Shown: positions 1-64,000 of the stretch, piece after piece
Layout: every line of letters begins with the position of its first letter
Numbering within the stretch: the first letter of the stretch is position 1
Assembly: GCF_001280425.1 (NCBI RefSeq)
Contig: NZ_LIUF01000003.1
Location: forward strand, 1-64,000
Source: Haloarcula rubripromontorii
Lineage (GTDB): Archaea; Halobacteriota; Halobacteria; Halobacteriales; Haloarculaceae
DNA: 64,000 nt
Reading direction: 5' to 3'
The notes under the pieces: generated by a model
Database searches by the model: none
What the model was told of the DNA's origin: nothing
What the model saw: only the letters and a program-made list of their open reading frames with translations
Program-made: the position numbers and the translations under genes

Positions 1-1
1 G

Positions 2-250
2 GTGAGTCGTGAGTTGTTGGATCTGGTCACTGAGCAGGCCGACGATGAGATCGTGTTTCCGCCGGAACGCTGGGCGGCGACCTTCCGGTCGCACGCCCAG
101 CTCATCCTTCACGAACTCGGTGAGTACCTCGGTTACTCGCCACCGCCGTTGTTGGAGCGGCTAATCGAAGATGCCCAGAAAATCCACCAACAACGACCGA
201 TCTTACAAGAGACGCTCGCTACCGCTACACAACCGAGGTGTGAGTCTTAG
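2..250 (+). CDS. Hypothetical protein, possibly truncated at the window edge
   Basis: An open frame runs from a GTG at base 2 to a TAG. It encodes up to 82 residues with an amphipathic, moderately acidic composition, a Leu/His/Glu-rich central helix and a Pro-Pro turn. Because it begins at the first possible codon of the window, it may be the 3' end of a longer gene. I recognise no domain. The next gene starts about 100 bases downstream, and nothing ties this protein to the glycan genes that follow. It could be the tail of a mobile-element protein, but I see no transposase motif. Confidence 0.4.
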   Translation: MSRELLDLVTEQADDEIVFPPERWAATFRSHAQLILHELGEYLGYSPPPLLERLIEDAQKIHQQRPILQETLATATQPRCES

Positions 251-365
251 CTAAAGACGAATACTTCATGAAAACAGGTGTTGGACTCAGGTTGGAGGGT
301 GCTGATCGTGATGCTGTCTCTTAGAACCGTACAGACTATTACAGTCAGTGGTTAATCACGAGAAA

Positions 366-2066
366 ATGCCCTCTAGTCCGTGGAACAGAATCGGCAAGTC
401 GGCCCGACGTGAGCCGTTCGTGCCACTCATTGCGATTGCTGCGCTCCTGCTGATGGCCTTTGGCACCTGGCGACTCCGGCCACATCTGACGTTTCCGGAT
501 GAAACCGGTGCTATAGAACTCGCTCTCAGGATGGGATACGAGCAGAACCCGTTCATAGACAACTTTCGGAAGGGTGGGAATCTCCACCTCTACCTTTTAG
601 CGCTCTCTTTTGTCCCGGTGACGCTATACTGGCTCGCAACCGGTCAACTAGGCGACATCATGTCTGGCGCGGCTACCGTCGGGAGTTCACCAAGTTGGGG
701 CGTGTCCCCGGACCTCCTTACGGCCTTTTACGATGTGCTGTTCGCCGGTCGCCTAGTATCCGTCGTGTTCGGTGTCGGAACTGTGGTAGTCCTTTATTAT
801 CTCGGCCAGGAGCTACTGGACCGGCGTGCCGGAATCCTCGCATCAACGTTTTTGACGTTCACTGTCGGATACGTTCACACCGCCCATTACGCGACTGAAG
901 ATGTCCCGATGACGTTTTTCCTCATGCTCGGGTTCCTGCTAACGGTTCGTGCGTTTCATTCAAGCGACACCAGAACACTGTTGATCGCTGCACTGGTGGC
1001 TGGGTTAGCAGCATCGACAAAGGCGACTGCCGGCCTCCTTGTTCTCCCTATCGCTGTTGTGATCATTGAACGCCACTGGGACGAATCTGGGAGCATTGCC
1101 GAATTCATCGTGGCAGCGTGGAAATACCCAACGCTAACGGTCCTTGGATATGTTACCACAACCCCCTCAATCTTCTTCCATCCAGTTTCGTGGGCCGACG
1201 AAATCTCCCGGTACGTCGTTCGTAGCACGAGCGAATCAGTATCGTATAACTGGTCGGATCCCGGATGGCTCATCCAGCTCGCGCACCTCGCCGAAGGGCA
1301 AGGGATTGTGCTGTTCCTGTTCTCAATACTGTCTGTGCTGCTCGTCGTCGCTTTCCTTCTGCGAGGCACTCTCGACGGTGCACTCTGGCTATTGCTCCTC
1401 TATGCTGCCCCGTACTTCGCAGTCATTATTCAGGGAAACATGACACAGTTCCCCCGGGTGATGCCACTGTTCCCGATCCTCGCAGTTCTCGCTGGCGTTG
1501 CCGGCTCCGAGCTAACCCAATCTACTCGTTCCGTCCGAGTTGTTGGAATTGTCCTTCTCACGCTCGCTGTTGTCTTTTCAGGTGTCCATACCGCTGCCGG
1601 TGTCGCTGATATCAGCCAGTCGCGGCAGGAAGCGACCGAATGGACGCACGCGAACTTAGATGGTTCCGATTCTGTTGACGTGTATTCTCAGCGGGTGTAC
1701 CTCCCAGAGTTCCCGGAAGAGGCGACGGTAAATCGTTACGTCATTCATTCGACGTTCCCTCGCGAAGAGTGGCAGCCAGGGCTTGAACGACTGGACTGTA
1801 ACGCGCCCGAATACGTCGTACTCTCCAGTTACCACTACTTCCGGTTTTTTAAAGATCCGTCCGTGTACCCGGATGTGACTGAACGCATGTCGGCGCTATT
1901 CGCCGAAGAGGACTACGAAATTGTTCGAACCTTCGGTCCACCAGTTGACACCGAGCTCAGCGCGGAGCGGAAATTCAGAGACAGTACCCGACTCTCGTCG
2001 TTCCCCGAGGATGGGAACCCGACTATCGTTGTGCTGAAACGGATAGACGATGAACCGACCTGCTGA
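366..2066 (+). CDS. GT39-like membrane glycosyltransferase
   Basis: This is a polytopic membrane protein of the GT-C/GT39 (dolichyl-phosphate-mannose mannosyltransferase-like) type. It would transfer a sugar from a polyprenyl-phosphate donor on the outer face of the membrane. A first hydrophobic helix near residue 20 is followed by an external loop with an acidic pair (PDETGAIELA), as expected for the catalytic Asp/Glu of GT-C enzymes. A second acidic loop (ATEDVPM) lies near residue 185. About ten more hydrophobic segments follow, then a soluble C-terminal region of about 140 residues ending in a Cys. An in-frame GTG at 348 would add six residues; I prefer the ATG at 366. It heads a run of glycan genes (two GT4 enzymes, a flippase, sulfatase-like enzymes), so surface polysaccharide or N-glycan assembly is the likely role. 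Donor and acceptor are unknown. Confidence 0.7.
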   Translation: MPSSPWNRIGKSARREPFVPLIAIAALLLMAFGTWRLRPHLTFPDETGAIELALRMGYEQNPFIDNFRKGGNLHLYLLALSFVPVTLYWLATGQLGDIMSGAATVGSSPSWGVSPDLLTAFYDVLFAGRLVSVVFGVGTVVVLYYLGQELLDRRAGILASTFLTFTVGYVHTAHYATEDVPMTFFLMLGFLLTVRAFHSSDTRTLLIAALVAGLAASTKATAGLLVLPIAVVIIERHWDESGSIAEFIVAAWKYPTLTVLGYVTTTPSIFFHPVSWADEISRYVVRSTSESVSYNWSDPGWLIQLAHLAEGQGIVLFLFSILSVLLVVAFLLRGTLDGALWLLLLYAAPYFAVIIQGNMTQFPRVMPLFPILAVLAGVAGSELTQSTRSVRVVGIVLLTLAVVFSGVHTAAGVADISQSRQEATEWTHANLDGSDSVDVYSQRVYLPEFPEEATVNRYVIHSTFPREEWQPGLERLDCNAPEYVVLSSYHYFRFFKDPSVYPDVTERMSALFAEEDYEIVRTFGPPVDTELSAERKFRDSTRLSSFPEDGNPTIVVLKRIDDEPTC

Positions 2067-2161
2067 TAACAACTATATGGAAAACCACTCGCCACGCACT
2101 GCCTGCTCGGACTACACACCCAGTATGATAGCAAGCGAGTCGCCCGAGGTACCGAGCGAGG

Positions 2162-3310
2162 GTGACATCTGTGACTGACGAACCACTCCCGAGTGTCTGT
2201 GTCGTCACTCATCCCCTTGCTGCCGCTGGCGAAAACGCCACGCGAAGCCTGCTTGATATCCTGTCGGCTGTGACATCGGTCGCGCTCGTGACGGCTGACC
2301 TGCCGGCTGATTCTGAGATTCGTGACCGGCACGAACTAATCGAACTCACGCAAAAAGGCACGGGTGACTCCGCCGTCACCGCTGCAGTCCGGTTCCTGCT
2401 GAATCAACTCCGGATGTGCCGCGTCATAGCTGCCCGTGACGAAGACGTAGTCCTGTTTTTTGGGGCAACGTCGTACCTGTTACCCATCATTGTGGCTCGG
2501 TTGCTCGGCAAGACGGCTCTCGTTGAACCCCGAGGCGACGTACCGCTAACGCTCCGACTGAACTGGGAACAGCAGTTGCCCGACTGGGTGGCCGCCGGGC
2601 TCGCTTACACGGTGCGTACGCTGGAACGGGCTGGCTTCGCCGCGGCTCACGGCATCATAACGTATACACCGGAGATGGCTCGTCAACTGGATCTGCATCC
2701 GGAATCCCCGAACGTCTATCCGACGGGAGCGCGCTACGTCCGGACGGACGAATTTCGCGTCCAGCGAGCTTACACCGACCGTGGCCGCATCGTGGGATTC
2801 CTCGGGCGGCTCGACGAGGAAAAGAACATCCGTGAACTCGCTACTGTCGCCGCCAGACTACCCGACGACGTGACCTTCAGATTCATTGGCGACGGAGACC
2901 TCCGGTCATGGCTGTCATCTGAACTCGCGGCAGAAATCGAACGCGGAGCAGTCGAGCTCACCGGCTGGGTGGATCACGACGACGTGCCGGACCAACTAAA
3001 TGACCTCTCTCTGCTCGTGTTACCGTCACAACCGACTGAAGGACTTCCGACAACGATTCTGGAAGCCTTAGCCTGTGGGACACCAGTACTGGCCTCGCCG
3101 GTTTCGGGCGTCCCGGATGTCGTCCGCGAGGGCGAAACCGGCTTCTTGCTCGATTCACGGGAGGCGGCTGTCCTTCACGAGACGATACTCAATATCCTCG
3201 AGCGGGATGGATTGGACAGGATCAGCGAGAACGGACGCGACCTGATCGAGTCCCAGTATAGTTTCGAAGCGGCCTGTGAGCGGTACAGATCGATACTCAA
3301 CCGACTGTAG
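2162..3310 (+). CDS. Glycosyltransferase, GT4 family
   Basis: This is a cytoplasmic GT-B fold glycosyltransferase of about 380 residues, normal for GT4. The C-terminal half opens with the donor-domain signature GFLGRLDEEKNI. It also carries the E-x7-E type nucleotide-sugar binding motif (EGLPTTILEALACGTPVL), followed by SPVSGVPDVV. The N-terminal half is a less conserved acceptor domain. The start is a GTG preceded by GAGGG; another GTG three codons downstream (2171) is equally possible. It sits between the GT39-like enzyme and the flippase on the same strand, consistent with building a lipid-linked oligosaccharide. The sugar specificity cannot be read from the sequence. Confidence 0.82.
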   Translation: MTSVTDEPLPSVCVVTHPLAAAGENATRSLLDILSAVTSVALVTADLPADSEIRDRHELIELTQKGTGDSAVTAAVRFLLNQLRMCRVIAARDEDVVLFFGATSYLLPIIVARLLGKTALVEPRGDVPLTLRLNWEQQLPDWVAAGLAYTVRTLERAGFAAAHGIITYTPEMARQLDLHPESPNVYPTGARYVRTDEFRVQRAYTDRGRIVGFLGRLDEEKNIRELATVAARLPDDVTFRFIGDGDLRSWLSSELAAEIERGAVELTGWVDHDDVPDQLNDLSLLVLPSQPTEGLPTTILEALACGTPVLASPVSGVPDVVREGETGFLLDSREAAVLHETILNILERDGLDRISENGRDLIESQYSFEAACERYRSILNRL

Positions 3311-3467
3311 CTGTGGCATCTATCGACATTTTGCTAACCGGCCCGAACCCTGTAGCTTTACAAAGTCTGATTCTGCTCGTTACTTTGGCATGCGCCGATT
3401 CACTAACGCGATTACAGAGACATCAACAAACTCTAATAACGTCTTGTGTATCACCTGATGTATACAG

Positions 3468-4904
3468 ATGCGAATCGGGCAAACATCGTTCATCTCTTTC
3501 GTTTCGAAGGGTCTCTCTTCTGCGGCTGGCTTTATTGCCACAATCTTGTTTGCACGGCTACTCGGTGCCGAAATTCTCGGAAAGTACTACCTCTTGCTCT
3601 CAATTGTTGCGTGGCTCTCACTTCTCGGTTCAATCGGAATCGGCAGTGCGATTACGAAACGAGTCAGCGAGGGAACGGATACCGGGGAGTACAAGCTTGC
3701 AGGAGGGCTTACGATTGCAGTTATCGGTGGGATAATCATTGTCGGTCTGTTGCTCTTTCAGGAAATTATCACCAGCAACTTCGAGGTTGACCGTATCGGG
3801 TTCGTGATCATCCTCCTCGCTGTCGGATTGCTCGGGTCGTACGTTGACGCGATGCTCAACGGGGCTCACATGGTCCACGTCGCGGCGGTACTCAAGGTTG
3901 CGCGAAGAATTGCCAGAACGGTCCTACAAGTCGGTGGTGTGCTTCTCAGCTTCGGATTGACTGCACTCGTAATGGGATATGCGCTGGGTGGCCTCGTCCT
4001 CGTGGTCGCCGGGCTCTACGTTCTCGGTGGTCCGTACCACCTGCCACAAAAAGAGCACTTCGAACGACTCGTTGATTACGCGAAGTACGCCTGGATGGGA
4101 CGGCTCGAAGGAAAAACATTCCAGCAAGCCGACGTTATCATCCTCGGACTGTTCGTTCCGAGTTCGCTCGTCGGGGTCTACGGTATTACTTGGAACATTG
4201 CGAACTTCCTCATCATCTTCAGCACGTCTATCAGTGGCGCGCTGTTCCCAGAATTAAGTAAGCTGTCGGCAGACGACCGGGATCAACAGATCGCGTCTCT
4301 CATTGAGGACGCGCTATCCTACACCGGATTAGTAACCATACCCGGCCTTGTCGGGGGGCTACTGCTGTCCGACCGCATTCTTCGGATCTACGGTGATGAG
4401 TTCGTACAGGGAGCAGGGGTCCTTGGACTACTTATTCTCTCAGTGCTGTTCTACGGGTATCAAAAGCAGTTCACGAACGCACTTGGGGGGATTGATCAAC
4501 CGAAGGCTGCGTTCAAAGTAAATGGGGTACTGATCGCCTCGAACATGGCGCTAAACGCGGTCTTGGTCTACTCCATTGGTATGACTGGGGCTGCGCTGGC
4601 GTCTGCGACATCCTCGTTACTGAGCCTGATCAGCGGTTACTACATCCTTTGCAGACATATCGATTTCAGCGTTCCCGTCGCCGAGATCTCACGGCAAATT
4701 GGTGCAACAGTGGCGATGGGTGCACTCGTCACCGTCCTCAGCGGTGCGCTGGCACAGGCGAACGAACCGCTTCCCAACGAGATCGCTACGACCGCACTTC
4801 TCATCCTTGGGGCGGCCACCTATTTCGCAGTGTTAGTGTCCATCTCGTCTCAGTTCCGGACTGTCGTTCTCGATAACGTCCCGCAAGTTGCCTTACTGCG
4901 ATAA
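3468..4904 (+). CDS. Polysaccharide/oligosaccharide flippase (Wzx/MOP superfamily)
   Basis: This 478-residue protein is almost entirely hydrophobic, with roughly 12-14 membrane segments. It starts with the typical MOP-superfamily opening: Gln-Thr-Ser-Phe, then a long helix containing FARLLGAEILGKYY. Such proteins flip lipid-linked oligosaccharides across the membrane. The middle contains a loop with a GGIDQPKAAFKVN motif common to archaeal and bacterial polysaccharide exporters of the RfbX/Wzx kind. It lies directly after the GT4 gene and is convergent with the sulfatase-like gene ending at 4916. Its cargo is presumably the glycan made by the flanking transferases. Confidence 0.82.
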   Translation: MRIGQTSFISFVSKGLSSAAGFIATILFARLLGAEILGKYYLLLSIVAWLSLLGSIGIGSAITKRVSEGTDTGEYKLAGGLTIAVIGGIIIVGLLLFQEIITSNFEVDRIGFVIILLAVGLLGSYVDAMLNGAHMVHVAAVLKVARRIARTVLQVGGVLLSFGLTALVMGYALGGLVLVVAGLYVLGGPYHLPQKEHFERLVDYAKYAWMGRLEGKTFQQADVIILGLFVPSSLVGVYGITWNIANFLIIFSTSISGALFPELSKLSADDRDQQIASLIEDALSYTGLVTIPGLVGGLLLSDRILRIYGDEFVQGAGVLGLLILSVLFYGYQKQFTNALGGIDQPKAAFKVNGVLIASNMALNAVLVYSIGMTGAALASATSSLLSLISGYYILCRHIDFSVPVAEISRQIGATVAMGALVTVLSGALAQANEPLPNEIATTALLILGAATYFAVLVSISSQFRTVVLDNVPQVALLR

Positions 4905-4915
4905 CTGGAGGCCGA

Positions 4916-6340
4916 TTACCGGAGGTATCCCAACTCTTCTAGCTGCTGCTCGACATCGTCGTCAAGTGCCTGTTCGCCGGCCTGACCCTTCCGAACGCCC
5001 TTGTCTTCGAAGCTATTGTAGACGGTCCCGAGAGACGATTCCTCGTCGTCTTGCGGATAGGACACCTGAGCGTCCTCTATCAGAATCGTTCGCGCGGTGG
5101 ATCCGTGGTTGGCGTCTTTTCTCACGGCGTCCCCAGCCTGTCGATAGACTGCTCGCCACGGACCGGCGTACCTCGATCTGTCCTGACACGACGCCGGTAG
5201 CACTCGTTCCGGCTGTTCGAGACGATACGTCATAGCGATTGCATGGTCGTCTACAGCAAACGAACTGTGCTCGCCGATCACTTCATCCCTGACAACATCG
5301 GGGAACCGAGTAAGGCTCGCGATCCGATTTTCGACGACGCTATCAGACTCGCCTGGACGCCTGACGACCAGCGGCACATGCGTCTGTACCTCGCTGATTC
5401 CCCAGCTGTGATCTGCAACTTGTACACTGGGGTCGATTCGACTTCGTTCACCGAACCCTTCGCCGTGATCGCTTGTAATAACTAACAGCGTGTCATCTAG
5501 GTCGCCTCGCTTATTGAGTGCCGCGATGAGATACTCCATCGCAGCATCGAGTTGCCTGATACACCCGTCGTAGAGGCTCTCGACTGCTCGGAGCTTCCAC
5601 CAGTCGTCATTTGTCACGATCTCTCGTGACGGCGGGGCTGACAGGGAATCGTGGAGGGCTTGTAGCTCGCTACCACCCCATTGGTCGTATTCCGGCATCG
5701 GTTCGTACGGGTAATGAGCGTCCATCAGGTTAAGACACGCCGCCCACGGACCGCTCCGCGACCCTGACCAGTTTAGAAATGAATCGATGTATTCTGTGGC
5801 CGATTCGTCTTCGGTATCGGTGCCGCCGTCGTAGTACTGGAAATACAGCCCGTTGATCACCGACCGCAGTGGCGCATCATTGTTGAAACACCGGATGAGG
5901 TACTCACGGTTCGTCTGATGACCTTCGATATCCGAGGGCGTGATTCCGGCTTCGAAGTAGCGGTGTCCGGGATCCTGCCGCGGCCCGTCGACAGTCTGGA
6001 ATGGTTCGGTCAGATTCGAAGACACGCCGACCACCACGTTCGGTGTGAAGATTCCCGTTTCGTAATCATAGTCCTCCGCGAGTTCGTGCCATATCGTGCT
6101 TTCGGGGTCCAGTTCTGATTCGTGCTTTGTCACGCCATGCTCGGGGACGTGATAGCCAGTAAAGATGCTCGCGTGGCTTGCGACGCTGTGAATGCTCGGC
6201 GCGCGCGCCTGTTCGTACACCTCAGATTCGTCAGCAAACCGTTCGAGAAACGGCGTTGTCCGAGTACCATACCCATAGAGACTCAAATTTCTCGCCCGGA
6301 CGCTATCGAGAATGACGAGGAGAACGTTCGGCGAATCCAT
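4916..6340 (-). CDS. Sulfatase-like hydrolase (alkaline phosphatase superfamily)
   Basis: This is a 474-residue enzyme of the alkaline-phosphatase superfamily. The N-terminal metal motif is NVLLVILDSVRARNLSLYGY, with the metal Asp. The nucleophile region reads SVASHASIFTG: Ser occupies the position of the formylglycine Cys/Ser and His replaces the usual Arg. A second metal-binding segment (VITSDHGEGFGE) and a late His (VADHSWG) follow. The C-terminus ends in LEELGYLR, the LxxLGY tail common in sulfatases. I start the gene at the ATG ending at 6340 because the superfamily core begins there; about 20 upstream in-frame residues do not look like protein. It is on the opposite strand to its neighbours and closely related in layout to the gene at 8696. 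A hydrolase or transferase acting on sulfate or phosphate esters of the glycan is inferred. Confidence 0.75.
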   Translation of the reverse strand: MDSPNVLLVILDSVRARNLSLYGYGTRTTPFLERFADESEVYEQARAPSIHSVASHASIFTGYHVPEHGVTKHESELDPESTIWHELAEDYDYETGIFTPNVVVGVSSNLTEPFQTVDGPRQDPGHRYFEAGITPSDIEGHQTNREYLIRCFNNDAPLRSVINGLYFQYYDGGTDTEDESATEYIDSFLNWSGSRSGPWAACLNLMDAHYPYEPMPEYDQWGGSELQALHDSLSAPPSREIVTNDDWWKLRAVESLYDGCIRQLDAAMEYLIAALNKRGDLDDTLLVITSDHGEGFGERSRIDPSVQVADHSWGISEVQTHVPLVVRRPGESDSVVENRIASLTRFPDVVRDEVIGEHSSFAVDDHAIAMTYRLEQPERVLPASCQDRSRYAGPWRAVYRQAGDAVRKDANHGSTARTILIEDAQVSYPQDDEESSLGTVYNSFEDKGVRKGQAGEQALDDDVEQQLEELGYLR

Positions 6341-6433
6341 TGTGTTGAGTGACTGGAGTCGCAATAATATGTCTTTCGTGAAGTACAGCCTCCAAGTCAC
6401 TGAGTGAAATTAATGGCAAAACGCCAGACATAA

Positions 6434-6444
6434 CGGTTAAATCC
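6434..6444 (+). promoter_or_regulatory. Probable TATA box of the GT4 gene at 6466
   Basis: The AT-rich core GGTTAAATCC is centred about 27 bases before the ATG at 6466. This is the spacing expected for a leaderless haloarchaeal transcript. The divergent sulfatase-like gene starts about 100 bases away. Confidence 0.35.
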
Positions 6445-6465
6445 TCCACTGCTCCATCACCACTC

Positions 6466-7647
6466 ATGCCGCGGGTTCTCGTCGGGCCGACAAAGGCGGA
6501 TATGTCTAACGACGAATACGGGAAGAGCTACAATCTATTGAATAACCTCCACGACAAGGATTTCATCGTCGATACATACACACAGACGGTTTCCGACCGG
6601 CTCGACCCACAAAACGTCACTGTGTATCCGCTCGGTGGCTCCAACCGGATCGCGTACTACGCGAAATTATACTGGACACTCTTGAAGGAGCTACGTAACG
6701 GTCCCGTTGACATATATCATCACATGAACCTCAGCTATCGGTGGTTCAATCCTCTACTGGTTTCGGGCCTCCAGAGGGACATCCCGGTCGTCATCGGACC
6801 CTGTCAGGCTGGACACGCAATTATGGCCGAAGAGTTCAATCGAATGATCTCCTCTTGGGTCGGGTCCGAACTGCCGCGTCCGCTGACAGACCCGCTACAC
6901 GGGGCTGTCGATGCAACGCGAGACGTGGTCTTGGACCCACCTCGGATGGACTTATTCAAACGGACACTCAAGGCCGCTGATCGGGTTGTTGTCGTCCATG
7001 AAGAGGCTCGAGAAGTGTACGCCGATTTTGTCGACGAGTCGAAACTCCGGACGATACCGCTCGGTGTTGACCCGGACTTTTTCAACTACAGTCAACCCGC
7101 GGACTCCAAGGAACTCGTGGCTATTGGTAGCCTTAGGGAACGGAAGGGCTACGACATCCTGTTCGAGGCACTTGACAGAATCAGACAGGAGTATCCGGAT
7201 GTCCATCTGAACGTCTTCGGCGATGGGCCACTGGAAGACGACCTACACGAGCAGGTCAAGCGCCTCGATCTGGAGCGAAACGTCACGTTCCACGGGTACG
7301 TTGACCAGTCTATCGTCCGAGAGCACCTCTCGCGGGCACGTGTCTTCATCCACCCATCGAGATCAGAGAGTTTCTCTCTCGTCCGTTTAGAAGCGATGTC
7401 GACCGGCTGTCCGGTGGTCGTCACCGATATCTCCGGGGCGCGCGAGATGGTCCGTGACGGGGAGGAAGGCTTTGTCGTTCCGATAGAATCGCCAGGACCG
7501 ATCGCCGATGCCGTCACGACCCTGCTTTCTGATTACGAACTCACAAGACAGGTATCCAGACAGGCGCGGGATCGTATCGAGGAGAAATACGATTGGCGGA
7601 AAATCGCGGCGGAGTATCTCGAGGTGTACCGTTCGCTGTCTGGTTAA
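6466..7647 (+). CDS. Glycosyltransferase, GT4 family
   Basis: This 393-residue GT-B glycosyltransferase has an N-terminal acceptor domain with a Gly-Pro-Cys loop (VVIGPCQAGHA). The donor domain starts at VAIGSLRERKGYD and carries the GT4 E-x7-E motif in SESFSLVRLEAMSTGC, followed by DISGAREMV. The family adds sugars from nucleotide-sugar donors on the cytoplasmic face. The ATG lies about 27 bases after a TATA-like element, arguing for its own leaderless promoter. The next gene (7716) follows on the same strand, so glycan assembly and the phosphatase-like enzymes may be co-transcribed. Confidence 0.82.
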   Translation: MPRVLVGPTKADMSNDEYGKSYNLLNNLHDKDFIVDTYTQTVSDRLDPQNVTVYPLGGSNRIAYYAKLYWTLLKELRNGPVDIYHHMNLSYRWFNPLLVSGLQRDIPVVIGPCQAGHAIMAEEFNRMISSWVGSELPRPLTDPLHGAVDATRDVVLDPPRMDLFKRTLKAADRVVVVHEEAREVYADFVDESKLRTIPLGVDPDFFNYSQPADSKELVAIGSLRERKGYDILFEALDRIRQEYPDVHLNVFGDGPLEDDLHEQVKRLDLERNVTFHGYVDQSIVREHLSRARVFIHPSRSESFSLVRLEAMSTGCPVVVTDISGAREMVRDGEEGFVVPIESPGPIADAVTTLLSDYELTRQVSRQARDRIEEKYDWRKIAAEYLEVYRSLSG

Positions 7648-7715
7648 GGCCGTACCGCCGTCTATCGTCTGCACCGAAAGGTCTTAATCCATCGACTGAG
7701 ACGTTCGGAATAGAT

Positions 7716-8693
7716 ATGGTCCTCGTAGTGCTGGGTATCGATGCACTCGACCCGGAGCTAGTAGATTCGACGGCACATCCGAACTTGACGCTTGCCGACC
7801 ACCACGCCATCGAGACGATCAGGAGTGTCGAAGGTGGCCCCAGCACCCACGAACTCTGGCCAACGATTATTACGGGACTTAGGCCTCCGGAACATGGTAT
7901 CACGCTTGACGATGGTGTCGCTTGGGAGAACCCTATCCTCCGATTCGGTAGTGCAGCTGCTGACTACCTTCTCCCGTCGGAGCTACAGACGCGTCTCGGC
8001 GCCTGGCTACTGAACAATACCGAACAGGACGCGTTCCGGATCCCGGCAACCTACTACGAGGAGAACGATCTGACGACGGTGTTCGACGGACGGGAGGCGG
8101 CACCAATCGGCATCCCCAACTATGTGATCGACCCGGGCACAGAGGACCGCGAACACAGCCTCCGGCGGAACCTCGGCGATCTCTTCGAGCGTGATCTCGA
8201 AGCGAAAGGCGGTCACTCGTCGACGGATCCGGCGCTTTTTTACGAACAGTGCCTCGAAATGTCGATGGTTCGCCTTGTTCGCGCACGACGGGCGCTCAGA
8301 GGAGGACGACACGAACTGGTGTTTGCATACACGAGTGGACTTGACCTCATTGGCCACGTCGCGTACGAGCAGCCCTCACTGCAGAACCGTGCCTACGAGG
8401 AAATAGACGAGTTCGTCGGTGAGGTTCGTGACGACCTTGGAGACAACGACGAGCTGTTGCTCGTCAGCGATCACGGCCTGCAGGACGGCGTCCACACCGA
8501 CAAGGCGATGATTGCGGGGACCGACCCAGCCATGGTCGACGCAATCAAGAGCGTCGTCGATGTCCGGGCGGCTATCGAAGCCGAACTTGATGAGACGGAC
8601 CACACGTCGACGCCGCAGGTGACGGCGTCAGAAGACGCCGATCGGTCGGGCGCAGAAGTCAAAGAGCACCTCGAAGACCTCGGGTATATGTAA
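7716..8693 (+). CDS. Alkaline-phosphatase-superfamily phosphodiesterase-like protein
   Basis: This 325-residue protein opens with the superfamily metal motif (MVLVVLGIDALDPELV). It has a Thr-containing nucleophile loop (HELWPTIITGLRPPEHG) resembling type I phosphodiesterase/nucleotide pyrophosphatases. A second metal site (LLVSDHGLQDGVHT) follows. The C-terminus is HLEDLGYM, the same LxxLGY tail as the two sulfatase-like enzymes beside it. A longer reading frame exists upstream but overlaps the end of the GT4 gene with non-protein-like sequence, so I use the ATG at 7716. The following gene starts two bases after the stop, so the two are co-transcribed. A phospho- or nucleotide-ester hydrolase linked to glycan synthesis is inferred; the substrate is unknown. 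Confidence 0.7.
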   Translation: MVLVVLGIDALDPELVDSTAHPNLTLADHHAIETIRSVEGGPSTHELWPTIITGLRPPEHGITLDDGVAWENPILRFGSAAADYLLPSELQTRLGAWLLNNTEQDAFRIPATYYEENDLTTVFDGREAAPIGIPNYVIDPGTEDREHSLRRNLGDLFERDLEAKGGHSSTDPALFYEQCLEMSMVRLVRARRALRGGRHELVFAYTSGLDLIGHVAYEQPSLQNRAYEEIDEFVGEVRDDLGDNDELLLVSDHGLQDGVHTDKAMIAGTDPAMVDAIKSVVDVRAAIEAELDETDHTSTPQVTASEDADRSGAEVKEHLEDLGYM

Positions 8694-8695
8694 CC

Positions 8696-10150
8696 ATGTC
8701 GGACGATCCAAACGTCCTGCTCGTCATCCTCGACAGCGTACGGGCACAGAATCTCAGCGGCTATGGTCACGTCAACGAGACGACGCCGTTTTTGGACTCC
8801 TTCGCTACAGAGCGGGCGACGCTGTATGAACAGGCTCGAGCTCCTGGTTCGCGAAGCGTCACAAGCCACGCGAGCATTTTCTCCGGCCTACATGTCGAAG
8901 AACACGGTATTGTCTCGGCTGGGCGCCGACTGGACCCGTCGGCGTCGGTCTTCACGCAGCTGCGAGAAGACGGATACAGTACCGGCGTGTTTACCGAGAA
9001 CGATTGGCTGACGACTGTCGATGTCGGACTCCGCGACGGCTTCGACGAGATCGTCGGAGCACGGAACGTCCCGTTTCCAGTGGCAGTCAACCCCCATGAA
9101 TTCGTCTCGAACGAAGGCCGGGGACAGTATGTGGAGTTCCTCAAACTCGCGCTGGGCAGTGACGCACCGCTTCGGTCACTTGCAAACGGCGTGGCAACGA
9201 AAGTCCAGTCAGACTACAAGCAGTTCCTCCCGGATAGTGTCAGAGCATCAACGCCGGCAGATGTCTATGTGGACTCGCTGCTTGACTGGAGCGACCGACA
9301 GGACGGGCCGTGGGCAGCGTGTCTCAACCTGATGGATGCCCATATTCCGTACGAACCGATGCCGGAATACGACCGGTGGGGCGGCTCAGAGGCGTCGTCG
9401 TTGCAGGCCGCTTTCGAGGACCAGAAGTGGGATTTCAACGGCGGACATCGGCCGTGGTGGCAAAAGAAGGCGGTCGAATCGCTGTACGACGGCGCGATTC
9501 GCCAGATGGACGCGGAACTCGAACGGCTGGTTTCGGCACTTGAACGACGCGGTGAGCTCGACGACACCCTTCTCGTCATCACGAGCGATCACGGCGAGGG
9601 TTTCGGCGAAGAGAGCGACGTTCGCCCGGGCGTGCGGGTCGCCGAACACGGCGTCGCGATCCATGACTGTCTGCTCCATGTCCCGCTCATCGTGCGCTAT
9701 CCGGGCCAGACCGAGTCTCGCCAGGTCGACCGCCCCGCGTCGCTGGTCGAATTTCCACGAGTCGTGGACCGGGTGCGGGACGGCAACCAACAGCCGGCCG
9801 GATTCTGTCCCGACGGACCGGTCCTCGCTACTGCCGTCGGCCTCGATGAACCGCTGCAAGAGCGCGCCGGTGCGTACGTTGACGACCTGTCGCCGTGGAC
9901 CGCTACGTCGCGAGCAGTGTTCGAAGACGACGGTGAGGCGGTTGTCAAGTACTGTACCAACCAGGACCGCGCCGCCACAGTCGTCAGTCGCAACGCCCAG
10001 ACGTCGTACAAAGTTTCCGATGACGGTACCGAGCACGTCGACCGCGCGTTCGAATCGATAGCGGAACTCGACGTCAAGACGGCGGGCGAGGACTTCGACA
10101 ACCTCGACGACGGGACCTACCAACGTTTGGAAGACCTCGGCTACGTCTAA
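8696..10150 (+). CDS. Sulfatase-like hydrolase (alkaline phosphatase superfamily)
   Basis: This 484-residue paralogue of the enzyme encoded at 4916-6340 shares its N-terminal NVLLVILDSVRAQNLSGYG. The nucleophile region is RSVTSHASIFSG (Ser in the catalytic position, His for Arg). It also shares the motif ACLNLMDAHIPYEPMPEYD, the metal segment ITSDHGEGFGEES and the tail LEDLGYV. It follows the phosphodiesterase-like gene by two bases. The last four bases overlap the convergent TrmB-family gene. The pair flanking the GT4/phosphodiesterase genes suggests an old duplication and a shared substrate such as a sulfated or phosphorylated glycan. Whether Ser is converted to formylglycine or acts directly is not decidable here. 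Confidence 0.76.
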   Translation: MSDDPNVLLVILDSVRAQNLSGYGHVNETTPFLDSFATERATLYEQARAPGSRSVTSHASIFSGLHVEEHGIVSAGRRLDPSASVFTQLREDGYSTGVFTENDWLTTVDVGLRDGFDEIVGARNVPFPVAVNPHEFVSNEGRGQYVEFLKLALGSDAPLRSLANGVATKVQSDYKQFLPDSVRASTPADVYVDSLLDWSDRQDGPWAACLNLMDAHIPYEPMPEYDRWGGSEASSLQAAFEDQKWDFNGGHRPWWQKKAVESLYDGAIRQMDAELERLVSALERRGELDDTLLVITSDHGEGFGEESDVRPGVRVAEHGVAIHDCLLHVPLIVRYPGQTESRQVDRPASLVEFPRVVDRVRDGNQQPAGFCPDGPVLATAVGLDEPLQERAGAYVDDLSPWTATSRAVFEDDGEAVVKYCTNQDRAATVVSRNAQTSYKVSDDGTEHVDRAFESIAELDVKTAGEDFDNLDDGTYQRLEDLGYV

Positions 10151-10989
10151 CGCCCCGGCGGGAGGCTTCCATACTCCCAGATCAGGTCGAAGTAGCGCTG
10201 CATCCCAGCGACGAACGAGCCGTTGTCCGTGATTGCGGCCTGGCGCATGTGGTTGGGAACGTCTGGCTCCTCGACTAGTAGAATCGCCTCGCCGCTGTCG
10301 TAGTCCATGCTGGGGTCGACGAGCGTCCCGCGCCAGGGGAGCTTCTCAGTGCTGAACCGCAGGTCGACAGCAGAGTACTCCGAGGCCAGTCGGTCGACGA
10401 TGTCGGCCTGAACAGCAGCCTTCTCCGCTGGTAGCTCGTCGGGATGCAAGAAGAGAACGCTGACCTCGACACCGCGGTCGAGTGTCTCCGCCAGTGCGCG
10501 CTCGACGCTATCGAGGTAGGCGAAGCTATTGGTGATGACGCGAAGCGTCTCTTCAGCGTCATCATACAGTCGGCGGGTCTCGCGTTCGCTCGGTTCGCCC
10601 ACGTCGACGACGTGGAACAGTTCGGCCGTCGGCGAGATGTCTTCGCTTGCCCGTTCAAACCGCGGTTCGTACTCTGCGAGGAAGGCCTCGCGGTAGGAGT
10701 CGATGTCTGTGGCGAACGATTCGTATGATTGCCTGCGGTTCTCGACGGCCCGGTCGAGGATTTCGCCGGGCGATTTCGGCTGGTACTCCTTGGGACGGCC
10801 GGGTATCACCTTGATGAAGCCGCGGTCAGACAGCGACTCCAGCACGCCGTAGACGCGGGCCTTGGGGATGCTGCTCGCTTCCGCGAGATTCGGAGCCGTC
10901 GTTCGGCCGAGCGAGAGCAACTGTTCCAGCGCTGTCGCCTCGTATTCGGTCAGCCCGACCAGGTCGAACACGTCCGCGGGGTCGCTCAT
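10147..10989 (-). CDS. TrmB-family transcriptional regulator
   Basis: This 280-residue regulator has an N-terminal winged helix typical of TrmB (residues about 8-75: LTEYEATALEQLLSLGRTTAPNLAEASS, then a recognition helix around KARVYGVLESL). A short coiled segment and the TrmB C-terminal effector-binding domain follow. Family members sense sugars or related metabolites and control sugar metabolism. The gene is convergent with the sulfatase-like gene and divergent from a 35-residue protein. The intergenic region contains a perfect inverted repeat (11064-11084) that fits the TACT-N7-8-GAGTA consensus reported for Halobacterium TrmB, suggesting autoregulation or control of the neighbour. It is a paralogue candidate; I cannot say it is the orthologue of Halobacterium TrmB. 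Confidence 0.85.
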   Translation of the reverse strand: MSDPADVFDLVGLTEYEATALEQLLSLGRTTAPNLAEASSIPKARVYGVLESLSDRGFIKVIPGRPKEYQPKSPGEILDRAVENRRQSYESFATDIDSYREAFLAEYEPRFERASEDISPTAELFHVVDVGEPSERETRRLYDDAEETLRVITNSFAYLDSVERALAETLDRGVEVSVLFLHPDELPAEKAAVQADIVDRLASEYSAVDLRFSTEKLPWRGTLVDPSMDYDSGEAILLVEEPDVPNHMRQAAITDNGSFVAGMQRYFDLIWEYGSLPPGR

Positions 10990-11063
10990 ACACGCCCATG
11001 TGTGGCAGGGGATGTAAAACGCGTCGCCCGCCGCCCAAATCTATTAGTGGGTGGCGGCGAGTA

Positions 11064-11084
11064 GTTACTCGAAGAGTGAGTAAC
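11064..11084. promoter_or_regulatory. Perfect inverted repeat, TrmB-like operator
   Basis: GTTACTC (11064-11070) and GAGTAAC (11078-11084) form perfect 7-base arms around a 7-base spacer, immediately before the ATG at 11085. Read as TACT-N8-GAGTA, it fits the consensus known for haloarchaeal TrmB. The site lies 75-95 bases upstream of the divergent TrmB-family gene. Its position at the start codon suggests repression of the small gene. Confidence 0.5.
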
Positions 11085-11192
11085 ATGACTGCGACATCCC
11101 AGACCGAGGAAGACGATCACATGGAAGACATCGAAGACGGCTGTGGCTGTGCGGAGGTCTGGGAACACATGAGCGAGCAGCGCAACGACTGA
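11085..11192 (+). CDS. 35-residue acidic protein with a Cys-Gly-Cys motif
   Basis: This short ORF encodes an acidic peptide: a Thr/Glu-rich start, then IEDGCGCAEVWEHMSEQR near the C-terminus. The CGC motif followed by Glu/Trp/His suggests a metal-binding or redox microprotein. I believe similar short proteins exist in other haloarchaea, but I cannot name the family. The start codon abuts the inverted repeat at 11064-11084, and a hairpin plus T-run follows the stop, so it looks like a complete monocistronic unit. An upstream TATA-like stretch (CTATTAGTG, from 11041) is about 40 bases before the ATG. Confidence 0.55.
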   Translation: MTATSQTEEDDHMEDIEDGCGCAEVWEHMSEQRND

Positions 11193-11216
11193 TACGGCTG
11201 TTATCAGCGATTTTTG
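11189..11216 (+). terminator. Hairpin with T-run after the microprotein gene
   Basis: CTGATA (11189-11194) pairs perfectly with TATCAG (11202-11207) across a 7-base loop. It is followed by a run of five T (11211-11215). The stem includes the stop codon. Confidence 0.45.
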
Positions 11217-11317
11217 ATAGTCACCGCTTTTTCATCGACGACTGCGAGAACCTAACCGAAACCCCGCACGCGGGCAGACCCGCATTTATTTGTCTTCGCG
11301 TGGATGACGTTGAGTCA

Positions 11318-12364
11318 ATGGCCGACCGAGACGACGTCTGTATACTGTTGCCGACATTCAACGAGGCAGAGACTATCGAGTCGGTCGTGTCCGGGTTTCG
11401 TGAGCAGGGGTTTACCAACGTTCTCGTCATTGACGGCGGCTCGACCGATGGGACACAGGAGGCTGCCGAATCAGCCGGCGCGCGAGTCGTCGAACAGTCC
11501 GGCTCGGGGAAGGGACAGGCTGTCAGGGAGGCAGTGACGCGTCACATCGAGCAGCCGTACGTGCTGATGGCCGACGGCGATGCGACCTATCGGCCCGACG
11601 AAGCGGACAGGCTACTCGAACCGCTGTTGTCGGGTCAGGCCGCCCACGTCATCGGAAATCGGTTCGCGGATATGCGACCCGGCGCGATGACGAAACTGAA
11701 CCAGATCGGCAACCGCATCATCAACAGTGCCTTCGAAACGATTCACGGACGGGACCTCACTGATATCCTCTCTGGCTATCGAGCGTTTACGCGTCAGTCC
11801 TTCCAGCGGAGTTCGCTGACGGCTTCTGGCTTCGGTATCGAGACGGAGATGGCCGTCGAGTGTGTCAAACACAACATCTCGACGGCCGTGGTGCCGATCA
11901 CCTACCAGCCCCGGCCCGACGAGTCCGACACGAATCTCCGTCCGTTCCGGGACGGCGCGACGATCATCCTGACGCTGTACCAGATGGCAAAGACCAACAA
12001 TCCACTGTTTTACTTCGGGAGCGTTGGTCTCGGAAGCACTGTGGTCGGGTTCCTCCTCGGCGCGTACGTGGCCTACGACTGGGTCGTCAACAGTATCTCA
12101 CACGAGGTGATCGCAGTTGTCGGCTCGTTCGCCATTCTGCTGGGGATTCAGCTCCTCATGTTCGGCGTCCTGTCCGATATGCTCGTGGCGGTAAACCGCG
12201 AACAGACACGCCGTCTAGAGGATCTTGCCGTCCAACTCACACACGAGACCCGCGGTCAGCCGGCGGACGTGTTCGACGACCAGCCGGTCGGTGACGCGGA
12301 GGGTACCGGAGAGAGTGACACAGAGACAACGCCGCCGGTATCTCCGCACCAGCCCGACGAGTAG
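11318..12364 (+). CDS. aglJ: Dolichyl-phosphate glycosyltransferase, AglJ-like (GT2)
   Basis: This is a GT-A glycosyltransferase of the DPM1/AglJ kind. It has the N-terminal LLPTFNEAETIESVV, the DGGSTDGTQEAA loop, SGSGKGQAVREA, the metal-binding DGDATYRPDE and the GNRFADMRPGAMTKLNQIGNR segment. About 80 residues later come two C-terminal membrane helices (around 230-250 and 265-290) and an acidic tail. AglJ of Haloferax charges dolichol phosphate with the first sugar of the S-layer N-glycan. I start at the ATG at 11318 because a TATA-like element (CATTTATTTG, 11283-11292) lies about 30 bases upstream, giving a leaderless mRNA; a GTG at 11300 is in frame. It stands apart from the other glycan genes but fits the same pathway. 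The exact sugar is inferred only from family. Confidence 0.8.
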   Translation: MADRDDVCILLPTFNEAETIESVVSGFREQGFTNVLVIDGGSTDGTQEAAESAGARVVEQSGSGKGQAVREAVTRHIEQPYVLMADGDATYRPDEADRLLEPLLSGQAAHVIGNRFADMRPGAMTKLNQIGNRIINSAFETIHGRDLTDILSGYRAFTRQSFQRSSLTASGFGIETEMAVECVKHNISTAVVPITYQPRPDESDTNLRPFRDGATIILTLYQMAKTNNPLFYFGSVGLGSTVVGFLLGAYVAYDWVVNSISHEVIAVVGSFAILLGIQLLMFGVLSDMLVAVNREQTRRLEDLAVQLTHETRGQPADVFDDQPVGDAEGTGESDTETTPPVSPHQPDE

Positions 12365-12365
12365 T

Positions 12366-12692
12366 TTAGAACGGGACCAGCGCGCGGAGCTGGGAGAGAA
12401 TACTGTTTCTGGTCGCTTCCCGTTTGCGTTCGAATATCGGATGGAGGTGGTTGAGTAGCTCCTGCTCGTTGTCGAATTCCGCGGCGTTCGTCTCGTCGAG
12501 CGCCTCGGCGACGGTCATCGAGTGGCCCGACGCGTCGAACGGGACTGCGATGTGGCCGGCGGCGTCCCGGACCTCTCTCGTCGTCGCGGGATACTCGATG
12601 TCCACGTCCGACAGGCGGGCGTCGAGTGCCGCGATACCGAACTCGATGACATCTGGCTCGTCGCTGTTATCGGCTGGTGGCCGTACTCCCAT
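12366..12692 (-). CDS. Small acidic haloarchaeal protein (DUF5789-like)
   Basis: This 108-residue acidic protein is convergent with the aglJ-like gene, with one base between stop codons. It contains a region resembling the haloarchaeal DUF5789 pattern: DIEYPATTREVRDAAGHIAVPF, then an EALDETNAAEFDNEQELLNHLHPIFERKRE segment typical of small proteins with paired helices. No catalytic motif is visible. The gene is 46 bases downstream of the HxlR regulator gene on the same strand and may be co-transcribed with it. Confidence 0.6.
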   Translation of the reverse strand: MGVRPPADNSDEPDVIEFGIAALDARLSDVDIEYPATTREVRDAAGHIAVPFDASGHSMTVAEALDETNAAEFDNEQELLNHLHPIFERKREATRNSILSQLRALVPF

Positions 12693-12738
12693 TGGTAAAG
12701 CGATGGGGCCGGGGGATAGAAAAGTCTACGTTGTCCAG

Positions 12739-13089
12739 TCAGTTCTTGCACCCGGCCAGCCACTCCTCAGCCCAGTCCTCGATTTCGTCGAACACCGGAC
12801 AGAGGGATTCACCCTTTGGCGTGAGTCGATAGTACGTCGCGACTGGCGCGTCCTCTTCGAGCCGCCGGTCGACAAAGTCCATCTCCTGAAGATCATCGAG
12901 GACCCGCGAGAGGGTACGAGAGCTGGCGTCGGTGGCCCGTTTGAGTTCGTTGAATCGCTGTTCACCCTTCTGCAGTTCGTGGAGCACGATCAGTCGCCAG
13001 CGCGACCCAATCTGTTCCAGCGACTCGATAACGGCACACGGGCCGCTCTCTTCTTCCTCGTCTGTGACAGTGAATACTTCAGATGACAT
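12739..13089 (-). CDS. HxlR-family winged-helix transcriptional regulator
   Basis: This 116-residue regulator has the HxlR signature: CAVIESLEQIGSRWRLIVLHELQKGEQRFNELKR, the recognition helix SSRTLSRVLDDLQEMDFVDRR, and the wing with VATYYRLTPKGESL. HxlR proteins bind palindromes as dimers and often control adjacent redox or detoxification genes. I use the ATG ending at 13089; the longer frame upstream is not protein-like. It is divergent from a DoxX-family gene, and a perfect palindrome sits in the shared intergenic region, so the DoxX gene is the likely target. The only Cys residues are near the N-terminus and the C-terminus. Confidence 0.85.
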   Translation of the reverse strand: MSSEVFTVTDEEEESGPCAVIESLEQIGSRWRLIVLHELQKGEQRFNELKRATDASSRTLSRVLDDLQEMDFVDRRLEEDAPVATYYRLTPKGESLCPVFDEIEDWAEEWLAGCKN

Positions 13090-13131
13090 TGGTGCTACCT
13101 GGTATCCCTCTTGTCCGGGAACGTACAAATA

Positions 13132-13147
13132 GGTTCGGATACGAACC
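13132..13147. promoter_or_regulatory. Palindrome between hxlR-type and doxX genes
   Basis: GGTTCG-GATA-CGAACC is a perfect inverted repeat with 6-base arms and a 4-base spacer. It lies about 43-58 bases upstream of the regulator start and 80-95 bases upstream of the DoxX start. The size and symmetry suit a winged-helix dimer. Confidence 0.5.
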
Positions 13148-13225
13148 AAGTAACGTAATGAAACCACTAATCGCGGTTCGACAGTCTCGTAGCGAAACGA
13201 CCCCGACCCCGGAGGTGAGCGCCTG

Positions 13226-13645
13226 ATGGCGTTCGAGTCCGCCGGTGCGGGCGAACTGTTCTTGCTGGGCCGACTCCTGTTCGGTGGGGTGCTTGCCTTC
13301 ATGGGACTGAACCACTTCCAGAACGCCGGACAGATGACCCCCTACGCGGCGGCGAAAGGGCTCCCGGCACCCGCGGCGTCGGTCTACGGAAGCGGTGGGT
13401 TACTCCTCGTCAGCGGCGTCCTCGTTATTATCGGTGCGTACCCCGCCATCGCGGCCGGTGGGCTGGCGACGTTCCTCGTCGGCTCCGCCGTCCTGATGCA
13501 CAACTTCTGGGCGGTCCCGGACGACCAGGTACAGGACGAGATGACGCAGTTCCTCAAGAACATCGCCCTCGCCGGCGGCGCGCTGTCGCTGCTTGCGGTG
13601 GCTGGTACGTCGTGGCCGTACAGCGTCGCCCTGTCCCTGTTCTGA
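13226..13645 (+). CDS. DoxX-family membrane protein
   Basis: This 139-residue protein has four hydrophobic segments and the DoxX pattern: RLLFGGVLAFMGLNHF near the N-terminus, then KGLPAPAASVYGSGGLLLVSG and a third/fourth helix pair after HNFWAVPDDQ. DoxX proteins are linked to quinone oxidoreductases or to oxidative and thiol stress, but their chemistry is unsettled. The gene is divergent from the HxlR regulator with a palindrome between them, a common arrangement for stress-induced DoxX genes. Confidence 0.85.
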   Translation: MAFESAGAGELFLLGRLLFGGVLAFMGLNHFQNAGQMTPYAAAKGLPAPAASVYGSGGLLLVSGVLVIIGAYPAIAAGGLATFLVGSAVLMHNFWAVPDDQVQDEMTQFLKNIALAGGALSLLAVAGTSWPYSVALSLF

Positions 13646-13755
13646 AGGCCCGCGTCTACCACAGTCGGCTGCCTTCGCCCGGCCCGCCTTCATCAGTCAC
13701 TGTCGGCGACACCTGTCGCCATCCATAAGCCGTCGCGTACCTGAACTGTGTGTGA

Positions 13756-15414
13756 ATGATGCAGTCGCTGCCGACGCCGGCCACGCCCGCGTGGCTCCCG
13801 TGGCAGGAAGCGGTCGTCCTCGTCGTGGTGCTTGTCATCCTGCTTGCCGTCCGCCGCCTGTCGACCGCGCGACTTGGCGACGGGATACGGGCACGACTCC
13901 TCCTCGGCGTTCCATGGGGGACGCTGCTGACGATGGCCGGCGTCCTGGCGGTGTACCTGTTCCTGCAGGGCGCGTGGTGGCACCCGCGGGACCCGCTTGT
14001 CACCCCGTTCCGGACGTGGTCGTACTTCTACCCGTTCGGGATGCTCACGGGGGCGTTTACCCACGGCAGTCAGGGCCACATTACGGGGAACCTCATGGGA
14101 ACGCTGGTGTACGGGACGGTCGCGGAGTACGTCTGGGGTCACTACCCTCGCAAGCGGGGTGTCCAGACCTTCACGTCGCTTCGGACGAACCCGTTTGCCC
14201 GGTTGCTGGCCGTGCCCGTCGCCATGTTCGTCGTGGGTGTGTTCTCCGCTGTGTTCGCTATCGGGCCGATTGTTGGCTTTTCGGGCGTGGTGTTTGCCAT
14301 TGCCGGGTTCGCGCTCGTGACGCGGCCGACGCTGTTTCTCGGTGCGTTTCTCGGGACCCGCGTGCTTGACCTCCTGTATTCGGCGCTCCGATATCCGGTG
14401 TCGACGGCCGCTGGTCAGACCCGGTTCGTGACGCCGTGGTGGTCCAACATCGCCATCCAGGGGCACGCTATCGGCATTCTGGCAGGCGTCGTCGTGGCGC
14501 TCGCGCTGCTGCGGAGTCGGGACGAACACCCGGACACGTTGCGGGTGTTCTTTGCGACGCTCGTGTTCGCCGTCGCACAGGGCCTCTGGGCGGTGTACAT
14601 CCCGCTCGGCGGCGGTCGGTTTCGGCTGTTCCGCTGGGCTGGGACGGCACTGGTGTTTCTCCTCGCGCTCGTCGTCGCCGCGGCGACCGTCGGTTCTGAC
14701 CGGCGGTTTCGCCCGTCGTTCGACCGCCACCCGGCGTCACTCGCGGTGATAGTGCTCCTCGTCGTCCTCGGTGCACTGAGTCTCGCTGCCGTCCCGACGA
14801 ACGTCGTCGACCTGCAGGCGGACCAGCTCCCCGAAGACGGCATCGAGGTCAGAGACTACGTGGTGACCTACGATGAGAACGTCCCGAACGCGTACTTCGA
14901 GAGTATCTGGGTGCCGACGCAGCAAGCGGGGACAAGCGTCAACGCCAGCGGCGTCATCGTCGCTAGCGCAGAGCGGGAGGTCTGGATCGCCGCCGTCCAG
15001 CCGGGTCGGCTCGCAGTCAACGGCGAGGAGCGTGTCACGGTCGGCGGACCGACCTGGCGCGAATCGGTGTACGCGAACCGGACAGACTGGTCGGTACTCG
15101 GCAATGCCAGCGTCTACCGGGTTCAGCTCAGGCGCGAGGAGGGTCAGTCACGGACGGCGTATACCTCGGAGCCATCGACGGCGGACGTGATACTCGACGG
15201 GCGGAACGTGACGGTTGCGGCGCGCCAGCACGGATTCGATGTGGTCGTAACACGGGGGAACGAAACGGTTGGGCAGGCACCGCTCCCGGCGAACATGACG
15301 CGGACGCGGATCGGCGGGCTGACCTTCGAGCGGAACCGCTCGCGGCTGTACGCAGGGACAGATGGGACTCGTGTCAAGATCGCGGAGCGCCGCCAGCAAG
15401 CGGCGCGACGCTAG
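13756..15414 (+). CDS. Rhomboid-family intramembrane serine protease
   Basis: This 552-residue protein has a rhomboid core of about six membrane helices in the first 250 residues. The oxyanion/active-site elements are HITGN (H108, N112), the catalytic serine in GFSG (S176) and the catalytic His in QGHAIG (H237). Further membrane helices follow to about residue 355. The C-terminal extracytoplasmic part of about 200 residues is rich in beta-strand-like and N-glycosylation-like (NAS, NRT, NET) sequence. Rhomboids cleave membrane proteins within the bilayer; a haloarchaeal homologue has been linked to S-layer glycoprotein handling. The extra C-terminal domain is unusual compared with the minimal 6-TM core and may recruit substrates. 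ATG codons at 13756 and 13759 are both possible. Confidence 0.85.
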   Translation: MMQSLPTPATPAWLPWQEAVVLVVVLVILLAVRRLSTARLGDGIRARLLLGVPWGTLLTMAGVLAVYLFLQGAWWHPRDPLVTPFRTWSYFYPFGMLTGAFTHGSQGHITGNLMGTLVYGTVAEYVWGHYPRKRGVQTFTSLRTNPFARLLAVPVAMFVVGVFSAVFAIGPIVGFSGVVFAIAGFALVTRPTLFLGAFLGTRVLDLLYSALRYPVSTAAGQTRFVTPWWSNIAIQGHAIGILAGVVVALALLRSRDEHPDTLRVFFATLVFAVAQGLWAVYIPLGGGRFRLFRWAGTALVFLLALVVAAATVGSDRRFRPSFDRHPASLAVIVLLVVLGALSLAAVPTNVVDLQADQLPEDGIEVRDYVVTYDENVPNAYFESIWVPTQQAGTSVNASGVIVASAEREVWIAAVQPGRLAVNGEERVTVGGPTWRESVYANRTDWSVLGNASVYRVQLRREEGQSRTAYTSEPSTADVILDGRNVTVAARQHGFDVVVTRGNETVGQAPLPANMTRTRIGGLTFERNRSRLYAGTDGTRVKIAERRQQAARR

Positions 15415-16037
15415 GTCCAGTCGATGCGGTACACTTCCGCGGTAATCGCCTGTCGGTCCGATTCGTGGAACTCGAACTGTCGCGGCAGGTCGAACTCCGT
15501 TTCGAAGGCGTGGGTCACTTCGCCGCCGTTGTCCCCGGCGAAGGATTCGACGAACGATTGGCTTCCGTCGTTGTGAATCGAGTACGACACGGCTGCGATG
15601 GACGCAGCAGTTTCGAGGAACCGTCGGTCGGCGTGTTCGTTGTCCGACTGCGCGCCGAAGGGCGGGTTCATCACGACGGTGGTGTCCCCGACAGGAGGAC
15701 ACAGCGGAGCGGTGGTGGCATCTGCCCGAACCCACGACACTGGGGTCGTCGACCCGACCTTGCGCTCGTTTTCGCGCGCCGTCGACAGCGGCGCGGGGTC
15801 GATGTCCAGCCCGACGACCCGGGCCGGCGAGCGCAGCGCCGCGCCCAGCGCTAGCATCCCGGTGCCACAGCCCAGATCGACGACCGTCCGCCCCTGAATG
15901 TCGCCCTGGAGGTCCGCGGTATGGACCAGATGGGCCGCCAGATCCGGCGGCGTCCGGTACTGTTCGAGACTGGCCCGCGGGTTGTCGAAACCGGCGACAA
16001 CGGCGAGTTGCTGGGCGAGCGCACTCTTTGTCGGCAT
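15411..16037 (-). CDS. METTL5-like RNA methyltransferase
   Basis: This 208-residue Rossmann methyltransferase has the Q-Y-x-TP start (LEQYRTPPDLAAHLVH), the SAM-binding VVDLGCGTGMLALGA, the acidic loop VGLDIDP and the N6-methylation motif NPPFGAQ. Together these define the METTL5 group, which methylates adenine N6 in small-subunit rRNA in eukaryotes; archaeal members are expected to act on RNA. The ATG ending at 16037 is chosen because the family core starts there; an upstream extension of nine codons is possible. The gene is convergent with the rhomboid gene (4-base overlap). Confidence 0.85.
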   Translation of the reverse strand: MPTKSALAQQLAVVAGFDNPRASLEQYRTPPDLAAHLVHTADLQGDIQGRTVVDLGCGTGMLALGAALRSPARVVGLDIDPAPLSTARENERKVGSTTPVSWVRADATTAPLCPPVGDTTVVMNPPFGAQSDNEHADRRFLETAASIAAVSYSIHNDGSQSFVESFAGDNGGEVTHAFETEFDLPRQFEFHESDRQAITAEVYRIDWT

Positions 16038-16087
16038 TATCTGAGATACACGCAGTTCATTCAAAAACGTTTTGAAATGCCCAGTAG

Positions 16088-17647
16088 TTATTCTACTGGC
16101 AGTGAGACGACGAATTCGCTGCCGCCGAGGTCGCTCTCTTCGACCCAGATGTCGCCGCCGTAGCTGTCGACCATCACTGATACGAAATAGAGGCCGAACC
16201 CGGTCCCCGTGGACTCGGTTCCATGCTCTCCTCGCTCGAAGATTGCCTCACGCTCTGCGGGGGGTATTCCGGGGCCGTCGTCAGCGATGCGAAGATGGAC
16301 CATCGAGCCGACGCGTTCCGTCGTCACCTCGATTGTGGTGCCCGGACCGCCGTGCTCGACAGCGTTCGTCAAAATGTTCCCGACGACATCGTCAAGGAGG
16401 TCGTCAGCCACGACCACAGTCTCGTCGTGGATGTCTGTTCTGAGCGTGCAGTCCTCGTCCATCGAAACCGCTTTTTTTGTCGCCCCTTCGACAACCGAAC
16501 CTAGTTCCATCGGCTCTGCCTCGGTTAGCCCCTCATCTGACATCGTACTCAGGACGCTTCGGACCTTCTGTGTGAGGTCGACGATGTCCTGACTCCAGTC
16601 CAGAATCGTTTCGGCGTAGGCCGCCTGTGTCCCGGTAAGTGCGTCTGCCAGCGTTTCTGCACGCGCCTCGATGACCGTCATCCCGTTGAGGATGTCATGC
16701 CTGAGAATACTGTTAAAAAACTCCATTTGCTCTTCGCGGCGCTTGAGATCCGTGATATCCGTCCCCTCGACGATTATTTTCTGCACGGTGCCGTCGACCA
16801 TCACCGGCCGGGCCACGACGGCAGTCGAGATACGCTGGCCGTCTGTGCCGACATGCTCGGCCTCGAACCTGACCATCTCACCCTCACTCGCCCGCTCGAC
16901 AGCGTTCTGACAACGGCACGCGACTCCTTCACTGTGGTTCCACCAGGGCGTTTCCCAGAACGGCTCCCCGAAGACGGCGTCGTCATCGACATCGATGAAT
17001 CCGAGCGCCGTTTCGTTCGCCCTGATAAGATTTCCGTCAGCGTTGAGAATTCCGATGAACGTCTCCGGTGAATTGAACGTCGCTTCCAACAACCGCTGGC
17101 TCTGCTCGCGTGTATCGACAGCGAGTTCACGCTCGATCTCCGCTTCGACCCACTGTGTGAGATGTTCGAACAGCGTCTGCTGCCAGTCCGAGAACTCCGA
17201 AATCGACTCGGTGTCGTTGACGAAACACAGCGTTCCGTACTCCGCTCCGTCTGCTCGAAGCGTCGCGCCGACGTAGGCCTCTAGTCCGAACCGCTCGTAG
17301 GCAGGGTCAGTCGCCATTGCCTCACTCGCGTTGGTGACGACGTAAATCCCGGATTCGTTGAGGGCGTGTCTACAGTACGTCTCGGAAAGTGGCGTCTCGT
17401 CTCCCGCCGTAATCGTCGATTGCAGCCCGCTACTGGCGACTATTTTGTGTTCATCGCCGGAGACGACTGTAACGTGGCCGTTGGGAAACCCCAGATGTTC
17501 TCGACCGACCTCCAAGACTGGCTCGACGCGCTCCCGAAACGTGGTTCCGCTGGCCGCCATCGCCGCAGTGAGGTCTTGCATAGCCGCAAGATAGCGATCC
17601 TGTTCTTCCGGGTCGCTACCCTCGGCACCGTCCAGCGGATCATTCAT
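16088..17647 (-). CDS. Sensor histidine kinase with GAF and PAS domains
   Basis: This 519-residue soluble kinase has an N-terminal GAF-like domain (about 25-180, with LSETYCRHALNESG and GATLRADGAEYGTLCF). A PAS domain (about 185-310) contains the segment WWNHSEGVACRCQNAVERA. A HisKA-type dimerisation helix has the phospho-acceptor His in LRHDILNGMTV, and the HATPase domain shows N, G1 (DDGPGI) and G2 (GTGFGLYF) boxes. There is no membrane helix, so it senses an internal signal. It lies about 100 bases downstream of the RR-kinase hybrid gene on the same strand. Its HDILNGM acceptor region and C-terminal half closely resemble the hybrid at 17744-18823, suggesting duplication and possibly shared partners. 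Confidence 0.85.
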   Translation of the reverse strand: MNDPLDGAEGSDPEEQDRYLAAMQDLTAAMAASGTTFRERVEPVLEVGREHLGFPNGHVTVVSGDEHKIVASSGLQSTITAGDETPLSETYCRHALNESGIYVVTNASEAMATDPAYERFGLEAYVGATLRADGAEYGTLCFVNDTESISEFSDWQQTLFEHLTQWVEAEIERELAVDTREQSQRLLEATFNSPETFIGILNADGNLIRANETALGFIDVDDDAVFGEPFWETPWWNHSEGVACRCQNAVERASEGEMVRFEAEHVGTDGQRISTAVVARPVMVDGTVQKIIVEGTDITDLKRREEQMEFFNSILRHDILNGMTVIEARAETLADALTGTQAAYAETILDWSQDIVDLTQKVRSVLSTMSDEGLTEAEPMELGSVVEGATKKAVSMDEDCTLRTDIHDETVVVADDLLDDVVGNILTNAVEHGGPGTTIEVTTERVGSMVHLRIADDGPGIPPAEREAIFERGEHGTESTGTGFGLYFVSVMVDSYGGDIWVEESDLGGSEFVVSLPVE

Positions 17648-17743
17648 AATCGGTGACTCGACCGCCCCGGAATTGAAGATTCGGACCCGTTTCTCAGAAG
17701 CTGAAATGCGGCTGACCGGTAACAGTGTGGCAATCGATTACCG

Positions 17744-18823
17744 TTACGGAGTCGCGTGTGGGAGTTCAATATAAAACGCTGCGCCGCCGAGGTCGCTGTC
17801 CTCGACCCAGACATCGCCACCGTAGCTCCGGACCATCGTGTCCACGAAGTAGAGCCCGAAGCCGGTGCCGCCGGACTCGGAGCCCTTTTCGCCGCGCTCG
17901 AAGATACGCCGGGCCTCGCTGCTCGGAATGCCGTCCCCGTCGTCGGCGAGACAGACTGTGACAACCCCATCCTCGACCGTCGTCGTCACATCGATGGTCA
18001 CATCCGCACCACTGTGTTCGACTGCGTTGAGAAAGAGGTTCGCGAACACGTCGTCGAGCAGTTCGTCGGCGACGACGGTGACGGCCTCCGATTCGACGGT
18101 GACAGTACAGGCGTCACCGACCGACCGGGCGCGCTCCGCTGCGGCCGTGAGGACGGCCTGTAGCTCCCGGTGTTCGTGGCCTCGCCCGTCCTCGTCGGTG
18201 ACCGTCTCCAGCACTGACCGGACCTTCTCCGTGAGGTCGATCAGGTCGTCGCTCCACCGGACGATGGTCGACGCGTACTCGCGTTCCTGGCTGTCGAGCG
18301 TGTCCTCGAGGAGTTCGCCCCGTGCCCGAATCACGTTCATCCCGTTGAGAATGTCGTGTTGCAGGATACTGTTGAAGAAGTCCATCTGGTCGGTCTGGCG
18401 CTGAATTGCACGCTGCTGGCGACTCCTGACGACTGCGTACCGGAGTGCCCTCACGAGTCGGTCACCGTCCAGATCCGCTTTCGGCAGGTAGTCCTGTGCG
18501 CCGCGGTTGATAGCCTCGATGGCCATCTCCTGGTCTTGCATCCCCGTGAGCACGATAATCGGCGCGGCATCGACCATCTCGGTCGCCCGGTCGAGCGTCG
18601 AAAGCCCCGTCGACTCCGGCAGGCCGAGGTCGAGCAACACCACGTCGTAGGTCGCCCCGGGGCGGTCGGCGACCGGGGCCAGCGACTCGACGTGGGAGAT
18701 GGTCACGTCGTCGACGAAGTGCCCCACGGCCGGCGAGTTCAGGTGGTGCTCGACGAGGCGGGCGTCCCCCGGATTGTCTTCGACGAGGAGTACATTGAGG
18801 TGTATCGGCTCAGTCATCGTCAT
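17744..18823 (-). CDS. Response regulator-histidine kinase hybrid
   Basis: This 359-residue protein has a receiver domain first (residues about 8-125, phospho-acceptor Asp in [11 protein letters not shown], Thr in VLTG, Lys in LPKAD). A histidine kinase core follows with the acceptor His in [15 protein letters not shown] and an ATPase domain with [16 protein letters not shown] and [10 protein letters not shown]. The order receiver-then-kinase makes it a kinase whose activity may be set by upstream phosphorylation. It starts inside the last four bases of the preceding single-domain response regulator gene (ATGA overlap), so translation is coupled. A phosphorelay from the kinase at 19259 through these proteins is inferred. 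Confidence 0.88.
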
Positions 18824-19266
18824 TTCGGTGGCCGCTTGACGACCGTGAGGAAGAACTCCTCGACACTGCTCACGATGTCGACGAAGCCGTCGAAGTCGAC
18901 TGGCTTCGTCAGATAGGCGTTTGCGTGGAGGTCGTACGATTCGATGATGTCTTCCTCTGCCTCGGAACTGGTCAACACGACGACCGGAATCCGCCGAAGC
19001 GACTCGTCGTCTTTCATCTCTTTAAGGACTTCCTGTCCGCCCTTGCGGGGCATATTGAGGTCGAGCAACAGCAGGTCCGGGCGGCGTGCGTCCGCGTACT
19101 CGCCCTCCTGCCGAAGGAACTGCAGCGCCTCGACGCCGTCGTTGACCACGTGGAGGTTGTTCAGCACCTTCCCCTTCTCCAGGGCCTTCTCGGTCAGTTT
19201 GACGTCCCCGGGGTTGTCCTCGGCCAGCAGAATCTCGACCGGCCGTCCCTCGCTGGACTCAGTCAT
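18820..19266 (-). CDS. Single-domain response regulator (Rcp1-like)
   Basis: This 148-residue stand-alone receiver has the acidic pocket [11 protein letters not shown], the acceptor Asp in [12 protein letters not shown], the conserved Thr/Ser in [11 protein letters not shown] and Lys in LTKPVD. The loop of about 20 residues with Arg-Arg-Pro-Asp is the form seen in phytochrome-linked Rcp1 regulators. It lacks an output domain, so it probably acts as a phosphate carrier or by protein contact. It overlaps the upstream kinase gene by eight bases and the downstream hybrid by four, forming a tightly coupled operon. Confidence 0.9.
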
Positions 19267-21190
19267 CGCCGCGCACCTCCGTCACCGCCGGCAACGTGAA
19301 CTTGAAGGTCGCCCCGTCCTCGGACGGTTCGACCCAGATGCGCCCGTCGTGGCGCAGGACGATTCGCTGGCAGACGGCCAGCCCGATGCCGGTTCCTTCC
19401 GTGTCGTGGGCTCCAGTGCGGTGGAAGATGTCGAACACATCCTCGCGGTCCCCGTCCGGAATCCCCGGCCCGTTGTCCGAGACGGTGAACACGACCTCGT
19501 CGTCCTCTCTGTCTGCGCTGACCTCGATACGCGGCTCGATGCCGGCTTCCACGGCGTATTCGATAGCGTTTTCCAGCAGATTCTGAAATACCTGCCCGAC
19601 CTGATTCGGATCGGCTTCGACGGGTGGCAGTGACTCAACTGTGATGCTGGCGTCTACCTCTTCTATTCGCATCTGTAAGGCGTCCAGCGTCCGGTCGATC
19701 ACCGCCTCCGGGTCCGTCTCCTCGAACTCGCTTGAGGTCGTCTCGACCCGCGAGTACCGGAGCAGGGCATTGACCATCTCCTGCATTCGGCGAGCCCCGT
19801 CGATGGCAAAGGCCATGTACTCGGCGGCCTCGTCATCAAGGTCGTCGCCGTATTCACTGTCCAGCAGGTCGACGTAGCTCGATACCATCCGGAGCGGCTC
19901 TTGCAGGTCGTGTGAGGCGATGTAGGCGAACTGCTGGAGCGCCTCGTTCGACCGTTCGAGTTCCGTCTGCTTCGATTTGAGTCGCGTCTCCCGCTCGACC
20001 CGGTCAAGCGCTGCGGCCGCCGTGCCCGCGAGAATTTCCAGCAGGAACCGCTCGTCGGTGTCGAACGACGACACTGTGTCGGACCCGATACACAGTAGCC
20101 CCTGGTCGTCGAGCGGGAGACACAGGAGCGTCCGCATCGGCATGTCCGGTGCCGAGGGGTTCGACAGCGCCTGGTAGTCCTCGATGACGGTCGGCTCGCC
20201 CGCGTGGAAGATGTCGTTCTCGTCGCTCTCGGGCCCCATCTCCGGGAGGTCGGCGGGCCTTTCCACCCCGGCGAAGTCGGTCGCGGCCCCCGTCGCGCCG
20301 ATGGGGGAGAGCGTGTCGTCGCCGTCGTCGTAGGACCACATCGCGGCGAGTGGCTGGTCGACGATGCGCTGTGCGATGTGGACGACCGTGTCCGCGGCCG
20401 CGGTCTCCGTACGGCTGTACAGTAGCTCGTTGGTCGCCTCGCTGAGCGCCTCGACGCGTTCCTCGTGGCGCTTGAGCGCGGTGATGTCGCGGGCGACGCT
20501 GACCACCTGCGTTAGTTCTCCGTCGTCGTCGAACACCGGCCGATACCACGTCTCGAAGACGAGGTCATCCACTTTCTGTGTCACGCGGACCTCGTCGCCG
20601 TCCAGCGCTTGCTCGACGGCGGCGACGATGTCCGGATACTGGCCATACGCCTCGAACACGGAGACGCCTTCGAGTTCCCCGGGTTCTAACCCGAGTTCGT
20701 CTAACCCTCTCCCGGCCGAGTAGGTAAAGACGCCGTCAGGGTCGAGCGTGAACACGACAACCGGGAGGTTCTCGACCAACGTCTGGAGTTGCTTGCTCCG
20801 CTCAGTGTGTTTGCGTTCCTGTCGCCGGATTTCGGTCACGTCGTGAATGAACGCCACAACGCGGGTTACGTCGTCGATGACGGCGCGCTCGAGCGACACT
20901 TCGACTCGCCGGCTCTTCCCATCCGGACCCTCTGTCGTCCATTCGACCTGTGCCGACCCCGATGTGGCTGCCTCTGCAATCAGGGCGTTTGCGTCCGCCG
21001 TCGAGAACCCCGACGGGCTGAACTCGCCGACGTGCATCCCGACGACATCCGCCGGGGGACACCCGAGCAACGCGCCCGCTGCCTCGTTAGCCCTGACAAC
21101 AGTCCCAGTGTCGGCGTCGTGGATCATAATCGGGTCCGGATTCGCCTCGAAAACATCGCGGAAAAGAGCAGTGTCCTCCGTGGAAGCCAT
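19259..21190 (-). CDS. PAS-PAS-GAF sensor histidine kinase
   Basis: This 643-residue soluble kinase has PAS 1 (about 5-125, with the PAS start [16 protein letters not shown]) and PAS 2 (about 135-250, [18 protein letters not shown]). A GAF domain (about 265-415) ends in [25 protein letters not shown]. HisKA has the acceptor His in [12 protein letters not shown], and HATPase has [19 protein letters not shown] and GTGIGLAVC. The acceptor form is the bacteriophytochrome-like HDLQEPL type. The gene begins the three-gene coupled unit with the Rcp1-like regulator and the hybrid. No membrane helix is visible. The ligand is unknown; PAS/GAF domains could bind a cofactor, but I see no chromophore Cys motif. 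Confidence 0.88.
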
Positions 21191-21250
21191 ACACAGATTC
21201 GGCTGGCGGAATACAAGACTGTATTCCCGCCGTTCTCAGGTGTGAGAACG

Positions 21251-22297
21251 CTACCAGGTGCCGTGGAAGGTGTCGAACTCCAGCGAGTCGAGCGGCTTCT
21301 CGCCGATAGCGATTTCGTATTCGCCGGGGGTGAGCATCGGCTTCTTGAACTGCGGGCCGTCGTCGGTCGTGATACGCGGACAGCCGGTGTTGACGTAGGC
21401 GTCCATCCCGAAGTTCGTCAGCCGGTCCGGTGTCACCTCATCCATGGTGATGAGGTAGGCGTTCTCGTTGTTCTCGACGATCTCCTGGGCCTTGTCCCAG
21501 CGGCCCTGTCCGATCTTCGTACAGAAGATGACGCCCCAGGACTCGGCGTCCATCGCGCGGTGGACCGCGCCGTATCGCTGCTTCATGAACTTCTCCGTGT
21601 CCGCGACGGTAACGACGTTGTTGACCGGGTCCGCGATGACGACGTGTTTCTCGGGGTGTTCCATCGCCAGCCCGAGCGGGTGGAACTTCCCGCCACCGAC
21701 GTACAGCATCTGGTCGGCGTCCACGTCGGCGCTGGCGTAGTTACAGCCCAGCACCTGCCCCTCGTGGGTCAGCCGCTCGTCGCCGCGGCGCGTGTGGACG
21801 GTGTAACCCCGGTCTTCGAGCCACTCGCGCATCTCGTCGAACTTGTTCATGTGCTGGGCCGTCGTCACAAGCCCCACGTCGGGGTCTTCTTCGGGGTCCG
21901 CGAGCTGTTCCTCGCGGGCCTGCTTCATGATGGGGAAGACGTCGACGTTGGAGAACAGCGGCACGTAGATAATCTTGTCAGACTCCTTCATCGGCGAGTG
22001 ACCGAAGTGGACGAACACGTCAGTCCGGCGCATCATGTAGGTGTCCAGGTCACAGGCCCCGTAGCAGGGCTGGCCCGAGAGCAGTACCGTCACATCGTCG
22101 GGGAGATTCTCGCGGAGGTCGTCGGCCACGGCCGGACCGCGGCGCTTCAGTCCCTCAGGGAACTGCAGGCCAACCTTCTCTGCGTCGCGCTCCTCGACAG
22201 CTTCGATGATTCGGTCGAGCTCGTAATCCCACTCGCGGTCGTGTTTGAGCGACAGTCCGGTGTTCCGGAGGTCGCCGTCAGTCCGCTCTTGACTCAT
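21251..22297 (-). CDS. dph2: 2-(3-amino-3-carboxypropyl)histidine synthase (diphthamide biosynthesis)
   Basis: This 348-residue archaeal Dph2 makes the first intermediate of diphthamide on elongation factor 2, using an unusual [4Fe-4S] radical SAM reaction. The three cluster cysteines are visible in their usual contexts: YGACDLDTY (N-terminal third), VLGCNYASAD (middle) and NTGCPRITTD (C-terminal third). The N-terminal QFPEGLKRRGP segment is also typical. Length matches archaeal Dph2. It lies between signalling genes on the same strand with about 55 bases on each side, without an obvious functional link. Confidence 0.92.
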   Translation of the reverse strand: MSQERTDGDLRNTGLSLKHDREWDYELDRIIEAVEERDAEKVGLQFPEGLKRRGPAVADDLRENLPDDVTVLLSGQPCYGACDLDTYMMRRTDVFVHFGHSPMKESDKIIYVPLFSNVDVFPIMKQAREEQLADPEEDPDVGLVTTAQHMNKFDEMREWLEDRGYTVHTRRGDERLTHEGQVLGCNYASADVDADQMLYVGGGKFHPLGLAMEHPEKHVVIADPVNNVVTVADTEKFMKQRYGAVHRAMDAESWGVIFCTKIGQGRWDKAQEIVENNENAYLITMDEVTPDRLTNFGMDAYVNTGCPRITTDDGPQFKKPMLTPGEYEIAIGEKPLDSLEFDTFHGTW

Positions 22298-22352
22298 TGA
22301 AACCCTGTACCCGTTCGAGCGTGATAACCCCCGTGTTTCGATGAGCGGGCAG

Positions 22353-23669
22353 TTACTTCATAATCTCGGCGAGTCGGCGCTCGACGCGCTCGACGTTCTC
22401 CTCTAAGTCTCGGGCCATCTGGTGTTGGGTTTCGTTTTCGTCAGCCAGCTCGTCGATGGACTCAGACACTTCGGCGGCACGCTGTGCGATTTCGTCTATC
22501 ATGCTGGCGATTTCCTCCGCGCTCGCGGCCTGGTCGTCCGTCGCCGCCGCAACCTCGCCGATGCCCTGTTCGGTCTCCGACGCGGCGTCGAGAATGGCCT
22601 CCTGATTGTCCAGCACCGTCTCAAGGTCAGTGAGCGCCTGCTGGATCGCGTCTGTCGTTTTCTCGACGTTTTCCGCGGTGTCGTCGGCCATTTCACGGAC
22701 CTCCCCCACGATACGCTCGACCTCGTCGGCGTGCTGTTTGGACTCGTCGGCCAGTTCCTTGATTTCGTCGGCGACGACCGCGAACCCGTCGCTGTCGCTG
22801 TTGCTCCGCGCGGCTTCGATGTTGGCGTTTAGTGCCAGCATGTTCGTCTGGTCCGCGATGTCGTTGATGACCTCGACGAACTCGTCGATCTCCTCGATGT
22901 GGCCCCGAAGCTCCGCCGAGTCCGACGCGACCTGTTCGGCGGACTCGGTCGCATCCTCGACGCGTTCGATGGTTTCCTCGGCTGTTTCGACGGATTCTTC
23001 GGCGAGTTCCCTGGCCTCACCGCTCTGGCTGCTCACTTCCTCGGCGCTGGAGGCGATTTCCTCGACGGTGGCGCTGAACCCGGAGACCTCGGACTGGACC
23101 TCGTCGAGGTTGTAAGACTGCTCTCCGGCCATCTCTTTGATCTCGTCGGACTGCTCGGTAACGGCCGCGGCAGAATCGCTGATTTCGCCGACCGCCGTCT
23201 CGACGTCTGTCGCCATCTGTGACTGGAGGTTCTGGAGCGCCTCGCGCTGTTCGACGATGTCACTGAAATCGATCAGTAGCTCCAGCGCTCCGATAGCTTC
23301 CCCGCCGGGACCCATGAGCGGGACAGCCACCGCCCGCGCGTGGGCCATCGTCCCGTCAGGTCGCTCGGCTGAGCGGAACTCGTCCTCGCGGACCGGCTCC
23401 CCTGTCCTGATGACCTCCTGAGCGAGTGTCTCGTCTTGACCTTCTGTGCCAAACACATCGTAGGCGTTCATCCCGACCGCCTCGCTCGCCGGAAGCCCGA
23501 GCATGCCTGCGACCGTCTCGTTCCAGTGCGTAATGTCGCCGTCGGCGTCGACCACGAACGCTGCCTCCGGTAAATCCTCGATAAGCGACTCGAACGCCTG
23601 GAGCCAGAACTCCCCGCTGTTGTCCATAGACTCTGGTACTAGACCGTTTCCAGGTGCAGTTTCTGCCAT
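22353..23669 (-). CDS. Soluble PAS-domain chemoreceptor (methyl-accepting transducer)
   Basis: This 438-residue cytoplasmic transducer has a PAS domain (about 20-145: FVVDADGDITHWNETVAGMLG, with YDVFGTEGQ) followed by a complete chemoreceptor signalling hairpin. The kinase-control tip is present ([20 protein letters not shown], then SDGFAVVADEIKELA), flanked by methylation-type heptads rich in Glu/Gln/Ser. There are no membrane helices or HAMP domain, so it reports an internal cue such as redox or energy state to CheA/CheW. The ATG ending at 23627 is an alternative start. It is transcribed in the same direction as dph2 but is probably an independent unit. Confidence 0.9.
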   Translation of the reverse strand: MAETAPGNGLVPESMDNSGEFWLQAFESLIEDLPEAAFVVDADGDITHWNETVAGMLGLPASEAVGMNAYDVFGTEGQDETLAQEVIRTGEPVREDEFRSAERPDGTMAHARAVAVPLMGPGGEAIGALELLIDFSDIVEQREALQNLQSQMATDVETAVGEISDSAAAVTEQSDEIKEMAGEQSYNLDEVQSEVSGFSATVEEIASSAEEVSSQSGEARELAEESVETAEETIERVEDATESAEQVASDSAELRGHIEEIDEFVEVINDIADQTNMLALNANIEAARSNSDSDGFAVVADEIKELADESKQHADEVERIVGEVREMADDTAENVEKTTDAIQQALTDLETVLDNQEAILDAASETEQGIGEVAAATDDQAASAEEIASMIDEIAQRAAEVSESIDELADENETQHQMARDLEENVERVERRLAEIMK

Positions 23670-23839
23670 TGTAAGACCTATCTCAGAAACTGATATACCG
23701 TTTTCGACCGATTATGCGAGTTGATAACTGGGTTGAGCCGGCTTTCCCGCGAGTGAAGCTACAGCCCGACCAGTAGAGCGATGGTCCGGACTTGAACAAC
23801 CCGGTTTCGGCAGGCCTATACCGTCCGAGCCCATACAGT

Positions 23840-24244
23840 ATGGCGATGAGCATCGAGACCGATACCGCCGCTGATATCGACGGTGACCACGTCGAGGCGC
23901 TCGCTACAGAGTTCGGCGAAGCAATCGCCGAGCTACCGGTGTACCAGCGATTCAAGGAGACGAAAGACGCCGTCGAGAACCACGACGAGGCACAGGCGGC
24001 TATCAAGGAATTCGAGCAGATCCGCGAGGAGTTCATGCTCGCCCGTCAGACCGGGAACGCTTCGCAGGAAGACCTCCGGAAGGTCCAGCAAAAGCAGGAG
24101 GAACTCCACGACATCCCGGTGATGAGCGACTATCTGGAGGCCCAGAACGAACTCGAACTGCGCCTGCAGGAGCTCAACGAAATCGTCTCCGAGGAACTGG
24201 CTGTGGACTTCGGGCAGAAAGCTGGCGGTTGCTGCGAGGACTGA
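23840..24244 (+). CDS. YlbF/YmcA-family protein with C-terminal Cys-Cys
   Basis: This 134-residue all-helical protein of the YlbF/YmcA (formerly DUF964) family has IDGDHVEALATEFGEAIAELPVYQRFKE, then a long amphipathic helix pair and a Gly-Gly-Cys-Cys-Glu-Asp tail. In Bacillus the family forms an Fe-S-containing complex that modulates RNA processing. The paired cysteines here could serve as cluster ligands. I choose the ATG at 23840; another ATG two codons later is possible, and the frame upstream is unlikely to be translated. The archaeal partner and target are unknown. Confidence 0.75.
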   Translation: MAMSIETDTAADIDGDHVEALATEFGEAIAELPVYQRFKETKDAVENHDEAQAAIKEFEQIREEFMLARQTGNASQEDLRKVQQKQEELHDIPVMSDYLEAQNELELRLQELNEIVSEELAVDFGQKAGGCCED

Positions 24245-24351
24245 ACACCGGTATTTTTCGCGGTCCCGTTTTCGTTGACCCTGAGGCGGGCGGTCAGGAG
24301 CGGTGAGACCGCCGAAAACTGTGCCGGTCAGCGGTCCACCTGACTGAACGG

Positions 24352-24801
24352 TTACTCCTCGACTTCAGTTTTCACTACGACCGCCGGCCGTTCGCTCAGC
24401 CTGAGCACTTTGTCCGTGATGCTGCCGAGAAGGCTCCGGTACTCCGCCGGCCGCCGCTTCGTCCCGAGTACGAGCAGATCGACGTCCGCCTCGTCGGCAG
24501 TTTCGATGATGGTCTCGGCCGGCCGTCCGTGTTTCAGGGCCGTCGTTGCGTCGACGCCGGCCGACTCCGCATCGGCCTGTATTCGGGCCAGCGTCTCCTG
24601 CCCCGTTTCCTCGAGTCCGTGTTCCGGCCCCTCCGACTCGTCGACGTATTCGTCGCCACTGTAGGCCGTGTACACGTCTTCGTCGACGACATACAGCACG
24701 TGGAGGTCCGCATCGTGTTCCGCTGCGAGGGCAATCGCGTGGGATTCGGCATTGGTCGACGCTGCTGTCCCATCCGATGCGAGGAGGATGTGATCGTACA
24801 T
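24352..24801 (-). CDS. Universal stress protein (UspA family)
   Basis: This is a 149-residue UspA-fold protein. It has the first strand and nucleotide loop MYDHILLASDGTAASTNAE and a central HADL-type strand (DLHVLYVVDEDVY). The C-terminal ATP-binding G-x2-G-x9-G-S/T pattern appears in LGTKRRPAEYRSLLGSITDKVL. I start at the ATG ending at 24801; one three codons upstream also exists. Haloarchaea carry many such proteins; its stress signal cannot be deduced. The convergent neighbour is the YlbF gene. Confidence 0.88.
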   Translation of the reverse strand: MYDHILLASDGTAASTNAESHAIALAAEHDADLHVLYVVDEDVYTAYSGDEYVDESEGPEHGLEETGQETLARIQADAESAGVDATTALKHGRPAETIIETADEADVDLLVLGTKRRPAEYRSLLGSITDKVLRLSERPAVVVKTEVEE

Positions 24802-24982
24802 ACAGGTCATATTTCTCTCAGGCGGGAAATAAACTGAGGGCTCCGTTCTCAGACAGCGGGAGACACCACGACCACCGTAGAACTGGGTCCGGATAGCCGG
24901 CCGAAGCATCCGTACAGCACCCAGCGACCCACGGCACGGCGTCTTCGAAACACCTTAGCGACCGGGCGTGGCATCTCCCGGC

Positions 24983-25816
24983 ATGACAGTCGAATCTGAT
25001 TGGGACGACTGGCTCCCGCGTGCGGTGGAGTCGGCGACGCCTGACGGGCTGGCAATCTGGTATCTTGGCTGTAACGGCTTCATCGTGAAATCCAGCGGGG
25101 GGACGACCATCTTCATCGACCCGTACCTCGGTACGGGCGACCCGCCGCGAACCGTCCGGATGGTTCCAGTGCCGTTCAACCCTGCGGACATCACCGAGTG
25201 TGACGCGATTTTGGGCACCCACGAACACACCGACCACGTTCACGGGCCGTCCCAGGCCCCGATTCTCGCCGGGACGGGCGCGGACTACTATACGACTGAC
25301 AGCGGTCACGATGTCATCCGGGAGGAGGCATGGCTGGAGAACTACAGTGTTACCGACGACCAACTCCACGAGGTCACGGAGGGCGACACGCTCGATATCG
25401 GTGACGTGAGCGTCCACGTCGAACCGGCCAACGATCCCGACGCCGAGCATCCGGTTTCGTACGTGTTCGAACATGACGCCGGGACCTTCTTCCACGGCGG
25501 CGACGCCCGTCCCGGCGAGTTCGAAGCCGTCGGCGAGCGCTACGATATCGATGTCGGCGTCCTCGCGTTCGGAACGGTCGGGATGATCGACGACAAGGAG
25601 ACCGGCGAACCCACCCGAACACAGTGGTACAACGACGAGAACATGATTATCGAAGCCGCGAACGAACTCCAGCTTGACACCCTTGTCCCGACCCACTGGG
25701 ATATGTGGAAGGGGATGACCACGGAGCCGACCGTCTTGCACAACCACGCCAGCAGTTTCGACTATCCGTCGACGCTTTCAATCGTTGAAATCGGCGACCG
25801 GTACAATCTCGACTGA
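24983..25816 (+). CDS. Metallo-beta-lactamase-fold hydrolase (UlaG-like)
   Basis: This 277-residue MBL-fold protein has the metal motif THEHTDH (H80, H82, D84, H85), a downstream His in FFHGGDARPGEF and a late His in VPTHWDMW. The sequence order and the opening WYLGCNGFIVKSSGGTTIFIDPY resemble L-ascorbate-6-phosphate lactonase (UlaG) and related RomA-like hydrolases. The start is the ATG at 24983, just after GCATCTCCCGGC; an in-frame codon at 24968 exists. The substrate is unknown, and UlaG function in ascorbate use is not implied. Confidence 0.82.
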   Translation: MTVESDWDDWLPRAVESATPDGLAIWYLGCNGFIVKSSGGTTIFIDPYLGTGDPPRTVRMVPVPFNPADITECDAILGTHEHTDHVHGPSQAPILAGTGADYYTTDSGHDVIREEAWLENYSVTDDQLHEVTEGDTLDIGDVSVHVEPANDPDAEHPVSYVFEHDAGTFFHGGDARPGEFEAVGERYDIDVGVLAFGTVGMIDDKETGEPTRTQWYNDENMIIEAANELQLDTLVPTHWDMWKGMTTEPTVLHNHASSFDYPSTLSIVEIGDRYNLD

Positions 25817-25987
25817 AAGCGGCCTGCCAGCAGTACACGGACAGCCTGCCTGGAGTTCCGGAATCACGCCCTCTTCGTGTTACTGAGAATACGTGTATAG
25901 ATTATATTAACTAATGTCGTATAGAAAAAAGGCGTAAATGTTGGTCAGGTACGTACCTTTAATACTATTGCTGAGACCATACAGACC

Positions 25988-27091
25988 ATGAGCAATTCGC
26001 AAGCCTACGATGAAGTCACTGTCGCCGCAGATGGCGTGACAGTGACCAAGCGGTTCGAGGCGGACGAGTTCCCCGTGCCCGCCATAGCATTTAATCTCAC
26101 GTCGCGACGGTCTGTTCCGGTAACAGTCCGGCTGGTCGACACCGTTCCGGCGGATGTCGCCGTCGAGGATCTGGGCTTTCACCCCGAGTACGGCAGTGAG
26201 TACTGGGACATCAACGAAGACCGGATCGCCTTCGAAAAGGAACTCGAACCGGAAGCCGACTACACGACCGTCTACGGTATTCGTGCGACGGGAACCGACG
26301 ACGTCGAGAAGTTCCTGACACAACCCGACATCGAGCGTGTGGACCCGCCTCTAGACGAGGACGAGGAAGACCTCGTCGGTGGCGGCGACGAGGCTGTTCG
26401 GGACGTCATCGCCGGTGACGCCGACAGCGTTCCCGGCCTCGAAGACGATGACGACGAAGACATCGAGACCCTCGACCTTTCGGACCCGAACAACCCGGAT
26501 TCAGGCGTCGAAGCCCCCGAAGAGAGCAACGCCGCGCCGGCAGACTCCGAGGTCCAATCCGGCGCTGTTGTCGCGACAATGGCACAGGAAATCCGCGACC
26601 AGAACGTCTCCCCGGAAGACGTGAAGCTACTCAAACGTGCGCTTGACGCCGTCTCCGAAGCTGAAGATGACAGTGACACTGGCGGCGTCAACGACGCCCG
26701 GATCCAGCGCATCCAGAGCGATGTCGCGGACCTCCGTGCGTACACCGACGCGCTCGAAGAGTTCCTCGAAGAGAACGGGACCGGCGAGGACATGATTGAG
26801 GAGTTCGGCGAGCGCCTCGACTCCTTCGAAACGGCTCTGGAGGATTTCCAGGACGAGGTCCAGTCGGCGACGGAGACAGCCACATCTGCCTCCGATCAGG
26901 TCGACGAACTCTCCGAGGAAGTCGAGAGTGTCGAAGGGCAGCTCGACGACCTCGAAGACGACATCGAAGCCGTCCGCGAGGAAATCGATGACGGTGACCT
27001 CGCTGACCGGATCGACGAAACCGAATCGGAGATCGAGGAACTCAAACAGTGGCGCGAACAGCTGTCGTCGGTTATCGGCGGCGGCGATTAA
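25988..27091 (+). CDS. Acidic coiled-coil protein with N-terminal beta domain
   Basis: This 367-residue, very acidic protein has three parts. Residues 1-115 alternate hydrophobic strands and look like a small beta-sandwich. Residues 115-210 are low-complexity Asp/Glu/Pro/Ser. Residues 225-360 form a long predicted coiled coil with heptads of Leu/Val/Ile and many Glu/Asp. No membrane helix or catalytic motif is present. A TATA-like CTTTAATAC lies about 30 bases before the ATG, so the transcript is probably leaderless. The following HisG-like gene begins 39 bases downstream. I recognise it only as a conserved-looking haloarchaeal protein; a scaffold or partition-type role is speculation. Confidence 0.65.
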   Translation: MSNSQAYDEVTVAADGVTVTKRFEADEFPVPAIAFNLTSRRSVPVTVRLVDTVPADVAVEDLGFHPEYGSEYWDINEDRIAFEKELEPEADYTTVYGIRATGTDDVEKFLTQPDIERVDPPLDEDEEDLVGGGDEAVRDVIAGDADSVPGLEDDDDEDIETLDLSDPNNPDSGVEAPEESNAAPADSEVQSGAVVATMAQEIRDQNVSPEDVKLLKRALDAVSEAEDDSDTGGVNDARIQRIQSDVADLRAYTDALEEFLEENGTGEDMIEEFGERLDSFETALEDFQDEVQSATETATSASDQVDELSEEVESVEGQLDDLEDDIEAVREEIDDGDLADRIDETESEIEELKQWREQLSSVIGGGD

Positions 27092-27130
27092 CCGAACTCG
27101 TTTTACCGGTCCCCCGTCTGTGCCTGCATA

Positions 27131-28027
27131 ATGACGACGACGAGAGTGGCTGTGCCGCGCAAAGGCCGGCCCCTCGAAGCAGTGCTGGAGCGACTCGCCG
27201 GGCGCACAGGGACGACCGACCTGGTCGACGATATCATCTCGACGCTTCGCTACGAGAAGGCGGTCACCAAGGGCAACCAGGACGCGGTCGCCGACGTGTA
27301 CCATCGCATCAGCGATTACTCCTCGCTCGATGAGCCATACAGGCCGGAATACACGCTGCTCCGTGACGACCGCGACGGGATGCCTCGGCGGATCGTCTTC
27401 GACAGCGTCACGATTCCGACAGCGTACGGTGATGTCCAACTGGTCGGCCGCGAGGAGCCGTTCCGGGCGCTCCGGACCCACGAGTTCGCGCTCGGGTTCG
27501 ACAGCGCCGACCTCGTGCTCGAAGAAGTCGTCCAGCTTCGGGACGACCCGCTGACCGCCATCCACGAGATCAACGACCGTATCGACCCACTCGATACGGA
27601 CGTACGGGTCGTGACCGGGCTGGGCGATACGGTGTACCACACGCTGCTGGCGACGCCGGAGGTCGTCGACGCACAGGACGGCCCCCTTGACCGGGCTTTC
27701 GTCACCAACTACGAGGGCGACCTCTGTATCTCACCGCGGTACGAACGGCTCGTCGAAGCCGTCCTCGGGACGAGCGCACTCGACGGTGTCTCTTTTACCT
27801 ATCCCACGGAGGGCGGCGAGGAAGAAGAGGATATTGCGGCGACTGGTATCGGTGTCTATCTTACCGTCACGGGGTCGACTGCACGCGATCACGGCCTCGA
27901 ACTCGGCGAGCGGCTGTTCCCGAGCGAGACCGTGCTTCTGGAAAACGCTCACGAGCGTACCGAGACGACGGAACAGGTCGCCAGTCTGTTCGAGGAGCCG
28001 GAAGAAACAGCACTGCAGTCGATGTAG
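27131..28027 (+). CDS. HisG-like protein of unknown function
   Basis: This 298-residue protein begins TTTRVAVPRKGRPLEAVLERL, reminiscent of the HisG (ATP phosphoribosyltransferase) start. Later it has FALGFDSADLVLEEVVQL, similar to the HisG/periplasmic-binding-protein type II pattern. The C-terminal region (DIAATGIGVYLTVTGST, then ELGERLFPSETVLL) continues the two-lobe fold. The N-terminal 110 residues carry an extra segment rich in charged residues, and the PRPP loop of true HisG is not obvious. It is on the same strand as the coiled-coil gene and convergent with the nos operon. A true histidine biosynthesis role is unlikely without other his genes here; a small-molecule-binding paralogue is more plausible. 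Confidence 0.5.
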   Translation: MTTTRVAVPRKGRPLEAVLERLAGRTGTTDLVDDIISTLRYEKAVTKGNQDAVADVYHRISDYSSLDEPYRPEYTLLRDDRDGMPRRIVFDSVTIPTAYGDVQLVGREEPFRALRTHEFALGFDSADLVLEEVVQLRDDPLTAIHEINDRIDPLDTDVRVVTGLGDTVYHTLLATPEVVDAQDGPLDRAFVTNYEGDLCISPRYERLVEAVLGTSALDGVSFTYPTEGGEEEEDIAATGIGVYLTVTGSTARDHGLELGERLFPSETVLLENAHERTETTEQVASLFEEPEETALQSM

Positions 28028-28029
28028 GT

Positions 28030-28974
28030 TCAGAGACGCCGCCGCTCGATGAGTTTTGCAGCGATGCCGACTGGCACGACGACCCATACTAGGAGCCCCG
28101 CCGCGACCATCGGCGTAGTCAGCCCGGCCTGTGCCAGCACGCTGCCGAAGCCGCCGGCAACCACGTCTACCTGTGAGAGCGCGAGCACGCGGAAGCAGTC
28201 CACGGGATTGAGCAGTATCGCCGCGGCGATAGCGCCGGATCCGAGGTCGAACCCAGCGACGGCCCCCAGCGCGACCAGATCGTGCAACAGCGCGACCCAC
28301 AGCCAGATGGCCAGTGCGGCACCGAGCGCGTGCGTTTTCGTCCGTGCGACCGTCGAGACCAGCACCGCCACACCGAGCATCGCACAGGCGGTCAGCACCG
28401 CAGCGAGGGCGACGGCCGCGTACTGGCCGACGCTGGTGAGACCGAGATAGCGAACGGTCAACAGTGCGCCGGGAACGAAGCCCAGCAACATCGCGCCGGA
28501 CAGCACCGCCGCCCGGCCGATGGCAGTGCCGACGACGACGCGGCCTTTCGTTACCGGGAGCGCGAGCATGAGTTCGAGCGACCCGCGCTCGTCCGCCCCG
28601 ACGATGGCGTCGTAGCCGACCGCCAGCGCGGCCAGGGGGACGAGATAGACGCCGAGTTCCGCGATAGTTGCAATGACCGCATCGAAGCGACCCGGGCCGA
28701 CTGAACTCGCCCCGAACTGGACGACGGCGGTGGTAAAGAGGCCGAACAGTAGCGCCACGCCGAGCGCCCATCGGCTCCGGACGGCCAGCCGGTACTCCCG
28801 TCGCGCGATAGTGAACAGGCTGCTATCGGCAAGTCGGGCGAATACCGATTCGTCGGCCGTGTCGGCGGCCGTCTCCCTCTCGGTTCCGCCATCGTGCAAC
28901 CGGGTACCCGGTGCGTCGGCCGCGACAACACCGCCGTCTGGGGTCGGATCCGTCGCGGAGTCGTCGCCCCTCAT
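28030..28974 (-). CDS. nosY: Nos ABC transporter permease, NosY-like
   Basis: This 314-residue ABC-2 type permease has a cytosolic acidic N-terminus of about 50 residues and then about six membrane helices. It contains the ABC-2 features FTIARREYRLAVRSRWALG and DERGSLELMLALPVTKGRVVVG. In bacteria NosDFY supplies copper or sulfur for CuZ assembly in nitrous oxide reductase. It is the last gene of the nos operon; its ATG overlaps the nosF stop by four bases. The identification as NosY rests strongly on this context, since ABC-2 permeases are diverse. Confidence 0.8.
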   Translation of the reverse strand: MRGDDSATDPTPDGGVVAADAPGTRLHDGGTERETAADTADESVFARLADSSLFTIARREYRLAVRSRWALGVALLFGLFTTAVVQFGASSVGPGRFDAVIATIAELGVYLVPLAALAVGYDAIVGADERGSLELMLALPVTKGRVVVGTAIGRAAVLSGAMLLGFVPGALLTVRYLGLTSVGQYAAVALAAVLTACAMLGVAVLVSTVARTKTHALGAALAIWLWVALLHDLVALGAVAGFDLGSGAIAAAILLNPVDCFRVLALSQVDVVAGGFGSVLAQAGLTTPMVAAGLLVWVVVPVGIAAKLIERRRL

Positions 28975-29966
28975 GCCGGCTCACCTCCCGGTTTTTCGGA
29001 GGCTGCTTCCGCTGGTGTGCTGTCGGAGCCGGAGTCGCCGGCAGCGTCCGTTCCGACGGCCTCGTGGAATGCGGCTTCGAGGCCCGGTTCGCGGACCTCG
29101 AAACGGTCGATGTCGTACGCTTCACCGACGGCCGTCAGGATGTCGTAGGCCTCGGTTGGCGTGGTCCGTGCCGTCACGTCCGCGCCGGAGCGGCTGACGC
29201 TTGACACTGCCCCGTGGTCACCGAGGTCTGTCGCCGCTCCGCTTGCAGCCGCGTCGGACGCAAGCGACAGCGACACTGTCACCTCGTCGGCAGCAGCGCG
29301 GCGAAGCTGCCCGACCGGCCCCGCAGTCGCTACCTGTCCGTCAGCGATGATGACCGCTTCCGAGCAGAGCCGCTGAATCTCCCCGAGTGCGTGCGAGGAG
29401 AAGACGATTGTCACGTCGGTCTCGGCTGCCAGCGACTCCACGACCTCGTGGAACGCCTGGATGCCGTCTGGGTCGAGTCCTGCGGTCGGTTCGTCGAGTA
29501 TCAACACGGCCGGCTCGCCGACGAGCGCGGTGCCGAGGCCGAGGCGGCGGTTCATCCCGTTGGAGTAGCCGCCGACGCGGCGGTCCGCGGCGTCTGCGAG
29601 TCCCACGGTGTGCAGAATGCGCTCGACGTGGTGGCTCCGGTCTTCCCGGGGTACCGAGCGCATCCGGGCGTGGAAGCGGAGTATCTCGCGTCCGGTCAGG
29701 CTCGGCGGGAAGCCGGCGTGTTCCGGCAGGTACCGCACCCGTTCGCGAACGGTCGTCCCGTCAGTCGGGTCCGCACCGGCGACGGAAACGCTGCCACGGT
29801 CCGGTCGGTTCAGCCCGGCGAGCAGTTTGAACAGCGTCGTCTTCCCGGCGCCGTTCGTGCCGAACACGCCGAGGGTTGTCCCTCGTTCGACCGCGAGGCT
29901 CAGTCCGTCGAGCGCCTGCACGTCGCCGTAGGTTTTCGATACGTCGTCGACCTCAATCACGTTCAT
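28971..29966 (-). CDS. nosF: Nos ABC transporter ATPase, NosF-like
   Basis: This 331-residue ABC ATPase has Walker A GTNGAGKTT, a Q-loop region with YLPEHAGFPPSLTG, Walker B VLILDEPTAGLDP and switch His in SSHAL. The signature motif is SNGMNRRLGLG rather than the canonical LSGGQ; NosF proteins often deviate here. The C-terminal extension of about 120 residues is Ala/Ser-rich and acidic. I start at the ATG ending at 29966, which overlaps the nosD end by 14 bases; an upstream in-frame codon lies deeper in nosD. With NosY and NosD it would form the CuZ maturation transporter. Confidence 0.85.
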   Translation of the reverse strand: MNVIEVDDVSKTYGDVQALDGLSLAVERGTTLGVFGTNGAGKTTLFKLLAGLNRPDRGSVSVAGADPTDGTTVRERVRYLPEHAGFPPSLTGREILRFHARMRSVPREDRSHHVERILHTVGLADAADRRVGGYSNGMNRRLGLGTALVGEPAVLILDEPTAGLDPDGIQAFHEVVESLAAETDVTIVFSSHALGEIQRLCSEAVIIADGQVATAGPVGQLRRAAADEVTVSLSLASDAAASGAATDLGDHGAVSSVSRSGADVTARTTPTEAYDILTAVGEAYDIDRFEVREPGLEAAFHEAVGTDAAGDSGSDSTPAEAASEKPGGEPA

Positions 29967-31344
29967 AGTATTTCCTCCAGTCCTCGTGGGGCGGTTCGGT
30001 GAGCGGGCGGGCATCGACCACGCCGGGCGACTGGACGACCGGTACGGACGACTCGGCCAGCCGAACGGCGTCGAAGGCCGGGCTGCTTGCGAACACCCGC
30101 GCGGCGGGCTTTTCCGCGGTCACCTGCTGGACGGTTCCGGCCGGCTGATAGCGGGTGTCGCCGACGCCATCGTCGTCGACGTCAGTCGGGTTCGCCCGGG
30201 ACCAGTAGTTCCCGACGCTCTCGTTCCAGTGGACCTGGTCGCTCATGACCGCAAGCACCGGCCTGTCGTTGCGGATGAAACTGTTCTCGGTCACGGTGCC
30301 GTCGGTACTCCCCGCGGCGATGTGGACGCCGATGTCGTTACCGACGACGAGGTTATCGACGATTCGGTTGCTGACGGAGTTGTAGACAAACAGCCCGTTC
30401 TCGTTGTTGACGAGGTGGTTGCCGCGGATGTCTGTGTCGTCGATGCTCTTGACGAGGATCCCGTGGCCGGACTGCCCGCTGTTGTTCACCGCGACGTTGT
30501 CCTCGATGACGAGATGTTTCGACACCATCAGCGCGTACCCGACGTCGTTGTCGAAGGCGGTGTTGTTCCGCAGGTTCGAGTCGTCCGAGTACATGTAGTG
30601 GACCCCGTACCGGAGGTCCCACATCGTGTTCTCGCTGGCGTTGACGTTTTTCGCCCAGTTGAAGTAGAGTCCGTCCCGGACAGTGGTGATGTCGTTGTTC
30701 CGGATGACGCTGTCTTCGGTCTTCCATATCTGGATACCGTTGCCGCGTTTGGTCAACTGCGTTATCTCCTCGCGGCCGACGATGGTGTTGTTGCGGATGT
30801 CGGCGTCGTCGACGCCGTCGAGCCAGATGCCGAAGGTCATGTCGGTCACGCGGCTGTTGCGGACGGTGACCCCGCTGGCGTTGACGAATATCGCGGCGTC
30901 ATTCGTCGCGGTGTTGTAGCCGCTGTTGCGGACCCAGAGGTCCGTCACGGTGACGCCCTGCGCTTCGACGGCGAGGACGTCGCCCTCGCCCTCGCCGTGC
31001 AGCAGCGTCGACCCGGAACCGCTCCCGGACAGCGTGACGTTCGGCGTGGTGACGACGACTGTCTCGTTGAAACGGCCATCGAGCGTCACGGTGTCACCGG
31101 GGTCCGCGGCATCGACTGCCGCCTGCGCGCTGACGTAGGTCTCGCCGTCAACCGTCGCGGTGCCGTCGGCCGACGGGGCGGTGAACGAGTCGATCTCAGG
31201 CACGTCGGGGTCGAAGTCGAGGTCGTCGTGGGCGCTGTCGGTTTCACCGGCGCTGGCCATCCCGACAGCGACGACCGACAGCACGAGCAGGGCTGCGGTC
31301 CCGATGGCGAACGCACGCTCGGAATCGTGGGACAGTGAGATCAT
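29953..31344 (-). CDS. nosD: Nos periplasmic-type copper/maturation protein NosD
   Basis: This 463-residue secreted protein starts with a hydrophobic signal sequence (AFAIGTAALLVLSVVAVGMASAGE). A right-handed beta-helix of carbohydrate-binding/CASH repeats follows, with many repeating N-N-T/V/D and G-I/V units (residues about 95-390). NosD proteins have this fold and work with NosFY to build the CuZ centre of NosZ. The C-terminal tail (PPHEDWRKYYERD) overlaps nosF. The start ATG overlaps the stop of the upstream membrane-protein gene by four bases. The protein would act on the outside of the membrane. Confidence 0.9.
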   Translation of the reverse strand: MISLSHDSERAFAIGTAALLVLSVVAVGMASAGETDSAHDDLDFDPDVPEIDSFTAPSADGTATVDGETYVSAQAAVDAADPGDTVTLDGRFNETVVVTTPNVTLSGSGSGSTLLHGEGEGDVLAVEAQGVTVTDLWVRNSGYNTATNDAAIFVNASGVTVRNSRVTDMTFGIWLDGVDDADIRNNTIVGREEITQLTKRGNGIQIWKTEDSVIRNNDITTVRDGLYFNWAKNVNASENTMWDLRYGVHYMYSDDSNLRNNTAFDNDVGYALMVSKHLVIEDNVAVNNSGQSGHGILVKSIDDTDIRGNHLVNNENGLFVYNSVSNRIVDNLVVGNDIGVHIAAGSTDGTVTENSFIRNDRPVLAVMSDQVHWNESVGNYWSRANPTDVDDDGVGDTRYQPAGTVQQVTAEKPAARVFASSPAFDAVRLAESSVPVVQSPGVVDARPLTEPPHEDWRKYYERD

Positions 31345-32141
31345 GAGTGTGTGTCCGGGTGGTCTGGTTCAGCCACAGTGGTCGTCGGGCGGTGCGGGGC
31401 GTCTCCCTCGTCGTCGGTGTCGCCCTCACGACCCAGTCGGTTCTGAACGGCGTCGGGAAGTCCGGTGAGTCCGTCGCGGAGTCGGGCCGGGAGTTCGCTG
31501 AACGTCGCGGCCCGATTGCGGTAGTAGTACGACACCGCGAGCAGTCCGACAGCTGTGGCGGCCATGTACGCGCCGAGGCCGAACCGGGAGACGCTGGTGA
31601 TATTGGCGACCTGGTACTGCCCCCACAGTGGCGGCGTGAAGCCGTCGACGCCCATCACCGGCGCTCCGGGGTCGAGCGTGTGGCCGGCCTGCCAGAGGCG
31701 GTACTGGATATCTGCCAGCATCACGGTGAACACCAACACGGTGCCGCCGAACTGATATTTCAGGCCGCGTTTGAGCTTCTCGGTAGTCGGTGCGACGGCG
31801 ACGAACACCGACAGCAGCGACACGGCAATGAACGCCACCGGACCCAGCGCCCACTCGGGCACGTCGATGGCGTTCTCCTCAACGGGGAAGTTGGGCTCGA
31901 CTAACACCGGGTCGGGGAAGTAGAACCCGACGTAGTGGTTCAGTCGCGCCATCTCGGTGAAATCCCCGGCCAGGTGGGGGTAGGCGTACAGAGAGACGCG
32001 GAGTGTCGTGCTCGGGTACTGCACCGCATCAACGCTAATGCGCCACATCGGGAACGCGAGCGCCGCGACGAACAGCAGCGCCGCTACCACTGGGAGGCCC
32101 CGCCGGATCTCGCGGAAGTCGTCGAGGGTGGGTCGTTGCAT
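31341..32141 (-). CDS. Membrane protein of the nos operon, unknown function
   Basis: This 266-residue protein has about four membrane helices: one near the N-terminus (VVAALLFVAALAFPMW), then two around 105-125 and 130-150 and one around 195-215. An external loop of about 75 residues carries Tyr/Pro/Asp-rich sequence with several His, and the cytosolic tail is acidic. It sits between nosZ and nosD with coupled translation to nosD (ATGA overlap), so a role in nitrous oxide reduction, such as electron delivery or NosZ anchoring, is inferred. Some bacterial nos clusters also hold an uncharacterised membrane protein at this place (NosB-type), but I cannot claim homology. Confidence 0.7.
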   Translation of the reverse strand: MQRPTLDDFREIRRGLPVVAALLFVAALAFPMWRISVDAVQYPSTTLRVSLYAYPHLAGDFTEMARLNHYVGFYFPDPVLVEPNFPVEENAIDVPEWALGPVAFIAVSLLSVFVAVAPTTEKLKRGLKYQFGGTVLVFTVMLADIQYRLWQAGHTLDPGAPVMGVDGFTPPLWGQYQVANITSVSRFGLGAYMAATAVGLLAVSYYYRNRAATFSELPARLRDGLTGLPDAVQNRLGREGDTDDEGDAPHRPTTTVAEPDHPDTHS

Positions 32142-32170
32142 GGCTGGTCACCTCCGGAGTGGATCGTGAC

Positions 32171-34150
32171 TTACCCCTCCGCCGGTTCGACGATCATCCG
32201 GCTACGCATCTCCAGGTGCAGGGCGCTACAGAAGTACGTGCAGTAGATCCAGTACACGCCGGGGTCGTCGGCCGTGAAGGTGACTTCCCGGGTGTCCTGT
32301 GGGGCCACGGCGTAGTTGATGTCGTGTTCGGGGATGGCGACGCCGTGGATGATATCCTGAACGCCCTCGATGTTGGTCGTGGACAGTTTCACTTCGTCGC
32401 CTTCTTGGACCGTGAAGTCCGGCAGGCCGAACTCCGAGCGCTTGGTCGTCATCTTGACGTGGACGCTGTTCTCACCCGTGCGCTCGACGCCGGAGTCTTC
32501 CTCGGTGATGTAGGTCTGCTCGTAGTCGCTCTTGTCGTAGACTTTCTTGGCGTCTATCTTGTCCTTGTGGGCGAACACACAGTCGTGAGGCTCAGGGTAG
32601 GCCGGGTGGTCCGCGACCAGTTCCATCTCCGACTCGCCCTGCCCGATGTGGATAAGCTGGTCGTTGTCGGGCATGATGGGACCGACCGGAAGGAACCGGT
32701 CTTTCGAGAGCTTGTTGAGGCTGACGAGCCACTCCCCATCGGGGTCGGTCGTCATCGCCTCAAGCGCCTGAATGTGCCCCGGGTTGTAGTGGACGTCCTG
32801 CTTCTCGATGATGGGGTCTTCTGACCCCTCATCGGCCTCGACGGCGGCCTGAATGTCCCACTTGACTGCCTGCGAGTCGATGAACAGCGACGTGTAGGCG
32901 TGCCCGTTCCCGTCGAAGGTGGTGTGCAGCGGCCCGAGTCCGACGCGTGGCCGCCCGGCGACGACATCCTCGGGGTCCGAAGAGTCGGCCAGCGCGTCCA
33001 GGTCGAGCATCGTCACCGTCGGGGAGAGCTTCCCGGCGATGAACGCGTAGTCGCCGTTCGGCCCGACCTCGACACAGTGGGGGCTTTTCGGCGTCGGGAT
33101 GTACTTCACGATGGGGCGGTCGCCCTGATTGAGCGAACTGCCCTGCGTGCCATCGACGACAGGGATCCCGTTGACTTCCTCATAGTTGCCGTTCTCGACG
33201 GCCTGCTCGATAGCCGGGATGTCGAAGGCCTTGACGTTGTCCCGGTCGTCCTTCGTCATCCCCTGAATGTCGGTGGCTTCCTCGCTGTTGTACGCCGAGG
33301 AGATGGCCCATCGACCCTCTTTGCCGGTGTCGACGATGTCGAGGTTCCCGTCGACTTTGACCTGCCACTGGGTCTCCATCGACTCGGGGTCGACGGCGAC
33401 GAACAGCGACGTGTAGTTGTCCGGGTTCTTCACGTCGGTTCCGTCGTTGGGCAGCGGCGCGCGGAACTCGCCGTTGCCCAGCACGTACTTCGTGTCCGGC
33501 GAGAGGACACAGCAGCCGTGGATGGCCTGCATGTTCGGGACATCCGTGATGGCGTCCGTCTCGAAGTACGTGAGATTCACGCGGGCAATGCGACCGTTGG
33601 CCTTGTCGTTGACGTACAGGTACTCACCGTCGTAGTCGCCGTCCGTCTCAGAGAGGTTCGGATGGTGGTTGTCGCCCCAGCTGTAGCCACCGCTTTCTTC
33701 CAGCATCTCTTGCGTGCCATCGGTGAAGCCATAGCCAGACGCACAGTCGGTGTTAAACACCGGAATACGGGTGAGTTCGCGCATCGACGGGATGCCGATG
33801 ACCCGCAGTTCGCCGGAGTGGCCGCCGGACCAGAAGCCGTAGTACTCGTCGTGTTCGCCGGGTTCGACCGTGTGGCTCGCGCCGCTGCCAGAGGGCGTCG
33901 ACTGGCTGCCGGCGCTGCCATCGCCGCCGGTCAGCGCCGAACAGCCGGCGACGGACCCCATCGCACCGGCAGCGACGCCGGCCTTCATGAAGTCCCGGCG
34001 GCCGAGCGAGAGGCCGGGCAGTCCCAGCGAGAGGTCGTCTTCTTCAGCCGTTTCGTCCGGGGACTCAACCTCTGCCAGCACTGAGTCGAGCGTTTCTTCG
34101 TACTCTTCGAGGACTTCGTTCGGATCGCGGGGAGTCTCGTTTTTGCTCAT
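32171..34150 (-). CDS. nosZ: Nitrous oxide reductase, Tat-exported lipoprotein form
   Basis: This 659-residue enzyme reduces N2O to N2 on the outer side of the membrane. The N-terminus has 50 residues of acidic leader before a Tat motif (RRDFMKAG, 51-58) and a lipobox ending in C70. The seven CuZ histidines can be placed: H162/H163 (DNHHPN), H211 (AIHGC), H358 (SPHCV), H409 (GPLHTTF), H459 (NPGHIQ) and H522 (EPHDC). The C-terminal cupredoxin holds CuA: H602, C637, C641, H645 and M648 in YCTYFCSALHLEM. The start lies one base after the halocyanin stop, so the electron donor and enzyme are translated together. The 50-residue extension before the twin arginine is longer than usual. No nosL or nosR appears in the window. 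Confidence 0.95.
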   Translation of the reverse strand: MSKNETPRDPNEVLEEYEETLDSVLAEVESPDETAEEDDLSLGLPGLSLGRRDFMKAGVAAGAMGSVAGCSALTGGDGSAGSQSTPSGSGASHTVEPGEHDEYYGFWSGGHSGELRVIGIPSMRELTRIPVFNTDCASGYGFTDGTQEMLEESGGYSWGDNHHPNLSETDGDYDGEYLYVNDKANGRIARVNLTYFETDAITDVPNMQAIHGCCVLSPDTKYVLGNGEFRAPLPNDGTDVKNPDNYTSLFVAVDPESMETQWQVKVDGNLDIVDTGKEGRWAISSAYNSEEATDIQGMTKDDRDNVKAFDIPAIEQAVENGNYEEVNGIPVVDGTQGSSLNQGDRPIVKYIPTPKSPHCVEVGPNGDYAFIAGKLSPTVTMLDLDALADSSDPEDVVAGRPRVGLGPLHTTFDGNGHAYTSLFIDSQAVKWDIQAAVEADEGSEDPIIEKQDVHYNPGHIQALEAMTTDPDGEWLVSLNKLSKDRFLPVGPIMPDNDQLIHIGQGESEMELVADHPAYPEPHDCVFAHKDKIDAKKVYDKSDYEQTYITEEDSGVERTGENSVHVKMTTKRSEFGLPDFTVQEGDEVKLSTTNIEGVQDIIHGVAIPEHDINYAVAPQDTREVTFTADDPGVYWIYCTYFCSALHLEMRSRMIVEPAEG

Positions 34151-34151
34151 A

Positions 34152-34664
34152 TCAGACCACCTTGATTGTGCCGACCATCCCGTTCATCTCGTGGGGGATG
34201 CAGTAGTACTCGTACGTTCCGGTCGTCTCCAGCGTGACCTCGTAGCTCTCGCCTTTCGGGATGTTCCCTTTCTGCCCGTTGCTGTAGCCGTCTTTCGCGG
34301 CCTGCAGGGAGTCGAACCCGCCGGACGCGAAGTACTCCGCGCCATCGGGGATCTTGTCCTCATATGCCGTCACCGTGTGGCCGATGCTACCGACGTTCTC
34401 AAACGTGACCGTCGTCCCTGCCTCGACCTTGATCTTCTTTGGCTCGTATGCCAGTCCGTCCGTCATTTCCACGGTGCTTGTCTCGGCCCACTCGGAGCCG
34501 CTCCCGCCGTCGCTGGACTCGGTTTCACCGCTGTCCGCTCCGTCACCGCTGCTACCCGAGTTGCCGTCACCGCCACTGTCCGACCCGCCGCCCGATGAAC
34601 AGCCAGCTAGCGTGACTCCAGCCGCGAGAGCCAGACCGCGTACGAATGTTCTACGTGTTTCCAT
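34152..34664 (-). CDS. Halocyanin-type blue copper lipoprotein
   Basis: This 170-residue protein has a twin-Arg start (RRTFVRG), a lipobox ending in C22 and a Ser/Gly/Asp-rich linker (23-57). A plastocyanin-fold domain follows, with type 1 copper ligands H96 (GHTV), C155, H158 and M163 in the loop YCIPHEMNGM. It would be an external one-electron carrier anchored by lipid. As the first gene of the nos operon, directly before nosZ, it is the obvious candidate to feed electrons to the CuA centre. The promoter region upstream contains a TATA box and a NarO-like site. Confidence 0.92.
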   Translation of the reverse strand: METRRTFVRGLALAAGVTLAGCSSGGGSDSGGDGNSGSSGDGADSGETESSDGGSGSEWAETSTVEMTDGLAYEPKKIKVEAGTTVTFENVGSIGHTVTAYEDKIPDGAEYFASGGFDSLQAAKDGYSNGQKGNIPKGESYEVTLETTGTYEYYCIPHEMNGMVGTIKVV

Positions 34665-34693
34665 GGTAGCTCACGGCTGCAACTCGAAGACCT

Positions 34694-34751
34694 ACCTGTA
34701 TATATAGGGACCCGCACTCTCATTTCGCAGGAAGTGGGGCGAAGATGTTCG
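34694..34751 (-). promoter_or_regulatory. Promoter of the nos operon with a NarO-like site
   Basis: On the minus strand an AT stretch (TATATATA, 34699-34706) lies about 38 bases before the halocyanin ATG. Upstream of it is CGAA-GATG-TTCG (34740-34751), which exactly fits the CGAA-N4-TTCG motif described for the haloarchaeal denitrification regulator NarO. A second dyad, GATGTTC (34744-34750) with GAACATC (34781-34787), overlaps it. NarO control under anoxia is inferred; no regulator of that type is adjacent. Confidence 0.55.
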
Positions 34752-34909
34752 TCGGTAAATAGTGAATGGTGCCTCTTCGTGAACATCGCCGCAGAGTACA
34801 ACGACTGTGCATCGTCTCCGTACTCCCCAGTTTGGGTGGTGGGTGCCGGCGTCGGACGCACCGTGCCTCGGTGACGCCTACAATAGTCTGCGACAGGCAC
34901 CGCCTTCGT

Positions 34910-35635
34910 TCAACTGTCCACAGATTCTTGTAGCCGCGCGAGGCTGGTCAACACCGGATACGTCCAGAGCTGGTCTTCGTACATATACGTGCAGAACTCG
35001 TGTGTTTCGAACCGATGAACGCTAGAGTGGAGTTGGTCCTGTCGCTCCTGTAAAAGGGCAGCAACGTCGCTCTGGAACGTTTCGCGATACCACTCGGGCA
35101 CGACCGTACTGTCGAGTGTCTCGATGATCTCCCGCAGGCTGCCGTGGTACTCCTGTATCGATTCCTGTTCGATTTTGACAGCGCGGTCCAGCGACGTCCG
35201 TTCGTCGATTGCTTGCTCAGCCGCAGCTACGAGTGACCGTTTGAGCGGCGGGGAAAATCCGACGTTCGTTTCAGGGTGAAACAGTGCTGCGTAGTCCTGT
35301 CCGAACTCGATAGCGACGTTCTCGACTAGCGATTCGTCGTACACTGATTCGTAGTGGTCGACAGCTAGCATCGTGTCGGTGTACGCGTCCCGTAGCGTTT
35401 CGACGGGGTCGGATGCGGATTGTCGGCTTCGCGGACCGACGGGGGAGGAGGGCTGTTCAACGGGGTCGACGGCGCGGAGGCGCTGCAGGAATTCTTCGAG
35501 ACCAGCCTGCTCGGCGGCAAGTTCCGTATGCTCCTCGTCAAGCACAGTGAGAGCCGTCTCTACCGGCTCGAGGATGTGGTCTCGCCATGTGTGCAGGAAC
35601 CACTGTGCGCCGTCCTGCGCAGGCGTCGTTGCCAT
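34910..35635 (-). CDS. Haloarchaeal helical protein (DUF7260-like)
   Basis: This 241-residue acidic, mostly helical protein starts with a helix containing LHTWRDHILEPVETALTVLDEEHTELAAEQAGLEEF. Its layout (helical N-terminus, Pro/Ser linker near 60-75, then LRDAYTDTMLAVDHYESVYDES and a C-terminal ESIQEYHGSLREI segment) fits a family of uncharacterised haloarchaeal proteins that I recall as DUF7260. It has no membrane segment or catalytic motif. It is upstream of the nos operon on the same strand, separated by 245 bases containing the nos promoter, so it is probably unrelated to N2O reduction. Confidence 0.6.
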   Translation of the reverse strand: MATTPAQDGAQWFLHTWRDHILEPVETALTVLDEEHTELAAEQAGLEEFLQRLRAVDPVEQPSSPVGPRSRQSASDPVETLRDAYTDTMLAVDHYESVYDESLVENVAIEFGQDYAALFHPETNVGFSPPLKRSLVAAAEQAIDERTSLDRAVKIEQESIQEYHGSLREIIETLDSTVVPEWYRETFQSDVAALLQERQDQLHSSVHRFETHEFCTYMYEDQLWTYPVLTSLARLQESVDS

Positions 35636-36157
35636 GCTAGTGTATCGTCTGGTAACAACAATAAGTGTTTTAGTTACCGGACAACACCGCTCTGTTCTGG
35701 ACGGCTATTTATATAGTCTCGACGCTGTTGCCGGGCCATCATGCGGTTTCGATCTATCGGTCGTTTCAGAACTCAAAGAATAACAGACGACTCGGAGAAC
35801 AGGCATGATCTATCTACGCTTCCAGAAAGTATCTTTAAGAACTCTCATATACAAACAAAATAACTGATTACAAAAATATAATGCAATACTTTACTATATT
35901 GACGCTGCTTTTGTAAGTATTAGCCAGCTATTTTCGTGTAAAATCTATATTTGGCTACAAAACTACCGTATTTGAATATATTATCTTGAGCGCAAATCTC
36001 GACATTTTCCGGTCCTGTACCCCAGTCAATTGGTTGCCAGGTGGTTTTGACGTGCTAAGTATTGCTACCTGTCAGCTGGTAGCGACTGAGCGGTCGCTCT
36101 GGTCGCTCATCGCTCACATCCGGGTTTTTAAATAATGACGGCAACTCTACTCGGGTA
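35636..36157. other. AT-rich intergenic region between divergent genes
   Basis: About 520 bases without a convincing gene. The segment from about 35820 to 36000 is clearly AT-richer than the rest of the window, with runs such as ACAAACAAAATAAC and ATATAATGCAATAC. Promoters for the DUF7260-like gene (minus) and for the IclR gene (plus; see 36065-36136) are expected here. I see no tRNA, transposase or clear repeat. Confidence 0.6.
36065..36136 (+). promoter_or_regulatory. Dyad cluster and TATA box before the IclR-family gene
   Basis: GAGCG-GT-CGCTC (36088-36099) is a perfect palindrome. It is nested with AGCGAC (36081-36086) and GTCGCT (36093-36098), which pair with each other. A TATA-like TTTTTAAATAAT (36125-36136) is centred about 28 bases before the ATG at 36158, giving a leaderless mRNA. 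The dyads just upstream of the TATA box are likely operators for the IclR protein itself. Confidence 0.5.
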
Positions 36158-36964
36158 ATGACCGACGACGCCGACACACAAAACACGGGCCGACGGATAC
36201 AGTCCGTGGAGAACGCCTGTGAGATCATCGAAGCTGTTCAGGAGTCACAGAGCGCGACGTTGCAGGAACTGAGCGAGCGAATCAAACTCTCCCAGGGAAC
36301 GCTTCACACGTATCTTGCGACGCTGACCGACTGCGGCTTTCTCTCGAAGGACGACGACACGTACCAGCTTGGTTTTCGGTTCGTCACGATGGGCGAACAC
36401 GTCCGCAACGAGACGGAACTCTATACCGCCGGTCAGGAGGAAGTGGACAAGCTGGCGGACAAATCCGGCGAATACGTCCATCTGGTCGTTGAGAACGACG
36501 GGCGCGAAGTCGCCATCTACGAGCGCCGAGGGGAGCATGCCGTCGGGATGGACTATCACCTCCAGTTGCGGGAAGCCCCACAGCATCTCCACGACAGCGC
36601 TTCTGGGAAGGCCATCCTCTCGTGTCTCCCAGACGAGCGTGTCGAGAAAATAATCGACCGAGAAGGGCTCTCACGGCAGACACAGCACACGATTACGGAC
36701 CGAGAGACGCTCTGCGACGAGCTAGAGACCATCCGAGAGCGGGGATACGCGACGAACGACGAGGAAGAAATCCGCGGCCTCCGGGCGGTCGGTGCGCCGA
36801 TACTGGACAACGACGGGACCGTCGTCGGCGCGGTCAGTGTGACTGCACCGACCAGCCGTCTCAAAGGAGCCCGCTTCGACACCGAGATCCCCGAGATGGT
36901 GATGGAAGCTGCGAACCTTATCGAAGTCAATCTCGAAATGACTTCGTTCGATCGCGGCGCGTAA
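36158..36964 (+). CDS. IclR-family transcriptional regulator
   Basis: This 268-residue protein has an N-terminal winged helix (about 13-75: SVENACEIIEAVQESQSATLQELSERIKLSQGTLHTYLATLTDCGFL). The IclR effector-binding domain follows (about 90-260), with the typical GKAILSCLPDERVEKII and GYATNDEEEIRGLRAVGAPI. IclR proteins respond to small catabolites. It is placed before glutamate dehydrogenase, arginase, an aminotransferase and an amino-acid importer, all on the same strand, so control of arginine/ornithine catabolism is the natural inference. Its own promoter carries palindromes suited to self-regulation. Confidence 0.9.
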   Translation: MTDDADTQNTGRRIQSVENACEIIEAVQESQSATLQELSERIKLSQGTLHTYLATLTDCGFLSKDDDTYQLGFRFVTMGEHVRNETELYTAGQEEVDKLADKSGEYVHLVVENDGREVAIYERRGEHAVGMDYHLQLREAPQHLHDSASGKAILSCLPDERVEKIIDREGLSRQTQHTITDRETLCDELETIRERGYATNDEEEIRGLRAVGAPILDNDGTVVGAVSVTAPTSRLKGARFDTEIPEMVMEAANLIEVNLEMTSFDRGA

Positions 36965-37694
36965 TCACGGTGGCTGACACCCATCGCCCCGTGCTGGCGA
37001 CGACCGCTACCCAACAACGGTGTTTGGTCTCCAGGATTTGGATAGCTCAAAACCCTGTTGTGTGATTGTGACTGCGGAACGGAGCGGTTCTCTCGGAGGC
37101 CGGGCCACAATAACAGTCGTACCACCGTTAGGAGTAGGCCGAAATGGCGTCTCCGGCCCGACAGCACGCCTACTGACTGTCTCAGGCGGCTCACAAGGGA
37201 GCCGCCACCAATCCCGGTGGTATGCTCACGGACGGGAGTCTGGCACTGCTATCCTCTGTCTACTTTTGATTTTTTCAAAACGCTATCGACTCTTTTCTTC
37301 GGCACGAAGATTAGATTACACCACACACGCGCCGATATCTTCGCCGTCATGTCCGATTTTATGTCCTCAGTGTAGCTCCTTCTGTTGAATATATCAAGCC
37401 CGGTTTTGCGAAATCTTTCGCACAGACAACGAGATATCGGCTCATAACCCCGCAAGCACTTCTTACGAGAGTATTCAATTGTTTTTGCTATCTTCAAACA
37501 GCTTGTCCCGAATACACTCCCAAATATTTATTAACAATACCGGTTTTGGTGCCGATACACTGTCTCAATCCAGCTATTGGATGCTGACAGTCAGAACGGA
37601 ACCGGCGTGCTGAACAACGCGACGTACTCGCCCCATTGGTCCCGAAGCGAGTGGGAGTACGCACCGGAACCAACAGCCAAACCGATAAACACTC
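36965..37694. other. Long intergenic region before glutamate dehydrogenase
   Basis: About 730 bases with only short frames of random-looking composition. It contains a hairpin-rich stretch (listed separately, 37130-37220). A TATA-like AATATTTA at 37522-37529 precedes the glutamate dehydrogenase ATG by about 170 bases. The palindrome CTGAC-A-GTCAG (37584-37594) and the dyad GTACTC (37624-37629)/GAGTAC (37655-37660) follow. If the TATA is used, the gdh mRNA has a leader of about 140 bases, unusual for this kind of organism. Confidence 0.55.
37130..37222 (+). ncRNA. Candidate structured RNA in the gdh upstream region
   Basis: Several perfect complementary arms lie close together. AGTAGGC (37133-37139) pairs with GCCTACT (37168-37174). 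GGCCG (37138-37142) can pair with CGGCC (37154-37158). GGCGGCTC (37185-37192) pairs with GAGCCGCC (37199-37206) across a 6-base loop. CCACC (37205-37209) can pair with GGTGG (37216-37220). No ORF covers the stretch. Either strand could be transcribed. The evidence is only local complementarity, so this is a candidate. Confidence 0.3.
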
Positions 37695-38978
37695 ATGAGC
37701 ACACAGACGGAGCCACCAGAGCAAGCGTCAGACAAGGACGAATCGCCAATCGCGACTGCCCGCCGCCAACTGGAGCAGGCGGCCGAACACCTCGACCTTT
37801 CCGAGGGGCTGCTTGAGCAGCTCCGCCACCCATCGAAAACCGTCGAGGTGTCTGTCCCGATCCGCCGAGCCGACGGGAGTGTCGAGGTGTTCAACGGGTA
37901 TCGCGTCCAGCACTTCGAGGTTAGAGGACCGTACAAGGGCGGTATGCGATACCACCCGAGCGTCTCCGCAGAGGAGTGTACGGCGCTGGCGATGTTGATG
38001 ACGTGGAAGTGTGCGGTGATGGACCTTCCCTTCGGCGGTGCGAAGGGCGGCATCGTCGTCGACCCGTCGACGCTCAATCAACAGGAAACCGAGCAACTGA
38101 CCCGCCGGTTCGCCGAGGAACTACGCGAAGTCGTCGGGCCGACGAAGGACATCCCCGCACCTGATATGGGGACCGACGAGCAGACCGTCGCCTGGTTCAT
38201 GGACGCGTATTCGATGCAGGAAGGCGAGACAGTCCCCGGCATCGTGACCGGCAAACCAACAGCGGTCGGCGGCACACACGGCCGTGAGGAGGCACCCGGC
38301 CGAAGCGTCGCTATCGTCGCCCGCGAAGCGCTCGAGTATTACGACGGAACCATCGACGGCGCTACCGTCGCTGTACAGGGCTTCGGTGCTGTCGGCGCGA
38401 ACGCCGCACGCCTGCTCGACTCCTGGGGCGCGTCCGTCGTCGCTGTCAGTGACGTCGACGGCGGAATCTACGACGAATCCGGCCTCGATGTCGAATCAAT
38501 CTCCGCTGACGGCGACGAACACGGCCAGCTGGGGGACGTTGACGCACCGCGTCAGCTATCCAACGCCGAACTGCTGGAACTCGATGTCGATGTCCTCATT
38601 CCCGCAGCGGTCGGGAATGTCCTGACCAAAGAAAACGCTGCGGACGTGCAGGCAGGCATTATCGTCGAAGGGGCGAACGGGCCGACAACGACAGCAGCCG
38701 ACGCCGTGTTCAAAGAGCGCGATATCCCAGTTATCCCAGACATTCTCGCCAACGCCGGTGGTGTCACTGCGAGCTACTTCGAGTGGCTCCAGCACATCAA
38801 CCGACGGAGCTGGTCCCGCGAGGAGGTCAACGAAGAACTTGAGGCCGAAATGCTCGATGCCTGGGCGGCGCTCCAGACCGAAGTCGAGGACCGCGATGTG
38901 ACGTGGCGAACGGCGGCCTATATCGTCGCGCTCTCTCGAATCGGTGACGCTATGAACGCCCGCGGGCTATGGCCGTAG
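37695..38978 (+). CDS. gdhB: Glutamate dehydrogenase
   Basis: This 427-residue Glu/Leu/Val dehydrogenase has the substrate-binding YKGGMRYHP, the catalytic lysine region [16 protein letters not shown] and [17 protein letters not shown]. The Rossmann loop is [17 protein letters not shown], and the late motif is VEGANGPTT then [12 protein letters not shown]. It converts glutamate to 2-oxoglutarate and ammonia or the reverse. Length matches hexameric archaeal enzymes. Arginase follows after six bases and an aminotransferase after that, so it probably recycles the glutamate formed by ornithine transamination. Symbol and isoform are tentative because haloarchaea carry several paralogues. Confidence 0.93.
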
Positions 38979-38984
38979 CAACGG

Positions 38985-39932
38985 ATGTCGCTTCAGTCTA
39001 CTCACTCACGAGACCACAGTCGTCCCACGTCACCTGTCGCGGTGCTCGGTGTCCCGTTCGCGCTCGGTGCTGACCGGCGCGGCGTCGACATGGGTCCGTC
39101 GGCGATTCGCTACGGCGGCCTCAGTACCGCACTCGATACGGCTGGTGTCGAATACACTGACGCCGGAGACCTCTCACCGCCGATGTTAGAGTCGCAGCCG
39201 GCAGCCACTGCTGACGGTGCGAAGTACCTCGATGCTATCGCGGACATGACCGACACCCTTGCCGACCGGGTGGCGACCGAAATAGCCGACGGGAGCGTGC
39301 CGCTGGTGTTAGGCGGTGACCACTCTATCGCAATGGGCACGATGCGCGGTGCGGCCCGGACGGCCGACCTCGGCGTCATCTGGTTCGACGCCCACGGCGA
39401 TTACAACACCCCGACCACGTCGCCCAGCGGGAACGTTCACGGGATGCCGCTTGCGGCCGCCCACGGGTACGGCGACTTCGCAGAGATGCCGTGGGCCACC
39501 GCCCCGAACGTCGCCGAGGAAAACACCGTCATCGTCGGCGCGCGGAGCCTCGATACCGACGAACGAGCGGTCCTCCGCGAGAGCGATATCTCCGTCTTTA
39601 CTATGGCGGACATCGATAAACGGGGTATCGGCTCAGTCACCGACGAGGCACTCGACATCGCGACCGACGGGGCGGATGCCATCCACGTGAGCCTCGACCT
39701 CGACTGGCTTGACCCGGACGATGCACCGGGAGTCGGGACACCGGTTCCGGGCGGGGTCACGTACCGCGAGGCGCATACGGCGATGGAACGGGTCGCCGAC
39801 CGCGACGCCGCCGAATCGGTGCTGCGCTCGCTCGATGTCGTCGAAGTCAACCCCATCCTCGACCAGCGCAACACGACAGGTGAGCGGGCGGCCGAACTCG
39901 CCGCCAGCGCGTTCGGCAAGCGGATTCTGTAG
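38985..39932 (+). CDS. rocF: Arginase (ureohydrolase family)
   Basis: This 315-residue ureohydrolase has all manganese-binding motifs: GGDHSIAMG, WFDAHGDYNTP and SLDLDWLDPDDAPG. The stretch TPTTSPSGNVHGMPL is characteristic of arginases rather than agmatinases, so I call it arginase, forming ornithine and urea from arginine. It begins six bases after the glutamate dehydrogenase stop and precedes a class III aminotransferase, reproducing the RocF-RocD-RocG catabolic logic. Agmatinase activity is the main alternative. Confidence 0.88.
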   Translation: MSLQSTHSRDHSRPTSPVAVLGVPFALGADRRGVDMGPSAIRYGGLSTALDTAGVEYTDAGDLSPPMLESQPAATADGAKYLDAIADMTDTLADRVATEIADGSVPLVLGGDHSIAMGTMRGAARTADLGVIWFDAHGDYNTPTTSPSGNVHGMPLAAAHGYGDFAEMPWATAPNVAEENTVIVGARSLDTDERAVLRESDISVFTMADIDKRGIGSVTDEALDIATDGADAIHVSLDLDWLDPDDAPGVGTPVPGGVTYREAHTAMERVADRDAAESVLRSLDVVEVNPILDQRNTTGERAAELAASAFGKRIL

Positions 39933-40024
39933 TTCTTTTCGAACCGCAGCAGGTCCCCAGTCGTGTGGCCGCACGCTGGCCTGGAACACAGTGATTTATT
40001 ACCAATGATTGCCACTGTGATAAC

Positions 40025-41347
40025 ATGGACCGCAATACTGCAGAGCCGCGTGTCGATAGTCTGCCCGGCCCACAGAGCAGCGAATGGGTCGAGTACCACC
40101 ACGAGACCGCCGCGCCGAGTACGTACGTGTACGATTTCGTCTGGGACATCACCGAGGACGCAATCGGTCCGTTCTGTACAGATGCGGACGGCAACGTCCT
40201 GCTGGATTTCACATGCCACGTCGCCGCGTCGCCGCTCGGGTACAACAACCCGAAGGTCCTCGACCGGGCCGACGAGTTCGACATGGTCGACCCGCTGAAA
40301 ATCGCCGGTCAAGACTTCTACGTCAGCACCGGTGGTTCGCCCGACGAAACGTCGCTGCCGGGTCCTGCCCACCTGATGGATCGACTGACCGACATTACCA
40401 GCCATTACGACTTCGACACCGTCTTCCTCTCGAACTCCGGTGCTGAGGCAGTCGAGAACGCGATGAAGATCTGTTACGATAACTGCGAGACGCCGAAATA
40501 CGGCATTACTTTCGACGGCGCGTTCCACGGACGGACCCTCGGGGCGCTTTCACTGAACCGTTCGAAGTCCGTCTACCGACGGAAGTTCCCCGAACTCAGC
40601 GGCATTCACGACGTGGAGTACTCAGAGGCCGGTGTCGAGCGCCTCCGTTCGAAACTCGACGCGGATACCGGCCATATCCCGCCCGAAGAAGTCGCGTTCC
40701 TCATTCTGGAGCCGATACAGGGCGAAGGCGGCTATCGCGTCCCGAGCCCCGAGTTCCTCTCGGCCGTCGACGACCTCTGCCGGGAACACGACATCCCGAT
40801 CATCGCTGACGAAATCCAGTCGGGAGCCGGCCGCACTGGCGAGATGTGGGCCGTCGACCACTACGACATCGAACCGGATGTCATCACGAGCGCCAAAGCG
40901 CTCCGGGTCGGCGCGACCATCTCCCGGTCGGACATCTTCCCATCCGAAACGTCGCGGCTCTCCTCGACGTGGGGGGCCGGCGACATCCTCGGCTCGATGC
41001 GTGGCGCACTGACTCTCGCCGCTATCGAGGACCACAACCTGCTGGACAACGCCGCCGAGAAGGGGACGTACTTCATGGACCGACTCCGCGATATCTCGGC
41101 AGACCGTCCGCTGGTCGAAGACGTTCGCGGCCTCGGCCTGATGACCGCGGTGGAGTTCGATACGCCTGATCGCCGCGACGCCGTGATGGAAACCGCGCTC
41201 CAGCACGGCCTCCTCACGCTCGGCTGTGGCCAGAAATCCCTCCGACTGCTCCCGCCACTTGATGTCACCGAGCGCGAACTGGAACTCTGTGTCGACATCC
41301 TCGATTCGGTCTTTACCGAGGTTGCAGACGCTGTCGCGTCGGCCTAA
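40025..41347 (+). CDS. Class III aminotransferase, probable ornithine-type
   Basis: This 440-residue PLP enzyme has the fold-type I class III features: FLSNSGAEAVENAMKIC, TFDGAFHGRTLGALSL, EPIQGEGGYRVP, the metal/PLP Asp in IIADEIQSGAGRTG and the PLP lysine in SAKALRVG. The archaeal branch with this N-terminus includes ornithine delta-aminotransferase, GABA/lysine aminotransferases and some racemases. Placement after arginase favours ornithine as substrate, giving glutamate semialdehyde and glutamate. No P5C dehydrogenase is in the window. A TATA-like ATTTATTACC occurs about 30 bases before the ATG, so it may have its own promoter. Confidence 0.85.
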   Translation: MDRNTAEPRVDSLPGPQSSEWVEYHHETAAPSTYVYDFVWDITEDAIGPFCTDADGNVLLDFTCHVAASPLGYNNPKVLDRADEFDMVDPLKIAGQDFYVSTGGSPDETSLPGPAHLMDRLTDITSHYDFDTVFLSNSGAEAVENAMKICYDNCETPKYGITFDGAFHGRTLGALSLNRSKSVYRRKFPELSGIHDVEYSEAGVERLRSKLDADTGHIPPEEVAFLILEPIQGEGGYRVPSPEFLSAVDDLCREHDIPIIADEIQSGAGRTGEMWAVDHYDIEPDVITSAKALRVGATISRSDIFPSETSRLSSTWGAGDILGSMRGALTLAAIEDHNLLDNAAEKGTYFMDRLRDISADRPLVEDVRGLGLMTAVEFDTPDRRDAVMETALQHGLLTLGCGQKSLRLLPPLDVTERELELCVDILDSVFTEVADAVASA

Positions 41348-41406
41348 CCCTCGCCACTTCTGCGGTAACCGAAATGTTAAAATATGACTGATTCGACTGT
41401 GGCACT

Positions 41407-42195
41407 ATGCCACGAGAGGCACGCGTAGACAGACGGAGGTATCTGCAGGCAATCGGTGGCACTGTCGCGACCCTGTCGGTCGCCGGCTGTCAATCGGGCA
41501 GCGGTGACTCACAGACGCTCACTGCGGGCACAGCGCCGGGCTTTCCGCCGTTTGAGATGAAACAGGACGGCGAACTCGTCGGCTTCGACGTCGAGCTACT
41601 GGAAGCCGTTATCGCGGCGACGGAGTACGAGCTGAGCGGCTGGGAGGAACTGGAGTTCAAATCACTCATCCCAGCGTTGAACAACGGAAATGTCGACGTC
41701 GTCGCGGCTGGCATGACGATAAACGATGACCGCGACGAGGCAATCGACTTCTCTGACCCGTACTACAGCTCGAATCAGGCTATTATCGTCCGGGAGAACG
41801 GGTCGTTCTCGCCGTCGTCGCTGGCTGACCTCTCCGGGGCGACGGTCGGGGCACAGAAAGGGACGACTGGTGAATCTGTTATCAAAGACCAGCTCATCGA
41901 AGCCGGGACGATTCAGGCGTCTCAGTACAACGCGTACGGCAACTACGTGCTCGCCGTCGAGGACCTGCTGAACGAAAACGTCGATGTCATCATCATCGAT
42001 GTCCCCGTGGCGAACTCGTTCGTGGCAAATCGCCCCATCAAGTCTGCGTTCGTCCACGAGACTGGCGAGCAGTTCGGCTTCGGGATTCAGTCCGGTAACG
42101 ACGAACTCGCGGGCGCGCTCAACAGCGGGCTGACCACAGTTGAGGACGACGGGACGTACCGGGACCTGACCGAGAAGTGGTTCGGACAAAAGTGA
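41407..42195 (+). CDS. Polar amino-acid ABC transporter, binding lipoprotein
   Basis: This 262-residue family-3 solute-binding protein has a twin-Arg region (RRRYLQAIGG), a lipobox (SVAGC) and then the amino-acid-binding pattern TAGTAPGFPPFEMKQDGELVGFDVELLEAV. It also has VVAAGMTINDDRDEAIDFSDPYY and VGAQKGTTGE. It would capture a polar amino acid outside the cell and deliver it to the two permeases that follow. The preceding arginine catabolic genes point to arginine/ornithine as ligand. A TATA-like GTTAAAATATG precedes the ATG by about 30 bases. Confidence 0.9.
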   Translation: MPREARVDRRRYLQAIGGTVATLSVAGCQSGSGDSQTLTAGTAPGFPPFEMKQDGELVGFDVELLEAVIAATEYELSGWEELEFKSLIPALNNGNVDVVAAGMTINDDRDEAIDFSDPYYSSNQAIIVRENGSFSPSSLADLSGATVGAQKGTTGESVIKDQLIEAGTIQASQYNAYGNYVLAVEDLLNENVDVIIIDVPVANSFVANRPIKSAFVHETGEQFGFGIQSGNDELAGALNSGLTTVEDDGTYRDLTEKWFGQK

Positions 42196-42199
42196 GGCC

Positions 42200-42880
42200 A
42201 TGGCAGCAATCCTACTCCAGACCGCTGACTGGCTGTTCGTCATCGACAACTTGGGCCTGTTGCTCGGCGGGACAGCTGTCACCATCGCACTCACTGTCGC
42301 CAGTATTCTCCTGGGATTCACCATCGGGTTCCCGGCCGGGGCGATAGAGGTGTACGGCTCGGAACGGGCCAGTCGGCTGGTCGAGCAGGTCGGGGTTGTC
42401 CTTCGCGGCACCCCGCTGCTGGTCATCATTATGGTCCTGTACTTCGGCCTGTCCGTTTCCAGCAGCGCGTTCGTCACGGCGACTATCGCGCTCGGCCTCC
42501 GGAGCGCCGCCTACCAGTCCCAGATTTTCCGCGGTGCGCTCCAGAGCGTCGACGATGGGCAACTGGAAGCGGCACGCGCCGTCGCGATGTCCCGATTCGA
42601 AGCGATTCGGCACGTCGTCGTCCCGCAGGCGCTCCGTCGGAGTGTGCCGGGATTCCAGAACGAGTTCACTATCGTCCTCAAGGACACGAGCATCGCCATT
42701 GTCATCGGCATCGGCGAGCTGCTGACGACGGGCCAGAACCTCTACGAAGGCGGACAGTCGACCGCAGCGCTGGAGATATTCCTCGCCGTCAGCCTCGTCT
42801 ACTTCGTGCTGACGTTTGCGACGAACCGGTCGCTCGACAGACTCAGTGACTACTACGCAGTACCGGAGGGAACAACATGA
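42200..42880 (+). CDS. Polar amino-acid ABC transporter, permease 1 (HisMQ type)
   Basis: This 226-residue permease has about five membrane helices and the family EAA loop (DDGQLEAARAVAMSRFEAIRHVVVPQAL). It begins four bases after the binding-protein stop, and its stop overlaps the ATPase start. LRSAAYQSQIFRGAL is the conserved HisM-type helix. It should pair with the second permease at 43626 as a heterodimer. Confidence 0.9.
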   Translation: MAAILLQTADWLFVIDNLGLLLGGTAVTIALTVASILLGFTIGFPAGAIEVYGSERASRLVEQVGVVLRGTPLLVIIMVLYFGLSVSSSAFVTATIALGLRSAAYQSQIFRGALQSVDDGQLEAARAVAMSRFEAIRHVVVPQALRRSVPGFQNEFTIVLKDTSIAIVIGIGELLTTGQNLYEGGQSTAALEIFLAVSLVYFVLTFATNRSLDRLSDYYAVPEGTT

Positions 42881-43629
42881 CACAGCCACTACTTTCAATC
42901 GACGACCTGCACAAGTCCTACGGGAGCGAAGAAGTACTGGAAGGCGTTGACCTCGAAATGGACCAGGGCGACGTGACGGTTCTCATCGGTCCGAGCGGCT
43001 CAGGGAAGTCAACGCTGCTCCGGTGTGTGAACCGCCTGACCGAGATCAACAGTGGTCAAATCGCTCTTGAGGGGCAGGACGTGACCGGGGCCGACACCGA
43101 CGTCAACGAACTGCGAAAGCAAGTCGGCATGGTGTTTCAGGATTTCAATCTCTTTGCGCACCTGACGGCGCTCGAAAACGTCACTCTCGGCCCGAGAAAA
43201 GTGCTCGGCATGGACGCTGCTGACGCCGAGGCGGCCGGACGGGACCACCTCGAACAGGTCGGATTGCTGGAACAGGCGGACTCGTACCCCGCTGAACTCT
43301 CCGGCGGACAGAAACAGCGCGTCGGCATCGCTCGCGCACTCGCGATGGACCCAGACCTGTTGCTGTTTGACGAGCCGACCAGCGCACTTGACCCCGAACT
43401 CGTCGGCGAAGTCGTCGAGGTAATGCGTGACCTCGCCGCCGAGGGCATCACGATGCTCGTCGTCAGCCACGAGATGGACTTCGCCCGGTCGGCCGCATCC
43501 GACATCGTGTTCCTCGACGACGGTGAAATCGTCGAACACGGGCCGCCGGAGCAACTGTTCCAGAACCCCACAGCGGACCGAACCGAGCAGTTCCTGAGCA
43601 GATTGCACGCACACGAGGCGACGCCATGA
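42877..43629 (+). CDS. Polar amino-acid ABC transporter, ATPase
   Basis: This 250-residue ATPase has Walker A GPSGSGKSTLLRC, Q-loop VFQDFNLFAHLTALENV, signature LSGGQKQRVGIARAL, Walker B LLLFDEPTSALDPE and switch His SHEMDF. It belongs to the GlnQ/HisP group. It overlaps the first permease by four bases and the second permease start by four, so the three are translated together. Confidence 0.95.
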   Translation: MTQPLLSIDDLHKSYGSEEVLEGVDLEMDQGDVTVLIGPSGSGKSTLLRCVNRLTEINSGQIALEGQDVTGADTDVNELRKQVGMVFQDFNLFAHLTALENVTLGPRKVLGMDAADAEAAGRDHLEQVGLLEQADSYPAELSGGQKQRVGIARALAMDPDLLLFDEPTSALDPELVGEVVEVMRDLAAEGITMLVVSHEMDFARSAASDIVFLDDGEIVEHGPPEQLFQNPTADRTEQFLSRLHAHEATP

Positions 43630-44612
43630 GCACGGCCGAATCCACGACATCACCGAATCCGGGACTCCGTGACCGCGTCGGCACAGTGTTCACGATTCGA
43701 CCGCTTACGGTGGGTCTAGCGCTGTTCTGGGTCTGGGTTCTCGCTCGCTGGACCACCGATTTCGTCCTCGCAGGGCTATTCGGGCTCGACCGCGGCACAC
43801 CGTTTATCCCGGCAGCTCCGTTTCTGACAACAGCGGATACTGTCGGCTCACTCGCCGCGTCACTCGGTGCGGCCGGAGCGCCCCTCGTATGGTTCGCGGA
43901 CGCGCTCCGGTTTGCCGCTGACGCGACGGCGTACCTGCCGGCGCTGGCACAGGGCATCTGGACGACCGTTCTGCTCACGGTCTTCAGCGTCTGTCTCGGG
44001 TTCACGCTGGCGCTTCCGCTTAGCATCGTTCGCGTGTACGGTGGCCGGTGGGCTCGCTGGCTCGCGCTGTCGTACACGGAACTCATCCGCGGGACGCCAC
44101 TGCTCGCCCAGTTGTTCGTGCTTTACTTCGCGACCTCACTCACGCAGGTTCTCAGGGGCGTCCCGGGGGTCGGTGTCGGCTTTGTCCCGGCGCAGGCGTT
44201 CTGGGTGGCCGTGATCAGTTTCACGCTGAACAGCGCTGCCTACCAGTCCGAATACCTGCGTGCGTCGCTGGAATCAGTCGACGGCGGCCAGCTGACTGCT
44301 GCACGCGCCATCGGACTCTCAAAGCTCGAAGGAATACGGTACGTCGTCGTTCCCCAGGGCCTTCGGCTCGCGCTGCCCAGTTGGACGAACGAACTCGTGT
44401 ACCTCATTAAGTACTCCTCACTGGCGAGTTTCATCACTGTGCAGGAACTGTACGGCAAAACCAGTACCATCGCAAACGAAACGTATCAGTATACGGAACT
44501 CTTCGTGCTGGTGGCGATACTGTACCTGGCCTTGGTCGTGTCGGCATCAGCAGTGATGGATCGTGTCGAATCGCACACTGCAACTGCCGGTGTCGGACAC
44601 ACGAGACAATGA
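43626..44612 (+). CDS. Polar amino-acid ABC transporter, permease 2
   Basis: This 328-residue permease is larger than its partner because of an N-terminal extension of about 100 residues with extra hydrophobic segments (VGLALFWVWVLARWTTDFV). The core has LNSAAYQSEYLRASLES and the EAA loop DGGQLTAARAIGLSKLEGIRYVVVPQGL. It closes the importer operon. Long N-termini of this sort occur in some GlnP-like permeases. Confidence 0.88.
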   Translation: MSTAESTTSPNPGLRDRVGTVFTIRPLTVGLALFWVWVLARWTTDFVLAGLFGLDRGTPFIPAAPFLTTADTVGSLAASLGAAGAPLVWFADALRFAADATAYLPALAQGIWTTVLLTVFSVCLGFTLALPLSIVRVYGGRWARWLALSYTELIRGTPLLAQLFVLYFATSLTQVLRGVPGVGVGFVPAQAFWVAVISFTLNSAAYQSEYLRASLESVDGGQLTAARAIGLSKLEGIRYVVVPQGLRLALPSWTNELVYLIKYSSLASFITVQELYGKTSTIANETYQYTELFVLVAILYLALVVSASAVMDRVESHTATAGVGHTRQ

Positions 44613-44654
44613 TTACCCTCTTGGGACCTCCGATCAACTATCATAACACATCCT

Positions 44655-45371
44655 ATGAGTCACGCTGATAGCGCCGGAGCACGGCTCACACTCGACCTGT
44701 GGCACCCGAACTGCTGGGCTATCGAGGCGACCGACTGCACGGACGGTGGTATTCTGGCGCACACGGTACAACAGACCGTTCAGTCGTCGACAGCATCGGT
44801 CAACGGTGTGTTTACAGTGTATGGAGCTACGAAGTCGGCTGTCGAAGACTGCCTCGACGCAGTCCGTGCCTCACCCCACGCCGGAGAGATACAGGAACTC
44901 CAGGCACGGATCGGACACAAGCGCGATGCACCCGGCACCGTCGTCAGACAGTTTCTGCTAGAGTACGATCCAGACGAACTAGTCTGTCCGACGCTCCTTG
45001 AACACGGGTTCGTCCACAGTGCGCCCGTTCGTATCGAAGACGGTCGCGAGCGCTGGCAAGTGAGTTTCACTGGCGAGCGGCCCGAAATTCAGTCCGCACT
45101 CGATGCCGTCGAAGCTGACGCCGACGCTGACGTGTCGGTCGAATCCATCGTCACGCCTGACAGTGACTCTGAACGCTCGGTGAGTGGGCTGCGAACCGAC
45201 TCGCTAACGCCGGCACAGCGACGAGCCTTCGAAGCGGCCCGCGAAGCAGGCTACTATCAGTGGCCGCGCGGAATCTCGGTCCGCGAACTCGCCGCAGAGA
45301 TGGACATCTCGAAGACGACGCTCCTCGAGCATCTCCGAACCGCCGAATCGAAACTGCTGGATCCCGAGTAG
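44655..45371 (+). CDS. Bat-type (HTH-10) transcriptional regulator
   Basis: This 238-residue haloarchaeal regulator has the N-terminal domain with the common DLWHPNCWAIEATD motif, a middle variable region and a C-terminal HTH-10 helix-turn-helix. The HTH reads LTPAQRRAFEAAREAGYYQWPRGISVRELAAEMDISKTTLLEHLRTAESKLL. Such proteins switch metabolic operons, for example DmsR or NarO. It follows the importer with 42 bases between, so local control of amino-acid import or catabolism is inferred. It has few cysteines and lacks an obvious Fe-S cluster motif. Confidence 0.9.
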   Translation: MSHADSAGARLTLDLWHPNCWAIEATDCTDGGILAHTVQQTVQSSTASVNGVFTVYGATKSAVEDCLDAVRASPHAGEIQELQARIGHKRDAPGTVVRQFLLEYDPDELVCPTLLEHGFVHSAPVRIEDGRERWQVSFTGERPEIQSALDAVEADADADVSVESIVTPDSDSERSVSGLRTDSLTPAQRRAFEAAREAGYYQWPRGISVRELAAEMDISKTTLLEHLRTAESKLLDPE

Positions 45372-45616
45372 TCCTATCGGTGGCGCTTTCTCTGGGTGGA
45401 TCTTCCTGAGACGGCTGAAGTCATGGCATCTGCAGTTTCTGGCGGGTCATCTCGTACGAGCCTGTGATCGTCTGCCTCGTCTGAGCCCAATGGAATCAGC
45501 CGTTAAGACAGCGGGCGAGACAGCAATCGCCTAATTTAGTATAGCGGTATGTAATTTATAAGTCCAGCAGCCACCATCTTGGCTACGGCTAAAGTATGGG
45601 TTAAACTACAAATAAG

Positions 45617-46654
45617 TCACAGCAGCGAGTAGATTTCAGCCTCGTACACGTCTCTGACCCGAGTCCCCCATTCGTGGGTGTACGTGTCGATAACATCCTG
45701 TGCCACGTCGCCTCTGAGGTACTTGACGACACCGCGGTCGCCAGTCCGGTCCCGGAGATGTGTCGTGAAGAAGTGTCGGAAGTAGTGCGGTGTCACGTTC
45801 TCTTCGGCTCCCCCACCGTCCGTGTACCACCCGAACTCACGGGCGTGGGATTCGACGATGTGGTGTACCATGTTCGGCGTGAGTCGCTCTCCCCAGCTGT
45901 CGCTTGTGGACACAAACAGCGGCGCTGCAGGGGACTGCGTGTCCGGCCGAATCGCGAGCCAGCGTCGCAGCACTGAAGCCAGCTCTGCATCGACTGGAAT
46001 CGTTGTCTCGCGCTTGCGCTTGTTGGACGCGGTCCGTTCTTCCCCGTTACTGGCCTCACCACGAGTCGGGTCTGCCGCGACGAACAACGAGTCCGGACGC
46101 CCATCAAGCCCTGCTCGGACCGTAATATCTGGTCTGGGGCCGGGGGTGTCGAGGTTGAGGTCCCGGATGTCGAGGTTACACAGTTCGCCGGCCCGCATTC
46201 CCGTTTTCAGCAGTGTCACTGTGATAGCTCGCTCAAGTGGATGTGAGATGCTGTCGACGAACGCACGCATCGACTGAAGGTCGATCTCCCGACGGGTCGG
46301 GTCGGTGTTGATCGATTCGTCCATCTCCTCCATGACCAGCGTCATCGGGTTCGAATCGAAGACGCCGACCTGAGTCATGTACGCGAAAAACCGGTGCAGA
46401 TATGATGCATATGTTGCGACAGTGCTTTCTTCGGCATCTCCACGGAGACTGTGGACATATGCCATACAGTCGCGGTGGGAGGCCTCTTGAACAGGAAGAG
46501 GCTGGCTGCTATCCGCCAGATAGGACTCGAAGTCTCGCAGGACGCGCTCGTAAGAGGCACGAGTCCGGTCGCTCTTTCCGTGATACCGGATGTCATCGAG
46601 GAAATAGCCGATCGGGTCCGATTCGGCGTCCGGTGTGGCTGTATCCGTGCTCAT
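45617..46654 (-). CDS. Tyrosine recombinase/integrase
   Basis: This 345-residue protein has an N-terminal SAM-like core-binding domain (about 10-110: DPIGYFLDDIRYHGKSDRTRASYERVL) and a C-terminal catalytic domain. The first catalytic Arg is in TGMRAGEL, the HxxR box is HYFRHFFTTHL, and the tyrosine is in DTYTHEW. The usual second His before the tyrosine (LGH) is replaced in YLRGDV by Gly-Asp. It is translationally coupled to the DUF5805 gene (ATGA overlap). It could be a mobile-element integrase or a resident Xer-like recombinase; no flanking tRNA gene or att repeat was found. Confidence 0.88.
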   Translation of the reverse strand: MSTDTATPDAESDPIGYFLDDIRYHGKSDRTRASYERVLRDFESYLADSSQPLPVQEASHRDCMAYVHSLRGDAEESTVATYASYLHRFFAYMTQVGVFDSNPMTLVMEEMDESINTDPTRREIDLQSMRAFVDSISHPLERAITVTLLKTGMRAGELCNLDIRDLNLDTPGPRPDITVRAGLDGRPDSLFVAADPTRGEASNGEERTASNKRKRETTIPVDAELASVLRRWLAIRPDTQSPAAPLFVSTSDSWGERLTPNMVHHIVESHAREFGWYTDGGGAEENVTPHYFRHFFTTHLRDRTGDRGVVKYLRGDVAQDVIDTYTHEWGTRVRDVYEAEIYSLL

Positions 46655-47064
46655 TCGTCTCGAACATACCCCCCATGTCGCCCGCTGTACTGCACTTCGT
46701 TGTTGGACTGCAGTTCCTGCAGCGTGTCTTCGAGGCGGTCCTCGATGTCGTCGGTAAGCTCGGCGAGCAGGTCATCCCACTCGTAGTAATCCCCGTCAGC
46801 CAAGATGTCCCGGACCCGGTCTTTCAGCCCGTCACCCCCAGGGGTAGCGCCCGGAGAACGGGGTTCCTCGCTATCGTTCTCAGCGGCGTCCGATCCGCCC
46901 GTTTCGGACGCTGCTGGCTCGAAACCGCTTCGGCCTGCCTGTACCATCGTCCGGACGAACTCGCTTTGGCTCATATCCAACTCCTCGGCGTGGGCCTGCC
47001 ACTGTTCCTTCTGGTAGGCCGGAATATACGTCCGAACCGTCGTGCGCTCACTGTCACTGGACAC
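46651..47064 (-). CDS. DUF5805-like ribbon-helix-helix protein
   Basis: This 137-residue protein starts with a ribbon-helix-helix-like region (TTVRTYIPAYQKEQWQAHAEELDMSQSEFVRTMV). An acidic/Gly linker follows (58-85), then a small winged-helix-like C-terminus (DYYEWDDLLAELTDDIEDRLEDTLQELQSNNEVQYSGRHGGYV). This matches my memory of DUF5805, which often precedes a tyrosine recombinase in haloarchaea. It probably binds DNA, as an accessory factor or repressor. Inverted repeats lie upstream of its start. Confidence 0.75.
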   Translation of the reverse strand: MSSDSERTTVRTYIPAYQKEQWQAHAEELDMSQSEFVRTMVQAGRSGFEPAASETGGSDAAENDSEEPRSPGATPGGDGLKDRVRDILADGDYYEWDDLLAELTDDIEDRLEDTLQELQSNNEVQYSGRHGGYVRDE

Positions 47065-47112
47065 AGTCTCCTCTCGAACGCCGGGAACTTCAATGTAGTC
47101 CCATACTCAGAG

Positions 47113-47143
47113 ATAAAAGCCTTTATTTGGGTATATGGTACCC
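47113..47143. promoter_or_regulatory. Inverted repeats upstream of DUF5805/integrase
   Basis: ATAAA-AGCC-TTTAT (47113-47126) and GGGTA-TATGG-TACCC (47129-47143) are two adjacent dyads, 50-80 bases before the DUF5805 start. The AT-rich first one could contain the TATA box on the minus strand. They may be the binding sites of the ribbon-helix-helix protein or a recombination site. Confidence 0.35.
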
Positions 47144-47459
47144 TATTTTGCCCCATTCCAATCAAATATTCAATAATTTAGCGGATATAGGGGTCCACAC
47201 TCACAACTATAAGGTTCGCTGGAATGTTGGCCCCATTGTTGATTCGTCCAGATTGGGGAGGATATGGCAGGCCCTCGAGTGTCAATAAGAGGCTCGGAAT
47301 GACCGGACTGCCCTGCCGGTTGATGCCTTGGTCGTCTCACGTACGCATCCGTGGCCCCAGATGAGGCGTGTACCGCCGCTGTTGGCATCTTCCGGTGACC
47401 GGTGCGGTCCGCTCCGTAGACATCTCGGTCGGTCAATGAGCCCCAGTATACTGTTCCGG

Positions 47460-47870
47460 TACAGTAGGCGATACCACGTCTGTGCGCTGTTCTCTGAGAC
47501 GTTGAAACGCGGTGGCTCCAATCAGTCGTGGTCATGCCATCCAAACACCTTGCCATCAACTTGCTTGTTTTGCTGGCAGCTCAGACTCGTTTCTGACGCT
47601 GCGAGGCTGGCGGAATCGCACTGTGGAAGGTCCTGATGCTGTGTCGTCCGGCCTGTACTGCCACACGTAAACACGCTTAACCGCCCACGCTCTGACCTGC
47701 CACCAACATGCACTGTATCTACACCGTCTCCGTACAGCCATTCCAGTAAGTACGACATACTGCCCCATGACTGCGTGGTCCCGGGCTCGCTTCCAGTACA
47801 GTCGCTAGACACGCCTACGACTGTCTCGATACTCTCCCCGGAAAACTTCGTCTTCAGCGGCTCCAAACGG
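47460..47870 (-). pseudogene. Decayed TnpB (IS1341-type) fragment
   Basis: On the minus strand a 114-codon frame contains VDTVHVGG, then CGSTGRTTQHQD, SLAASETSL and WHDHD, and the protein-like sequence continues in another frame as LEPPRF. This order resembles the C-terminal zinc-ribbon end of haloarchaeal TnpB proteins (VDTVYVGD..., CGSTxRTTxHxDTLTC, ADLTASETFL, WDDHxWSESPR), but much is deleted and the second Cys pair is lost. I read it as a remnant of an IS200/IS605-type element. It lies next to the recombinase genes. Resemblance is from memory and partial. Confidence 0.45.
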
Positions 47871-48600
47871 CTTCATTTCCCGAACTGTTGCTGGGTTTTC
47901 GCGTCATGTCATTAACTCTCTGGACCATCTCACGGTTTTCGTACAGATACTGCTTGCCAGCGTGATGGTACAGGCAGCGGGAGTGTATTTGCCACTCTCT
48001 TGAGTAGCCGCGTCATCGGGCAGTTGCGTGTCCCCCGGCAGAAGCAGTCATGAGTAAGCGCCGAAAAGGCAACCAGTGTCTCGTACCACAATCCAACGGC
48101 TCCACCTCGTGTGGTCGGCTGATTCGGGTTGGCAGCGATTTAGGGTTGAAACATCCTGTGGTTGTCAATCTCACAGTGGTTCCCAATCAGCAGCTCAGGC
48201 CCCGGGACTGCTCGTCTCCTCTACCGGTCTACGATATGCTGCGAATGCTACCCTTGCGTACACGCCCGTTGCCCTCGTTGCCACGGAAATCCGGTCGGTC
48301 TGGTGTTCTCCGACCGACGTATTCGGTCCTTCTTCGTATTCAAGCATTCGCGCCATGCGTCGCTGTTCTGTGGCACTAACAGGTGGCAGGCTATCGAGAA
48401 CAACTTCGCACTGCCCTGGGGCGGTCTGTACCACGACCCTGTCCGCTTCTGCACACGGAACCGAGCGTCCGATCGCTGGGACAATACAGACCACGAGGCT
48501 ATAGAGTACTGAACCGAAACCCTCCTGCATTAGCGTGTCGAGACTGAAACTAGGGCTATGCGTACCCGACGACACGCGTCTGCTCAGGTGGGTGAGTCCG
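47871..48600. other. Gene-poor region beside the recombinase
   Basis: About 730 bases where frames exist on both strands but none has a convincing haloarchaeal composition. The longest minus-strand one (48195-48530) is not acidic enough, and the plus-strand one is Ser/Arg-rich. Together with the TnpB fragment it looks like degraded accessory DNA. Confidence 0.45.
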
Positions 48601-48723
48601 GTGGCTAACGACGCACTCGTTCTCTTGTTCATGATTGCGATCCTTCTGGTAGTCATGATTGTAACCCTTATCGGTGGGTTCTATCTGGTCAAGTATCTCG
48701 TCGAGCGGACGTTCAATTCGTAA
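48601..48723 (+). CDS. Small single-helix membrane protein
   Basis: A 40-residue frame starting at GTG 48601 (or GTG 48592) encodes one strong membrane helix (ALVLLFMIAILLVVMIVTLIGGFYL) followed by a short basic/acidic tail (VKYLVERTFNS). The clear amphiphilic design suggests a real microprotein, but it is short and I see no recognisable family. It sits in gene-poor DNA. Confidence 0.4.
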   Translation: MANDALVLLFMIAILLVVMIVTLIGGFYLVKYLVERTFNS

Positions 48724-49073
48724 GCGTGGCCCACCAGAACAGTCTGACCATCTGATGTTTAATTACTACTGATAATCCTCATGCGACACTCTCAGCGATG
48801 CACTCGGAACAAGTAAACTCTATATGGCTATACAGAATTTGAGTTGGTCAATCCAGATTCGGATTGGATATCAGAAGCTCAGTAGCCAGGCCATATCGTA
48901 CTCGCATGTCAGCAGCGATCTGAACTGACCGAATCAGGACGAGTTATCCCTGTGGCGAGGACAGTTTCTTTTCACGAGCTACTCGAATTCAGCGTTGGGC
49001 TGCCGTGAGAACGATGGCTGTCAGCAGAAATCAGCGACGTGGTCGCCGGTCCGGACTTCCGCCGGAACATCTG
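48724..49073. other. Intergenic region, no gene seen
   Basis: About 350 bases between the small membrane protein and the end of the coiled-coil gene. It is relatively AT-rich from 48760 to 48900. I see no ORF, tRNA or strong repeat. Confidence 0.5.
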
Positions 49074-49499
49074 TCAGTCTCTATCTCTTCCGGTCGCTAC
49101 GCCCAGAATCGTCGTCTCAGCGTCGAAATACGTCGGCGCGTCGGTCTCGATTTCGAATTCAAGAACAGTTTCGAGATCGCCAGCGTCCTCGGCGAGTTGT
49201 TCTGCAAGATCTGTATATCCCGCAGCCAACGTCCGGTATTCCTCAATTGTTGCCTGTTTCGTTTGCGCTCGCTCCTGCTTGGCCTCGATTTCGGCGATAG
49301 TAGCTTCCGCATCACCGTCCGGACGGTCGGGACTCTCGGTTAATGTCGCACGAGCGGTGGCAGTGTCCTGTTCGATTTCTTCGAGCAGATCGGAGAGCGC
49401 CGCGCTCTGTTGCTCTATCTGACCCGCAAGAATCGCAGCTTGGGTTCGACAGTACTCGGCGAGTTCAGCCCGCGAAATATCGCCCATGTCGTCGCTCAT
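49074..49499 (-). CDS. Small coiled-coil protein encoded with a receptor
   Basis: This 141-residue protein has a short N-terminal region (DISRAELAEYCRTQAAILAG), two long amphipathic helices rich in Ala/Glu/Gln and a C-terminal beta-like segment (LETVLEFEIETDAPTYFDAETTILG). It is the third gene of the operon with the binding lipoprotein and the tip-less receptor, 56 bases after the receptor stop. No motif for CheW, CheR or kinase function is visible. A partner or adaptor of the receptor's coiled coil is an inference from context alone. Confidence 0.7.
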   Translation of the reverse strand: MSDDMGDISRAELAEYCRTQAAILAGQIEQQSAALSDLLEEIEQDTATARATLTESPDRPDGDAEATIAEIEAKQERAQTKQATIEEYRTLAAGYTDLAEQLAEDAGDLETVLEFEIETDAPTYFDAETTILGVATGRDRD

Positions 49500-49555
49500 T
49501 GAACACGGTACGTCGCCAGCGCGAAAACCGGTTTCGGTGAAAGCAGCGACGCGGG

Positions 49556-51478
49556 TTACTCTTCTTCCTCTTCGCCGAGACTCTGTGACGGACCGCCCGA
49601 GAAGACGAACTCGTGTTCGGCTTCGGTTTCGAAGCGGTTCAGGATGTCACCGAGTGGCTTCGCGTAGCGTTTGAGCTGTTCGGCCCGCGAAGACACCTCG
49701 TTGAGCTCTGCGGCCTGCTCTTCGGCTGCGCCAGCGACAGTCTGGGTCTCGGCCATCATCTGGTCACTCGTTTCGGCGGCCGACTGCAGCGTCGTCGCAA
49801 CCGTCCGGAACCGCTCAAGCGAGTCGCCCAGATCGATGTCCGGATTGTCCGCTTCCAGTTCTTCGAGCGTGTCCACGAGGGTGTCGAGGTCCTCCGAGAT
49901 GGTTGCGAGACGGTCCTTCTGATCGTAGGCGTCGTCGGAGATTTTCTGCGTCGATTCGGCGACCTGCTCGGACGCGTCACGGACAGACTCCGCACTTGAC
50001 AGAACGACGTCCCCAGATTCCGCAACTTCATCGGCGAAGCTGTTGAGCTGGCCGATCGTCTTTTCGAGTTCGTCGACCATGCCGTTGAACTCGCTGGCGA
50101 TACGATCCATCGATTCGTTCTCGCCGTCGGTGTCCATCCGCTCGGTCAGGTTTCCAGCGGCCGTCTCCTCCATCACGTCGGAGAACTCCTCGGCCTTCTT
50201 CTGGAGATACTTGTTGACTTCGAGGGCTTCGGCTCGGGAAACCTCCGCCTCTTTCTGTGCACGCTCGGCCTCGTTGATCTGCTGTTTGAGCGCGTCGCGC
50301 ATATCAGCGAACCCGCTGTACAGGCGACCGACGTTGTCGATGCGACTGGTAGCGATATCGACGTCGAGGTTCCCCTGTCGCATCTGGTCCGTTTTTCGGG
50401 TCAGTCGGTCAATAGACGTCGCCGTGTTGTACCCGAGTATCGCACCGACGCCTGCGATGAGTAGCACCATCAGTGCCGTCCCGATGAGCCCGTACTGTTG
50501 GACGTTCTGGACGAACCCAAATACCGCAGAGTTAGGCGCGTGCACGAGGACGACCCAGTTCGTTCCCTGTATCGGTGCGTAGCCGACGGTGTAGCGTTCG
50601 CTGAGGACGTCAGCCGCCGGCATATCGGCGGTGACACCGGATTGCTGTTCTGAAGACCGGAGGTCATTTGCCTCGGTGATCGGCGCGGTCGCGCGGCTGC
50701 TCTCGCTGTACGACTGCAGTATATTCTCTCCGAGGCCACGGCTCCCGTCTCTGGGTTCGTCGATCATGACGACCGCCGACCCGTTGACGACTTGCGTGAA
50801 TCCGCCTTCGGCCCTGTTGTTCCCCTGTAGCGAGTTGGCAATCTCATCGAGTGAGTATTCAATGAGAATATACCGGTTCTGCGAGGCATCGACAGGGCTG
50901 ACAAAGCCAACGACAGGGCCGGAGTTTGTCTGGTACACGTCAGAGACGACGACATCGCTTGCCGTCTCGAAGTCGGCACCGGTAAGCCAGCCTCTGCTCG
51001 TCGATTCGAGCGGTGAGTTGGTCAGTACCTGTGAGTTAGATGTGCTGGCGACGACTTGAGACTGGGCTGCGTTCCGTTCGATCAGATGGATATCGGACGC
51101 ATCTGCCGACAAGGCGGCTTTCCGATTATTGAGTTCGATATTGATATCGTCGGTATCGCTACTGGCCCAGATATCATCTGAGGAGACGAATTGAGTCGAT
51201 AGCCGGTTTCGGTCTACCCACTGTGACAGGATGTCCGCTTCCTGTGCGGCTGCGTTCTCGTAGTCACTCAGAACCTGTTTTTCAGTGTAATCTCTGACCT
51301 GCTCCGTCGCGGCAAGACCGATGAGCCCAACCGACAGCGCCATGACGAAGAGGACGATGCCGAATTTGAGTGCAAAGTTTCGCCGGATGAAATCCGGGAC
51401 GACTGTCGCCAGAATCCCACCGCCGGCGTTCGAATCGGTCTCTGAACTGTCTGGTATCTGTGTGTCTCCTGAGCTCAT
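49556..51478 (-). CDS. Chemoreceptor-like membrane receptor lacking the signalling tip
   Basis: This 640-residue protein has TM1 about 35-58 and an extracytoplasmic region 60-320 of the double-Cache size, with Tyr/Gly-containing strands. TM2 is about 325-350, HAMP 1 about 351-403 and a second HAMP-like unit about 430-480 (AAGNLTERMDTDGENESM). A descending helix (480-540), a short acidic turn (EADNPDIDLGDSL) and an ascending helix (555-615) follow. The chemoreceptor tip with the QTNxLALNAxIEAAR motif, present in both other receptors of this window, is missing. The protein therefore should not dock CheA/CheW in the usual way. It starts two bases after the solute-binding lipoprotein stop, so the ligand is probably what that protein binds. 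Confidence 0.85.
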   Translation of the reverse strand: MSSGDTQIPDSSETDSNAGGGILATVVPDFIRRNFALKFGIVLFVMALSVGLIGLAATEQVRDYTEKQVLSDYENAAAQEADILSQWVDRNRLSTQFVSSDDIWASSDTDDINIELNNRKAALSADASDIHLIERNAAQSQVVASTSNSQVLTNSPLESTSRGWLTGADFETASDVVVSDVYQTNSGPVVGFVSPVDASQNRYILIEYSLDEIANSLQGNNRAEGGFTQVVNGSAVVMIDEPRDGSRGLGENILQSYSESSRATAPITEANDLRSSEQQSGVTADMPAADVLSERYTVGYAPIQGTNWVVLVHAPNSAVFGFVQNVQQYGLIGTALMVLLIAGVGAILGYNTATSIDRLTRKTDQMRQGNLDVDIATSRIDNVGRLYSGFADMRDALKQQINEAERAQKEAEVSRAEALEVNKYLQKKAEEFSDVMEETAAGNLTERMDTDGENESMDRIASEFNGMVDELEKTIGQLNSFADEVAESGDVVLSSAESVRDASEQVAESTQKISDDAYDQKDRLATISEDLDTLVDTLEELEADNPDIDLGDSLERFRTVATTLQSAAETSDQMMAETQTVAGAAEEQAAELNEVSSRAEQLKRYAKPLGDILNRFETEAEHEFVFSGGPSQSLGEEEEE

Positions 51479-51480
51479 TG

Positions 51481-52851
51481 TTAGTTCCCTCCAAGCGAGC
51501 AGTTCGCCGCTGGGTCGCTATCGCACGCGTACTGTACATCCGCTGGTTCCCCGACCAGCTCGTAGTAGGTCCCATAGGATTGCTGTATCTCCGACTTGCC
51601 TCTCACAACCGGCACCTGACGCATCGCCTGATGATCACAGGCCCGGAGCGTCTGTGGTCCGAGGCCAGCATCGTACTCGTGGCCTTCGAGCGCTCCGATG
51701 ACATCGAGCGGATTGAACGTTCCCGCCCGCTCGACTGCGCTGGCGTATTGCAGCGTTTGCGTATATGCGATATGCGCTGGTCCTGATGGGGAGACTGATT
51801 TCGAGGAGCCAGTCGAACTGCTGTACTCCTCACGGAACGTCTCTCGGAATGAGTTAGACAGCGGCGAGTTGATTGCTGGACTCCAGGCGACAGTCCCGAT
51901 AACGCCCTCTATCGCATCGCCTGCGGTCTGGGCAATATCCTTCGAAGCCATTGGAAGAACGATATTCGACTCCGGGAACTCATCTCGGAACGCCCGGAGT
52001 GCGTTTACTGCGTCGAGGCCCCCGAGTCCAAGCACAATCACGTCGAAATCGACCGACTTGATGTCTGCTGCGTACTGGGAGTAATCGCTTGTCCCGACCT
52101 GTGCGGTCGTGTCCCAGACAGGTGCCCAGCCGATATTCCCGAGAGCTGCATCCATATCATCCCGGAGCGTCTGTCCCCAGTCACTGTCCTGAAAGATCTT
52201 GACGTAATTGGCGTCTTCGCCGAACTCGCTACGGAGTGCTGGGGCCAGCGCCGCTGCCGCCATGCGGTTATTGAACATCTCACGGAAGGAGTACCGGTTA
52301 CAGTCGGCCCCCGTCAGCGAATTCGCGTTCGCCATCGTCGCCATGTACACGATTTGATTCTTCGCGGCAACCTTCTGATTAGCCAGGCCGGAACTGCTGG
52401 ACGTGCCGCCAGCAAGCATAATCACTTCCTCGCTATCAACAAGCCGCTGTGCGTTACGCCGAGCGGTATCTGAATTGCCACCCGTGTCTTCGACAGCGAA
52501 TTCGACATCCTTATTCAGAAGACCGTCACCGTCAAGGGGCGACTCGTATTTCTCGCTCGTTACCCACCCACCACCGTTGTTAATGTGCTTGACCGCGAGT
52601 TTGAAGCCTCGGAGTTCCTGTTTGCCGGCCGTTGAGTACGCTCCAGAGGACGCGATGTTGAAACCAAATGTCACCGAATCCCCGGACACCGGATAATTTC
52701 CGACTGGAGTTGGGGTCGGCGTCTTATCTCCATCTGTCACACCCTCGCTGCCACCACAACCGGCAAGTCCGGCCAGCCCGGACACACCAATCGAACGGAG
52801 TAGGTTCCGCCTAGAGACCGACGGTCCACCTCCATCTCTCCCTGAATCCAT
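51481..52851 (-). CDS. Periplasmic-binding type I solute-binding lipoprotein
   Basis: This 456-residue protein has a twin-Arg-like start (SRRNLLRSIGVSG), a lipobox (GLAGC) and a Leu/Ile/Val-binding-type domain. It opens VTFGFNIASSGAYSTAGKQELRGFKLAVKHINNGGG and includes VEDTGGNSDTARRNAQRLVD. No ABC permease or ATPase is adjacent; instead a receptor gene follows after two bases. This echoes the Halobacterium BasB/BasT arrangement, in which a lipoprotein presents amino acids to a transducer. The ligand (amino acid, amide or urea) cannot be determined. Confidence 0.88.
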   Translation of the reverse strand: MDSGRDGGGPSVSRRNLLRSIGVSGLAGLAGCGGSEGVTDGDKTPTPTPVGNYPVSGDSVTFGFNIASSGAYSTAGKQELRGFKLAVKHINNGGGWVTSEKYESPLDGDGLLNKDVEFAVEDTGGNSDTARRNAQRLVDSEEVIMLAGGTSSSSGLANQKVAAKNQIVYMATMANANSLTGADCNRYSFREMFNNRMAAAALAPALRSEFGEDANYVKIFQDSDWGQTLRDDMDAALGNIGWAPVWDTTAQVGTSDYSQYAADIKSVDFDVIVLGLGGLDAVNALRAFRDEFPESNIVLPMASKDIAQTAGDAIEGVIGTVAWSPAINSPLSNSFRETFREEYSSSTGSSKSVSPSGPAHIAYTQTLQYASAVERAGTFNPLDVIGALEGHEYDAGLGPQTLRACDHQAMRQVPVVRGKSEIQQSYGTYYELVGEPADVQYACDSDPAANCSLGGN

Positions 52852-53025
52852 ACTGCCGTGTCTTAATTAGTATAGCACATAAACTTTTGGAGAAAACTTA
52901 TACTGCCTATAACCTATGACGAAAAATACGAGCTAACGCGCTCAGCTTCAGTAAGGTGTGACTAACAGATCGGTCTGGCGGCTGGTTCTCCGGGATTTAT
53001 ACCCAGTCAGTGAGCAACGTCGGAT

Positions 53026-53985
53026 ATGACGGAGTTAGTTACGTTCGGTGAGACAATGTTGCGGTTGTCGCCACCTGACGACGAGCGACTGGAGACCGCA
53101 GACCAGTACACGGTCAGGGCGGCTGGCGCGGAGTCAAACGTCGCAGTCGCTGCGCAACGACTTGGACTAGATGCACTGTGGGCCTCAAAACTCCCCGATT
53201 CGCCGGTCGGCCGACGAGTCACAGGCGAACTCAAGCACCATGGCGTGTCGGTCGATATCGCTTGGGACGACGCAGACAGCGCCCGACAGGGGACCTATTA
53301 TCTAGAACAGGGCAGTCCACCGCGTGGCAACGACGTTATTTACGACCGTCAAAACGCCAGTGTCACAACCGCCACACCGGCGGAGCTTCCAACGGAGACC
53401 ATCGCAGACGCCGCGGGGTTCCATACCTCGGGTATCACACCGGCGCTCTCGGAGACACTCGAATCGACCACTGCTGACCTCCTCTCGCTCGCACAGGACG
53501 CGGGTACGACCACGAGCTTCGACCTGAACTACCGCTCGAAACTCTGGACGCCAGCCGAAGCCCGATCAGTGTTGACCGAGCTCTTCCCGTCTGTCGACGT
53601 ACTCGTAGTCGCAGAACGTGACGCGAACGTCGTGCTGGACCGGGACGGCGACGCGGAAGCGATTGCGCGGGACCTCACGGCCGAGTACGGGTTCGAAGCG
53701 ACGGTTATCACCCGCGGCAGCGATGGAGCGCTCGCGCTTGCCGACGGGACCGTAACAGAGCAGCCGACGTTCGAGTCGACTGATGCACATCCGGTCGGGA
53801 CCGGTGATTCCTTTGTCGGCGGCTTCCTCTCGCAGTATCTCTCTAGCGGTACTGTTGCAGAGGGTCTCGCCTGGGGTGCCGCGACGGCTGCACTCAAACG
53901 GACGATTCCGGGCGACATTGCCGTCGTGTCCCCTGACGAAATCCGCTCGATTCTCAGCGGCGACACGGAAGCGATTTCGCGGTAG
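53026..53985 (+). CDS. kdgK: 2-keto-3-deoxygluconate kinase (PfkB family)
   Basis: This 319-residue PfkB sugar kinase has the start ELVTFGETMLRLSPP, the substrate motif RAAGAESNVAVAAQRLGLDA, a middle FDLNYRSKLW and the ATP/catalytic motif PVGTGDSFVGGFL with its Asp base. The FDLNYR and ESNVA elements are typical of KDG kinases, which feed the semi-phosphorylative Entner-Doudoroff route of haloarchaea. A TATA-like TTTATACC lies about 26 bases before the ATG. Pyruvate kinase and a glucokinase follow on the same strand, giving a sugar-degradation block. Confidence 0.87.
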   Translation: MTELVTFGETMLRLSPPDDERLETADQYTVRAAGAESNVAVAAQRLGLDALWASKLPDSPVGRRVTGELKHHGVSVDIAWDDADSARQGTYYLEQGSPPRGNDVIYDRQNASVTTATPAELPTETIADAAGFHTSGITPALSETLESTTADLLSLAQDAGTTTSFDLNYRSKLWTPAEARSVLTELFPSVDVLVVAERDANVVLDRDGDAEAIARDLTAEYGFEATVITRGSDGALALADGTVTEQPTFESTDAHPVGTGDSFVGGFLSQYLSSGTVAEGLAWGAATAALKRTIPGDIAVVSPDEIRSILSGDTEAISR

Positions 53986-54085
53986 CTACGCCGTCCAGCA
54001 AGCTTCTTATCCCTTCGCGGGGAACGGCAGGGTATGATTAACTATGAACGCTGTAAACTGTGGCTCCCCGGGGACGGAGGTCACA

Positions 54086-55876
54086 ATGCGTAGCGCGAAG
54101 ATCGTCTGTACCCTCGGTCCCGCGTCGGACTCGGTCGACGACATCGCGTCGCTTGCAAAGGCCGGAATGTCTGTTGCCAGACTGAACGCGAGTCACGGTT
54201 CACCGGAACACCGCCGGGAGATGATCGACCGTATCCGTGAGGTAGACGAGGCGGTCGAGGAACCGGTCGCGGCAATGCTCGATATGCCAGGACCGGAAGT
54301 CCGAACTGCGGAGATCGACGAACCGATTCAGCTCACGGAAGGGTCCACCATCCGGTACGTCGTCGGTGACGACGCGACACCAGAGGAGGTCGGTCTCTCG
54401 CAGTCGATTACGGCAGTCGAGCCGGGTGACCGGGTGCTGCTTGATGACGGACGCATCGAAACGACTGTCGAGCGCGTCGATGGTGACACAGTGTTTGCGA
54501 CCGTTGAGAACGGCGGCAAACTGTCCGCCCGCAAAGGCGTCAACGTTCCCGGCGTCGAACTCGACCTGCCGACCATCACGGAGAACGACAGACAGGAACT
54601 CGACGTGGCCGCCGAGAAGGAGCCCGATTTCGTGGCCGCGTCGTTCGTCCGTGACGGCGAGGATATTTACGAGATCAGCCAGGCGCTCGAAGAGCGCGGC
54701 GTCGACATCCCCATCATCGCCAAGATCGAACGAGCCGGGGCCGTTGAGAACCTCGATTCGATAATCGACGAGGCCTATGGCGTGATGGTCGCCCGCGGTG
54801 ACCTCGGCGTGGAGTGCCCGCTCGAAGACGTGCCGATCATCCAGAAGCGCATTATCCGCCGGTGCCACGAGGCCGGCGTGCCGGTCATCACGGCGACTGA
54901 GATGCTGGACTCGATGGTCCACTCCCGGCGGCCGACCCGTGCGGAGGCATCGGACGTGGCAAACGCAGTTCTGGACGGCACCGACGCGGTCATGCTCTCT
55001 GGCGAGACGGCGATTGGGGACCACCCGACCCGCGTCGTTGAGACAATGGATCGAATCATCCGCGATGTCGAGGGCAGCGAGGAGTACGCCGAGTCCCGCG
55101 AACAGCGCGTGCCAAACGCTGGTGATACTCGAACGGACGCGCTCGCGCGCTCCGGTCGGTTCCTCGCTCGCGACATCGGCGCGTCGGCGATTGTCGCGGC
55201 GTCCGAGTCCGGCTACACCGCGCTCAAATCGGCGAAGTATCGACCGTCGATCCCCATCGTCGCCTCGACGCCGAGCGAACGCGTCCGCCGGAAGCTCGCG
55301 CTTTCGTGGGGTATCACGCCTGTAACGACCGAGTACACTACCGAGGGCGCTGACGCCGTCATCCAGACGGCAGTTCAGGCGGCCCTCGACACCGAAGCCG
55401 CGGACAGCGGTGACACGGTCGTCGTTCTCTCCGGGATGATGACCGAACTGGAGGGGATGAACACGGCGAACATGCTGAAGGTCCACGTTGCGGCCGAAAC
55501 GGTCGCCAGCGGTCGGTCCATCGTCGATGGGTTAGTGACCGGTCCCGTCCATCGGATTTCGACAGCCCCGCCCCGGGAGTCGCCGGGCGACCTCTCGAAC
55601 GTCCCCGACGGGGCGATTTTGGCTGTTCCAGAGGGGTTCGACGGTGAATTCGTCGGTGACACCAGCCACATCGGCGGCATCATCGACGGCCACGAGGGCG
55701 TCACGAGCTACGCGGCCATCGTCGCCCGTGAGCTTTCGATTCCGATGATATCGAACGCGGACCTGCCTGATACGGTTTCCGACGGGGCGACTGTCACACT
55801 GGACTCCGAACGCGGCGTCGTCTACGAAGAGGCCGTTGGACGAGAGGACATCTCGGGCAGAGAGCGAGACTACTAA
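54086..55876 (+). CDS. pyk: Pyruvate kinase with C-terminal swivelling-type domain
   Basis: This 596-residue enzyme has RSAKIVCTLGPASDS, ARLNASHGSPEHRR, the Lys/Mg region IIAKIERAGAVENLD, VMVARGDLGVE, TATEMLDSMVHSRRPTRAE and VMLSGETAIGDHPTRVV. The usual C-terminal allosteric domain is followed by about 100 extra residues resembling the PEP-utilising mobile domain. In that domain the position of the phospho-accepting His in the TSHAA motif is Tyr (TSYAAIVARE, Tyr542), so no phosphotransfer is expected. The ATG at 54086 follows a good Shine-Dalgarno GGAGG with 5-base spacing, whereas an ATG at 54044 has none. The enzyme makes pyruvate and ATP from PEP and ADP. Confidence 0.93.
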   Translation: MRSAKIVCTLGPASDSVDDIASLAKAGMSVARLNASHGSPEHRREMIDRIREVDEAVEEPVAAMLDMPGPEVRTAEIDEPIQLTEGSTIRYVVGDDATPEEVGLSQSITAVEPGDRVLLDDGRIETTVERVDGDTVFATVENGGKLSARKGVNVPGVELDLPTITENDRQELDVAAEKEPDFVAASFVRDGEDIYEISQALEERGVDIPIIAKIERAGAVENLDSIIDEAYGVMVARGDLGVECPLEDVPIIQKRIIRRCHEAGVPVITATEMLDSMVHSRRPTRAEASDVANAVLDGTDAVMLSGETAIGDHPTRVVETMDRIIRDVEGSEEYAESREQRVPNAGDTRTDALARSGRFLARDIGASAIVAASESGYTALKSAKYRPSIPIVASTPSERVRRKLALSWGITPVTTEYTTEGADAVIQTAVQAALDTEAADSGDTVVVLSGMMTELEGMNTANMLKVHVAAETVASGRSIVDGLVTGPVHRISTAPPRESPGDLSNVPDGAILAVPEGFDGEFVGDTSHIGGIIDGHEGVTSYAAIVARELSIPMISNADLPDTVSDGATVTLDSERGVVYEEAVGREDISGRERDY

Positions 55877-55885
55877 CCGCAGTAG
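55870..55885. promoter_or_regulatory. Inverted repeat before the glucokinase gene
   Basis: CTACT (55870-55874) and AGTAG (55881-55885) flank a 6-base spacer, across the pyk stop codon. It lies about 45-60 bases before the glucokinase ATG and upstream of a TATA-like TAGTTAAGTATC (55894-55905). It may be an operator, but short arms make chance possible. Confidence 0.25.
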
Positions 55886-55928
55886 AATCTGTGTAGTTAA
55901 GTATCGGTGGGGCAACCCTTCGACCAGC

Positions 55929-56900
55929 ATGGGCGCTTACGCAGGGGTCGACCTCGGAGCGACACATATTCGGGCTGTTATCGGTGACGAGACGGGCTCG
56001 ATAGTCGCGTCACACAAAACTGAGACACCGCGTGGACCGGCAGGTATCGCGGTCACGGAGGCGGTTCTCGACGCGATTCGGCAGGCCTGTGACGCCGCTG
56101 ATATCGCCCCGACAGATGTGATTGCCGCCGGTATCGGGTCCTTCGGTCCGATGGATCTGGCTGAAGGCGTCGTGGAAAACCCAGCAAACCTTCCCGACAC
56201 TATCGACCGGATTCCGCTGACCGGGCCGGTCGAAAACCTCATCGGCAGCGAGCGGGTCTCGTTGCACAACGACGCCAACGCCGGCGTCATCGGCGAACGG
56301 TTTTACTCGGACCGAAGCCCTGATGACATGGTGTATCTCACTATCTCTTCCGGGGTCGGCGCTGGGGTCGCTGTCGACGGGAATATCCTTTCGGGCTGGG
56401 ACGGCAACGCCGGGGAAGTCGGCCATCTGACAATTGACCCGCAAGGGTTCATGACCTGTGGCTGCGGACACGACGGCCACTGGGAGGCGTACTGTTCGGG
56501 CGAGAACATCCCACGGTATGCCACACAGCTCCACCGGGAGGACCCAGTCGAGACGGCACTCCCAATCGAGACAGAGGAGTTTTCTGCAGCGGATATCTTC
56601 GAGTACGCCGGCGAAGACGAGTTCGCCTCCCACGTCCTCGATCAGATCTGTCACTGGAACGCAATTGGCGTCGCAAATATTGTTCACGCGTACGCGCCAC
56701 TCGTGGTCTACGTTGGCGGGGCCGTTGCGCTCAATAACCCCGAGCAGGTGCTAGACCCCATCCGGGACCGACTCGATGAGATGGTGATGTCGAACATCCC
56801 GGATATCCAGTTGACGCAGTTTGGCGACGATGTCGTGGTTCGCGGCGCACTGGCGTCCGCGCTGACTGGCGGCACAGGCGACCCGTCACAGCGCGTCTGA
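55929..56900 (+). CDS. ROK-family glucokinase
   Basis: This 323-residue sugar kinase has an N-terminal phosphate loop YAGVDLGATHIRAVIGDETG, substrate residues in LHNDANAGVIGE, LTISSGVGAGV and NAGEVGHLTIDP. The ROK zinc-binding cluster is CGCGHDGHWEAYCSG. It phosphorylates glucose or a related hexose with ATP. The ATG at 55929 is chosen because the P-loop begins two residues later; upstream frame overlaps pyk. It starts about 50 bases after pyk, with a possible own promoter. Confidence 0.88.
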   Translation: MGAYAGVDLGATHIRAVIGDETGSIVASHKTETPRGPAGIAVTEAVLDAIRQACDAADIAPTDVIAAGIGSFGPMDLAEGVVENPANLPDTIDRIPLTGPVENLIGSERVSLHNDANAGVIGERFYSDRSPDDMVYLTISSGVGAGVAVDGNILSGWDGNAGEVGHLTIDPQGFMTCGCGHDGHWEAYCSGENIPRYATQLHREDPVETALPIETEEFSAADIFEYAGEDEFASHVLDQICHWNAIGVANIVHAYAPLVVYVGGAVALNNPEQVLDPIRDRLDEMVMSNIPDIQLTQFGDDVVVRGALASALTGGTGDPSQRV

Positions 56901-56930
56901 AAAGCGTCGACAAGACCGCAGACCGTCAGG

Positions 56931-58106
56931 TTACTGTTGCAGGTCGTACAGCCGCCGGAAAGCCGTCGGTGGGAACCGCGGCTCGACGCGGCTCGGCGGG
57001 CGTCCCTGCCCGTTGGTGACTGTCGCCTCGACACGGTCGACGACGCCGGATTCCGCCATTTCATAGAGGAATCGCTTGACGGTCCCGGCTGAGAGGTCGA
57101 CTGAGTCTACTGACGCAATCGCCTCTGTCGTTGCTGTTACCGAAGAGCGTTCGCCCTCCTCTAAGTCGATGAGTTCTCTGAGGACGGCCTGCCGGTTCGT
57201 CGGCAGAGAGAGGACGACGCCCAGCGACACACAGGGATCGGGAACTTCCCCGATGGCCGCGTCGACGTTGGCCTGTGTGATACGGTCCTGCCCTCGCTCC
57301 TCGGCCAACTCTGCGGCAATAAACAGCGCGGCAAGGGCATCGTGGGCGTTTCCGTCCGCCCAGTCGGCGATATGCCTCGCCAGACTGTGGTCGAGCCCCT
57401 GCTGAGCCAGCCCGTTCGAAGCTCTGGTCATCAACACGTCGACGAGCATCTGCCGTTGATAGCGGTCGATACTGATCGACTTAGCGGTGTACCGTGTCAG
57501 TTCAGTCGCCGACGGATCGTCCCGACCGATAGCCAGCCAGCTGACGTTGCTCGGTAAGCCAGCAAACAGCTCAACGAGGTCCGGTGCCTGGATACTCTCC
57601 GGCTCGCTGATGTGGTCGACTGCAATGACGATACCCGTGCGTTGCTCTCGAACTAGGTCGTGGAGCCGGGACTTGAGCGTTTCCGTCCCAATTCCGTGTT
57701 CCGGCACCGATTCGTCGACGAGTGCGTCCAAGATGGCGTGGTAGAACGCGAACTCGCTTGCGGTCTCTCTGGCGTTCACATAGACGAACGACGGAGAGGT
57801 CGGTGGCTGTGCACGGGTCGTCGTGTGGATGATCGCCTGTTGCTCCGTCGGGAGCTGTTCTAAGTTGGCGAAAAGCGCCGTGATAACCGCGGACTTCCCT
57901 GAACCACAGGGGCCGTACACGTACGCGTTCGGCGGAAGCTGCCCATCGAACACCGGATCGAGGTGGTCTAGCAGCCGTTCGAGGACCGGACCTCTGTCGG
58001 CCGGCTCCTCGATGTGGACGACCGGTGAGATGGACTCGTAATCCTGAATGAGCCGTGGCTCACCGTTCCGGCGTTGTCGGCGCTTGATTCTCGCTTCAAT
58101 GTCCAT
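56931..58106 (-). CDS. Orc1/Cdc6-family AAA+ ATPase
   Basis: This 391-residue protein has Walker A YGPCGSGKSAVI, a Walker B-like IVIAVDHISE, sensor-1-like AIGRDDPSA and a C-terminal winged helix (about 310-391, with AGTVKRFLYEMAESGVVDRVE). The N-terminal RRNGEPRLIQDYESISP is typical of archaeal Cdc6. Walker B has Asp-His instead of Asp-Glu, so ATP hydrolysis may be altered. It has no adjacent origin-like repeats and little intergenic space, so it may be an accessory paralogue rather than an initiator. It is convergent with the glucokinase gene. Confidence 0.8.
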   Translation of the reverse strand: MDIEARIKRRQRRNGEPRLIQDYESISPVVHIEEPADRGPVLERLLDHLDPVFDGQLPPNAYVYGPCGSGKSAVITALFANLEQLPTEQQAIIHTTTRAQPPTSPSFVYVNARETASEFAFYHAILDALVDESVPEHGIGTETLKSRLHDLVREQRTGIVIAVDHISEPESIQAPDLVELFAGLPSNVSWLAIGRDDPSATELTRYTAKSISIDRYQRQMLVDVLMTRASNGLAQQGLDHSLARHIADWADGNAHDALAALFIAAELAEERGQDRITQANVDAAIGEVPDPCVSLGVVLSLPTNRQAVLRELIDLEEGERSSVTATTEAIASVDSVDLSAGTVKRFLYEMAESGVVDRVEATVTNGQGRPPSRVEPRFPPTAFRRLYDLQQ

Positions 58107-58160
58107 CGTTCAAAGAGATATGTGTTATAGCGTTTGGGACGGGAATATAGAGGTACCGCT

Positions 58161-59294
58161 TTAGAGCATGCCCAGGGCCGGGACCCAGGAGGTGCCGCCA
58201 AAGACGCCCACGACAGCGAGGATGAAGACGGTCAACGTCGCGACAACGATTGCCGCTGCGGGCGGGTCAAAGTGCGTGTCCGAGTGTGCGTAGAACACGC
58301 GCTGGACGACCTCTCCGATGAGTGCGCCGTAGGCACCGAACACGCCGGCAACGAGGATGGCCACGACGGCGGCCATCGTGCCCAGCTCCGGCGCACCGCC
58401 GAAGACGGCCAGCGCGGCCGTGCTTGCGGGCAGGGTCATGTGGTGGGTCACCGGAATCTTCTCAACGCCGAGGTTGAGGAACGTTAGGCTCGCTGCGGAG
58501 ATGCCGAAGCCGAGGAACGCACTACCGGTCTGGAGCGCGATCCAGCCACCGAGCAGGCCGGCGACGAGGCCGATCATCGCGACGTTCGCCCACCGGTACT
58601 GGTGGGGCAGCCACGGCTCGACAGCAAGGCGGTACGATTCCGCAACGCCGCCGTCAGTGGTCGCTTCACTACTGCCACCGTCCGTCGCCATCCGCTTCTC
58701 GCCGTTCTCGAACGGCGACATATCGAGAATGTTCCGACTGCCAGCGCCGATCAGCGGGTAGCCAAACGCGATGCGGTGGGCGACAGCCGACAGGACGACA
58801 CCCAGCGCAATCGGGTCCCACGGGAGCGCGAGCCCGCCAGACACCTGACGGACAACCATCCCGAAGATACCGAACAGCCCACCGACTGCGAGGATGTCCG
58901 GTCGCGTTCCGAGCGCGTAGGCGATATCTTTTGCTGGGTGGTAGTCGCCGTCGTCCGGCTCGTACATCCCGTCGCTCTTCGCGGCGTACGCGGCCGCTGC
59001 GGCACCACCCGCGAAGGAGATGTGTGGGCCGAAGACGGGACCGAACGCGATAGCACCGGTCACGCCGGTCGCCAGCCCATCAGCTCCGAGTTCTCCGAGT
59101 TGGCCGACGATACTGCCCCGGAGAATCGCGACTGCCTGGCCGGCGATGACCATGAAGCCGGTGAAACAGAACGCCGGGAGCGCGCCGACTGCTGCGCCGA
59201 AGGCACCGCCGGCGAAGGCGGCGATTATCAGCAGCAGGAGATCCGGAACCCCCATGCCGAAAACTGGAATCTGCAGGGGAAGGGTCTCTATCAT
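58161..59294 (-). CDS. Multi-pass membrane protein of the glycerol locus (GlpX-like)
   Basis: This 377-residue protein has about eight to nine Gly/Ala-rich membrane helices and an internal cytosolic loop rich in Ser/Thr/Glu (about 205-220). It is not an aquaporin (no NPA motifs). In haloarchaea a membrane protein encoded next to glycerol kinase has been proposed as a glycerol facilitator (called glpX); this gene occupies that place, three bases after the glpK stop. Glycerol transport is therefore inferred from context. Confidence 0.7.
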   Translation of the reverse strand: MIETLPLQIPVFGMGVPDLLLLIIAAFAGGAFGAAVGALPAFCFTGFMVIAGQAVAILRGSIVGQLGELGADGLATGVTGAIAFGPVFGPHISFAGGAAAAAYAAKSDGMYEPDDGDYHPAKDIAYALGTRPDILAVGGLFGIFGMVVRQVSGGLALPWDPIALGVVLSAVAHRIAFGYPLIGAGSRNILDMSPFENGEKRMATDGGSSEATTDGGVAESYRLAVEPWLPHQYRWANVAMIGLVAGLLGGWIALQTGSAFLGFGISAASLTFLNLGVEKIPVTHHMTLPASTAALAVFGGAPELGTMAAVVAILVAGVFGAYGALIGEVVQRVFYAHSDTHFDPPAAAIVVATLTVFILAVVGVFGGTSWVPALGML

Positions 59295-59297
59295 GGG

Positions 59298-60830
59298 TTA
59301 TTCCTCCTGTGCCCAGTCGCGGGAACGGTCGACGGCGTCGTCCCAGCGAGCGTACATCTTGTCTGCATCCTCGGCGTCCATCTCCGGCGAGAACTCCTCG
59401 TCGACCTGCCAGTTGTCCCGGAGTTCGTCGACGGTGTCCCAGTAGCCGACGGCGAGACCGGCCGCATAGGCCGACCCCAGCGCGGTGGTCTCGTCGACCT
59501 GCGGTCGAGCGATGTCGGTCTGGATGATGTCGGACTGGAGCTGACAGAGGAAGTTGTTCTTGACGGCACCACCGTCGACTCGTAGCGTCGTCATCTCGAC
59601 ACCGGAGTCTTCCTCCATCGCTTCCGCGAGGTCGCGGGTCTGGTACGCGATGGATTCGAGCGTCGCACGCACGATGTGTTCCTTTCGCGTGCCGCGAGTC
59701 ATCCCGACGATGGTCCCGCGTGCGCGGCCGTCCCAGTGCGGGGCACCGAGACCCGTGAAGGCCGGCACCATGTAGACCCCGTCGGTTGAGTCAACCGAGC
59801 GGGCCAGTTCTGCGGTCTGGGCGGCGTTGTTGATGAGGTCGACGTCTTCGAGCCACTCGATGGCCGCGCCGGCGATGAAGATGGAGCCTTCGAGCGCGTA
59901 CTGGACGGGCTCGCCGGACATCTGGAAGCCGACAGTCGTCAGCAGGCCGTTGTCCGAAGCGACCGCCTCGGAACCGGTGTTCATCAGGTAGAACGCGCCG
60001 GTGCCGTAGGTGTTCTTCGCGTCGCCCTTGTCGAAGCACGTCTGGCCGAACAGTGCGGCCTGCTGGTCACCCAGCGCGCCCGCAACGGGGACTTCCTCTT
60101 CGAGGAAGCCGTCCGCGTCGGTGTGCCCGTACAGACTCTCGTCGGAGGACGGACGGACTTCTGGAACCATGGACTTCGGAACGCCGAACTCTTCGAGAAG
60201 TTCATCGTCCCACTCCATGTCGTGGATGTTGTACAGCATCGTCCGCGATGCGTTCGAAACATCCGTGATGTGGTTGCCGGTGAGTTTGTAGATGAGCCAC
60301 GCGTCGATGGTCCCCATCAGGAGTTCGCCGTCCTCGGCGCGGTCGCGGAGGTCGGCACCGCGTGAGCTCTGCATCTTGAGCGGTTCCGCGTTGTCGAGGA
60401 TCCACTCGGTCTTGGTCGCCGAGAAGTAGGCGTCACATTCGAGGCCGGTCTTGCCCCGAATCCACTCGACCTTGTCCTCCTCCTGGATTTCCTCGACGCG
60501 GTCGGTGGTTCGGCGGTCCTGCCAGACCAGCGCGTTGTGGACCGGTTTGCCGGTCTCCTTGTCCCAGACGATCGTCGTCTCACGCTGGTTCGTGATGCCG
60601 AGCGCTTCGAGCTGTTCGGCACCGACGCCCGCGTCCGCCAGCCCTTTCGTCACGACTTCCTGCGTGTTCTCCCAGATTTCGACGGGGTCGTGCTCGACCC
60701 AGCCGGGCTCCGGATAGATCTGTTCGTGCTTCTCGTAGGCGTTCGCAACGACCTGGCCGCTGTGGTCGAATACCATGAAGCGGGTGCCGGTCGTTCCCTG
60801 GTCGATCGCGCCAACGTATGTGTCTGCCAT
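59298..60830 (-). CDS. glpK: Glycerol kinase
   Basis: This 510-residue FGGY kinase has the ATP/substrate start YVGAIDQGTTGTRFMVFD, the glycerol-binding EHDPVEIWENT and ALGITNQRETTIVWDK. DQQAALFGQ follows, and the two signature regions include GDAKNTYGTGAFYLMNTG and VDGGAVKNNFLCQLQSDI. It phosphorylates glycerol to sn-glycerol-3-phosphate, a major carbon source in hypersaline waters. The promoter upstream has a TATA box held inside a perfect inverted repeat. It is co-directional with the GlpX-like gene and lies next to the receptor gene with the UgpB-like domain. Confidence 0.96.
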   Translation of the reverse strand: MADTYVGAIDQGTTGTRFMVFDHSGQVVANAYEKHEQIYPEPGWVEHDPVEIWENTQEVVTKGLADAGVGAEQLEALGITNQRETTIVWDKETGKPVHNALVWQDRRTTDRVEEIQEEDKVEWIRGKTGLECDAYFSATKTEWILDNAEPLKMQSSRGADLRDRAEDGELLMGTIDAWLIYKLTGNHITDVSNASRTMLYNIHDMEWDDELLEEFGVPKSMVPEVRPSSDESLYGHTDADGFLEEEVPVAGALGDQQAALFGQTCFDKGDAKNTYGTGAFYLMNTGSEAVASDNGLLTTVGFQMSGEPVQYALEGSIFIAGAAIEWLEDVDLINNAAQTAELARSVDSTDGVYMVPAFTGLGAPHWDGRARGTIVGMTRGTRKEHIVRATLESIAYQTRDLAEAMEEDSGVEMTTLRVDGGAVKNNFLCQLQSDIIQTDIARPQVDETTALGSAYAAGLAVGYWDTVDELRDNWQVDEEFSPEMDAEDADKMYARWDDAVDRSRDWAQEE

Positions 60831-60851
60831 TGTTGTGTTCTCCGTGGTGGA

Positions 60852-60875
60852 GGTAGCTTATTTATGAAAGCTACC
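60852..60875 (-). promoter_or_regulatory. Inverted repeat enclosing the glpK TATA box
   Basis: GGTAGCTT (60852-60859) and AAGCTACC (60868-60875) form a perfect 8-base inverted repeat around ATTTATGA. Read on the minus strand the spacer is TCATAAAT, a TATA box centred about 34 bases before the glpK ATG, which predicts an mRNA start a few bases before the ATG. A factor bound here would block TBP. A GlpR-type repressor is a natural guess. Confidence 0.6.
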
Positions 60876-60958
60876 ACCTTGCCAGTAAACAACATAGTGA
60901 ACCATTATAAAGATTACTAATGGTGATGTTTGGCGAGTAAAGAAAGGACGGGACGGCG

Positions 60959-63496
60959 TTACCGGCCTGAATTGTACCGCTCAAGCTGCTTTGTGACCTG
61001 TGTGTCGAGTCGGTCAAGTGCAGACGGGACTGAATCAGGCCCGTCCATACTGTCGACGGCATCTTCGATGATTGTTCGAACCGTATCGAACGGCCCGATC
61101 TGTGCGCCCCGCGTTGCGGTGGTATCGCGCGTCTCCATGAGCTGGTCGAACGCCGTTCTGTAGTGGGGGTTCCGCTCGAACCAGTCATCGGCCCGAAGCC
61201 GTGGAATCGTCTCTTCGTGGACCGGGAAATAGCCGGTTTCCTGGTGCCACCGTCGCTGCTGGGCCGGTTCGGTAAGCCAGGTGAGGAACTCCCCGACAGC
61301 GTCGTGTACGGCTTCGGAAACTGCATCGCCGACCCAGAGGGATGCGCCGCCGACGAGTACACCGGTCCGGTCGTCGAGCACGGGGAGCTGGCTGGTGCCG
61401 ACATCGAAGTCGGCGCTGCGTTCGATACTGTTCAGCGACGACGTCGAGCCGATGAGCATCGCGGCGTTCTCTTCGGCAAAGTGGGTCCGAGCCGCCCCTC
61501 TGGCTTCGATTCCGGGGTCGTGGTACAGTCCGTCCGCTTCGAGGCTCTGCCACCACTCGAATAAGTCGTGGGCGAACTCCCCGTCGAGATAGCTTTCTGT
61601 CGGCGACCCGGACCGTCCGTTGTTCTCGTCTACGAGGAGCTGGTCAGCTTCGGCAAACCACTGTTCGACGAACCACGAGTAGTTCGCGAACGTGATACCA
61701 GTGTCAACGCCACCGCGGTCGACGAGCGTCTCAGCCGCGCTCCGAACGTCAGCGAGGGTTTCCGGCGGCGAACTGGGATCGAGCCCAGCCTGTCTAAACG
61801 CGTCCCGGTTATACGCCATCACCGGGTTCGACGCATTAAACGGCAGCGAGTGGAGCGTCCCGTCGAAACGGTAGTAGTTCGTCACCGGGTCGAGCAGCGC
61901 ATCGATGTGGCCGCTCGGGAGCAGTTCTTCGACCGGGGTGAAATGACCACTGTCGCGCGCACGCGTGGTGCCAATCTCGAATATCTGTGCGATTGCCGGT
62001 GGGTTACCGTTTTCAGCGGCGTTCAGCGTCGCATCGAGGGTCCCGCGATAGCTCCCTTTCGACCGCAGCGTGAGACTGATCCCGTCGGCCTGTGATTCGA
62101 ACTCGCGGACGAGGTCTTCCAGCAGTAACGCCTTCTCGCCGCCCATCGCGTGCCAGAATTCGACGACAGTTCCGTCCGTGCTCGCCGCCGCCGAACCTGT
62201 CGCCAGTTCGAAGGACTCCAGCGATGCCTCCAGCGATTCAGCTCGCTCGGTAAGCGTGGAAACTCGCGTCGAGACCTCCGCAAGTTCCGTTGTCTGGTCC
62301 GCTGCGGCGTCGGCGGCGACAGCCGCCTCTTCGGCTGTCCGGGCGCTGATGTCCTCGACATCGTCGACCATCGACACGACTTCTTGCGTGGAATCGGCCT
62401 GCGTGTCCGTCGCATCGTCAATTTCCTGGACGCTCGAATCGACCTCCTCGACCATCGAGACGACGGAATCCAGTTCATCAAGCGCGCTGGCGACTGACGA
62501 GCGGGTGTCCTCGACACTCTCCCGGGTATCGTACATCTCTGCAACTGTCGCGTCAGCCTGTTCGTGGACCTCCTGGATAGAGGCTGCAATCTCGTCAGTC
62601 GCTTCCTTCGTCTCCGTTGCGAGCGATTTGACCTCCTCAGCCACGACGGCGAACCCGTCGCCGGATTCCCCTGCTCGGGCCGCTTCGATGTTGGCGTTCA
62701 GTGCCAGCATGTTGGTCTGGTCCGCAACGTCGGTGATGAAGCCCACAATCTCCTCGATGTCAGACAGCAGGTCGTTCAGTTGTTCGACCTTGTCGACGGT
62801 CGATTCGGCGTTGTCGGTCAATCGGTCGAGCGTCGTCATCGCAGAGGACGCCGACTCTAGTGCGGATTCACCCCGGGCGCTGGCTTCGCTTGAGGTGTCT
62901 GCAACCTCGTTTGCGGCGCTCGCTATCTCCTCGATCGTCGCCGAGAGGTTCCGCATCTCGTCGGAGATCGACTGTATCTCGTCGCGCTGCTCGTCCGAAC
63001 CGGCCGAAATCTCGCCGACAGCACCGCTCACGTCTCGGCTGGCGGACTTGACCGATCCGAGACGAGTGTCGACCTGTTCCGTTGCGGCGGTCACCTGTTC
63101 GCTGAACGATGCCATCCGGTCGACAGTATCAGTCCATTCCCGGAGCAGTTGCTCGTATGCCGCGTACAGCGGCTCAGCTGCCTCTGCTGGTGGCTGTCCG
63201 GGTTTTGCAGTCAGGTCGCCGTTAGCGTTCGCTTCGACAACAGACGTGAGACGGTCGACAGTGGTTTCGAGCGCTTGGCGGTCTGCCCGCTCCTGTTCGA
63301 GTTCCGCCGCCAGCTGCTCACACTGTGCTTTCAGTTCCGCCCGTGAGGGGTCGGCTCCCGGTTCCTGTTCCGGGGCATTTGCCGACGGCGGTTCGGCCTC
63401 CGACTTGTTCTCGTCCCGCTCCTCGGTGACACCGCCGTCGGTCCGTTCTTCGCCCGGAGGGTCGTCGCCTGAATCAAGTGGGTTCCATTTACTCAT
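60959..63496 (-). CDS. Soluble chemoreceptor fused to a UgpB-like solute-binding domain
   Basis: This 845-residue protein has no membrane segment or signal peptide. Residues 1-60 are acidic low complexity, 60-100 a coiled helix and about 88-130 HAMP-like ([10 protein letters not shown]). A complete chemoreceptor hairpin covers about 130-430 with the tip [19 protein letters not shown] near 255-275. The C-terminal 400 residues (about 443-845) form a family 1 solute-binding domain resembling UgpB, the glycerol-3-phosphate binder ([38 protein letters not shown]). Such domains are normally secreted; here the lack of export makes an internal sensor likely. It lies between glpK and glpA. The ATG ending at 63496 is preferred over one ten codons upstream. 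Confidence 0.88.
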
Positions 63497-63845
63497 TGTC
63501 GCTCCCGTTGGCCGAACGGCCAACACACTCTCGGAAATAGTCCACTATCAAAATATATAATAGTTACTGTCGAACCGGTATGAGTGATAACTACTGTTTG
63601 AGAACGAAAGAATAGCTGATATACTGTATTTGAACTCATATACATTAACTATATCAATATAAGAGCCATATTTGTGAAAATATATCCAAGTAATTCACTC
63701 AAAGGACAGTGAGAATTACGTGCCAATAGTCAACAATTAACATCTGGAGTTTCCGGTATTCCTCATGATTACATAGAAAATTTACTACCCGAACACCAGC
63801 AACGGTAAAGTGAAGTGTATGCGCTCCAAACCCACGGAAAGATAG
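63497..63845. other. AT-rich divergent promoter region, receptor and glpA
   Basis: About 350 bases, AT-rich between 63550 and 63780. A minus-strand TATA candidate (AAATATATAATAG, 63551-63563) serves the receptor gene. TAGTTA (63561-63566) pairs with TAACTA (63588-63593). The plus-strand glpA promoter is not clear. No ORF is convincing. Confidence 0.45.
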
Positions 63846-64000
63846 ATGGGACCGACACCACACATCGCCGTCATCGGTGGCGGCTCGACTGGGGCAGGCA
63901 TCGCGCGGGACCTCGCGATGCGCGGGCTCGACGTAACCCTCGTAGAACAGGGGAATCTAACCCACGGGACCACCGGTCGAATGCACGGGCTGCTCCATAG
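63846..64000 (+). CDS. glpA: Anaerobic-type glycerol-3-phosphate dehydrogenase subunit A (5' part)
   Basis: The window ends inside this gene. The visible 51 codons encode [30 protein letters not shown], a FAD-binding Rossmann start with the Gly-x-Gly-x-x-Gly pattern, followed by [12 protein letters not shown], typical of GlpA/GlpD enzymes. Together with glpK it turns glycerol into dihydroxyacetone phosphate. It is divergent from the receptor-fusion gene. In haloarchaea glpABC are usually followed by each other in an operon, which cannot be checked here. Confidence 0.9.

Follow-up and report, generated by a model that had tools for sequence, protein, structure and literature searches.

Introduction

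Glycerol is a main carbon source in brines. The model haloarchaeon H. volcanii prefers it over glucose (PMC12366361). In the 64,000-nucleotide stretch of the Haloarcula rubripromontorii genome analyzed here (positions 1 to 64,000 of contig NZ_LIUF01000003.1, hereafter the window), a gene situated between two glycerol genes, glpK and glpA, encodes a chemoreceptor whose C-terminal part resembles UgpB, the binding protein of an importer. What does such a chemoreceptor sense, and on which side of the membrane does it do so? The original prediction, made from the bare sequence, proposed that it may sense sn-glycerol-3-phosphate (G3P) or a related metabolite inside the cell; a glycerophosphodiester is also possible. 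The observations summarized below favor, as the probable answer, a cytoplasmic receptor for glycerol phosphate (G3P and/or G1P) that couples taxis to glycerol catabolism; here we infer what the receptor binds, in which direction the response goes, and that the output is taxis.

The Fusion Gene and Its Promoter

The gene lies at positions 60959–63496 of the reverse strand and encodes 845 amino acids from an ATG at 63496, exactly at the coordinates originally predicted, and an in-frame GTG provides an alternative start that would add 10 residues. Its position between glpK and glpA had also been predicted correctly: glpK, which encodes glycerol kinase (59298–60830, reverse strand; 724 bits to TIGR01311), is the next gene downstream, and glpA starts divergently at 63847 on the forward strand and reaches the end of the window at 64000, with glpA, glpB, and glpC running on past it (locus L121). 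On a single chain, the protein matches the Pfam models MCPsignal (residues 219–383; 3e-41, 141.5 bits against a curated cut-off of 34.6) and SBP_bac_8 (residues 462–780; 1.5e-33), in agreement with the predicted joining of an intact-tip chemoreceptor hairpin to a UgpB-like part. The fusion is not a product of chance, because it is found again and again, in dozens of species.

A conserved TATA-like element precedes the fusion gene (63550–63562, reverse strand, in an alignment of 8 relatives), and glpK has a conserved TATA-like element of its own about 80 bases 5' of its start; glpK therefore probably has its own promoter. Such conserved elements constitute the promoter evidence used here, a sigma-70 promoter scan being inapplicable to archaea. 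Between the TATA element of the fusion gene and its start codon lies a perfect palindrome, GTTGGCCGAACGGCCAAC (63507–63524, as read on the forward strand), an 18-base inverted repeat that only the closest Haloarcula species share.

The Chemoreceptor Half

The hairpin comprises residues ~121–429 (62210–63136, reverse strand), with a tip motif that begins at residue 267 and arms of ~154 residues on each side of the tip. Because matches to the SBP domain took up the Foldseek list, the hairpin was assessed from its sequence: residues 135–423 match 2ch7, the cytoplasmic domain of a bacterial chemoreceptor (E = 1e-20). The tip is intact, and columns 258–293, which include the stretch expected to contact CheA and CheW, are near-invariant in 44 homologues. 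Sites predicted by a match to the methylation-type consensus are located at residues 129–138 and 185–194, the latter being conserved. The length of the arms is compatible with a long receptor of the 44-heptad type, a class to which the protein may belong.

The hairpin is preceded by a predicted coiled coil with a HAMP-like motif, GDLT (residues 51–121; 63134–63346, reverse strand). The motif itself, at residues 93–96, is conserved, and a Pfam search of the fusion protein found no HAMP domain. In the AlphaFold model, a disordered N-terminus (residues 1–49), a long helical hairpin, and a short disordered linker (residues ~428–442) can be recognized. The genome has a single CheA match and archaellin genes; among its 15 chemoreceptor loci, only the fusion at 60959–63496 coincides with an SBP_bac_8 match.

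Cellular Location

As had been predicted, neither a signal peptide nor a membrane helix was found in the window's protein; the Kyte–Doolittle scan detected no hydrophobic segment, with no 19-residue window above 1.5. Lacking a membrane helix and having an SBP fold at its C-terminal end (residues 443–845), the protein has the features of a class V chemoreceptor. Because the tip of the hairpin must reach CheA in the cytoplasm, and because the UgpB-type domain is C-terminal to the hairpin, this domain is placed in the cytoplasm. The exported haloarchaeal UgpBs that were retrieved have twin-arginine-like (Tat-like) N-termini, mostly together with a lipobox, and the free UgpBs examined adjoin ugpA-ugpE-ugpC. 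No ugpAEC genes were found beside any of the fusions examined; in the window's genome, a search at E ≤ 1e-20 yielded no free UgpB, and matches to UgpA do not exceed 34% identity. Relatives of UgpB are exported, and one might suppose from this that the binding domain acts extracellularly like an ordinary UgpB, but a protein that has no signal peptide, membrane helix, or adjacent ugpAEC, and whose binding domain follows the hairpin on CheA's side of the membrane, makes this scarcely credible.

In one sub-clade belonging to another family (loci L124, L125, L130, and L131), the only sub-clade of this kind, the protein has one hydrophobic N-terminal segment, the presence of which depends on the choice of start codon. 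This segment is probably membrane-spanning, and it would anchor the protein with the binding domain staying inside.

Fold and Binding Pocket of the UgpB-type Domain

The likeness of some 400 C-terminal residues to UgpB, together with structure prediction and a profile search of residues 443–845 as the means to check it, was a part of the original prediction, and both lines of evidence support it. Besides the SBP match mentioned above, the UgpB-type domain (residues 443–845; 60962–62170, reverse strand) is modeled as a complete UgpB fold with a pLDDT of ~92. The top fold matches are UgpB entries, with the E. coli protein ranking first (6x84, Z = 53.2; 4aq4, Z = 47.5; 9lff, Z = 46.9), and the superposition with 6x84 has an rmsd of 1.5 over 402 residues. 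The best sequence match of residues ~449–838 is likewise a UgpB, that of E. coli (4aq4, E = 3.5e-50), and the NCBIfam UgpB model NF008211 gives 200 bits, under its equivalog cut-off of 411.

As seen in UgpB crystals containing G1P or G3P (Phaeobacter numbering), the phosphate is held by Tyr64, Ser143, Ser266, and Tyr342, the glycerol hydroxyls are contacted by Glu88, Gly303, and Arg393, and Trp188 and Trp191 form a clamp (PMC12718374). The equivalents in the window's protein are Y483, S556, S684, and Y756 for the phosphate and E507, G717, and R807 for the hydroxyls. Of the clamp, Trp191 corresponds to W608, and the position of Trp188 (W192 in the E. coli precursor) is occupied by N605. The seven contact residues and the second clamp Trp are invariant in 57/57 intact fusions. 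When the invariant columns are taken as background, the finding of all seven polar or glycine contacts among the invariant columns identical to E. coli has a P of ~5e-7. Among 15 exported haloarchaeal UgpBs, in contrast, the Glu is kept in only six and the Arg in seven; in other words, the fusions keep the glycerol-phosphate signature more strictly. The first clamp position is Asn in 52 of the 57 intact fusions and Thr in the other five. Since Asn at this position is also seen in exported haloarchaeal UgpBs, the replacement is not a fusion-specific trait; it could lower the affinity towards intracellular concentrations, or it could enlarge the pocket.

A score beneath the UgpB equivalog cut-off would suit a UgpB relic that binds nothing or has a structural role only. 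That reading is very improbable, however, given a full fold modeled at high confidence and a pocket that is invariant in fusions whose overall identity falls to 44%.

The exported UgpB-like proteins of haloarchaea include a second class (loci L149–L153, L160, and L161) that is without the hydroxyl-holding Glu and Arg, the loss of which suggests a different substrate.

Distribution and Origin of the Fusion

As judged from open-frame lengths, at least 66 of the 391 sampled Halobacteria genomes carry the fusion. Fusions were told from free UgpBs by adjacent in-frame matches to a chemoreceptor and an SBP. It is distributed across the Haloarculaceae (Haloarcula amylolytica, japonica, vallismortis, sebkhae, argentinensis, mannanilytica, and pellucida, as well as Halomicroarcula rubra and Halomicrobium katesii) and is also present in two other families of Halobacteria, including Halalkalirubrum salinum. 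A search of 295 genomes of the phylum at E ≤ 1e-25 found no fusion outside the Halobacteria, and in the genome scan the UgpB-like matches from bacteria covered the SBP part alone; both samples are limited.

Several candidates were rejected or set apart. Frames of ~750–800 amino acids around more distant UgpBs in five genomes (G307, G149, G426, G299, and G287) resembled fusions, but these are ordinary exported UgpBs that have a long open frame upstream and ugpAEC after them. The long C-terminal extension behind a related hairpin at L060 reads as an acidic low-complexity tail. In one Haloarcula genome (G010, locus L118, ~8350–9800), the fusion frame is broken by a frameshift, which marks either a pseudogene or an assembly error.

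In the tree of the UgpB halves, a single branch parts 45 fused domains from 13 exported haloarchaeal UgpBs, with a low support of 33; in the tree of the receptor halves, a branch with a support of 97 sets the 44 halves from fusions apart. The simplest reading compatible with these trees, strongly supported in the receptor half only, would be a single ancient fusion that has been inherited as a unit.

Genomic Context and the Identity of the Ligand

In Haloarcula and its close relatives, the fusion lies between a divergent glpABC and a same-strand glpK-glpX-orc-like group. The gene called glpX here (58161–59294, reverse strand) recurs beside glpK and encodes a protein with multiple membrane helices and no Pfam or NCBIfam match, which is a candidate glycerol channel. 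Next to it, an Orc1/Cdc6-like AAA ATPase (56931–58106, reverse strand) is found beside glp genes at 19 of the loci fetched, one of them in a second family (L125), and is possibly a regulator instead of a replication protein. The L125 locus (G191:C14:210000–229900), whose genes were named by reading the translated sequences, contains glpCBA, then glpK-glpX-orc-like-fusion-ptsH-ptsI, and then dhaMLK in the opposite direction.

The original prediction had also suggested looking for the same fusion beside glp genes in other haloarchaea, and it does occur there: a glpK or glpA gene is no more than 10 kb away for 18 of the 45 non-redundant fusions, which come from several lineages and require five label changes on the tree. 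The remaining 27 are away from glp genes, and no common neighbor was recognized among them. GlpK is present in 65 of the 66 genomes with the fusion versus 275 of the 325 without it, these being per-genome counts that ignore kinship.

The location of the fusion among metabolic genes, with ptsH-ptsI in L125, would also be expected of a chemoreceptor-like sensor with a regulatory output (for example, glp expression, PTS activity, or surface behavior) instead of swimming. We consider this doubtful, because the receptor has an obvious partner in the one CheA that the genome search found, the hairpin tip is intact and near-invariant, and archaellin genes are present.

The strongest rival retains the receptor and changes its ligand to G1P, or to a glycerophosphodiester from lipid turnover, so that the protein would report lipid or phosphate status and not glycerol catabolism. 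UgpB proteins discriminate weakly or not at all between G1P and G3P, and larger-pocket relatives that bind GPC or dinucleotides are described as predating the Trp pair (PMC12718374), one member of which is missing in the fusion; the ligand assignment is weakened for these reasons. Specificity for catabolic G3P is also problematic, because archaea use G1P for lipids, their cytoplasm should always hold it, and UgpB binds both phosphates similarly. It should be added that the majority of the fusions are away from glp genes. Objections to this rival are that the glp/dha synteny recurs in separate lineages and that the fusions never vary in the second clamp Trp or in the contacts to the glycerol hydroxyls, and we regard it as possible but rather unlikely.

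A Proposed Mechanism

A cytoplasmic glycerol-phosphate receptor tied to glycerol catabolism, which is the reading that we prefer, might operate as follows. After glycerol has entered the cell, GlpK would convert it to sn-glycerol-3-phosphate, and the UgpB-type Venus-flytrap at the base of the hairpin would shut on glycerol phosphate (G3P, and possibly G1P too). Closure would make the receptor bundle pack differently and thereby change how active the single CheA is, and through CheA the switching of the archaellum. Swimming would thus be steered by the flux through glycerol catabolism, not by external glycerol.

We give roughly even chances to the wider proposal that the fusions are a dedicated haloarchaeal family, in which the binding protein of an importer was internalized via one fusion, reads the product of GlpK, and provides glycerol taxis by catabolic flux. 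If this is true, the cell steers by the amount of glycerol actually metabolized, and a binding-protein fold would be employed as an intracellular sensor of a metabolite, presumably glycerol phosphate. The conserved pocket and the linkage to the glp cluster make metabolism-dependent taxis testable.

Comparison with Known Systems

The UgpBs of E. coli and Phaeobacter resemble the fusion's domain in fold (Z 47–53), at 27%–31% identity, and in the phosphate contacts, the glycerol-hydroxyl contacts, and the second clamp Trp. However, they are exported and are part of the UgpBAEC2 importer, whereas the fusion is unexported, joined to a chemoreceptor, and without a permease partner; the fusion also differs in the Asn at its first clamp position and in its score under the UgpB equivalog cut-off.

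TlpD, the C-terminal sensor domain of which is CZB, is a cytoplasmic chemoreceptor like the fusion, but its sensor domain and its signal are unrelated. In H. pylori, TlpD is a receptor for bleach (PMC6715182). Six of the 18 transducers of H. salinarum are without membrane helices, and Car (Htr11) senses arginine (PMC3579733). Set against the fusion by description, Car is likewise a soluble haloarchaeal transducer for an intracellular catabolic substrate, with a different ligand. In the BasB/BasT and CosB/CosT systems of the same organism (PMC3579733), a nutrient signal also reaches the transducer via a binding protein, but the putative periplasmic binding protein is separate and the transducer is a membrane protein, whereas in the fusion the two are intracellular and covalently joined.

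The literature searched describes no glycerol or glycerol-phosphate receptor in archaea, and we found in it no description of the fusion family, its pocket, or its linkage to the glycerol cluster. In the text of a 2022 archaeal census (PMC9680633), SBP_bac is among the ligand-binding families of chemoreceptors, and C-terminal domains are reported in cytoplasmic receptors; the class V cytoplasmic chemoreceptors with a C-terminal ligand-binding domain (LBD) are of the same broad architectural class as the fusion, and the text mentions no glycerol or solute, genomic context, or proposed ligand for the SBP_bac LBDs. SBP_bac receptors are already known, and, as far as the census text goes, what appears new is a UgpB-type fusion that combines a glycerol-phosphate pocket with linkage to the glp genes.
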